37,189 nucleotides of DNA. Source: Nitrososphaera sp. AFS (lineage in GTDB: Archaea; Thermoproteota; Nitrososphaeria; Nitrososphaerales; Nitrososphaeraceae). Of the stretch, positions 1 through 37,189 are shown piece after piece. Both the position numbers and the translations under genes were made by a program. Position 1 is the first letter of the stretch; every line of letters starts with the position of its first letter. Under the pieces are notes generated by a model. That model searched no databases. It saw only the letters and a program-made list of their open reading frames with translations, and was not told where the DNA came from. The DNA lies in NCBI RefSeq assembly GCF_009898475.1, contig NZ_QURE01000008.1, positions 34,004-71,192 of the forward strand, written 5' to 3'.

Positions 1-410
1 GTTATTTCTATGCAAAAAATGCATGACAATCAGGTTAACTAATGTAAGCGAACTTGTACTAATTAGTATATCTTCAGGCAATAACCAAGACTATACTGAC
101 TTATCTTGGAACTGTTAGCGAGAATTAATTTTTTATGATAGTACAAACTATAGTTTCAGTTTGCCAGGGTTTATTCGAAATTTACATACAGCGAGAGATC
201 AGAGGATCTAACCATTTAATTAATTTCAGACTCAAATTGGCCTTAATTCAATAGTAATACCTGGAATTAGAAATAGGTTCGCTCTAAAAATAGAGATGGT
301 TGAAATAGGAATTACTATGTTGGGACATGGTAGTGAACGATAAGTTTACTCCCAGGAGTTGCTAAAATCCAACTTTCATCGATTGTGATTCATATTGTGC
401 TAGCTATATT
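1..410. other. Gene-free spacer at the left edge
   Basis: AT-rich sequence with no credible ORF, no tRNA-like cloverleaf and no clear repeat. It lies downstream of the TFE gene, which ends at 411 on the minus strand, so it should hold that gene's 3' untranslated region. I see nothing else that I can support. Confidence 0.5.
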
Positions 411-930
411 CTACTGATTTCTTGATATATCAGCAGTGATTTGTTCAATTTTGAAACGAAGTGCCTCTTTTACTCGGCCATTATCGACCATGTTAAGAGG
501 TCCCTTACAATTGGTACACTTAAAGAACAGCTCTACAGCTTCGTCAAACTTAAGTCTCTGGCACTCCTTATTTCCACAATGGTAAAATTCAGAAGATTCT
601 TCATACTCCAAACGAATTTGCAAACGATCTAGGATTTTTTTCTTTTGATTATCTATAAAATACTTGATCTTTTTTCGCCCTCCACCTGTAAACAAACCAT
701 CCTTTCTTTTCATCCTTGACTCTTATCCCAGTTATTAGGGCCTTCCCAAACATATCATAAAGGACTTTTCGAATTATATTGATCCGTAAACCAGTTGCGC
801 TCGCTATCTCTTCATCTGTTGCGTCGTCAGTATTTAAAAGCCCTCGAGCAACCTTTAGATATTCCTCGCCTCCAATAAGGCCTGCAATTTTAACGAAAGA
901 ATCTTCATATTCAACTGAACGCATATACAT
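411..930 (-). CDS. tfe: Transcription factor E (TFE / TFIIE-alpha homologue), split by a +1 frameshift
   Basis: TFE stabilises the open complex formed by TBP, TFB and archaeal RNA polymerase. Two overlapping minus-strand frames make up one gene. The first (930 to 649) is the winged-helix domain, ending WRAKKDQV then FYR-stop. The second (open from 713 to 411) supplies the continuation FIDNQKKKILDRL, a zinc ribbon (CGNKEC and CTNC pairs) and the tail. Removing one T from the T-run at about 654-657 (codons GTA TTT T ATA) joins them into 172 residues, the usual TFE length. The sequence seen is therefore a one-base insertion, from sequencing error, real mutation or recoding. The ATG at 930 lies about 26 nt from a TATA box, implying a leaderless mRNA. 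Family identification is solid; the cause of the frameshift is unknown. Confidence 0.88.
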
Positions 931-1258
931 TGTTACTAATCGCTATTTTTGGATATATAGTTAGCGATAAGGTTCCGTGGCCATCAGAATCGCCTACTCA
1001 TATATAACCTTTTAACGGATACGTATTCCGAATATCCGAGTTAAACCAAGAAAAAGGTACTATGGTGTGCAGCCACTAAGAAAATAAAATTCTAAGATTA
1101 GCTTTGGCTGTACCTCGAGCAAAAGTATTGAAAAGCATTGAGAATAGGTTTGTTGACCTCTACTTGGTCTCCGTGATAAAGGTTCGCGAGGATTAGTTAT
1201 GTAATTTATCGCACACGAAATGCTAATACGATTGGCTAGCATATTGAGTGTAGTAACG
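931..1258. other. Divergent intergenic region tfe / zinc-ribbon gene
   Basis: This spacer separates two divergently transcribed genes and should hold both promoters. The tfe TATA box is visible at about 956. For the rightward gene I see only weak AT-rich candidates around 1195-1235. The minus-strand ORF across 1060-1329 shows no family features and overlaps the start of the next gene, so I treat it as chance. Confidence 0.45.
950..961 (-). promoter_or_regulatory. TATA box of tfe
   Basis: Minus-strand CTATATATCC is centred near 956, about 26 nt from the ATG at 930. That spacing is expected for a TATA box driving a leaderless transcript, and it supports the chosen start. Confidence 0.6.
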
Positions 1259-2092
1259 ATGGTTGAAAATAATAATTTATCAGAAAAGAAATTACGTGGA
1301 TCTGGAGGGTATGTGTTGGCTAAAATCACCGAGGCTGAACAGAAGAAAGGAAACCTAGGTGGACCAGATCTTTTTCTTGCCGGCGTAGGTAGACTGAGCG
1401 AGGACCGGTTTTCGAAATACTATTGTAACAAATGTGAAAAGGAATTTCCAGGCTGCCCCAGAATTGATTATGAAACACCCAATGAAGACTTGGGCGAGGG
1501 AATAAGATTACTCGAGACTGGCGAGTACAAATGTGCTGGATGTAATAACACGATATCCCAATATCGAAAGTTTAGTTCTCCAGAAGCATCCATAGACACC
1601 TCTGGCCCAGAGATACAACACCAAGCCTCATATGACGAAGGAGAGCGGAGCGCAGCAGTATCCTCTCCAGAATTGGGTGCAACAACTACTTTGAATCATC
1701 ATGCGTATTCGCCTACTAGTAAGGGTGCAGGCGTAGTTAAATCATCTGTAGGTAACGGAGGGAGGTTGGAGGGATTTGTTCCAATTCAATCCCTAATAGG
1801 CATGCCAGCGTACGATAGCGAAGCTATGTTGATAGGTACGGTTTTAGAACTGGGGCTGCGTAAAGCATCTAATGGCAAAATGGATCTAAGCATGAAAATT
1901 CGCACTGACAATGACCTTTCCAATCGTTCTACCGAAGTTTTGTGGGAGAACATTTCTAAGATTGGGGATGTGGTACTACTGAGTACGAAACCATCATCTG
2001 TAAATGATATCCTTCCCAAGTGTTCATCATGTGGACATGAAAATGAAGAGGCGGCCATTTTTTGTGAAGAATGTGGAAAGAAACTGATTTAA
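1259..2092 (+). CDS. Zinc-ribbon / PRC-barrel-like protein, function unknown
   Basis: 277 residues from the preferred ATG; an in-frame ATG at 1220 would add a poorly supported 13-residue leader. Three parts are visible. First, an N-terminal region with two CxxC pairs (C56/C59 and C92/C95), probably one zinc site. Second, a low-complexity Ser/Glu/Gly linker of about 70 residues. Third, a PRC-barrel-like fold at about 173-243 (GMPAYDSE, IGTVLEL, KIGDVVLLS) followed by a terminal zinc ribbon (CSSCGH then CEEC, C255-C272). PRC-barrels occur in RNA-processing and cell-division proteins; thaumarchaeal CdvA has one, but this is not CdvA because the coiled coil is missing. Its stop overlaps that of the convergent acyl-CoA synthetase gene. 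I do not recognise a specific function. Confidence 0.75.
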   Translation: MVENNNLSEKKLRGSGGYVLAKITEAEQKKGNLGGPDLFLAGVGRLSEDRFSKYYCNKCEKEFPGCPRIDYETPNEDLGEGIRLLETGEYKCAGCNNTISQYRKFSSPEASIDTSGPEIQHQASYDEGERSAAVSSPELGATTTLNHHAYSPTSKGAGVVKSSVGNGGRLEGFVPIQSLIGMPAYDSEAMLIGTVLELGLRKASNGKMDLSMKIRTDNDLSNRSTEVLWENISKIGDVVLLSTKPSSVNDILPKCSSCGHENEEAAIFCEECGKKLI

Positions 2093-4218
2093 AACAGTAG
2101 GCTTATCCTAACATCCAGAGTCCTCACGCCTTTTCCTTCTTCCAATACTAGCAGCGGATTTATATCTATTTCTCCAATGTCAGGAAAATCAGTTACTAGT
2201 TGGGAGAGAAGTTGCAAACTATCGACTATGGCATTGATGTCTGATGGTTTTTCACCCCTTACACCCTTCAAGAGGCTAAGCGCTTTTATCGAGTGAACCA
2301 TTTGAGTTGCCTCTTCAGCATTCAAAGGGGCTAACCTGAAAACAACATCTTTGAGAATTTCTACATATACACCTCCAAGGCCAACCATGACTATCGGGCC
2401 GAATAATGGATCTTGTTTGGAACCAAGAATTATTTCTTTGCCATTTTTCACCATCTCCTGAACCAGTACTCCTTTAATGTTTGCAGAAGGCTTGTACTTT
2501 TTGGCATTTTGAATTATGGTATTAAATGCGGCTTTGACCTCATCCTCAGTAGAAAGCCCAACCTTCACCCCTCCTGCATCAGACTTATGAATAATATCTT
2601 GGGATGAAACCTTTAGTACTACAGGATAACCTAGTGTGTTGGAGGCCTGTGTGCATTCCTGCTCACTTTTGCAGAGTACTATTTTTGGCGGTTTGAATCC
2701 ATACGCTCCAAGAACTTCATATCCTTCATCTTCTGTAAGATTTTTTCTGCCAGATTTTCTAACAATGTCAAAGATTCTCTTCACCTTATCCTTATCCGCT
2801 GTGATTGCCTTCGATTTTCCGGCTGGCCTTGTTATCCAGTTCTTAAATCGGTACATAGATTTGAGCGTGCGGATGGCTGATTCAGCATACATAAAGTGTG
2901 GAATCCCTCCTTCAGAGAGAATTTCCTTATTTTCGCTACCCTCAGCAAGGCCCATCAAAGCTGCTAAAACCGGTTTTCCGTAGCTCTTTGAAATTTTGAC
3001 AATCGTCCTAGCCAGATCATTATAATCAAGGGTAGCTGAAGGTGTACACATAACAACAACAGAACCAACAGTCGAATTTGCCATCACTTCGCTAAGAACA
3101 CTTTCAAACCGAGCAAAATCTGCATCTCCCACAATATCAACCGGGTTCCTCGAAGATCCGTGTGGAGGAATAACGTTTGCAATAGCTTCTTTTGAAGAGG
3201 ATAGATCGGCCATCTTCAGTCCATATCTTGAACATGCATCAGTTGAGATAATAGCGGGCCCTCCTGCATTAGATACAATTACTACACCGCTATTCTCTGA
3301 AGGCATTGGTTGCTTTGAAAACGCAGTTGCGAGCTCAAAGAGCTCCTGCATTGTATCCACCCTAATTACACCTGTTTGAACAAAAAGCGCATCATAAACC
3401 TCATCAGCGCCCATCAGCGCACCAGTGTGGGAGATTGCGGCCTTGGCACCCTCCGGAGTTCTACCTGCCTTTAATATTATGATCGGTTTTCTTTCCTCAG
3501 TAACAATTCTTTTCGCGATATTCATGAACCGCCTCCCATCGTGAATATCTTCTAAATACATCACGATAACCTTGGTTTCCTCGTCATCAGCTAAAAGTTC
3601 GAGGATGTCATTTTCATCCATATCAACCTTGTTTCCCATACTTATGACCTTTGAGAACCCGATACCCTGTCCGATTGCATCTTCTACAGTTGCAGCGCAG
3701 ATTGCGCCACTTTGGGATAAAAGAGCTATTCGACCATGCCTTGGTGTAAATTTTAAGAATGTGAGGTTCATTATGTTGTTGGCTGAAAGGCTCATAATTC
3801 CAAGACAATTGGGGCCAATGATCCTAGTTCCATGCCTTTTCGCAATTGAACCAATGTCTCTTTCCAAGCTCGCACCCCGCTCATCAACTTCTTTGAATCC
3901 AGCTGTGACGATAATCGCGCCTTTTATTTTTTTTCTGCCTACCTCTTCCATTACTGATGGGACAACTCTGTTAGGGGTCGCGACAACGGCCAGATCGATT
4001 TCGTCTTGTACATCCAGGACAGACTTGTAGGCGGGGATACCCATCACGGTAGGACTGGACGGATTAATCGGATAAATGTTGCCTTTGTATCCATTCATGA
4101 TATTGGATAATATAGCTCTGCCCACTCCTGCCTTTTCAGACGCACCGATAATTGCAATTGATCTAGGCGATAGGAAAACTTGCTTCTCATCTTTGCTCAG
4201 TGAAGAAGATGAAGACAT
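2089..4218 (-). CDS. ADP-forming acyl-CoA synthetase (NDP-forming acid:CoA ligase), fused alpha-beta
   Basis: This 709-residue enzyme joins an acid to CoA, coupled to ATP to ADP + Pi. An N-terminal CoA-binding Rossmann domain (IAIIGASEKAGVGR, about 21-35) is followed by a succinyl-CoA-synthetase-like region carrying the phospho-histidine motif ISHTGA (His264). A C-terminal ATP-grasp domain (about 490-709) has the second conserved histidine in IIHKSDAGGV. In ammonia-oxidising archaea, enzymes of this family and length act as 3-hydroxypropionyl-CoA and 4-hydroxybutyryl-CoA synthetases of the 3HP/4HB carbon-fixation cycle. Which acid this one uses cannot be read here, and no other cycle gene adjoins it. 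A TATA-like TTATAAATA near 4247-4256 lies about 30 nt upstream of the ATG. Confidence 0.9.
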   Translation of the reverse strand: MSSSSSLSKDEKQVFLSPRSIAIIGASEKAGVGRAILSNIMNGYKGNIYPINPSSPTVMGIPAYKSVLDVQDEIDLAVVATPNRVVPSVMEEVGRKKIKGAIIVTAGFKEVDERGASLERDIGSIAKRHGTRIIGPNCLGIMSLSANNIMNLTFLKFTPRHGRIALLSQSGAICAATVEDAIGQGIGFSKVISMGNKVDMDENDILELLADDEETKVIVMYLEDIHDGRRFMNIAKRIVTEERKPIIILKAGRTPEGAKAAISHTGALMGADEVYDALFVQTGVIRVDTMQELFELATAFSKQPMPSENSGVVIVSNAGGPAIISTDACSRYGLKMADLSSSKEAIANVIPPHGSSRNPVDIVGDADFARFESVLSEVMANSTVGSVVVMCTPSATLDYNDLARTIVKISKSYGKPVLAALMGLAEGSENKEILSEGGIPHFMYAESAIRTLKSMYRFKNWITRPAGKSKAITADKDKVKRIFDIVRKSGRKNLTEDEGYEVLGAYGFKPPKIVLCKSEQECTQASNTLGYPVVLKVSSQDIIHKSDAGGVKVGLSTEDEVKAAFNTIIQNAKKYKPSANIKGVLVQEMVKNGKEIILGSKQDPLFGPIVMVGLGGVYVEILKDVVFRLAPLNAEEATQMVHSIKALSLLKGVRGEKPSDINAIVDSLQLLSQLVTDFPDIGEIDINPLLVLEEGKGVRTLDVRISLLF

Positions 4219-4343
4219 ATAGAAAATAGAAAAATGTCAACATGGTTATAAATATATGTAGCTTCACAAATTATTTGGCACCCATAAGAACATTAAAACC
4301 CTCAGAAACCTAAAGCATTTAATCTCTTTTTACGAATTTCAAT

Positions 4344-5741
4344 ATGTTGAATGAGAGTATCAACGCTATAATAGATTCTGGAATGAAATATCTCATTGCT
4401 GACCTTCAAAAACTAATTAGACAGCCCAGTATATCAGCCAAGAATGAAGGAATGAACGACTGCGCCCGTCTAGTGGCTCAGCTCATGGAAAACGCTGGTC
4501 TTCAAACAGAACTCTTAACACTTGATAAACAAGGAGATAACAAGAAAAAAGATATACCACCAGTTGTATTCGGTGAGGTGAGATCAAAGGCTCACCCTAA
4601 TTCTAAGACTTTGCTATTTTATAATCACTATGATGTCCAACCTGTAGAACCAGTGGAACTCTGGAAGGAAGATCCGTTTAGCGGGAAAGTCAAAGGGGAC
4701 AGGATTTATGGCAGGGGTTCAACAGATGACAAGGGTGAATTAATAACTCGCGTCAAGGCGGTGGAATTTTTATTGAAAAAGTATGGCGATCTGCCATGTA
4801 ACATAAAATTCGTCGTAGAAGGGGAAGAAGAAATAGGCAGTGTTCACATCAGAAAATATCTTCTCAAATATAAACATAAATTTGCATCTGATAACGTGAT
4901 CTGGGAGTTCGGATATGTCGATAGTAGTGGCAGACCAATTATAAGCCTAGGAATGAAGGGGCTACTTTATGTGGAGCTGGTTGCAAAGGGTCCCTTTCGT
5001 GATGTCCACTCTAGTTTGGCTGTTCTGATTGAAAACCCAGCCTGGCGACTGGTCCAAGCACTAAGCTCGCTGAGAAGCAAAAATGGAAAGATATTGATCG
5101 AAGATTGGTACAAGGAGGTACAGCAATTCACACGAGAGGAATTAGAACTCGTTTCAAACGAACCTTTTGATGAACAAGAATTCAGGGAACAATATGGCCA
5201 AGAGAAATTCGTGAACAACATACGGGGTAACGAGACAAAGAAAGCACTGGTGGGTATGCCAACGTGCAATATTGCTGGCCTAATTTCAGGATATACAGGC
5301 AAGGGACCCAAAACCATTCTACCCTCTACAGCCCTGGCTAAACTTGATTTTAGGTTAGTGCCAGACATGGATCCTAAGACCCAATTCAATCGGTTAAAGA
5401 CTCATTTGGAAAGAAACGGTTTTGGTGATCTAATTGAAATAGGATTTATTCATGGAGAACGACCATACAGAACGCCTATTGGGAATCCAATGTTAACACT
5501 AGTAAAGGATTCTGCAGCTGAAGCATTTGGAACGAATCCAATCATTAGTATATCATCTTCTGGAACCGGACCCATGCATTCTTTCGCAACCATACTTTCA
5601 GCTCCTTGTGTTTCTGTCGGAAGCACTTACATTTTTTCTCGAATGCATTCGCCAAATGAGTTCGCAAGAATAGATTTACTAAATAAGGCAACTAAGTGTA
5701 TGGCCAACATCATCGAAAGATTTGGTTCAGTAAGGAAGTAG
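4344..5741 (+). CDS. M20-family metallopeptidase (dipeptidase / ArgE-DapE-CPG2 type)
   Basis: 465 residues, full length for the family. The metal-site motifs are all present: NHYDVQP (His95, Asp97), GRGSTDDKGE (bridging Asp near 127-128) and VEGEEEIGS (catalytic Glu and metal ligand at about 161-163). A dimerisation insert follows and a late histidine (RMHSPNE) completes the site. Family members are di-zinc hydrolases acting on dipeptides or N-acyl amino acids. The overall layout resembles cytosolic non-specific dipeptidases, but the substrate cannot be assigned. There is no signal peptide, so it is cytoplasmic. A TATA-like CATTTAAT lies about 25 nt before the ATG, consistent with a leaderless mRNA. 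It is transcribed alone, divergent from the acyl-CoA synthetase. Confidence 0.88.
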   Translation: MLNESINAIIDSGMKYLIADLQKLIRQPSISAKNEGMNDCARLVAQLMENAGLQTELLTLDKQGDNKKKDIPPVVFGEVRSKAHPNSKTLLFYNHYDVQPVEPVELWKEDPFSGKVKGDRIYGRGSTDDKGELITRVKAVEFLLKKYGDLPCNIKFVVEGEEEIGSVHIRKYLLKYKHKFASDNVIWEFGYVDSSGRPIISLGMKGLLYVELVAKGPFRDVHSSLAVLIENPAWRLVQALSSLRSKNGKILIEDWYKEVQQFTREELELVSNEPFDEQEFREQYGQEKFVNNIRGNETKKALVGMPTCNIAGLISGYTGKGPKTILPSTALAKLDFRLVPDMDPKTQFNRLKTHLERNGFGDLIEIGFIHGERPYRTPIGNPMLTLVKDSAAEAFGTNPIISISSSGTGPMHSFATILSAPCVSVGSTYIFSRMHSPNEFARIDLLNKATKCMANIIERFGSVRK

Positions 5742-6042
5742 AAGAGTCTAACGGATCCAATACTGTAATGGCCTTATGACCTTCGTTTGTTGGGACAATA
5801 CCATCAGTCATATCGCTTGATCATAAAGAAATAAGCGAATTTGAAAACCCTTAGTGAGGCCGATGACATACACGGTCATCCAAACATTTGAAGAATTTAA
5901 GTGAAGGTATAATATAGGGTGAAAGGCAGGGCCTAAAGTCCTTGCATTTGGTATTTAACAATGAAATTATGAATGTAGTACTTGGTAATGCCCTTTTAAA
6001 GCTTAATTATGACATCGGATCCTATTTTAGGAGATACTGCGG
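5742..6042 (+). other. Spacer upstream of glnA
   Basis: No ORF. It contains an inverted repeat GATGAC-7nt-GTCATC at about 5861-5879, a TATA-like TATAATATA at about 5908-5916, and the proximal glnA promoter listed separately. The distal TATA would give a transcript starting near 5938 with a leader of about 100 nt, so glnA may have two promoters; this is inference. Confidence 0.4.
5992..6034 (+). promoter_or_regulatory. glnA proximal TATA box and Shine-Dalgarno
   Basis: CTTTTAAAGC (centre about 5997) is a TATA-like element that places transcription start near 6023. TTAGGAGA at 6027-6034 is a good Shine-Dalgarno sequence 8 nt before the TTG at 6043. An in-frame TAG at 6028-6030 rules out any longer start, so this site fixes TTG as the initiator. 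Confidence 0.6.
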
Positions 6043-7509
6043 TTGCCATATAGATTAGATGATGGTAAAATTGAACCCTTATCCTTTACAGCAGATGAGA
6101 TCGTGCAAAAGCTAAAAGATGACAGAATCAAGTTTCTTGACTTGCAATTTACAGGACTTACTGGAAGATTTCATCATACAACCATGACCGCGAAAATGTT
6201 GCATAGAGAGGACTTTGAAGAAGGTCTACCAAAATTAGACGGGTCCTCCATACGTGGTTTTACAGAAATTCATGAATCCGATTTGATCCTTAAGCCTGAT
6301 CCATCAACGTACGCCACCATCCCATGGATCGAAAAAGATACTACCGCAAGGCTCATTTGTGATATTGTGACCGGCGGCTCTGAAAGAAATCCATTTCCAC
6401 GAGACCCTAGAGGCATAGCAACTAAGGCAGCTAACTACGTACAGGAAATGGGCTACGAAACCTCTTTTTGGGGCCCCGAGGTCGAATTCTTTGTATTTGA
6501 CAAACTTGAGGCCAACACTATGACGCCTTACCATGGACAGAGTTACAGAATAACTTCAAAGGAAGCACCATGGTCTACCGAAGGTGTAGGATATTCACTT
6601 AGGTTGAAAGAAGGATATCTTCCAAGCGCTCCTGGTGATACTCTTATGGATTATAGAAATGAGTGTGTTGATGTTTTAGGAAACGATTTCGGGATAATAT
6701 GTGATACTCATCATCATGAAGTGGCGACCGCGGGTCAATGTGAAATTGACATCAGATATGACACGCTTGTGAATGCAGCTGATTCTGTTCAGAGTTACAA
6801 GTATGTAGTTAAGAATATTGCAAAAAAATACGAAATGGTTGCAACTATGATGCCGAAGCCAATCGCTCTTGATAATGGATCCGGCATGCACGTAAACGTC
6901 AGCTTATGGGACAAAGAAAAGAATCTTTTTTTTGACGAGACAGACGATTATGCAGAAATATCAGAAACTGCACGATATTTCGGAGGTGGAATAATTGAAC
7001 ACGCAAATGCACTAGCTGCCATTGTAGCTCCCACAACTAACTCCTATAGAAGGTTAGTGCCAGGATATGAAGCACCCGTATATGTTGCGTGGAGCAAGGG
7101 GAACAGATCCGCAATTATTAGAATCCCCGCCCATTATAAGGGAAGCAAATTTGCACCCATGAAAAGAATCGAGTTCAGAGCTCCTGATCCTTCCTGCAAT
7201 CCTTATTTTGCATTCTCGGCGATAGTTGCAGCTGGGATAGACGGCATTATCAAAAAGAAGCCTCTTGGTGACGCTATTGATGAAGATATCTTCAAGATGA
7301 GTCCACATAGGCGTAGGCAGCTCGGAGTTAAGCAGTTGCCTGCAAGCTTGAGAGAAGCCTACGAGGCATTAGAGTGCGACAGAAATTTCCTTAAGCAGAT
7401 TTTTGATGATGACGCCATCGACAGTATAATCGAACATGAACTCAGAGAATTTAATGAAGTTGCAATTAGGCCACATCCACACGAGTTTTCTATGTATGCA
7501 GATGTATAG
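6043..7509 (+). CDS. glnA: Glutamine synthetase type I
   Basis: This enzyme makes glutamine from glutamate, ammonia and ATP, the main ammonia-assimilation step. All family motifs are visible in 488 residues: DGSS (66-69), GPEVEFF metal-binding strand (144-150), DNGSGMH (277-283), the loop around NSYRRLVPGYEAP, and the arginine-rich RIEFRAPDPSCNP segment. At the place where enterobacterial GS carries its adenylylated tyrosine (NLYDLP), this protein reads DIFKMS, so control by adenylylation looks impossible; feedback or transcriptional control is more likely. It starts with TTG, supported by a Shine-Dalgarno sequence and an upstream stop. An Lrp/AsnC regulator lies downstream in convergent orientation. 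Confidence 0.96.
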   Translation: MPYRLDDGKIEPLSFTADEIVQKLKDDRIKFLDLQFTGLTGRFHHTTMTAKMLHREDFEEGLPKLDGSSIRGFTEIHESDLILKPDPSTYATIPWIEKDTTARLICDIVTGGSERNPFPRDPRGIATKAANYVQEMGYETSFWGPEVEFFVFDKLEANTMTPYHGQSYRITSKEAPWSTEGVGYSLRLKEGYLPSAPGDTLMDYRNECVDVLGNDFGIICDTHHHEVATAGQCEIDIRYDTLVNAADSVQSYKYVVKNIAKKYEMVATMMPKPIALDNGSGMHVNVSLWDKEKNLFFDETDDYAEISETARYFGGGIIEHANALAAIVAPTTNSYRRLVPGYEAPVYVAWSKGNRSAIIRIPAHYKGSKFAPMKRIEFRAPDPSCNPYFAFSAIVAAGIDGIIKKKPLGDAIDEDIFKMSPHRRRQLGVKQLPASLREAYEALECDRNFLKQIFDDDAIDSIIEHELREFNEVAIRPHPHEFSMYADV

Positions 7510-7515
7510 AACTTG

Positions 7516-7669
7516 CTATGTATAGGCCTAGATTGTCTCACTATTAGCGTGTTTATTGTTTACTATTTTGCGATGTGAATATGACATGACAACCCACAGC
7601 GAGTTCATGCATTTCTACAAACTATGTATAGAGCAGTCTTGCGTCTATCAAGTATTCTCATTGTTTACT
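7516..7669 (+). repeat. Degenerate tandem duplication downstream of glnA (period about 105 nt)
   Basis: Two 10-mers recur in the same order and nearly the same spacing. CTATGTATAG occurs at 7516 and 7622; ATTGTTTACT occurs at 7555 and 7660, each second copy followed by a GATG-NN-GAAT-like stretch. Sequence between the anchors is only loosely similar. This looks like an old local duplication in the spacer between convergent glnA and the Lrp gene; coincidence cannot be fully excluded. Confidence 0.4.
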
Positions 7670-7759
7670 CTGTGATGCCGAATAAACAATATGGTGCTTT
7701 ATTGTGGGTCTACACCAATCATGAACTTCAATGACTGAAAATAAACATACGTCCTCAAA

Positions 7760-8275
7760 CTACCTGAGGGCCGCTCGTTCAGCCGACTCTGTCTTAGTGG
7801 CAATGTCGCGCTTCAAGGATACGATCTGCTCTTCTTTCCTCGATTTCAAAACAGGCATCAGCTCCGTTTCCAGAATGTGTGGTAATGTACGGATTTTATT
7901 TTCTACAATATCCCTCATCTGCTCCAAATTTTTAGCACGAATTTTTAGCATAAGATCAAAAGTGCCGTGCATCTCATGAACCTCAAGTACCTCGTCAACA
8001 AGAGAAAGATCAATGATAACGCTCTCTACGGAGCCAGGATCTGTATTTATGCCCATAAATGCCAGATGATCATATCCAAGCCGATCGTTATCTACTGAAA
8101 GAGTGAACTTGTTTATTATTCCTGCGTCCACCATTCTACGAACCCTCATGTGTATAGTGGCATCAGATACTCCAATTTGTTTAGCTATCTCCACGAATGG
8201 AGTGGATGAATCTTCGCCTAACTTGTCTAAAATCTTTAGGTTTATGTCATCTAATATTTCATAGTCGAACTGCAA
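7760..8275 (-). CDS. Lrp/AsnC-family transcriptional regulator
   Basis: 171 residues from the preferred start. The N-terminal helix-turn-helix reads LDDINLKILDKL, then EIAKQIGVSDATIHMRVRRM with the turn and recognition helix. It is followed by the C-terminal RAM ligand-sensing domain (HEMHGTFDLMLKI) and a charged tail. The frame stays open to a TTG at 8293, but a strong TATA box at 8301-8312 is too close to that codon and sits about 28 nt from the TTG at 8275. The shorter form on a leaderless mRNA is therefore favoured. Lrp-type regulators commonly control amino-acid and nitrogen genes; its position convergent to glnA fits that but does not prove it. The ligand is unknown. Confidence 0.9.
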   Translation of the reverse strand: MQFDYEILDDINLKILDKLGEDSSTPFVEIAKQIGVSDATIHMRVRRMVDAGIINKFTLSVDNDRLGYDHLAFMGINTDPGSVESVIIDLSLVDEVLEVHEMHGTFDLMLKIRAKNLEQMRDIVENKIRTLPHILETELMPVLKSRKEEQIVSLKRDIATKTESAERAALR

Positions 8276-8300
8276 GTAGTAAAAATTTACCAACTGCCTG

Positions 8301-8312
8301 TTATATACTTTT
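8301..8312 (-). promoter_or_regulatory. TATA box of the Lrp/AsnC regulator gene
   Basis: Minus-strand AAAGTATATAAC is a clear archaeal TATA element. It decides the start codon: 8275 lies at the normal distance, whereas 8293 would fall inside the region covered by the pre-initiation complex. Confidence 0.6.
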
Positions 8313-8431
8313 ATCGAAATGGGAATAGGAATAGATATAAAAATTCCCGACGTACGATCTATGACTACATTTAATTACTGCGTATCCATTTAAATATCCT
8401 TTTTTGACAATAATAATAAGGCAGACTCATA

Positions 8432-8755
8432 ATGAAACCCAATAATTTTGCCATGAAAGACTGGCATTTAGAACACGTAGAAAAGATAGTCATCCGCTAT
8501 ATCAAGGGCTTATCGCCCGATGCTTCGTCATTCGAGAAGCGTAATTTTAAAAAATACAGTACCATCTCTAGCTGCGCAAAGCAAATAGACTATGACATTA
8601 AACATGGTGTAACAATTGAGGAGGTTTTGGCTGTCATGCAAAGAATTCGGCATGATCAAGCCTTTTCTGATTTGCGACAAAATCCAGAAACGATGCAACG
8701 CCTAGATGAGTTAGAAAGGCAGGTCTGTGCCCCAAGGAAACTCGCTACTTGGTAA
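8432..8755 (+). CDS. Small hypothetical protein
   Basis: 107 residues, hydrophilic and mostly helical by appearance, with no membrane segment or signal peptide. An N-terminal part rich in Lys/His/Glu is followed by a helix-rich region (EEVLAVMQRIRHDQAF, then QRLDELERQ). Two cysteines (SCAK and QVCAP) do not form a metal motif. A TATA-like TTTAAATATCC at 8390-8400 would start transcription about 11 nt before the ATG, which supports a real gene. I do not recognise a family. It stands alone, divergent from the Lrp gene, so the shared spacer could carry Lrp-bound sites. Confidence 0.6.
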   Translation: MKPNNFAMKDWHLEHVEKIVIRYIKGLSPDASSFEKRNFKKYSTISSCAKQIDYDIKHGVTIEEVLAVMQRIRHDQAFSDLRQNPETMQRLDELERQVCAPRKLATW

Positions 8756-9582
8756 GTGTTACCCGACGTTCATGACTAGTGATCCTAAATTATTAGGGGA
8801 TTCTGATATTGGCAGAATGTGCACCCTTAAATCCCTAGTTATGGCAGATAATAATCTTCTGAGATGCGCCGAATGTTCAAATTTTTCCACCCAAAATGTT
8901 TAGAATATATTCATTTTTGAATCATAAATACCGTCATGGGTCGTCATAGTCAATCAGGCTAAGATAATCTTTTGCACCTCTAACGATGAAATGGGAGCAG
9001 GTCTATCGATTAGTGGAGGCCAATCAAGCTACTTTTCTTTTATGCAATTCGTTCAGACTACCATTCGTATTCTACGACCGGTCTCCATTAATTTTTTATT
9101 TTGGTCATCTTAACGATTAGTGGGATAGGTAAGATTTCATCTTACTATTGAGCGCTCTGCTGTGGCTATCAAACTTTCTTAATCTGACTTTATTTTGTCC
9201 AGTCCCAGATCACTTGTGCTGTGGGTGTTCACTTTCTGCCTCGCGATAATCTTTCAAAATAATGCAAAATGTCTTCTTGTTTTATTTTCCTGAAAGTCTT
9301 TTTAGTTTTTGTTAAATTTAATAGCTCGCCATGATCCCCCATATGCCTGTGCGATAATTATCTGATAAGGGAGATTCTGCAATTATAGGTTGAATATAAT
9401 TACATTTGACCAGGCTACCTGTTCACAGGCGTCAATGTCAGGCTTATTCTGGTGAGACTGCTACAACATCATTTTGATTCCTTCATTTGCTATAAAAGAG
9501 GACAAACAGAATGTTGTGATTGAAACAAGTGCAAGACTCATTTTTATTACAATTATATTGGATAAGCTAGATAGACGTATGC
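8756..9582. other. Long gene-free spacer (about 0.8 kb)
   Basis: No ORF with family or promoter support and no tRNA. A perfect 7-bp hairpin GTAAGAT-TTC-ATCTTAC lies at 9129-9145. Several T-runs occur between 9285 and 9330. The right end contains the TATA element (AATTATATTGG, about 9551) of the next gene. A non-coding RNA is possible but not supported by anything specific. Confidence 0.4.
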
Positions 9583-9888
9583 ATGACCCCGGATATTGAC
9601 GAATATATCCTGCTTACAATCTACCCATCAGCAGTTATTTTTGGTCTAGGCTTTTTGGCAAGAAAGGCACGATTTGGGGAAATTCTAAAATATGCTCTTC
9701 AAGGTTGTGCCAGCATCACATTTTCGATCTTATATTTTTTCATCGTTCCTGACGGAGGTGCGCAAGGATTATCTATAGTACTTTTCATCTTTGGTGCCCT
9801 ATTATTATTCTTGGCACGAAAACATATTATCCATCCAGAGATACAAGACCATAAGACAGAATCTGCCAAATCCACTGGCCAATCATGA
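9583..9888 (+). CDS. Small membrane protein, three predicted TM helices
   Basis: 101 residues. Hydrophobic helices fall at about 8-25 (LLTIYPSAVIFGLGFL), 38-55 (ALQGCASITFSILYFFIV) and 62-79 (GLSIVLFIFGALLLFLA). A hydrophilic tail ends in DHKTESAKSTGQS. No known family motif. A TATA-like element is centred about 29 nt before the ATG. It is flanked by long spacers, so it is probably transcribed alone. Function unknown; likely an integral cytoplasmic-membrane protein. Confidence 0.6.
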   Translation: MTPDIDEYILLTIYPSAVIFGLGFLARKARFGEILKYALQGCASITFSILYFFIVPDGGAQGLSIVLFIFGALLLFLARKHIIHPEIQDHKTESAKSTGQS

Positions 9889-10313
9889 AGGTACTCATTG
9901 TCGGTTCAAGATCGTAATTTGGTTACAGTAATTAATTTTCATCGGGCGAGAGAAGCAAGTCTGTGTTTTACAGTTTAATTATACTTTAAACATTTAATCG
10001 TTGCTTAATGCAATGATCACATAGTTGAACTATGAGGGCTCTGGTCAGGGTTTTTCATGAGGAATTTTTTTATAAAGTTTAGATTGCCAGCCAGAGATAG
10101 CCCTTTTACCTTGGAGTTGAGCTTTAAGTGCAGTTTAGACCAGCTGGTCGAAATCTAGAAATCGGGCAAATTTCTATGATGTCAACTATGAAGAATACAT
10201 CACCAAATCGACATTTGTTACGGCTGACTAATTCTCTGTCAACGATTTATGTATATATGTATGTATGAAAAGGTTTTAATTCGATCTTACATCCAGCTAC
10301 TTTAAGAATAATC
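9889..10313. other. Gene-free spacer with an orphan TATA box and a 12-bp palindrome
   Basis: No ORF. TTTTTTATAAAG at about 10067-10077 is a strong TATA-like element with no start codon at leaderless distance. GACCAGCTGGTC at 10138-10149 is a perfect 12-bp palindrome. Together they could mark a small RNA or a regulated promoter, but neither is proven. The spacer ends at the WHy/LEA-like gene. Confidence 0.35.
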
Positions 10314-10835
10314 ATGTTCCTAAGTCGCCGCAGGCTCATTCTCGTTGCGGTTATCGCAGCTGTTGCAATCGCAATAGTTCTTCTCCCTTTGATTCTAACA
10401 ATTACTCTTCCAAAAGATCTTAATAGAGTCTCAGTTGGTGTAAGCAGTGTAAAGATTCTTAACGTGACAGACAACAGTTTGATAAACTTAAATGTAGCTT
10501 TTAATATTCATAATCCGACAGATACCACTCTAACTACATCTGGGATCGATTACCAACTATTTGCCGATGGAGTTCCCATTGGTGAAGGCTCACTTTCCTA
10601 CGCGGACGTCCCAGTAAACGGGAGACCCCAACTGCTGTCTGGTTCAACAATCACAATTCTATCACAATTACCAGTTGTAAATTCTCACTCTAATGCACAA
10701 ATCTTCAAATCAATACAAACTCCATCGTTATTCAAGCAGATCAAATGGAGAGTCGACGGCTCCACTGACCTAGAATCAGGTTTCAGTTCTGCCTCAAAAC
10801 AATTTAGCGCAGCGGTATCGACTAATTCAACCTAG
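10314..10835 (+). CDS. Membrane-anchored WHy/LEA14-like protein
   Basis: 173 residues. A short basic N-terminus (SRRR) precedes one strong membrane helix (about 8-32), an uncleaved anchor or signal. The rest is predicted outside the cell and reads as a WHy (water stress and hypersensitive response) / LEA type-2 beta-sandwich: VGVSSVKILNVTDNS, then LNVAFNIHNPTDTTL, a characteristic NPT turn, then IDYQLFADGVPIGEG. Proteins of this type with one TM anchor are common in ammonia-oxidising archaea and are linked by homology to desiccation or osmotic stress, though the role is unproven there. It is monocistronic. Confidence 0.72.
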   Translation: MFLSRRRLILVAVIAAVAIAIVLLPLILTITLPKDLNRVSVGVSSVKILNVTDNSLINLNVAFNIHNPTDTTLTTSGIDYQLFADGVPIGEGSLSYADVPVNGRPQLLSGSTITILSQLPVVNSHSNAQIFKSIQTPSLFKQIKWRVDGSTDLESGFSSASKQFSAAVSTNST

Positions 10836-11135
10836 AGACAGGGTCCATTAGTGGCTGACGTACGATAAAGAGGCTCACAGAGCGGAAGCTTATTCCAACT
10901 TTTCTCAAATTGGAGGTCAAAGGCTGCTCGAATTTTGTAGTTATGTTTGTACTAATCGCTTTTCTATCAATATCATTCAGACCCACAACACACTCTCCAA
11001 TGTACATGCCAGGCCAAATTTTATAGAATTATCCACATAGACGGTCCAAACAAGTATCAAAATGAATTTCCCATTGCCTGTCGAGATTGCAAGAACCATT
11101 TTTAAGAAATATCGATGCGGTCACCGGGATTTGAA

Positions 11136-11163
11136 CTCCCGCTCTACCTTATAAAAGTAAAGT
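11136..11163 (-). other. Intron 2 of tRNA-Gly(TCC), 28 nt, position 53/54 in the T arm
   Basis: The inner helix CTTTAC/GTAGAG closes a 9-nt loop. The central 4-bp helix is exon CCCG with intron CGGG. Bulges GGA and AGT are cut after the second base. The outer helix is weak, so this is a relaxed bulge-helix-bulge. Removal rebuilds a perfect 5-bp T stem. Confidence 0.75.
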
Positions 11164-11178
11164 CCCGGGTTACGGGCT

Positions 11179-11206
11179 AGCCTCGTATTCACAGATCGGA
11201 GATACT
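11179..11206 (-). other. Intron 1 of tRNA-Gly(TCC), 28 nt, position 37/38
   Basis: It forms a textbook bulge-helix-bulge. The central 4-bp helix is exon CTTC with intron GAGG. The 3-nt bulges are CAA and CTA, each cut after the second base. The inner intron helix is GTAT/ATAC. The outer helix is the anticodon stem. Confidence 0.8.
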
Positions 11207-11314
11207 TGGAAGGCCAGTGTCCTAACCAAACTAGACGATGACCGCATTTGTGCATCGATATAGCGAGAAGACCTAGATATTAAATCTTAGCGATTTGAGC
11301 GGTAGAAAGTATAT

Positions 11315-11884
11315 TCACTGTTTTTCGCGGAATATGTAATTTAGAAGCATGTCAACTGCTTTACTTTTTGCCCTTTTTTTATAGTATTTTGAATTTTTTC
11401 TGGGAGCCTCCAATATCTTTTCTTGTTCGACAACTTCAATAGATCTGTCGTCCGGTGCACCATCAAATTGAACTCGATATCCTTTAAGCTTTGATTCTAC
11501 TAGGGAGTCGTAAATATCTCTAAGCCAGAAAGGGCATATAAAGTACATGTGGGGCGGGTTAGCCCTGGGTTTAATCATACGTATAGCTAAATCGAAAATC
11601 TCTGAGATATTCTTTGGGCCTGAATCAATTCTGATTGTATCTTGGTCAACACCTTCTTGGATTAATACATCTCTCGCCAATTTCCCGACATCCAAGGTTG
11701 AAATGATGACTACTCTGGTGTCGTTTTTGTCTGGTTTTGAACTTTTAATAAGTTTGATTGTGTTTAGGCAGGTCTTCACTCGCTCATGAATATGTATAGG
11801 TAGATGTTGCGCCTCTGAATCTTTGGTTCTCTGATTGGCGTAAAGCATAATCAGATTTCCCTCGGTGAATTTTTCCTCCGACAT
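11315..11884 (-). CDS. DUF218-like (YdcF/SanA-type) protein, tentative
   Basis: 189 residues, soluble, no signal peptide. The middle part, RVVIISTLDVGKLARDVLIQ, then GVDQDTIRID and KNISEIFDLA, follows the order seen in DUF218 proteins: a Rossmann-like strand, a helix, then a residue set before an N-x-x-E helix. A strand-rich MYFICPFWLRDIYD and a basic C-terminal tail (KNSKYYKKRAKSK) follow. Most bacterial DUF218 proteins are membrane-linked envelope proteins, and this one has no membrane helix, so a different role is likely. It lies beside the intron-containing tRNA-Gly on the same strand, 69 nt upstream. Function unknown. Confidence 0.55.
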   Translation of the reverse strand: MSEEKFTEGNLIMLYANQRTKDSEAQHLPIHIHERVKTCLNTIKLIKSSKPDKNDTRVVIISTLDVGKLARDVLIQEGVDQDTIRIDSGPKNISEIFDLAIRMIKPRANPPHMYFICPFWLRDIYDSLVESKLKGYRVQFDGAPDDRSIEVVEQEKILEAPRKNSKYYKKRAKSKAVDMLLNYIFREKQ

Positions 11885-12125
11885 GCCTACTCAACTACCT
11901 AGCTCCAAGATTCGACCTTATATATCATATGGAAAACAATAGTCTTCCGAAAGAGAAAGAATTGATCAGTACAGGAACAAATACCGCGATTCAAAACGGT
12001 CACACGCATCTTCCCTTACCGGAGTTGACTGCTTCTTATTGCACATACTCCTGATCTTAATACCATGCACAAGATTTGAATTAATGCTCTTTATGAGACT
12101 TAACTTTTTTTAATTATGTCAACGT

Positions 12126-12899
12126 TTGCTTGGAACATATAGCTTGGAGACTCTGTTAACAGACTTAAAAAATGAGTTGTTTAATGCAGTTGCACAATCG
12201 ATAAAGGATGATGCTCAAATAGCAATAGCTTTTTCTGGTGGTATAGATAGTACCCTGCTTGCACAAATATGTAAAAAGATTGGCATAAAGGTTACTTTGC
12301 TAACCGTGGGATTCCATGGGTCTCAGGACATACAATTTTCTGAAGTTATTGCTCAAAAGCTAGCCTTGCCTCACAAGATCAAGGAATTGAATAGACAAGA
12401 TTTCCAAAAAAAACAGGAATATATATATAACAAAGTGGAATGTCGAAATATTTCCCATCTTGAGAATTGTATAGCTTTTTTGTATATTGGAATTCTCGCC
12501 AAGGAGGCAGATGTGGTGTCAATTCTAACTGCAAATGGATGTGACGAACTTTTCTGTGGCTACGATCGATTCAGATCAGTTTACGAGCTTGGCAGTGCAC
12601 AAATTAAACATCTAATCATTGAAAAGATTACAAATGAACTTCATTTGATGAATGAGGTACAAATAGCAACGTCGGAATTGGGTATAAAAATAAAGCAGCC
12701 CTTCTTATCTGAGAAATTTAGATCATTTGCTATGCATATTCCGATTGAAAATAAGATCAAGGGTTGCAATGACCTGATCCGCAAGCACATATTAAGAGAG
12801 GTTGCTTTGTCGATCGGTGTTCCCGGTGATTCAGCAACGAGGCCCAAAAAAGCATTGCAATATGGCACACTAATACATAAAAATTTCCGACCGATGTAG
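12126..12899 (+). CDS. Asparagine-synthase-type ATP pyrophosphatase without a glutaminase domain
   Basis: 257 residues matching only the C-terminal synthetase half of AsnB. The PP-loop SGGIDS (37-42) binds ATP; later come a substrate-binding ANGCDELFCGYDRF segment and a conserved KQPFLSE. The N-terminal class II glutaminase with its catalytic Cys2, present in normal AsnB, is missing and is not encoded next door. It may use free ammonia, work with a separate amidotransferase, or adenylate a different substrate. It starts with TTG; an upstream in-frame TAA at 12111 excludes a longer form, and a TATA-like T-rich AATTA tract sits at the right distance. It converges on purB with only 22 nt between the genes. 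Confidence 0.8.
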   Translation: MLGTYSLETLLTDLKNELFNAVAQSIKDDAQIAIAFSGGIDSTLLAQICKKIGIKVTLLTVGFHGSQDIQFSEVIAQKLALPHKIKELNRQDFQKKQEYIYNKVECRNISHLENCIAFLYIGILAKEADVVSILTANGCDELFCGYDRFRSVYELGSAQIKHLIIEKITNELHLMNEVQIATSELGIKIKQPFLSEKFRSFAMHIPIENKIKGCNDLIRKHILREVALSIGVPGDSATRPKKALQYGTLIHKNFRPM

Positions 12900-12921
12900 A
12901 GGAAAGTATGTTATGGCTATT

Positions 12922-14295
12922 TCAAATCTTTCGTTTGAAATATCTGTCTCTTACCGCCCGTACTTTTTCTGCGACATTGGCAATTATTTGTGGGGATGCT
13001 CCCAAGTGGTTACTTGGTTTGAAGATAAATCTCAGCTCTGATGAGGTAAGTAACTTTGCAAGCTTTTGGTCTTTCTTTATGGCATCACGCAAGTGTTCTC
13101 CTCTTTCCAAGGCGGAAAAAGCTACTCTTTGAATATCCCTATACGCTTCGATTCTAGAGACTCCCTTCCTGACTAGCCCATCAAGAACGAATTCTGAAAA
13201 TATCTGACCTCCACTAAGATTTAAATTTGAGGTTACTTTTTGGGTATCAACCTTCAGTCCTTCCGTAACTAAAATCATTGAATTTAACATTTCGTCTAGC
13301 AAAATTGCACCCATCGGGATTGTGAATCGCTCGTTTGCGGAATTAGATAAATCTCGTTCATGCCACAATGGTATATTCTCCAACGATACGTCAACTAGAG
13401 ACTTGAGGATACGAGAGAGCGAAGAAACCCGTTCACTCTTAATTGGATTGCGCTTTATAGGTACAGCACTACTTCCCATTTGTCCTCTTCTAAAGGGTTC
13501 TGAAATTTCACCCAACTCAGTCCTCTGCAAATTCCTAACTTCAGTTGCTATTTTGTCTAAGGTACATCCGACGAGGGCGATTAAATATTGAACCTCTGCA
13601 ATTCGTTCTCGCGCAATCACTTGTGTTGCCGCATCCACAGGATGCAAATTCAGACCGCTAGCGACGATCTTCTGCACCTCTAAAGCTTTTTTTCCCATTA
13701 AAGAGCCAGTGCCCACTACTCCTAGTGTCTTACAAAGCAAAAATCTCTTTTTTCCTTCTTCTATTCTTTCTATATGCATAGCTAATTCTAAAGCCCAAAC
13801 AGCAAATTTGAGGCCAAATGCAATAATGCTTGCATGTTGTCCATGTGTCCTTCCTACCGCTGCTATGGCTCGAAAATTGATAGAGTGATTCACTAAAAGT
13901 CCTGCGAGTTTCAAAATCTTGGGCTCAATAATATTTAAGGCATCCCTAATTTGCATTGATATTGTAGTGTCGACAAGGTCATTGCTGGTTAATCCGTAGT
14001 GGATCCAAGGCTTTGATTTCGATGAACACTTCTCGCTTAAGGCTTCAACAACTGCTGCTGTATCGTGGTCGCTAACTGCTTCTAATTCTGATACCCGCTT
14101 TAAAGTAATCCTACCTGATTTTGCTGTTTTGGCAATTTCAGCAGCAGCGTTTTTGGGTATCATCTTGATTGCTGCCTGCGCCTCTGCAACAGTAGCCTCA
14201 ATTATTAGCTGATAGTGCAGTCTATTGTTCTCCTGGAATATTTGCTTAATCTGAACGCTTCCATATCTACCGGCATCAATTGGAAGGATTGGCAT
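12922..14295 (-). CDS. purB: Adenylosuccinate lyase
   Basis: 457 residues from the ATG at 14295. It splits adenylosuccinate to AMP and SAICAR to AICAR in purine synthesis. The family signature GSSAVPIKRNP with its flexible catalytic serine is present, along with the catalytic histidine region (VGRTHGQHASIIAFG) and the HYGLTSNDLVDT motif in the N-terminal third. The frame stays open 48 codons further upstream to 14439, but that extension is basic, unlike the family, and MPILPIDAGRYGS is the usual N-terminus, so I use the shorter form. It converges with the asparagine-synthase-like gene and diverges from rtcB. Confidence 0.94.
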   Translation of the reverse strand: MPILPIDAGRYGSVQIKQIFQENNRLHYQLIIEATVAEAQAAIKMIPKNAAAEIAKTAKSGRITLKRVSELEAVSDHDTAAVVEALSEKCSSKSKPWIHYGLTSNDLVDTTISMQIRDALNIIEPKILKLAGLLVNHSINFRAIAAVGRTHGQHASIIAFGLKFAVWALELAMHIERIEEGKKRFLLCKTLGVVGTGSLMGKKALEVQKIVASGLNLHPVDAATQVIARERIAEVQYLIALVGCTLDKIATEVRNLQRTELGEISEPFRRGQMGSSAVPIKRNPIKSERVSSLSRILKSLVDVSLENIPLWHERDLSNSANERFTIPMGAILLDEMLNSMILVTEGLKVDTQKVTSNLNLSGGQIFSEFVLDGLVRKGVSRIEAYRDIQRVAFSALERGEHLRDAIKKDQKLAKLLTSSELRFIFKPSNHLGASPQIIANVAEKVRAVRDRYFKRKI

Positions 14296-14533
14296 ATACT
14301 TAACCTCGCATATGATATGAAAGATAAACCTTGTTACAAAAGAAGCCGATTTAGTTTTTGGAACATTACTGCTTGATTGAACACGGCGCTTACAGTGAGG
14401 CAATTTATTGCCCTTCCTAATGAATAATAGGGACTTCAATTTTTAGATCTGAAATGATTCGGAGTTAGAAGACGAATGAAAAGAAAGTTGAAGTAAGGCT
14501 TATAACGACTGTAGCCCAAAATCACAAAGGATA

Positions 14534-16009
14534 ATGAGCGATTTAGTGACCAGAATTGGCAATCATAAGGTCACCAAGATCAATGATTTTGAGTTTAGGG
14601 TTGAAATGGATCGCTCTAAGGGCATGAATGTACCAGTGACGATCTATGCAAATGATGATCTCATTTCTAAAATGATAACTGATCGAACCATCCATCAAGC
14701 TACAAATGTTTCTACATTACCAGGCGCAAAAAAACATGTTGTTGTCCTTCCTGACGGACATGAAGGATATGGATTTCCAGTTGGAGGGGTAGCTGCTACA
14801 GATGCACAGGAGGGTGTAATTAGCCCTGGTGGCGTGGGATATGATATAAACTGCGGTGTGAGGTTGATTAGGACAGGTCTTTCAGAAAGGGATCTAAAAC
14901 CTAGACTAAAGGAATTAGTAAATGAACTCTTCAAATCTATACCATCAGGGGTAGGGAGCTCTGGCAAAATTAAGCTGACCAAAGCAGAACTTGATGACCT
15001 ACTTGTTGAAGGCATCGACTGGGCAATACAAAAAGGATATGGTTGGGAACAGGACGCCGATATGTGCGAAGAGCGAGGAAGGATGAAAGGCGCTAATACT
15101 GAATGTATTTCAGAAACCGCAAGAAAGCGTGGAGCGCCACAATTAGGAAGTCTAGGATCTGGAAATCACTTTCTCGAAATCCAGAAGGTTGACAAAATTT
15201 TCGACGAAAAGGCTGCTAGAACAATGGGTATTAATGGCGAAGGACAATTGACTATTTTGATTCATTGCGGATCAAGAGGCTTAGGTCATCAAGTCTGCAG
15301 TGACTATCTGCGCATTTCAGAGATCGCTTTGAAAAAATATGGGACCGAGTTGGTCGATAGGGAACTCGCTTGTGTGCCTAACCAATCAAAAGAGGGAGAG
15401 AACTATAGAAGTGCCATGAGTTCTGCCCTAAACTTTGCATGGTGTAATCGAGAAATGATAACCCATTGGACTAGGATGACGTTCGAAAGAGTCTTTGGGA
15501 TGAGTGAACAACAAATGGACATGGGACTTGTATATGATGTTGCCCATAACATAGCCAAGCTGGAACGATATCGAATCGACGGAGAAGGGACGCGAGACCT
15601 GATAATTCATCGAAAAGGTGCTACTAGAGCGTTCCCAGCTGGTATGGATGAAGTTCCGATAAAGTATCGTAACATAGGGCAGCCTGTAATTATTCCTGGT
15701 TCCATGGGAACTGCTAGCTGGATATTGTTGGGCAATAAAAAATCTCTTGAATTGAGTTTTGGATCCACTGCACATGGCGCGGGTAGAATGATCTCAAGAT
15801 CTGCGGCAAAGAGAAACAATACAGCTGAGCAAGTTAGGTCGGTTCTAGAGTCTAAGGGCATTTATGTCAAAGCATTAACAAACGAAGGATTAATTGAGGA
15901 AACACCTAATGCATATAAGGATGTGGATAAGGTAGCAGAAGTCTCTGATACCCTTGGAATCGCGACTAAAGTAGCAAGATTAGTTCCTTTGGGAGTGATA
16001 AAAGGATAG
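14534..16009 (+). CDS. rtcB: RNA-splicing ligase RtcB
   Basis: 491 residues. RtcB seals 2',3'-cyclic phosphate or 3'-phosphate ends to 5'-OH ends with GTP and Mn2+; in archaea it joins tRNA exons after the splicing endonuclease cuts. Visible motifs: GGVGYDINCGVRL (Asp and Cys metal ligands), GSLGSGNHFLEIQ, HCGSRGLGHQ, HRKGATRAFPAG and STAHGAGR with the guanylylated histidine. No intein is present, although RtcB is a common intein host. TATAACG lies about 30 nt upstream, and AAAGGA precedes the ATG. The PDCD5-like gene overlaps its stop by one base, so they form an operon. The tRNA-Gly with two introns nearby is an obvious substrate. Confidence 0.96.
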   Translation: MSDLVTRIGNHKVTKINDFEFRVEMDRSKGMNVPVTIYANDDLISKMITDRTIHQATNVSTLPGAKKHVVVLPDGHEGYGFPVGGVAATDAQEGVISPGGVGYDINCGVRLIRTGLSERDLKPRLKELVNELFKSIPSGVGSSGKIKLTKAELDDLLVEGIDWAIQKGYGWEQDADMCEERGRMKGANTECISETARKRGAPQLGSLGSGNHFLEIQKVDKIFDEKAARTMGINGEGQLTILIHCGSRGLGHQVCSDYLRISEIALKKYGTELVDRELACVPNQSKEGENYRSAMSSALNFAWCNREMITHWTRMTFERVFGMSEQQMDMGLVYDVAHNIAKLERYRIDGEGTRDLIIHRKGATRAFPAGMDEVPIKYRNIGQPVIIPGSMGTASWILLGNKKSLELSFGSTAHGAGRMISRSAAKRNNTAEQVRSVLESKGIYVKALTNEGLIEETPNAYKDVDKVAEVSDTLGIATKVARLVPLGVIKG

Positions 16010-16425
16010 TGTCTGAGGCAGAGGATCCGGATATTACCATCATCAAGGCCAGGAAGCTGAAGGAATTGCAGAAAATAGCTGCGATACAAGAAAAGTTGAA
16101 ATCAAGGAATCAAAAGGATACCATGCCTAAAACGAATAGAGAAATCGTATCTGTATACCTTTATGATAGAGGGGACGAAGTGTTAGCTCTAGCTGAGACT
16201 CAATTTCCGATTCAAACCAGAGCAATAGTAGACAAAATAGCGGAAATAATAAGATTAGGGGAGATTAATCAGAAAATATCAGGCGGAGAATTGTTAGCAC
16301 TCTTCCGTTCTGTCGGTATCAATATAAGGCTGAATACAAGCATTAGAGTCGAAGATCATGGTAAATTGGTGTCCTTCTCAGATAAATTGAAATACGAAAA
16401 CGAGGACAGTTCTGCTAAGGCATGA
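16009..16425 (+). CDS. PDCD5/TFAR19-like DNA-binding protein
   Basis: 138 residues, starting with GTG at the last base of the rtcB stop and preceded by AAAGGA. A charged N-terminal helix (ITIIKARKLKELQKIAAIQE) is followed by a compact helical core containing YLYDRGDEVLALAETQFP. The C-terminal part (GGELLALFRSVGI, then RVEDHGKLVSFSDKL) corresponds to the last section of archaeal PDCD5 homologues, usually 110-120 residues. This copy has a longer N-terminus and an acidic tail. Archaeal PDCD5 proteins bind DNA weakly and are often found beside translation or RNA genes. Assignment rests on pattern similarity only, so it is good but not certain. Confidence 0.75.
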   Translation: MSEAEDPDITIIKARKLKELQKIAAIQEKLKSRNQKDTMPKTNREIVSVYLYDRGDEVLALAETQFPIQTRAIVDKIAEIIRLGEINQKISGGELLALFRSVGINIRLNTSIRVEDHGKLVSFSDKLKYENEDSSAKA

Positions 16426-16429
16426 GTTA

Positions 16430-16771
16430 ATGTCCCTAATAGATGCTTTCCTTTTGGACTTTGTGACGACAGATTTCGATCAAGACAGCAGAGTAGCAGA
16501 AAGTATACTTCAACAGTTTCAGGCGAATGGAGGGTGGAGTAACGATAAGGACAATTTCCTTCTCGATACACCTGTCACAAGTGCTGGTTGGTACTTTGCA
16601 AAATTATTCCTATCAGCACATTTCGTACGAAGAATATACGAACTTAATACAGATCAAATTATTAAATCAAAAGGTAAAAAGTTTGAAGAAAAGTTCGTCG
16701 CTTGGTTAAACACAGAATTCAAAAGCAAAAAATGCGGCGCCCAAATAAAAATTGCCGTTGAAATGAGATAG
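16430..16771 (+). CDS. Hypothetical protein, third gene of the rtcB operon
   Basis: 113 residues, starting 4 nt after the PDCD5-like stop, so co-transcribed with it. Features: an acidic N-terminus (LLDFVTTDFDQDS), an aromatic helix region (SAGWYFAKLFLSAHFVRRIYEL), and a lysine-rich end (KSKGKKFEEKF, then FKSKKCGAQIKIAVEMR). No membrane segment and no metal motif. I do not recognise a family. Its place after an RNA ligase and a nucleic-acid-binding protein, and its basic tail, would suit an RNA- or DNA-associated role, but that is only inference from context. Confidence 0.6.
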   Translation: MSLIDAFLLDFVTTDFDQDSRVAESILQQFQANGGWSNDKDNFLLDTPVTSAGWYFAKLFLSAHFVRRIYELNTDQIIKSKGKKFEEKFVAWLNTEFKSKKCGAQIKIAVEMR

Positions 16772-16894
16772 AAATTGAATTCATAAACTGAGAGCCAAAG
16801 TTATCAAATTTGAAGATTCCTCTTAATCGGGGCTCTCTCCCTACCGTAAAGTACCTTCCTGAAATATAAGACAAGAAGCTGCTCTTGCGTAATA

Positions 16895-17665
16895 ATGTGT
16901 GACAACTCTGTCTGTTTGCAGTTAGGTAGCGCAATGAAGCTTCCACGGTCGGGAAATATTATAAAAAGACTCATGAATCCCCTCTCTCGCAACACTAAAT
17001 CTCGAGAACTCAATTATGGAAATCCAAATCCAAAATACTCTGAAAAAATTTTAACCGTGGCTTTCTGGGACATCAAGAATTTCTCAGTATTATGCAACAT
17101 CCTCAAATCGCATCCATCATTGCTTGTTTCATTTTTGAGGGAGTTCTTAGAAATGTCCAGGTATATTATCTGCAAACACGATGGCACACTGGACAAGTTC
17201 TTGGGAGATGGTGCTATGGGCATTTTCGGATTTCGCGGCCAAACCAAAAGTAGCACTACGAACGCAGCAATTTGCGCCGTCGTTTCAGCACTACAGCTGA
17301 GAGACGCCTTTAATTCAAGGCAATCAGTTTGGATGAAATTATGGAATGGACATGTCACAGATAGAATATCTATTGGGCTGAAATGTGGCATCAACACCGG
17401 CTATGCCACCACATTCGATGACAATGAATCTGTTCATAGAACACAATTTACAGCTGTCGGAAATACTGTAAACATAGCTCGCAGACTGACAGATATATGC
17501 GGTAGTAGCCAAATCATTATTTCCGGAGGTACCGAATCGAAAATACGGAGCCAGTTTGAAATAAGCAGAATCGGAATAGTTACGGATTTAAAAAATATCC
17601 AAGGGTCTTACGAAATTTTCAACGTAGTTAGAATAAAGCAGGTTGAAACAACTGCTAAATTCTGA
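16895..17665 (+). CDS. Class III adenylate/guanylate cyclase catalytic domain protein
   Basis: 256 residues: a basic leader of about 50 residues, then one complete class III cyclase domain (about 52-245) and no other domain. Active-site residues are all present: metal aspartates Asp59 (FWDIKNFS) and Asp105 (KFLGDGAMGIFG), Lys101 for base recognition, Thr186 at the position that helps choose ATP, and the transition-state pair Asn193/Arg197 (GNTVNIARRL). The product should be cAMP if the enzyme acts as a homodimer, as bacterial relatives do. No membrane helix or sensor domain is attached, so the input signal is unclear. AAATATAAG lies about 30 nt before the ATG, suggesting its own leaderless promoter. 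Confidence 0.88.
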   Translation: MCDNSVCLQLGSAMKLPRSGNIIKRLMNPLSRNTKSRELNYGNPNPKYSEKILTVAFWDIKNFSVLCNILKSHPSLLVSFLREFLEMSRYIICKHDGTLDKFLGDGAMGIFGFRGQTKSSTTNAAICAVVSALQLRDAFNSRQSVWMKLWNGHVTDRISIGLKCGINTGYATTFDDNESVHRTQFTAVGNTVNIARRLTDICGSSQIIISGGTESKIRSQFEISRIGIVTDLKNIQGSYEIFNVVRIKQVETTAKF

Positions 17666-17860
17666 CAGCTTGAAATCACAACTCATCGCATTTGTAAGAC
17701 TTAGGTGTGTGGGCTAGATTTTTTTCAGTTACTCACTATTTAGGTATTTTATAACAATCAGGGGTAGTAAGATTCTCACTTTAATCAATTTGACGAACTG
17801 GGTTAATAGTCCAGGAGGCAAAGGATACTGGATGTGTGTTGAGATTGAACAAATAAATTT

Positions 17861-18270
17861 TCAAACTCTTCGTCCTCTCCTGCCACCTGGCTTCCGTGTC
17901 GTGTCATGAGGAACTGGTGTTACATCATCTATCCGGCCGATCCTAAACCAGCCCGTGCCAAGGCTCTAATTGCTGCCTGAGCACCTGGGCCTGGTATCCT
18001 AGGACCCACACCTCCCACAGCCCTCACACGTATGTGCAACGCATTTATCCCCTTTGTTTTTGCTGCATCGGCTGCTGCGACAGCGGATTTCATTGCAGCA
18101 TAAGGAGAGGATTCGTATCTGTCTGCGGTTACGTGCCTCCCACCAGAACTAAATGCAACAGTCTCGGCTCCGCTAACGTCCGTAATGTGGACCAGAGTAT
18201 TATTATAACTACTAAAGATATGTGCGACCCCCCATTTGAGTTGAGTAATGTCGGCTATTTCAGTGGACAT
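17861..18270 (-). CDS. rps11: Small ribosomal subunit protein uS11, split by a -1 frameshift
   Basis: uS11 lines the mRNA exit site of the 30S platform. The first frame (18270 to 17929) runs from [19 protein letters not shown] to ALARAGL and then goes out of frame, stopping after GSAG. The remaining family sequence, [14 protein letters not shown] then [13 protein letters not shown], is intact in another frame and ends at TGA 17861-17863. The two meet at GGT TTA/AGG, sharing base 17944; adding one base there gives a normal 136-residue uS11. The cause could be an assembly deletion in a short homopolymer, a true mutation, or recoding. No canonical X-XXY-YYZ slippery site is visible. A TATA-like TTAATATATC lies about 33 nt upstream of the ATG. 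Confidence 0.93.
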
Positions 18271-18581
18271 GAATCGAGAAGACCTCTAAGACATCGCAGA
18301 TATATTAATGTAGTCAGATTTTCGAATTCTAATCTTCTTATCGAGCTGCATCGCGTCCTTGGCTAAATAAAAAATATCTGTAGGTTGAACATATCCTTTT
18401 TGTGTTGCTATTTCAACCCATTATTAGAAATCCTAAGGACGTTACTTTTTATCCCAAGCATAACGACCTTTCGGTAACATAATACATTTCCCTTATCAAG
18501 CTAATGAGCAAAGGCATTGTTACTCAAAATGGATGTATCCTTTTTCCTCCAGCTCACTATACTTAACTGCTTTTCCCTCCC
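18271..18581. other. Spacer between the ThiL and uS11 genes
   Basis: Just over 300 nt. The right end is downstream of the minus-strand thiL gene and the left end is the promoter side of uS11 (TATA-like TTAATATATC near 18298-18308, minus strand). Nothing else is supportable; no small ORF or tRNA fold was seen. Confidence 0.4.
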
Positions 18582-19508
18582 TTAATAGTACTTTGCCGTG
18601 TCCCTTTCCTTTACTACTTTGCCAATTATATGCAATTTCATTTGTGCACGCTGAGATATAGTCTTTGCTTTGATCAAATTACGCTGGGACACGGTGGCAA
18701 TAATTTCATATTCCTCTCCTCCGCGAAAAATCAGTTGTTTCTGGTCTAATTGATTCTTTCTAGCGAAACCGTATATTCCACTTGCTGACGGAATATTGTC
18801 AATAAGAATATCGACATCACTTTGCCTTGCAATCTCATAAAGCGAGATACCCAGTCCATCGCTGGAATCCAATGATGCAGAAAACAAATTTGCGAGAGAT
18901 AATCCAAATTTCTGTGCAGGTTGAGGCTCCAATACCGAGGAGATCGCTTTCATTCTAAATTGACCGTATGCCTTGGCGTTATTTGTTAGAATTTGGAGTC
19001 CCGCTGAAGTATATCCAAACTCTCCTGAAACAATTACTGAATCACCCACTTTGGCACCGTCTCTGCCAGGAAGGTCATCTTCACTATGTTCTGAAAATCC
19101 AATCATACTACAATCGATTATCAGCTCTTTAGACTCATTAGTGTCTCCTCCTATTATGCTAACTTGAAACTCTCTTGACGCTATTTGAAATCCCCTTGCG
19201 AGAGCTTCGATGTCGGTTTTTGAATATTTTCTGGGAATTCCTAATGAAATTAGAGCAACAGCCGGTTTAACGCCTTTTGACGAAAGATCGCTCACACAAG
19301 CAGTTATGCTCTTCCTAGAGATTTGCCACGCGTGCATGCCCTTAGGAACATCCGTACTTTCTACCAACATATCGCATTTGAGTATTAGGGTATTCATTCC
19401 CTTCAGCCTTTTTAAAGAAAGTGTGGAAATGTCATCTTTATTTACCCTGTTTCGACGAAGATCGAGAGTATCAACAAGGATATCAATAATTTCGTTTTCA
19501 GTTAACAT
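18582..19508 (-). CDS. thiL: Thiamine-monophosphate kinase (ThiL family)
   Basis: 308 residues. ThiL phosphorylates thiamine phosphate to the active cofactor thiamine diphosphate. The fold is the PurM/ThiL two-domain type. Motifs visible: KCDMLVESTDVP (metal and substrate strand near 44-55), the helix SRKSITACVSDLSSKGVKP, GGDTNES, SLDSSDGLGISL and FRGGEEYEI. The start overlaps the end of the upstream phosphohexomutase gene by 11 nt, so the two are translationally coupled in one operon; the two enzymes share no obvious pathway. Length is normal and the frame is intact. Confidence 0.9.
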   Translation of the reverse strand: MLTENEIIDILVDTLDLRRNRVNKDDISTLSLKRLKGMNTLILKCDMLVESTDVPKGMHAWQISRKSITACVSDLSSKGVKPAVALISLGIPRKYSKTDIEALARGFQIASREFQVSIIGGDTNESKELIIDCSMIGFSEHSEDDLPGRDGAKVGDSVIVSGEFGYTSAGLQILTNNAKAYGQFRMKAISSVLEPQPAQKFGLSLANLFSASLDSSDGLGISLYEIARQSDVDILIDNIPSASGIYGFARKNQLDQKQLIFRGGEEYEIIATVSQRNLIKAKTISQRAQMKLHIIGKVVKERDTAKYY

Positions 19509-20814
19509 GCTCAGAAACTGATCTGACTATCTCCATAATCTTTTTATGGATGTAGTCTACCTTTCCGACTTTGGATTCAACCGATATCCTTAGTACTTGT
19601 TCGGTGTTTGATGTTCTCACAAGGACCCAAGAATCTTCATCAAGCGTTGCCTTGATACCATCTAGAGTCGATATTTGTGATGATTCTGACTGCAACAGGT
19701 CCAGTAATTTTTCGATTAAGATCTGATGATTTGAAGAATTCACAGGAATTTTAGATCTGATTTGGGAGTATTCTGATCCTAATGTCAAGCACTCCTTAAT
19801 TGAGGCACGATCAAGTGAGGAAATTATGGCTGCCGCAAGCAGTCCATCCCTGCACAAGTTGAATTTAGGGAGAATAAAGCCGCCGCTGCTTCCTTCCCCC
19901 CCTGCCTCGGCGCCGACTTCTAACATTTTTCGTACAACATTAGCCTCACCAACTTTAGCATATTCCAAGCTACCATAATTTCTATCTATCAATTTTTTAA
20001 TACAAATACTCGTATCCAAGCTTGTTACAAACTTTCTTGCTCCCATTTTTAGGGCACTCGCTACACATAGTAATAGTGTAGAATCCGGATTCTGCTTTTG
20101 GCCATTACTATGAACCACCACTACCCTATCGCCGTCTAAATCAAAGGCAAAGCCGAAATCGAGCTTATTTTGACGTACCAAAAAACTTAGTTCGGACAGG
20201 TCATCACTAGTTGGATCAGGGGCTCTCGAAGATATGCCAGGAGTGTCATTGATGCACACGAACTTGTAATTAAGCCTCTTAAATAGGCCATCTGTGTAAC
20301 CACACGTTGCACCCCCACCTAGATCAAAGCCTAACGCGACATCGTTAGGGTTATCTGAAACTGAGATCAGATTGTAGAGGTCATCTAGGTAATTTGATTT
20401 TATGGAGTATGTCTCACCAAATTTATCCGGGTCAGAAACCGTGCCTTGGAGAATATCATTTAATTCTTCTTCGAAAATCCCTCTTCCCTCTGTCACAAAC
20501 TTTAGACCATTCCACTCTAGAGGGTTATGCGAAGCAGTCACTACAATGCCAGCGCCGTACCTTTTTGCTTCCCTAAATAATACAGGAGTTGGAGCCACAT
20601 CAAGGTCATAAACATCGATTCCACGTTCCATCAAACAGGCAGATAGGGTTCGAAGAAGAATTTTCCCAGAATCCCGTGTATCTCTTGCTGTTAAACACTG
20701 TCTTTTTTTTCTCTGTGTCAAAAAAGATGCGAAAAGTCTCCCAAATCTAACAACTTCATGTAAGTTCAAATCCTCTCCGTAAATTCCTCTGACTCCAGAG
20801 ATCGATATTTTCAT
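19498..20814 (-). CDS. Phosphohexomutase (phosphoglucosamine / phosphomannomutase family)
   Basis: 438 residues with the four alpha-D-phosphohexomutase domains. The phospho-serine loop is VVTASHNPLEWNG (Ser95). The magnesium loop is FDLDGDR (Asp225/227/229). The sugar-binding loop is GGEGSSGG, where the family usually has GGExSG. The phosphate-binding loop is VRTSNTEQVLR near the end. The archaeal GlmM-like branch usually makes glucosamine-1-phosphate for surface glycans, but mannose- or glucose-phosphate cannot be excluded by sequence. It is the first gene of the two-gene operon with thiL. A tRNA-Thr is encoded upstream in the opposite direction. Confidence 0.9.
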   Translation of the reverse strand: MKISISGVRGIYGEDLNLHEVVRFGRLFASFLTQRKKRQCLTARDTRDSGKILLRTLSACLMERGIDVYDLDVAPTPVLFREAKRYGAGIVVTASHNPLEWNGLKFVTEGRGIFEEELNDILQGTVSDPDKFGETYSIKSNYLDDLYNLISVSDNPNDVALGFDLGGGATCGYTDGLFKRLNYKFVCINDTPGISSRAPDPTSDDLSELSFLVRQNKLDFGFAFDLDGDRVVVVHSNGQKQNPDSTLLLCVASALKMGARKFVTSLDTSICIKKLIDRNYGSLEYAKVGEANVVRKMLEVGAEAGGEGSSGGFILPKFNLCRDGLLAAAIISSLDRASIKECLTLGSEYSQIRSKIPVNSSNHQILIEKLLDLLQSESSQISTLDGIKATLDEDSWVLVRTSNTEQVLRISVESKVGKVDYIHKKIMEIVRSVSEHVN

Positions 20815-20940
20815 GTTCGATTTGGATCTAAAAGTACGTATCTAATTTGAATCAAGCTTCCAAACAATTTTCACTGAATCGACAGTCAAGCTTGAATATG
20901 AAAGATTAAATAGTGAATTATTGACTGCCTGTAATTGATT

Positions 20941-21014
20941 GCCTTAGTAGCTCAGCCTGGCAGAGCGAAGGTTTCGTAAACCTTAGGTCGTGGGTCCAAA
21001 TCCCACCTAAGGCT
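20941..21014 (+). tRNA. tRNA-Thr (anticodon CGT)
   Basis: Intron-free 74-nt cloverleaf. Acceptor GCCTTAG pairs perfectly with CTAAGGC, with discriminator T at 21014. The D stem is GCTC/GAGC. The anticodon stem is AAGGT/ACCTT with loop TTCGTAA (anticodon CGT, decodes ACG). The T stem is GTGGG/CCCAC. The T loop reads TCCAAAT, so position 55 is C where almost every tRNA has U (pseudouridine). CCA is not encoded. The odd T loop is the only doubt about function. Confidence 0.9.
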
Positions 21015-21278
21015 TGATTGGCAACAATCCGTCGCTTACTAATTATATCAAAATGATAGATTCATATCCATTGATCTAATTCGATATTACCAATGAGGAC
21101 AATACTCGTATTAAATTCACTTTCAGAGAATATTTTAGAATCACATACTTAATGATGCAACTACTAAAATTGAGTAACCACAGAAAGATAAATTACTGCA
21201 ATACCGGATTGCGTTGCGGTGCGATTACGGATCAATTCAGTCTCCTACAGACACAAATACATTATGTGAGTTTACAAT

Positions 21279-21581
21279 TCAGACTGAATACATTATGCCT
21301 CCTGACACGATAGGTACGAATTCTACCCCCGCAAGTTCCTTTGTTCTAGCAATAATGGCATTAAACCAAAGGCTGTCAATTCCTTGGCTCCAGATTGTTA
21401 TTTTATTGTACTTCCTTCTTAGTCCGCCATGAAAGAATCCATGGCACTCTTCTACGGTTATGTTGTAATACTTCTGACTCACTTCTTCGATTATACTTTC
21501 TGCCTCTGCAGGCAAATAGAGTATTGTCAATGTAGGAAACGGGATAGTGTTCGAAGCTGCAGGTGATGTATTTTCGGCCAT
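21279..21581 (-). CDS. Small hypothetical protein
   Basis: 100 residues, no membrane helix. After a flexible start (MAENTSPAASNTIPFP) the sequence alternates strands and helices: TLTILYLPAEAESIIEEVSQKYY, split by position as strand at about 18-24 and helix at about 26-40, then a strand with HGFFHGG, a basic RRKYNKITIWSQ, a helix (LWFNAIIARTKELAG) and a strand FVPIVSG. This looks like a small alpha/beta fold. A TATA-like element (ATAATTTAG, minus strand) lies about 26 nt upstream of the ATG, which favours a real leaderless gene. I do not recognise the family and the neighbours give no hint. Confidence 0.55.
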   Translation of the reverse strand: MAENTSPAASNTIPFPTLTILYLPAEAESIIEEVSQKYYNITVEECHGFFHGGLRRKYNKITIWSQGIDSLWFNAIIARTKELAGVEFVPIVSGGIMYSV

Positions 21582-22012
21582 TATTTTATAAGTAACCCTA
21601 AATTATTGTGCCCAATATCTGGATTTCGTACAGTTATCAAAGTCAATTATGCTTCGTAGATTTTGTACATTTATCATTCTTCTCGATACCAACTTATGCG
21701 CTATACTATTGATATTATCTCTTAGAAGTTTATCGATTGCCAACCTACTGGCTGATTAGCTGAGACCTGGGATGCTAAATTGTGCTTGACCATTGGCCCG
21801 CCTATCATCCAAAAGCTTCTCAAAGGGAGTTATCCACTGAGTTATAAGAGTTGAGTGAGTGATATTCTTTTAGTTTTAGCTACTAACTTTATGGTCTTAG
21901 GCGCAGAATAGGTCAATTTGAGTCAAAAATGGAATATCATCGCTATTCAATAAATAGAACCATAAGGTCTACAACCAGTACCAGTGGTAGCCATGATACA
22001 ACCAATGGCTCA
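21582..22012. other. Gene-free spacer (about 0.4 kb)
   Basis: No ORF with support and no tRNA. It contains the promoter of the leftward small gene (about 21601-21610) and the 3' region of the predicted kinase gene. I see no repeat or strong hairpin. Confidence 0.4.
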
Positions 22013-22735
22013 TTACTCCAGAACATTCAAAATTCTTTCAAAATTCCGCCTATTTCTGTCCCGCTTATATACCCTAAGCGATTGGAGTAGCTCATCTTGT
22101 TTCCCGATTGTTATGTACTTCCCAATGAGCTTTGAAATACGGCCATTAAGTAGAAGCGCATGACTGACTGAAGTAACATTCCGGGGTGGTCTAGTCATGC
22201 TAGAGGATTCGAAGTCTATTATTTGGGCTTCCACGTCCTTGGACACCAACAGGTGATGACTGAGAGAGCTTAATTCGCCATGATCTAGATTTGCACTATC
22301 CAGGCTGTAACATTGTTCCAGTGCGCCAGTCACAATTGCACGGACCTGAGTAGAGCTAATATTCTGTTGGCTTAACCAGCATTCAATATTCCATCCATCT
22401 ATAAGATCCATCAAAATGAAGTTTTCAGAGCTGGCATAAACACTAGGACCTACGCCAACTGAATTCGCCATTTTAAGGAAGATGGCTTCCATGTCCATGG
22501 ATGAACGGTTTGCATCAACCCTCCTAATTTTGAGTGCATAGACCTTGTTGTCCTTGCCTTCAACCTTCGCTACGATGCCAACTCCCCCCTTTCCTAAAAT
22601 GTTAAGTCTCCCGATTTTGGTATTCCCAGCTGGCAAAAATGAATGAACACCGAGACAATCTATTTCTTTTAGGCGACGAACATATGCTTGTGTATTGATT
22701 TCCCTTGGATAAGAAAGGATAGGGATGAGCTCCAC
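22013..22735 (-). CDS. Predicted Ser/Thr protein kinase, archaeal RIO-like (COG2112 type)
   Basis: 240 residues. A short N-lobe contains the glycine loop LGKGGVGIVAKVEG and the ATP lysine in VYALKIRR (Lys69). The C-lobe has DHGELS (151-156) in place of the usual HRD loop and IIDFESSS (Asp174) in place of DFG. This compact layout matches archaeal kinases of the COG2112 group. Targets are unknown. It starts with GTG, 19 nt after the cca stop, with no clear Shine-Dalgarno sequence, so it is probably the third gene of the thpR-cca operon. That context hints at a role near tRNA or ribosome maturation, as for RIO kinases; this is inference. Confidence 0.78.
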   Translation of the reverse strand: MELIPILSYPREINTQAYVRRLKEIDCLGVHSFLPAGNTKIGRLNILGKGGVGIVAKVEGKDNKVYALKIRRVDANRSSMDMEAIFLKMANSVGVGPSVYASSENFILMDLIDGWNIECWLSQQNISSTQVRAIVTGALEQCYSLDSANLDHGELSSLSHHLLVSKDVEAQIIDFESSSMTRPPRNVTSVSHALLLNGRISKLIGKYITIGKQDELLQSLRVYKRDRNRRNFERILNVLE

Positions 22736-22754
22736 ACTGCCTATTTCGATTTTT

Positions 22755-24110
22755 CTATAACAGGCCTTGATCGGAGGTGAGAAGGTCGGCGACAGCCTCC
22801 ATTACTATATCAGATGTCTTTAAATCATTACCGGAGTAAATGTGAAATGATTTACGAATGTCTTCGATCAGTCCCTTCGTGATGCCAATGCTGTTTATTT
22901 TGCAAGTTAACAAATATTTCAAGAACTCGATGGCATCTGTCCTCCTTCTTCTCATTACACTTCTGACTCTCATGTCATTGTCTACCCATGACATAAGCAA
23001 CTCTTTTCGATTTTCTGACATAAATTTGTCAGTTTCCTTTTTCATAAGAACTTTTGGTCCGCTTTTTTGGGCATATGTGGGCAAAGTAATTGATTCTAGT
23101 AAAAAGCCAAACGCAGCGCTTCCCTTTTCATCGGTAACACACGTGATCCGGATTACCTTAAAAGCAGCAAGCTCCAATTGTTTCGAGATGGCTATCATGC
23201 TTTTCTTTAGTTGCCCTCGAAGTACATCAGGGCTACGATTTTCATATTTGAATTCGAGCACTAGTAGATTACCATGAAGCTGCCAATATTTTTTGATGGT
23301 TTTTTTGCTCTTGCAGAAGAAATCAAACGATGGCTTCGCCAAAAATGATCTGGCAGATAGTATAAGCTTCCCCAAAGTCACAGCAGAAATTGCTGCACCG
23401 AGATTTCGTTTGTGGTCAATAGGATCAATTATTATAAGAGGGGTTGTAAAATTCAATTTATTTTCATTGTGATTATGAAGTGAGATGACATTGTCGTTCG
23501 GCCCCATGCTAGATATAACGTTCAGTACCTCTTTACAAGAGCCATATTTCAAGATCAGAATTTCCGTCACGTAGCCACTAAGGCCTCCGGTTGCAATATC
23601 TGCGCCATAGGTTCCCGTTGATTTCAGAAACTTCTTTAGTAGCCGTACATTGTTCCTTTTCTCGTCGTCTAGGTGATCATTCATGTATTCTGTATGGAAA
23701 GGCGACCTATCAGCCGCACTTTTCCATTCACCTATTGCCACATCGTAACATGGAACCACATTAACTCTAACTCCCTCAATAACTGCTTCGACGTAAGGAT
23801 GATCAGAAAAGCGAACATACGGATCAAACCCCCTAAGAGACTCCCAGCCTATGATCTCGCCGAGTTCCCTGAACTGCTCATCAGCAACTGATTTATCAAA
23901 CTTAACAAATATGTCTATATCTACGTCATCAGTGATCCATGTTCCTTTAGCGAATGATCCACCTATAATAACATCAACAACCTTTGGAGTGATTCTTTGT
24001 TTGACGCGCTTTGTGGTCTCATTTGCTATCTTTGTTAATTTTTTTACGTCATCAACAGAAGGTTGTACTTGTCTTAGAGCCTCTAAAATGATTGAATCAA
24101 CGTTATTCAT
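22755..24110 (-). CDS. cca: CCA-adding enzyme (class I archaeal tRNA nucleotidyltransferase)
   Basis: 451 residues, normal for the archaeal class. It adds CCA to tRNA 3' ends without a nucleic-acid template, which is needed here because neither tRNA gene encodes CCA. The nucleotidyltransferase core shows GGSFAKGTWITDDVDIDIF (Gly50-Phe68) with metal aspartates Asp64 and Asp66 and a third in the VRVNVVPCYDV strand region. A central domain with tRNA-binding segments (YMNDHLDDEKRNNVRLLKKF) and a C-terminal tail domain follow. Its ATG overlaps the thpR stop by 4 nt (ATGA), so the two are translationally coupled. Confidence 0.94.
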   Translation of the reverse strand: MNNVDSIILEALRQVQPSVDDVKKLTKIANETTKRVKQRITPKVVDVIIGGSFAKGTWITDDVDIDIFVKFDKSVADEQFRELGEIIGWESLRGFDPYVRFSDHPYVEAVIEGVRVNVVPCYDVAIGEWKSAADRSPFHTEYMNDHLDDEKRNNVRLLKKFLKSTGTYGADIATGGLSGYVTEILILKYGSCKEVLNVISSMGPNDNVISLHNHNENKLNFTTPLIIIDPIDHKRNLGAAISAVTLGKLILSARSFLAKPSFDFFCKSKKTIKKYWQLHGNLLVLEFKYENRSPDVLRGQLKKSMIAISKQLELAAFKVIRITCVTDEKGSAAFGFLLESITLPTYAQKSGPKVLMKKETDKFMSENRKELLMSWVDNDMRVRSVMRRRRTDAIEFLKYLLTCKINSIGITKGLIEDIRKSFHIYSGNDLKTSDIVMEAVADLLTSDQGLL

Positions 24111-24661
24111 GTAGCGTGCACCGTAAAGATATTGGTATACGTAGGCCCAGAGGAAGAAAGTTCACTTCGCTTGAAATGAACTCTATCAATTGTATCGTGC
24201 GCAATGGCTTTGTCGTAATATTTACTGATTACCTCAGGTCTCAGCTGTAAGGGCATGACTTTGGCTCGGAATATTGTAAGATGAGGTTCAAAAGGTCTAT
24301 CCGGACTTATTTTGATTCTTGACAATCCTGAGACTATTTGCTGAGCGAGATTAACCATCGCACGCTTTCCATTTTCATCAACACCAACCCAAATAACTCT
24401 CGCATGCCCTGGATGCGGGAAAGCACCAATTCCTCGTAACACTAGATTTAGTGGTTTGAATTTTATGTCAGAAAGTATCATCTGTACTCTGTCAGAGGTC
24501 TCAAGCCCGACATTTCCTAAGAAGATAAGAGTAAAGTGGAGGTTCTGGCTTCTTACTGGCATAAAATGTCCTGATAACCATTTTGTTTCCGCAACCAAAT
24601 CCTGTTGCAGCTTTTCAACGGCATCCGTGCTTGATAACTCAACTGCAATAAAGGCCCTCAA
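24107..24661 (-). CDS. thpR: RNA 2',3'-cyclic phosphodiesterase (ThpR/LigT family)
   Basis: 184 residues of the 2H phosphoesterase fold. Both catalytic HxTx motifs are present: HFTL (His42-Leu45) in LHFTLIFLGN, and HLTI (His127-Ile130) in EPHLTIFRAK. The usual N-terminal RAFIAVEL is present. Family members hydrolyse 2',3'-cyclic phosphates and can ligate tRNA half-molecules in vitro. The start is TTG at 24661; the coding strand has no ATG nearby and the protein begins exactly where the family does. It is the first gene of the operon with cca and the predicted kinase. Coupling of thpR with cca is a common archaeal arrangement, pointing to work on tRNA 3' ends. Confidence 0.92.
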   Translation of the reverse strand: MRAFIAVELSSTDAVEKLQQDLVAETKWLSGHFMPVRSQNLHFTLIFLGNVGLETSDRVQMILSDIKFKPLNLVLRGIGAFPHPGHARVIWVGVDENGKRAMVNLAQQIVSGLSRIKISPDRPFEPHLTIFRAKVMPLQLRPEVISKYYDKAIAHDTIDRVHFKRSELSSSGPTYTNIFTVHAT

Positions 24662-24815
24662 AGTAACCCCACCAGTCAGGTTATTTTTCGCATATTTTTA
24701 CATTATCTACAGAAATTGGCAAATAAATAGATTTCAAAGTGTTGATGCATATTTAAATCCCAAAGAGCGAATATTTAATAAATTCCTTAATCCGACAGTT
24801 TTGTACGTCGCAGAC

Positions 24816-25505
24816 ATGGCAGAACGGTATGGCAAAAAGTATAAGAAAAAGATTAAAATTGAAGGCCAAAGTCATCTGAACGAAAATAAAGAGTTAGTTC
24901 TCATAGTATGCCTTACTGGGATGCCTGGTTCTGGCAAATCCACAGTAGCCAAATTTTTGGAGGAATATGGTTTATTCCTAGTTACGATGGGTGATGTAGT
25001 ACGTGAAGAGGCGAAACAAAGTCACATAGAACTTACTGACACTAATTTGGGCAATCTAATGGTGAAAATGAGGGATGATAGTGGCCCAGGAGCAATTGCC
25101 CATTTGATAAAGGGGAAAATTGAAAGAATCAAAATGAAATTTAAAACCAATAATTTTGTAGTAGATGGAATACGAAGCTTATCAGAAGTTGAGATACTAA
25201 GAACCGCTGGATCAGTTAGATTACTTTCTATTCATGCTTCTACTAAGATAAGATTTGAACATCTAAAGAGAAGGGCTAGGGATGACGCACCATTGACAAT
25301 TGAGGATTTTGATAACCGTGACAAACGTGAGCTCTCAGTGGGCATAAGTGAAGCAATTGCATTATCTGATGAGGTGCTCTCAAATAACAGCTTGACGATT
25401 AGTGAGCTGAAGCGAATATCTATTGGTATAGTTGCGCAATGGGTCAAACTACACTACAGTAACCGCAAAAAATACACATCTAAAGCTGGGGGAACGCACC
25501 ACTGA
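24816..25505 (+). CDS. P-loop nucleotide kinase-like protein (UPF0200 / dephospho-CoA-kinase-like)
   Basis: 229 residues from the ATG at 24816. A lysine-rich leader of about 25 residues precedes the Walker A GMPGSGKST. Then come MGDVVREEAK, a lid-like region and the strand FVVDGIRSLSEVEIL, the pattern of archaeal UPF0200 proteins related to adenylate and dephospho-CoA kinases. The lid has RRARDDAP with phosphate-binding arginines. The frame is open back to 24456, but that part runs antisense to thpR and has no family match. A TATA-like ATTTAATAAATT near 24776 would place transcription start near 24802, where an in-frame TTG (24801) is an alternative start. Substrate unknown. The UPF0201 gene overlaps its stop. 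Confidence 0.82.
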   Translation: MAERYGKKYKKKIKIEGQSHLNENKELVLIVCLTGMPGSGKSTVAKFLEEYGLFLVTMGDVVREEAKQSHIELTDTNLGNLMVKMRDDSGPGAIAHLIKGKIERIKMKFKTNNFVVDGIRSLSEVEILRTAGSVRLLSIHASTKIRFEHLKRRARDDAPLTIEDFDNRDKRELSVGISEAIALSDEVLSNNSLTISELKRISIGIVAQWVKLHYSNRKKYTSKAGGTHH

Positions 25506-25903
25506 AAAAGCCTCCTATTACATCTACTGTTGAGATAAAGATTGTGGCCTCGGTTAAACCATCTGAGTCCTCTGAGAAAGTTACAATAGCCATAGCTAAC
25601 ATGATCGATTGTTCGCCCGAGTTCAGATATGGAAGCATGGTTGTTGGCAAATCCTATAATACAGAGTCATTACGTACAATTTATGAGCAGGTTAGGTCAA
25701 GATCTGCCATGGGAGTTCTAAGGCGAGTCTTAAACTATAATCGATTAGGAAATACCACGCACTTCTTACTAAACAAGCAAGCTGCTTATGCTGGCACTGT
25801 TGTGGTAATCGACGACGAGCAAGAATCCCCTCTCGGTCCAATTAGGGTAACGCTAAACTGTCTTGAGATGGATTGCATTATTGAATGGTTAGTACCTATA
25901 TGA
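25502..25903 (+). CDS. UPF0201-family protein (predicted RNA-binding), likely CTG start
   Basis: The family core is clear: VEIKIVASVKPSESSEKV, NRLGNTTHFLLNKQAAYAG and SPLGPIRVTL. The first GTG (25544) would delete the VEIKI strand, which belongs to the conserved fold. No ATG, GTG or TTG lies between an upstream stop (25481) and that GTG. A CTG at 25502, overlapping the previous stop as CTGA and sitting 8 nt after a purine-rich GGGGGA (25488-25493), gives 133 residues with the whole domain. Either CTG initiates, or ATT does. Archaeal UPF0201 proteins have unknown biochemical roles. It is translationally coupled to the P-loop kinase gene, a pairing reported in other archaea as far as I recall. 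Confidence 0.72.
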   Translation: MKKPPITSTVEIKIVASVKPSESSEKVTIAIANMIDCSPEFRYGSMVVGKSYNTESLRTIYEQVRSRSAMGVLRRVLNYNRLGNTTHFLLNKQAAYAGTVVVIDDEQESPLGPIRVTLNCLEMDCIIEWLVPI

Positions 25904-26810
25904 CTTAAGTATGCTGGCCGTGGATTCCATGGGATCGTTCTTCAGATTACGATGTGAGGTCCTTCTTGTTCGATCTAGCTTAAATTCTATAATTTTAAAC
26001 TAAATACGGCTCTTCGAGAATCAGATTTAGAATATTGTTGTTAGGACAACTATGAAAGATGTCTTCATTTCTGAGACAGATAGGAACCTCCTTCTCACCA
26101 AGCCCTTAAATCAGGATTTTTGAAACCATTTGAGCAGATAATATGGAGAATGACAGCAATAAACAGATAAAGCCAATAATTTGACATTTAAGATGTGCAT
26201 AATTTGCCGTCATAATATCCCAATAATATCAATTCTGATTGAAAACCATTTTTGAAGTTCAATTAAACTAGAGATGTAGTTATGTATATAATACGACAGC
26301 CAGTGTTAATCGACAAATGCACTAGTCTCAATATTATCCATACAGGTAAGACCTCTGACACCACAGGTTGAATCCAACATTTGAGCTGTAATTGACGTTC
26401 AGTGGTACAAATAATCCCTACTAATGTAGCACATCCTACTACTTGTTCTGACTCTTTTCCAGACAACGTAAACTCAATCAGTTAACATTATCTCAATTCA
26501 GGTGGGAGTGGAAATATTGAATTCCCTGTTGCTGAGGCTAGTCATGTCAAAAGATTAGTTCAATTAAAGAGGGCTGTACTCAATGGAAACCAGAGGCTAT
26601 GGGCCAAATGATCAACCCCTTGACTTGTTTTATACGATTAGCCGGTGGACAATAGTACTGATAATATCAAATCTCTACAGATCATTTAAAGCGCTACTAA
26701 ACCACTGTTACGAATTTGCCCTTCGGTTAATATAACATTAAATAATATGACACATTGGCCCACCATTTACGCATGCGCTATTCCTGGATACTATCTATTC
26801 ATCCAAGGAC

Positions 26811-26820
26811 TTTATATAAA
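26811..26820 (+). promoter_or_regulatory. Orphan TATA box
   Basis: TTTATATAAA is among the best TATA elements in the window. An ATG at 26843, 27 nt from its centre, opens a 21-codon frame ending at 26908. It may drive a leaderless micro-ORF, a small RNA, or a long leader for spt5. Confidence 0.4.
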
Positions 26821-27011
26821 AGGACTAATTATTACTGCTTTTATGATTTTAGCGTCTCGCTCAGGTTTAATAGCTTTTTCTTGCCCTTCTATTTTCTTTG
26901 CGATATAAAGTATCCGGCTGCTAGGTTGTTACACTCTTTACGAAATAAAGTCTCATCTTGGTGTACGATTACCACCAAACCATTGTCCGATTGTAAAATT
27001 ACATGAAGTAA

Positions 27012-27022
27012 ATTTATTAAAT
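27012..27022 (+). promoter_or_regulatory. TATA box of spt5
   Basis: ATTTATTAAAT is centred near 27017. It predicts transcription start near 27043 and a short leader of about 13 nt before the ATG at 27056. No Shine-Dalgarno sequence is obvious in that leader. Confidence 0.5.
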
Positions 27023-27055
27023 CCGAAATACTAATTTTCATTTAGTTGAAAAATT

Positions 27056-27721
27056 ATGGCCCGGAGTCTTAGAGGGAATGAAGATCTTGAGAGAGATGAT
27101 GACCTTGATGATTACTCTGACGAGAATTTAGATAGGAAACCTTCAAAGGATGAATTGAATTCGCCTTCACCATATTCTCAACAAGCCTCTTCTGCTCAAT
27201 CTGGTGATGAAGACGAGGTCTCGACTTCAGGATCAGCGAATAAGCAAGATAACCAAGGGTCTGAACCAAGAACTAATTTAGACTCAAAGTTCTTCGCTGT
27301 AAGGACTGCAGGTGGACAAGAGAACATAGTGGCAAATATCATACAGAATAGAATTAATGCGAAAAAAATTGGGATTCATTCGATCCTCATACTTGACAAT
27401 TTTAAGGGTTACATTATTGTGGAGGCGCCCGATTCAAATATTGCTTATGAAGCTTTAGCGGGAGTTCGTCATGTCAGAGGCCAGATTCGTGGAGAATTAC
27501 CTTTCAAAGATATAGAAGGCTACCTCGTCAAGAAGCCTGTAGTGTCCGATCTTGGTATTGATGACACGGTAGAAATTATTGGTGGGCCCTTTAAAGCCAT
27601 GAAAGCAAAAATTACCAGGGTGGACTATGAAAAGCAGGAAGCGACAGTGGTGTTACTTGATTCTCCATACCAGATACCAGTGACGGTGGATGCAAATTAT
27701 TTGAAAAAGGTAACGCACTAA
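27056..27721 (+). CDS. spt5: Transcription elongation factor Spt5 with an acidic N-terminal tail
   Basis: 221 residues; typical archaeal Spt5 has about 150. The NGN domain starts near residue 77 (KFFAVRTAGGQEN) and binds the RNA polymerase clamp, usually with Spt4. The KOW domain near 166-221 includes DTVEIIGGPFKAMKAKI. The extra first 75 residues are acidic and low complexity: ERDDDLDDYSDENLD, then Ser/Gln/Asp runs. Eukaryotic Spt5 also begins with an acidic region, so this resembles the eukaryotic layout. The ATG at 27056 is the first in frame after the promoter and no ATG lies at the NGN border, so the tail is probably real. uL11 follows 115 nt downstream with its own promoter. Confidence 0.93.
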   Translation: MARSLRGNEDLERDDDLDDYSDENLDRKPSKDELNSPSPYSQQASSAQSGDEDEVSTSGSANKQDNQGSEPRTNLDSKFFAVRTAGGQENIVANIIQNRINAKKIGIHSILILDNFKGYIIVEAPDSNIAYEALAGVRHVRGQIRGELPFKDIEGYLVKKPVVSDLGIDDTVEIIGGPFKAMKAKITRVDYEKQEATVVLLDSPYQIPVTVDANYLKKVTH

Positions 27722-27805
27722 GTACGATCTTTGCAGGAAGCTTTTTAGAGATGTTGAATCGCCAGTCACCCTAAGCACTTAGAACCTTCAGCATATACGA
27801 CTGAC

Positions 27806-27816
27806 GTTTATATTTC
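27806..27816 (+). promoter_or_regulatory. TATA box of the uL11 gene
   Basis: GTTTATATTTC is centred near 27811, 26 nt before the ATG at 27837. The uL11 mRNA should therefore be leaderless and transcribed independently of spt5. Confidence 0.55.
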
Positions 27817-27836
27817 AGTTCTAATTTTGTCAAACT

Positions 27837-28319
27837 ATGGCAGATACAAAAACCATTTCTGCATTAGTTAACGGGGGTGAAGCAAGTGCAGGTCCACCGC
27901 TAGGCCCTGCTTTGGGTCCCATCGGTGTGAACATATTACAAGTTGTAAATACAATCAATGAGAAAACTAAGGATTTTCCAGGGATGAAGGTCCCTGTAAA
28001 AATTGAGGTTGACACATCCACAAAGAAATTCAACGTAGAAGTGGGAATTCCTCCGACCGCTGCATTGGTATTAAAGGAATCAGGAGCATCCAAGGGTTCA
28101 GGGACTGCCGGTACGGATCATTCTGGGAATATACCCATGGAAACTGCGATTAAAATAGCCAAGATGAAGATTGAGAGTTCGTATGCAAGCAATTTGCTTG
28201 GAGCAGTAAAAGAGGTGATAGGAACCTGTCTTAGTATTGGGATGAGGGTTGAAGACAAACCTGCAAAAGAATTGTATGCAGAGCTAGCAAGCGGAAAGTA
28301 TGATGAATTATTAAAATGA
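27837..28319 (+). CDS. rpl11: Large ribosomal subunit protein uL11
   Basis: 160 residues, standard for archaea. uL11 builds the GTPase-associated centre with 23S rRNA and the stalk. The N-terminal motif GPPLGPALGPIGVNI is complete, followed by the KFNVEVGIPPTAALV strand and the C-terminal rRNA-binding domain (KIAKMKIESSYASNLLGAVK, then GTCLSIGMRVE). It lies after spt5, a gene order shared with many archaea, but the usual uL1-uL10-P1 genes do not follow; a thermosome gene does. The frame is intact, unlike uS11 in this window. Confidence 0.97.
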   Translation: MADTKTISALVNGGEASAGPPLGPALGPIGVNILQVVNTINEKTKDFPGMKVPVKIEVDTSTKKFNVEVGIPPTAALVLKESGASKGSGTAGTDHSGNIPMETAIKIAKMKIESSYASNLLGAVKEVIGTCLSIGMRVEDKPAKELYAELASGKYDELLK

Positions 28320-28490
28320 CCTACACCACATGTAACTTGTAACCAGTCTTAGATTCACGCTTGAGATTCAACTACATATTGGTAACTAAAGATTCTTGGC
28401 TTTTCTCAAAGAAATGCAGTAGCGAAGTTTGAGTAAGTTTAAAATATCCCAAATTGTGCCATAATTTACAAATTTTAGAGGAATATGGAT

Positions 28491-30149
28491 ATGGCTACAG
28501 TTCAACAAGGATCAGCTGGTGGAATGCCAGTACTAATTTTGAAGGAAGGAGCGACTCAGACAAAAGGCAGAGACGCCCAAAAAAATAACATCACCGCTGC
28601 TAAGTTAATTGCAGAAGTGGTGAGGACAAGCCTCGGTCCGAGAGGAATGGACAAAATGTTAGTCGATACCCTCGGTGACGTGACGATTACAAACGACGGC
28701 GCCACAATTTTGAAGGAGATTGATGTACAGCACCCTGCCGCCAAGATGATGGTTGAGATAAGCAAGGCAACAGATAACGAGGTAGGAGACGGTACTTCCT
28801 CTGTGGTAATATTAGCTGGTGCCTTGATAGAAAGGGCCGAAGAGCTCATCGGAAAAGACGTTCATCCAACCATCATTGTTGATGGCTATCGGAAGAGCGC
28901 TTTGAAAGCGATAGAGACGCTCAACAGCATGGGTATGAAGATTAGAGATAATGAAAAAGAAGATTTGATAAAAATAGCGAAGACATCTATGCAAACCAAG
29001 CTTGTGTCAAGGGAATCCGCACAAATAGCAGAGCTAGTTGTTAATGCCTGCTTACAAGTTTCTGACAAAGCAGATTCGGTATCAAAGATAGACATCGATG
29101 ACATCAAAGTAGAGAAAAAGGCTGGTGGCTCATTGCATGATACTAAATTGATTAAAGGAATTGTTCTAGATAAAGAGGTGGTCCATGGAGGAATGCCAAA
29201 GAGGATTGAAAGAGCAAAAATAGCTCTCATTAACTCTGCTCTCGAGATAGAAAAGACGGAGTTTGATGCAAAGATAAACATTAGTTCGCCGGATCAGATG
29301 AATTTGTTTTTGGAAGAAGAGAACAAAATGCTCAAGAATATGGTAGACAAGATAACAGCAACCGGTGCTAATGTAATTGTTTGCCAGAAGGGAATAGACG
29401 ATATTGCTCAACATTACCTTGCCAAAGCAGAGATCTTGGCAGTTAGAAGAGCCAAGGAGAGTGACATGTCAAAGTTGGCCAAAGCAACAGGTGCTCGCGT
29501 GGTGAGCAATCTTGATGACTTGACATCGAGGGATTTGGGCTCTGCGGATCTAGTAGAAGAACGGAAGATTGAAACAGACAAATGGGTTTTTGTCGAGGGT
29601 TGCAAGAACCCAAAAGCTGTAACTTTACTTATTAGAGGTGGATCTCAAAGAGTTGTTGATGAGGCAGACAGATCAGTTCATGACGCACTAATGGTCATAA
29701 AAGATGTTTTGGAAAGACCAGTTATAGTTGCGGGAGGCGGTTCGCCGGAGGCATACACTGCAGCAAAGTTAAGAGATTGGGTAAGTACCTTGACCGGTAG
29801 GGAACAATTGGCTGCAGAAAAATTTGCAGAATCCTTAGAAGTAATTCCATTGACGCTGGCTGAAAACGCTGGCATGGATCCAATTGACACTCTCACTGAT
29901 TTACGATCAAAGCAAAGTAAAGGTTCAAAGTGGACAGGAATAGACGTAAGAAACGGCAAAATTGCAGATATTTCTAAGTTGGAAGTTTTCGAACCACTCG
30001 TAGTGAAGGAGCAAATCATTAAATCCGCGACTGAAGTTGCATCGATGATTCTAAGAATCGACGACGTAATAGCCTCAGGCAAATCTGGCGGCCCGCCAGG
30101 AGGCGGAGGTATGCCACCTGGAGGAATGGGCGGCATGGGTGACATGTAA
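28491..30149 (+). CDS. ths: Thermosome subunit (group II chaperonin)
   Basis: 552 residues from the ATG at 28491. It is the subunit of the double-ring ATP-driven folding machine of the archaeal cytosol. Signatures seen: [28 protein letters not shown] and [16 protein letters not shown] with the catalytic Asp in the equatorial domain. The helical-protrusion apical domain and a Gly/Met-rich tail ([16 protein letters not shown]) are also present. An earlier ATG at 28485 is only 2 nt after GAGGA (28478-28482), whereas 28491 is 8 nt after it, so the second ATG is preferred. A TATA-like TTTAAAATATCC sits at 28438-28449. One gene only here; partner subunits would be elsewhere. Confidence 0.97.
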
Positions 30150-30686
30150 GACTGGATTCAAACTGAGCAAATCTTTAATCCACCATTTTTGATTGGATAC
30201 TATTATTTTTTCCGAATAGTATAGTCCTGATTGACTGTTTATCTATTCATCGCCTTTGAAATGAATAGTTTTAACTAGATAGTTAACTTTGGTAAAATGA
30301 ATAGACCACTGGAATGCTAGGCTCAGGTGAAGGTATCACCGACCCCTGCACGAGTCTTTTTACGCTGAGTTGTCATCGAATAAAGATATTTAATTTATGA
30401 TTAGAAATACTTCTTTTGATTGGATAATTTGTTATAAATATGTGAACACAGGAGGATTTCAGATTCCCACCTATTAATCTGATCTAAAGGAACTATCAAC
30501 TAAAAGTGCTTAATACCGGGCAGCTATAATAGAATATGAGTGAAGGGAAGATGTACAGCTTTCGTGGTGAATCTAACAATCTAGTATAGACCAACTGTGA
30601 CATATGAAAATTGCTTGGCAAAATTATTTAGCCAATTCTCACAATTGCCAGCAAACCTTTTTATAGAAATATTCTGCGGGTAGGTT
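30150..30686. other. Spacer after the thermosome gene (about 0.5 kb)
   Basis: No ORF. It contains the hairpin listed at 30197-30222, a small hairpin GGTGA-5nt-TCACC near 30326-30340, and at its right end a TATA-like CTTTTTATAG that fits a leaderless start at 30687. Nothing else is supportable. Confidence 0.4.
30197..30222 (+). terminator. Hairpin with U-rich loop downstream of the thermosome gene
   Basis: ATACTATT and AATAGTAT form a perfect 8-bp stem around a T-rich 10-nt loop, 48 nt after the stop. Archaeal termination relies mainly on U-runs, which the loop offers. It could act as a terminator or as an mRNA 3'-end stabiliser. Confidence 0.4.
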
Positions 30687-31025
30687 ATGTTTCCACACAT
30701 CAATATAGGTCAATCAGCTCTTATTGTTGCTGTCGTCTACATAATAGTATTTTTCCTGCTTGGATCAGGTGTCTTCAATTCAATTATAGAAGGACCAAAC
30801 CAAGGATCAACTACCTTCATTGTCCCATCTAGATCTGTTCAGACGATAGGGGAAACTATCGTGACAACAATGATTCTGTTTATAGGGATGGCAGGAACCT
30901 TTCTCTTATACAGATCCGGAAAAACTGCAAATCCAAAAACGCAGGGAGGTTTGTTGGCAGCAGGCTTCACTATTATAGGTATAGCATTAATACTTGGCTT
31001 CAGATTAGTAAATATTAAGGCCTAA
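30687..31025 (+). CDS. Small membrane protein, three predicted TM helices
   Basis: 112 residues. Helices at about 9-28 (ALIVAVVYIIVFFLLGSG), 57-74 (IVTTMILFIGMAGTFLLY) and 86-106 (GLLAAGFTIIGIALILGF). The loop between helices 1 and 2 (IIEGPNQGSTTFIVPSRS) and the basic RSGKTANPKTQ segment set a topology with the latter inside. A TATA-like element 25 nt upstream indicates a leaderless gene. I recognise no family; size and style match the many small membrane proteins found in ammonia-oxidising archaea. Confidence 0.62.
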   Translation: MFPHINIGQSALIVAVVYIIVFFLLGSGVFNSIIEGPNQGSTTFIVPSRSVQTIGETIVTTMILFIGMAGTFLLYRSGKTANPKTQGGLLAAGFTIIGIALILGFRLVNIKA

Positions 31026-31718
31026 CTACATCAAGTCACTCAACGATAATACATCAGTCTTGACACTTATTGCTTAACAATCTTCATACCAGAAACAGCT
31101 AGGCAAGAGCATGGCGATCAGACCTAATGGCCCAAAGCGAGAGAATTTGGTGATGGAAGTCATCCATGGGCTTGATGGTTTCATCAGCCTGAGATCAGTG
31201 GGGACTCGGAGCCTTTAGCTAACGTGACTATTACTAACAAGAGGGTATAAGCTGTAATAAGATACCCGAGATTGCAAAGACAACATCAGAATATCAACGG
31301 GATAGTTCGCCAGATCCAGAGATATCACCCAAAGAGGCATCATAGAGTTATCTGACTTCCCCAGGTACGAATATTGGAATCGCCAGTCAAGCTTCAATTG
31401 GAATAGTCGAAATGACTTCTTAGAAGGGGAGACAGGCGGACTAATAATATTTGTTGGGTAGCCAACCCTTGTTAGAACGTTTTTATGCGAGTTCACCTGA
31501 GGACGATCTGTGCGAGTCATGTTTTTATTTCACCTGAAACTGACAGCTGCTGTTGGGCTGAGTTGCACCTGAGATCTTAATTTGATCTGAGGACTTGTTA
31601 AGAATTGGAATTGTTCCAGCAGAAATTAAAGTATCTGTGATTTTTGTAATAAAATCTCAAAAGTTATAGCAGCCAATTAGAAAAACATAAAATGTTGTAC
31701 GTATAAATGATATTCATA
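31026..31718. other. Long gene-free spacer (about 0.7 kb) with three spaced CACCTGA copies
   Basis: No convincing gene. A minus-strand frame across 31215-31520 (101 codons) has a Ser/Tyr/Leu-rich composition without family features, and I treat it as chance. CACCTGA recurs at 31494, 31531 and 31566, about 36 nt apart. Base composition is slightly more GC-rich than other spacers, so a decayed gene or structured RNA is possible but unsupported. Confidence 0.35.
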
Positions 31719-32096
31719 ATGAGACACACTTATCTCTTCGCTGCTATTGGAGGAGCAGCTGTAATTATCACAATATTCTTGTTGTTTTCTGTTTTTGCAG
31801 TAGCAACACAGGACTATGCAGTAAGTGTCGATCCAATCAAGGATAATCAATATCTTTTTAACACGGCAAGAGTAACAGTAGCAAATACTGGAAGACTTCC
31901 CTTGACGAATATCGTGGTTAATTATGGTAATAACTCTGCCGATAAATTGGCCATATTGTCGCCTGGGGACAGGGTGCTTCTATCGCCACCGGATAATTCA
32001 TCGCTCAAGTCAGTGACTGTAACTGCGGATCACGGGATAGCAGTCACTAAAGATTATCGGACACCTTTGAAAATTCCTGGCATGATGGGATCATAA
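31719..32096 (+). CDS. Membrane-anchored extracellular beta-sandwich protein
   Basis: 125 residues from the ATG at 31719; an ATG at 31707 would lie too close to the TATA-like ACATAAAATG (centre about 31688). One N-terminal membrane helix (about 5-28, LFAAIGGAAVIITIFLLF) acts as anchor or signal. The outside domain reads as an Ig-like/CARDB-like sandwich: FNTARVTVANTGRLPLTNIVVNYG split as strands, then ILSPGDRVLLSPP and a final strand set. Such domains often mediate adhesion or protein contact. No catalytic motif. It is probably monocistronic; the function is not assignable. Confidence 0.62.
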   Translation: MRHTYLFAAIGGAAVIITIFLLFSVFAVATQDYAVSVDPIKDNQYLFNTARVTVANTGRLPLTNIVVNYGNNSADKLAILSPGDRVLLSPPDNSSLKSVTVTADHGIAVTKDYRTPLKIPGMMGS

Positions 32097-32290
32097 AAAT
32101 ATTAAGCATAGAAAGAATTAGAAATTAAAATATAGTTTCGATGTGTTGATTTTGATCTTCGATGGCATAAATGAAGCCTAAGCTGGTCCTGATTGAAGTA
32201 ATTTGTTTATAAGTTATCTGTTCTATTTCACTCTCCTTTAGCACACTGGAACAATGAAAAACTACTTTAAAAAATAAGTAAATACAACAA

Positions 32291-33016
32291 TTAGAGCTTT
32301 ATTCCATAATCATTAAAGATAAGCGTCTCTTTAGGTCTACTAGGGTGTTCTGTTATTCTTAGAGACAGGTCACTTTCGTTAATCATTTCCACAAAGAATG
32401 TAACAATGCTTTTCCTTCCCAGAAGTCTATTACTGGCAGGTATCTGGATCCAGTTTACATGTTTCTTATAACGAAGCATACTAGTCGCTAAGATTGGAAC
32501 ATGCGATTCCGAACCAAGCTTAACAAGCAACATGAGAAATACTGATAGCAAATGATTGACACTACTAAGCCCATGTCCAGTCTCGATACTGATTTTATCG
32601 TAATATAGGTTAAAAAAGGAATTTAAAGAATCAACAATGACAAGAGCGGATTCTGACATCGAGTCTAAAACGTGACTCAGTATTGATTCGAAACTGCCTA
32701 TAACTGGCATATAGATGCGAAGGTTTTTGTGAATATCTTCCATGGTCTGAGTAGCGAATATATCTTTGTTTTCGACTGGAACAAAGATCAACTCTCTTAG
32801 TATCAATCCGCCTTTTACAAAAGCGCTGAAAGTACTATCCAAATCTATGTAAACCACTCTTTTTACCGGATCAGGAGTTTGGATATGGTCTCGAGTCTGC
32901 ATATGTAGGCAACAATTACTAACAAGTGTTGAAGTGCAACAAAGTTTTGCATAAGGGTCATTAAAAATAAGAGCATTCAATCCCTTCGGACTTAGAATTT
33001 CGAATACATTACCCAT
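32291..33016 (-). CDS. RecA/RadB-fold protein lacking a Walker A motif
   Basis: 241 residues. The order of elements resembles RadB/KaiC-type RecA ATPases: a first strand-loop-helix (GLNALIFNDPYAKLC), a strand VVYIDLDSTF after which RadA has its catalytic glutamate region, the Walker B strand ALVIVDSLNSFF, and a later strand VPILATSMLRYKK. The phosphate loop GxxxxGKT is absent; the matching segment reads NDPYAKLCCTST. ATP binding in the usual way is therefore unlikely, and a regulatory or partner role, as in RadA-associated paralogues, is possible. Four cysteines cluster at about 27-37. A TATA-like element lies about 28 nt upstream. Assignment is by pattern only. Confidence 0.6.
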   Translation of the reverse strand: MGNVFEILSPKGLNALIFNDPYAKLCCTSTLVSNCCLHMQTRDHIQTPDPVKRVVYIDLDSTFSAFVKGGLILRELIFVPVENKDIFATQTMEDIHKNLRIYMPVIGSFESILSHVLDSMSESALVIVDSLNSFFNLYYDKISIETGHGLSSVNHLLSVFLMLLVKLGSESHVPILATSMLRYKKHVNWIQIPASNRLLGRKSIVTFFVEMINESDLSLRITEHPSRPKETLIFNDYGIKL

Positions 33017-33910
33017 AAATCACATTATTACTATAGGCAAGGTATTTAATGTAATATAATTAATGTAACATAAAAATAATATTCTGACTAATAATCAAAC
33101 AGGGCTATCAACTACAATGCATTTAGTGACTTAGGACCTGTAGATATATTCACGCAGTGTTGACAACGTCCTGGATCTCATTCCTGATAGTATATTATCA
33201 GAAGAATGAGTCAAAGTCCATGAAATAAAGATCCATGGGTCAAAGAATGAAGAGCTCAAAACATCGGTATAGTTGTTCTTTCAGGTTACGGTGTACTGGA
33301 TCCTAAATCACAAGCCTGAACAGTGACAGATCGCATGCTATTAGATATTACGAATTAGGAAATGAGATAAGGACTCCGATATAATGACAGGTTTAGGACA
33401 GGTAAACGAGAATGAATGAAAGCAAAATAGTAATTTCCCAACTGAATTACAGATGAATCAAGAATAATAGCTAAAGACACACGAGTAGGCCACAGCGTTT
33501 CCGAGTTGATACCAAATATCATACAGTTCTAGTACTAACATAGCTTCACAATCAACACATTAAAGCCCAAAAAAGAGAATGAGTATTATTAATAATACCG
33601 AAGTAAAACATGATAGACCGAAAATTTTTATCTACCTAGGCTATAAGAAGGTCAGAAGTAGTGTGGATAGAAAGATTCTTTGTTTGGATGGCTCAAGAGA
33701 TTTACACGAATGCAGGCACGATATGAGAGATTAGCACCAGCCCATAAATCTAGGATTTATTCAATGTGGCTGTATAATGGTACTAATGAGACCTTTCAGA
33801 TTAATTCATAATTGTCTTGTGAAAAGTATTATGCACGGTAGATTTGATTGAAGTTGATTATAGTGAAATTGACAGAGGCTATTTTGATATTAAGAGCCGC
33901 TTAATTAGTG
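33017..33910. other. Long gene-free spacer (about 0.9 kb)
   Basis: Very AT-rich with stops in all frames. The left end carries the promoter of the RecA-like gene (TATA-like near 33041-33052, minus strand). Inside are two strong dyads: the 13-bp hairpin listed separately and ATAAATC-TAG-GATTTAT at 33744-33760. No coding gene or tRNA was found. Confidence 0.4.
33177..33210. repeat. Long imperfect hairpin in a gene-free spacer
   Basis: CTCATTC-CTGATA pairs with TATCAG-AA-GAATGAG around the loop GTATAT, giving 13 paired bases with only a 2-nt bulge on one side. Such a dyad is unusual for this AT-rich sequence and could be an RNA element, a terminator or a protein-binding site. Confidence 0.5.
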
Positions 33911-34180
33911 CTAGAAGTCAAGTTTCTGTCTTTTGCCTTTGTCCCCTTGGCCCTCAATGACGATCATTGTTAAGGTTGACCTTACTTTGTCGATTCTTCT
34001 TACATGCCATGTAATAGTTTCTCGCAGCTTGTCCATAGTATCGGATTTGATCTTCAGGATTATATCATAAACTCCATACACACCGCTCACTTCAATAACC
34101 TCAGTTAATTTTTTCAATTCCCTTAATATCTCCTCCTCAGAGCCAAGGTCGCAGTTAATTAAGACATATGCTGTTGGCAT
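33911..34180 (-). CDS. Stand-alone Lrp/AsnC ligand-binding (RAM) domain protein
   Basis: 89 residues with the full beta-alpha-beta-beta-alpha-beta RAM fold: AYVLINCDLGSEEEILRELK, then VSGVYGVYDIILKIKSDTMD, split at the conserved G-x-Y-D-hydrophobic turn, then a final strand STLTMIVIEGQ. The DNA-binding helix-turn-helix is missing. Proteins like this form oligomers, bind amino acids and may modify the action of full Lrp regulators such as the one at 7760-8275. A TATA-like TTTAATAAC about 26 nt upstream supports a leaderless start at the ATG. Ligand unknown. Confidence 0.85.
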   Translation of the reverse strand: MPTAYVLINCDLGSEEEILRELKKLTEVIEVSGVYGVYDIILKIKSDTMDKLRETITWHVRRIDKVRSTLTMIVIEGQGDKGKRQKLDF

Positions 34181-34325
34181 CTATTATAGTAATTTCACAG
34201 CAGTTATTAAACTCTTTTCAAACTTCCTAAACGCCGTTTGTGATTCGAAGATAACTATGCTATTTTATTAAATTTTGGAATGTCTATTAGATAGAATTCT
34301 AGCACTACGAATATGTCGTATAGAT

Positions 34326-35039
34326 ATGAAAGAAGTGGCGGTAAAATTAATAATCATACCGAATGTATCGAATGTTGTGCAGGTTATCGATCTTACACTT
34401 GAAATATCATCAAGGAGCAGAGTTTTTCCTGGATATCCCCAGCCCACGTTTATCAAATGGTCAAAATTTGATGTGCACGGCTATGACTCTGAGGTAGTGT
34501 TTCTAAGTACCCATACTGGAACTCATATTGACTCTCCTTCTCATTTTTGCCCCAAGGGTAAAAGCATCAATCAGATCAACGCTGATAGGTTTGTTTGCAA
34601 GAATGCTCTATTGTTGCGAATTACAAAAGGACCAAATGAAAGTATCACTCGTCGGGACATCTTGGACGCCGGCCTTAATATCAAGCCCAACGATACCTTA
34701 GTAATTGATACAGGCTGGCAAAAAGCTTACACAAATGGGGATAGAAAAATGGACGAAGGTTACGTTATTAACAACCCTGGTCTTGGAGAAGATGCATCAC
34801 AGTTTCTTCTCGAGAAAAAAATAAATGCCGTCGCCATAGATACTCCCAGTATAGATTTAGGTGAAGATGGTGTACTTACGTCTCATAAGCAACTATTGTC
34901 GAATGATATTCTGGTAATTGAGAACTTATGTAATCTAGAAAAAATAGATATTGGAAGTCCATTTACTTTTGTGTTTACTCCTCTCAAACTGAAGGGTGCA
35001 ACAGGCTCACCTTTACGTGCAATCGCAATCTTAGAATGA
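34326..35039 (+). CDS. Cyclase-family hydrolase (kynurenine formamidase-like)
   Basis: 237 residues from the ATG at 34326. The metal-binding signature HTGTHIDSPSH (His63, His67, Asp69, His73) defines the cyclase family, which includes bacterial KynB-type arylformamidase and polyketide cyclases. VIDLTLEIS at the start and a late AIDTPSIDLG segment also fit. The frame is open to an ATG at 34275, but the TATA-like element at about 34263-34276 overlaps it, so that start is excluded; a GTG at 34377 would give an even more family-like N-terminus. No kynurenine-pathway gene is nearby, so the substrate is unknown. It is divergent from the stand-alone RAM protein. Confidence 0.83.
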   Translation: MKEVAVKLIIIPNVSNVVQVIDLTLEISSRSRVFPGYPQPTFIKWSKFDVHGYDSEVVFLSTHTGTHIDSPSHFCPKGKSINQINADRFVCKNALLLRITKGPNESITRRDILDAGLNIKPNDTLVIDTGWQKAYTNGDRKMDEGYVINNPGLGEDASQFLLEKKINAVAIDTPSIDLGEDGVLTSHKQLLSNDILVIENLCNLEKIDIGSPFTFVFTPLKLKGATGSPLRAIAILE

Positions 35040-35299
35040 TTTTAAGATCGTGCTATCGATTGTATATGCGTGGATTCATCTGATTTCGAGTTTAAGTAAT
35101 GCTACAAAAAGTAGAGAATTAATTGCCCGATAGTATTCTGAATTAGATTTGTTCCTTAATAGCCATGAGAAGACATAAACAAATGGAATTGGCTGTTGCA
35201 TTTTTGTCGACTGGGATTAAGCAGTCGGAGTTTGGAGATAATTGGTACCAACCAATTTACAGGAGCATAGCCAATGTTAATCCCATCTTACGGATCCAA

Positions 35300-35692
35300 C
35301 TATAATTTCCGAACTAACCTGAAAATCCCTAACCCTAGTATAATATAGCCTACGATGACTATAGCCAGAAATGATGCTTGAATTGCAGGAAGTCCACCTT
35401 TGGCCATTGATGCCGCTCCTAGTACTGACGTTCCGGTTATAGCTCCGCCCGCTATTAACAAATAGGTGGTGATCTTTGACTTCTGGCCAAAACCCACGCC
35501 GAAAGAAGCGAAGAATAAGATGATTGAAGAGGCTCCGAATAACATACCACGTAATGCTGCACTTAATGGCAAGAAGCCTTGTTTCCCTTGCCCTACAGCA
35601 GCATCAGCGATGTAAATTAGAACTAGGGCTAAGGCGACTATCACTAGCGCCTCAGAGATTTTCCGTCTTTGAAGATGTTTTTGAGGATACAT
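35300..35692 (-). CDS. Small membrane protein, four predicted TM helices
   Basis: 130 residues. A basic N-terminus (HLQRRK) precedes helices at about 13-31 (ALVIVALALVLIYIADAA), 46-67 (LRGMLFGASSIILFFASFG), 75-95 (TTYLLIAGGAITGTSVLGA) and 107-126 (FLAIVIVGYIILGLGIF). Gly/Ala-rich helices suggest tight packing. No family motif recognised. A TATA-like ATAAATAAAGG near 35718-35728 (minus strand) supports the start. Its neighbours are unrelated, and spacers flank it on both sides. Confidence 0.62.
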   Translation of the reverse strand: MYPQKHLQRRKISEALVIVALALVLIYIADAAVGQGKQGFLPLSAALRGMLFGASSIILFFASFGVGFGQKSKITTYLLIAGGAITGTSVLGAASMAKGGLPAIQASFLAIVIVGYIILGLGIFRLVRKL

Positions 35693-36075
35693 TCTGACAG
35701 CTTCATATACTGTCCCCCTTTATTTATCGTAGCATGAATGCATTTTGGTTATTTCATTTTCGTTGGCAACTGTAAAGGTGTGACCATTTGAAGACTTTAC
35801 AAGGACAAGTTTGAGACAAATCTCGATTGGTACATGATGATAATTCTAATTGTGAATTACAGATACTCTGAAATTTTTCAAATCTCGATTGGGTTTAGAA
35901 AAAGTTCTGGTTGTATTTCATGTCATGAGCAAATATATCGTAATTTAACATTGATAATCAAGAATTTCAATATTACAGCATGCTAGGGCTAATCCATTCT
36001 CCGTTTAGCTCTCTCCATGAACCATACAGCGTATTTCAGGCTTCAATTGGCTGAACTGTGTATACGATATAGGTT
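35693..36075. other. Gene-free spacer (about 0.4 kb)
   Basis: AT-rich with stops in all frames. It holds the promoter of the leftward membrane-protein gene near 35720 and the 3' region of the minus-strand gene ending at 36076. TCTCGATTGG recurs at 35821 and 35883, the only internal repeat I noticed. Confidence 0.4.
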
Positions 36076-36684
36076 TCATACATTGCCAAATTTGCCTCCG
36101 GAGATGAACCAATAAGGCATCATCCAGTATTCCCTAAACAACATTGTAGTGTAGTCGTTAAAATCTCTGCATATTTTAAGCCAATTGTACAGCGTTTTTT
36201 GCCAAAATGTAACCATACTGAGTATGGAGTCACGATAATCAGTTCTTTGTAGCTCAAAAAAAGAATCCCGTTCTCTTGATTCATTTACAGAGAAAATTGT
36301 TTGCTGAATTAAAGCAAGATACTCCTGTGCATTTGAATTTGAGAAAATTACGGGTCGAAAACTTCTAGATTCGAAACTAGGCTGCTCCTTTATTCTGACG
36401 ACAGAAACTGCCTTCTTGTAATCGTCATCAAAAGTATTTTGTGTCTCTGATGATATTCTAGAATGATGAAAATTCTCAAATTCGTCGGATGATGTATTTC
36501 CGACTAAGGCTGTTATAGATGATTCTTGTTCATTTCGAAAACCTTCTTTTTTGTGCTTATCTAAATTTGGTTGCTTTTTGGCACCAGTGATTACACTAAT
36601 CTCTTTATCCTGCGTGGTCGCATCATCAACGTTGGTCGCATTTCTATGAGTTTTGGTGCGTGCTCTCCGTTTCCTTTCTGTCAA
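36076..36684 (-). CDS. Hypothetical protein: disordered basic N-terminus, aromatic helical C-terminus
   Basis: 202 residues, TTG start. The first half is hydrophilic and probably disordered: a very basic start (TERKRRARTKTHRN) then Asp/Lys/Ser-rich sequence. The second half is helical and rich in Phe/Tyr/Trp (AQEYLALIQQTIFSVNES, then MVTFWQKTLYNWLKICRDF and LFREYWMMPYWF). A TATA-like TTATATAA lies about 31 nt upstream. The amphipathic aromatic helices loosely recall phasins or PhaE, which coat polyhydroxyalkanoate granules and occur in Nitrososphaerales, but this is only a guess. No membrane helix is clear and no family is recognised. Confidence 0.5.
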   Translation of the reverse strand: MTERKRRARTKTHRNATNVDDATTQDKEISVITGAKKQPNLDKHKKEGFRNEQESSITALVGNTSSDEFENFHHSRISSETQNTFDDDYKKAVSVVRIKEQPSFESRSFRPVIFSNSNAQEYLALIQQTIFSVNESRERDSFFELQRTDYRDSILSMVTFWQKTLYNWLKICRDFNDYTTMLFREYWMMPYWFISGGKFGNV

Positions 36685-37189
36685 ACCAGTATGCAGCAGG
36701 CCAATCAGCAGTTATATAAGTTATTGTTTGAATTTAGTTACACATACACTGATAATTAGTTAAGCCTCTGGTCTTTCAATCATGTAGTTCTCTTGTATTT
36801 TATCTACCAGTTTAGCTATACAAGGTGTTTAATTGCATTTTGTTGTATGTGTTCACTTAAAATAAATAGTAAGAACAAGAAAGTATGAGTATATACATTA
36901 GCGTACTATTAGAGCCCGTAATTGATACCAAAATTAGTACCACTTCGTCGCTAATGCATGATTGCGAAACCAAACATGTTGGTGCTACACCCAATTGAGG
37001 ACGACAATTACTGATAATTCAAGATCTTCATAGGTACATTATCTATCTATCTATTGGGTCAGTGTTGATAGGAAGTTAGGTATTGGAGAAGAGTTTCTTG
37101 AACACATTACTGATTAAGCATTACTTTGTTCTGCTCTATGATTGGTAATACTTTTCTTTCAATTATAGTTTTAGGTTCTGAATCTATAT
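36685..37189. other. Gene-free right edge (about 0.5 kb)
   Basis: AT-rich with no ORF. It contains the promoter of the leftward gene (TTATATAA at about 36711-36719, minus strand) and a short TATC microsatellite-like run near 37039-37053. No tRNA or long repeat; a gene might begin beyond the window. Confidence 0.4.

Follow-up and report, generated by a model that had tools for sequence, protein, structure and literature searches.

A tRNA-Gly(UCC) gene of Nitrososphaera sp. AFS with two introns, one of them a T-arm intron shared by most Nitrososphaeraceae

The tRNA-Gly(UCC) gene of Nitrososphaera sp. AFS is made up of three exons separated by two introns of 28 nt each, one at the canonical position 37/38 and the other within the T arm, at 53/54; the latter was found in most orthologous loci of the family Nitrososphaeraceae. 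Judged from its sequence and that of its relatives, this two-intron gene is real and in all likelihood functional. It is highly probable that its precursor is cut at both introns by the tRNA-splicing endonuclease EndA and that the exons are joined by the ligase RtcB. The gene lies in the window, the whole stretch of 37,189 nt analyzed here, which corresponds to positions 34004-71192 of contig 63 in a 154-contig assembly that is 89.6% complete.

The tRNA part of the gene covers 130 nt on the minus strand (11245-11116). The exon and intron limits were read by hand and then checked with ARAGORN on the spliced forms, and the coordinates given in an earlier note on this DNA for the gene and for the 28-nt inserts at 37/38 and 53/54 turned out to be correct to the base. 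Exon 1 (11207..11245, minus strand, 39 nt, positions 1-37) comprises the 5′ strand of the acceptor stem, the D arm, and the anticodon UCC. It is followed on the same strand by intron 1 at 37/38 (11179..11206), exon 2 from A38 to G53 (11164..11178, 15 nt, AGCCCGUAACCCGGG), intron 2 at 53/54 (11136..11163), and exon 3 from T54 to the discriminator base A73 (11116..11135, 20 nt, UUCAAAUCCCGGUGACCGCA), with CCA not encoded. After removal of both introns the cloverleaf is intact, with 7/7 pairs in the acceptor stem, 4/4 in the D stem (one G-U), 4/5 in the anticodon stem, where U28-C42 is the sole mismatch, and 5/5 in the T stem; the anticodon is TCC and T33 is present. The perfect acceptor stem and the good D arm noted before were thus recovered.

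ARAGORN recognized a tRNA-Gly(tcc) in the doubly spliced 74-mer only, and neither in the precursor nor in either of the singly spliced forms, in agreement with the previous observation that the T arm becomes continuous only after removal of 11136-11163. In the default mode the program missed the gene in the window. In the intron mode it reported a tRNA-Gly(tcc) with one 36-nt intron, which is incorrect. A one-intron splicing script did not resolve the gene, as expected for a gene with two introns. The Rfam tRNA model aligned to the precursor gene over the full length with two long gaps and gave 26.4 bits; the inserts keep this score under the gathering threshold of 29. The single match of the inserts to another Rfam family (WT1-AS_7, E 2.1) was judged to be a chance hit.

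As the earlier note had proposed, the gene was compared with its orthologs. A search of 70 Nitrososphaeraceae genomes for the 5′ half of tRNA-Gly(UCC), extended by genomes that were first missed, yielded 63 loci. Every one of the 59 tabulated loci splices to 74 or 75 nt, and four further loci were read by eye. Exon 1 is identical or near-identical in the 62 other family loci, and the exons overall are nearly invariant. All loci but one (62 of 63) carry the 37/38 intron; in the exception, L107, CTTCCA runs straight into AGCCCG. The T-arm intron, 19-33 nt in length, is present in 52 of the 63 loci from at least 11 genera, and it is precisely absent in 11 loci, all from a single genus (g6, to which records named Nitrososphaera belong), where CCCGGG is directly followed by TTCAAATCCCGG. 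In the sister family, identified as Nitrosopumilaceae by inference, 23 orthologs carry neither intron and have almost the same 74-nt sequence; one ortholog of this type (L154) scored 63.7 bits with the Rfam tRNA model versus 26.4 bits for the gene in the window. These 23 intron-free genes, the 11 loci free of the T-arm intron, and L107 together fix the boundaries. The T-arm intron ends with GGGAA in most species, so that only a cut at 53/54 restores the G53-C61 pair; the copy in the window ends with GGGAG, for which a shift by one base would be possible were the comparison left aside.

In a metagenome-assembled genome (MAG) of Nitrososphaera sp. (G029, L107/L247), the T-arm intron is kept and the 37/38 intron is precisely absent, the reverse of the situation in the neighbors of the same genus. 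A second copy with a T-arm intron of the Nitrosocosmicus type (L220, JANWKP010000158.1:20-75) was found at a contig edge in the genome of another genus (G059), where it probably represents contamination of the MAG.

The earlier note had described both inserts as bulge-helix-bulge (BHB) motifs with 4-bp central helices (CTTC/GAGG and CCCG/CGGG). Both central helices were found, and the description holds in full for intron 1, whereas intron 2 forms only a relaxed motif that lacks the outer helix. Intron 1 has the strict canonical form, with the 4-bp central helix CTTC/GAGG, the 3-nt bulges CA^A and CT^A, and helices on both sides (outer GGC/GCC with 3 bp, inner GUAU/AUAC). Intron 2 has the central helix CCCG/CGGG, the 3-nt bulges GG^A and AG^T, and the inner helix CUUUAC/GUAGAG; the exon side has no helix beyond one A-U pair, for which reason it was classed as relaxed. 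In keeping with that class, its removal restores the tRNA precisely, and its presence or absence among relatives concerns the same phosphate. The equal length of the two introns, which had been considered curious, is a coincidence, since it occurs in only 4 of the 47 loci that carry both. That one intron arose from the other by copying within the gene appears unlikely, as the orthologous introns have no obvious likeness and vary in length independently.

Among the 42 distinct T-arm introns from the Nitrososphaeraceae, the central helix CCCG/CGGG is invariant, and the first five pairs of the inner helix are formed in 198 of 210 cells. When the partners were shuffled 1000 times, the paired cells averaged 172 and never exceeded 183; the significance of this difference is somewhat overstated because the sequences are related. 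Covariation was evident at pair 2 (C-G, U-A, and U-G), pair 3 (U-A and C-G), and pair 5 (A-U and G-C), where these pairs interchange. Given the 52 orthologous loci, the covarying helix, and the precise intron-free versions in relatives, we judge that the insert at 53/54 is not a product of chance.

These data also bear on whether the gene might be a decaying pseudogene, disrupted by a short insert within its T arm, with another Gly(UCC) gene doing the work. The unspliced gene indeed falls below the Rfam tRNA threshold, and the assembly is incomplete, but an insert with conserved boundaries and a covarying helix in 52 loci from at least 11 genera, set between nearly invariant exons, is at odds with decay. 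A second, intact tRNA-Gly(UCC), which the earlier note had raised as a reason to doubt the present copy, was not found in the 89.6% complete assembly, where 11245-11116 was the only copy detected, and in almost every relative a single tRNA-Gly(UCC) locus was found. The pseudogene was rejected on the grounds of conservation and covariation and is very improbable, and the intron-containing functional gene is retained.

Folding of the naked RNA around intron 2 gave mean energies of -11.7 kcal/mol for the BHB form, -13.3 kcal/mol for a decoy T arm, and -15.1 kcal/mol for a fold in which the native T stem encloses the intron. The 3′ end of the T-arm intron, CGGGA, can pair either with the upstream exon (splicing form) or with the downstream strand of the T stem (decoy) in 52/52 loci. 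In a fair comparison the decoy, CGGGA-(7 nt)-UCCCG, was better than the BHB form by 1.1 to 4.6 kcal/mol, again in 52/52 loci; another folding run gave a larger gap, into which a hairpin further upstream, in competition with the anticodon stem, also enters. The decoy largely follows from the self-complementarity of CCCGGG, and the fold preference of the naked precursor is not taken as evidence of a switch.

We considered whether the T-arm intron might be retained because it serves a separate function, either by disrupting the 3′ part of the gene, where tyrosine recombinases of mobile elements find their attachment site, or by delaying correct T-arm formation until splicing. Its persistent retention across the family and the competing structures that the unspliced T arm can form in 52/52 loci would fit such a function. 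So would the proposal that introns and split genes protect against integration (Randau and Soll, as discussed in PMC3218864) and the finding that over half of the thaumarchaeal attB sites lie in tRNA genes (PMC8371274, citing Krupovic 2019). However, thaumarchaeal elements also integrate into intron-containing tRNA genes (PMC8371274), the 11 loci without the T-arm intron show no evident cost, inertia also predicts retention, and the decoy T arm is a near-automatic consequence of CCCGGG. We consider it quite unlikely that the intron has such a function and is under selection in the Nitrososphaeraceae as an integration barrier, or as a fold switch by which the T arm is right only after splicing.

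Components that would act in the removal of both introns are encoded in the genome. EndA (199 aa, G000:C56) can be aligned from end to end with the catalytic subunits from crenarchaea, including the Tyr/His/Lys motifs of a catalytic α subunit. It contains the crenarchaea-specific loop (GYFGKPLGISKPKG), the role of which in EndA has been described (PMC6379350), with the loop lysine, K54, aligned to K44 of the A. pernix enzyme in 3p1z. Of 15 related genomes, 13 encode a second EndA paralog that lacks the catalytic His and Lys, as would be expected for a β subunit; G024 from the same genus is among them. No β subunit was found in the 89.6% complete assembly to which the window belongs. An α2β2 EndA has been assigned to Thaumarchaeota in a review (PMC4090602). 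A heteromeric endonuclease able to handle relaxed motifs, as the earlier note had called for, fits these findings. The RtcB tRNA-splicing ligase, the expected exon joiner, is encoded 3 kb from the tRNA gene (14534..16009, plus strand; Pfam PF01139, 568.8 bits). The rtcB gene is followed, with an overlap of one base, by a gene for a dsDNA_bind protein (PDCD5/TFAR19-like; both in 14534-16425), and the two possibly form an operon.

In the proposed sequence of events, the gene would be transcribed to a precursor containing the 130-nt tRNA part, and a broad-specificity EndA with the expected (αβ)2 composition would release both introns by cutting behind the second base of every 3-nt bulge. The exons of 39, 15, and 20 nt would then be joined by RtcB to a 74-nt tRNA that, once charged, would read the glycine codon GGA. 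In five genes of the window GGA is the most common glycine codon (87 of 225).

Of 350 genomes of the class, 41 matched the exact intron-bearing T-arm pattern, every one of them from the Nitrososphaeraceae; among 84,980 prokaryote species, 43 stretches did so. Thus, no T-arm intron was found outside the Nitrososphaeraceae in these two sets by this strict pattern, which a diverged T-arm intron would escape. As an orthology marker we used the conserved upstream neighbor, an ORF of 189 aa (11315..11884, minus strand), which had no match in a Pfam search. It adjoins tRNA-Gly(UCC) in most family loci with enough flanking sequence, which supports the orthology of the loci; a protein-based scan of the genome contigs for this ORF gave no match.

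In a tree of the neighbor protein, the intron-free loci are nested within the family, with at least two state changes on supported branches. The gain of the T-arm intron at 53/54 probably postdates the split of Nitrososphaeraceae and Nitrosopumilaceae, and the intron was probably later lost, and possibly regained, within the single genus Nitrososphaera. A specific version of this history, with a loss in the ancestor of Nitrososphaera and a subsequent regain in one clade, e.g., by intron transfer, as opposed to one or several losses, draws on the position of the intron-bearing clade (G025, G028, G029, and G042), which is nested among intron-free genomes and forces two changes. The topology with all intron-free loci in one clade, i.e., a single loss, was not rejected (p-AU 0.147), however, and the tree is based on one short protein, so we regard regain as conceivable but improbable. 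It is compatible with a functional, doubly spliced tRNA-Gly(UCC) and concerns the origin of the intron alone.

Introns outside 37/38 are also apparent in other tRNA genes of the genome. About seven further tRNAs (Asp, Phe, Asn, Pro-GGG, Arg-CCT, Arg-CCG, and Glu; loci L013, L018, L022, L024, L025, L028, and L031) fit such introns by simple splicing scores, several of them in the D loop, and the T arm is uninterrupted in all seven. Two Gln-like genes (L032, G000:C34:14551-14909, and L027, G000:C153:37711-38067) have apparent introns in the D region, and the one-intron script fails on both; L032 probably contains more than one intron. A further tRNA-like locus (L030, G000:C25:13344-13691, minus strand) has the anticodon loop CTCATAA (CAT), a good T arm, and the 3′ acceptor strand CTCCGGC; no matching 5′ acceptor strand was found within 120 nt upstream, and the locus may represent the remnant of an attachment site, a split tRNA, or a gene with an intron near its 5′ end.

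The loci compared here form a natural series of gain and loss for one gene, with no introns (Nitrosopumilaceae), only the canonical intron, only the T-arm intron, or both, and it includes archaea of which some have complete genomes. They show the reason why simple tRNA finders miss or under-score tRNA-Gly(UCC), and they provide substrates for testing a thaumarchaeal endonuclease on a motif without an outer helix. A paper describing the family-wide T-arm intron of tRNA-Gly(UCC) was not found in the open literature; GtRNAdb, which lay outside that search, probably lists the gene.

Position 53/54 itself is already among the archaeal tRNA intron positions listed by Sugahara et al. (reviewed in PMC4090602). 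The present intron resembles those introns in its insertion point, the relaxed BHB motif, the occurrence of several introns per gene, and the broad-specificity endonuclease expected to remove it. Noncanonical introns in archaea are best documented in Crenarchaeota, whereas the present case is a single orthologous intron conserved across a family of Thaumarchaeota. In the same phylum, 107 noncanonical tRNA introns were counted for Thaumarchaeota and modeled in tRNAscan-SE 2.0, and the available part of that paper (PMC8450103) does not point to a T-arm intron in tRNA-Gly(UCC) that extends through a family. In Caldiarchaeum subterraneum, which belongs to another archaeal lineage, tRNA introns have been reported in the D, V, and T arms (PMC3293823), a likeness by description to the T-arm intron found here. 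The position is known; the comparison adds the conservation of the T-arm intron of tRNA-Gly(UCC) through nearly the whole of the Nitrososphaeraceae.
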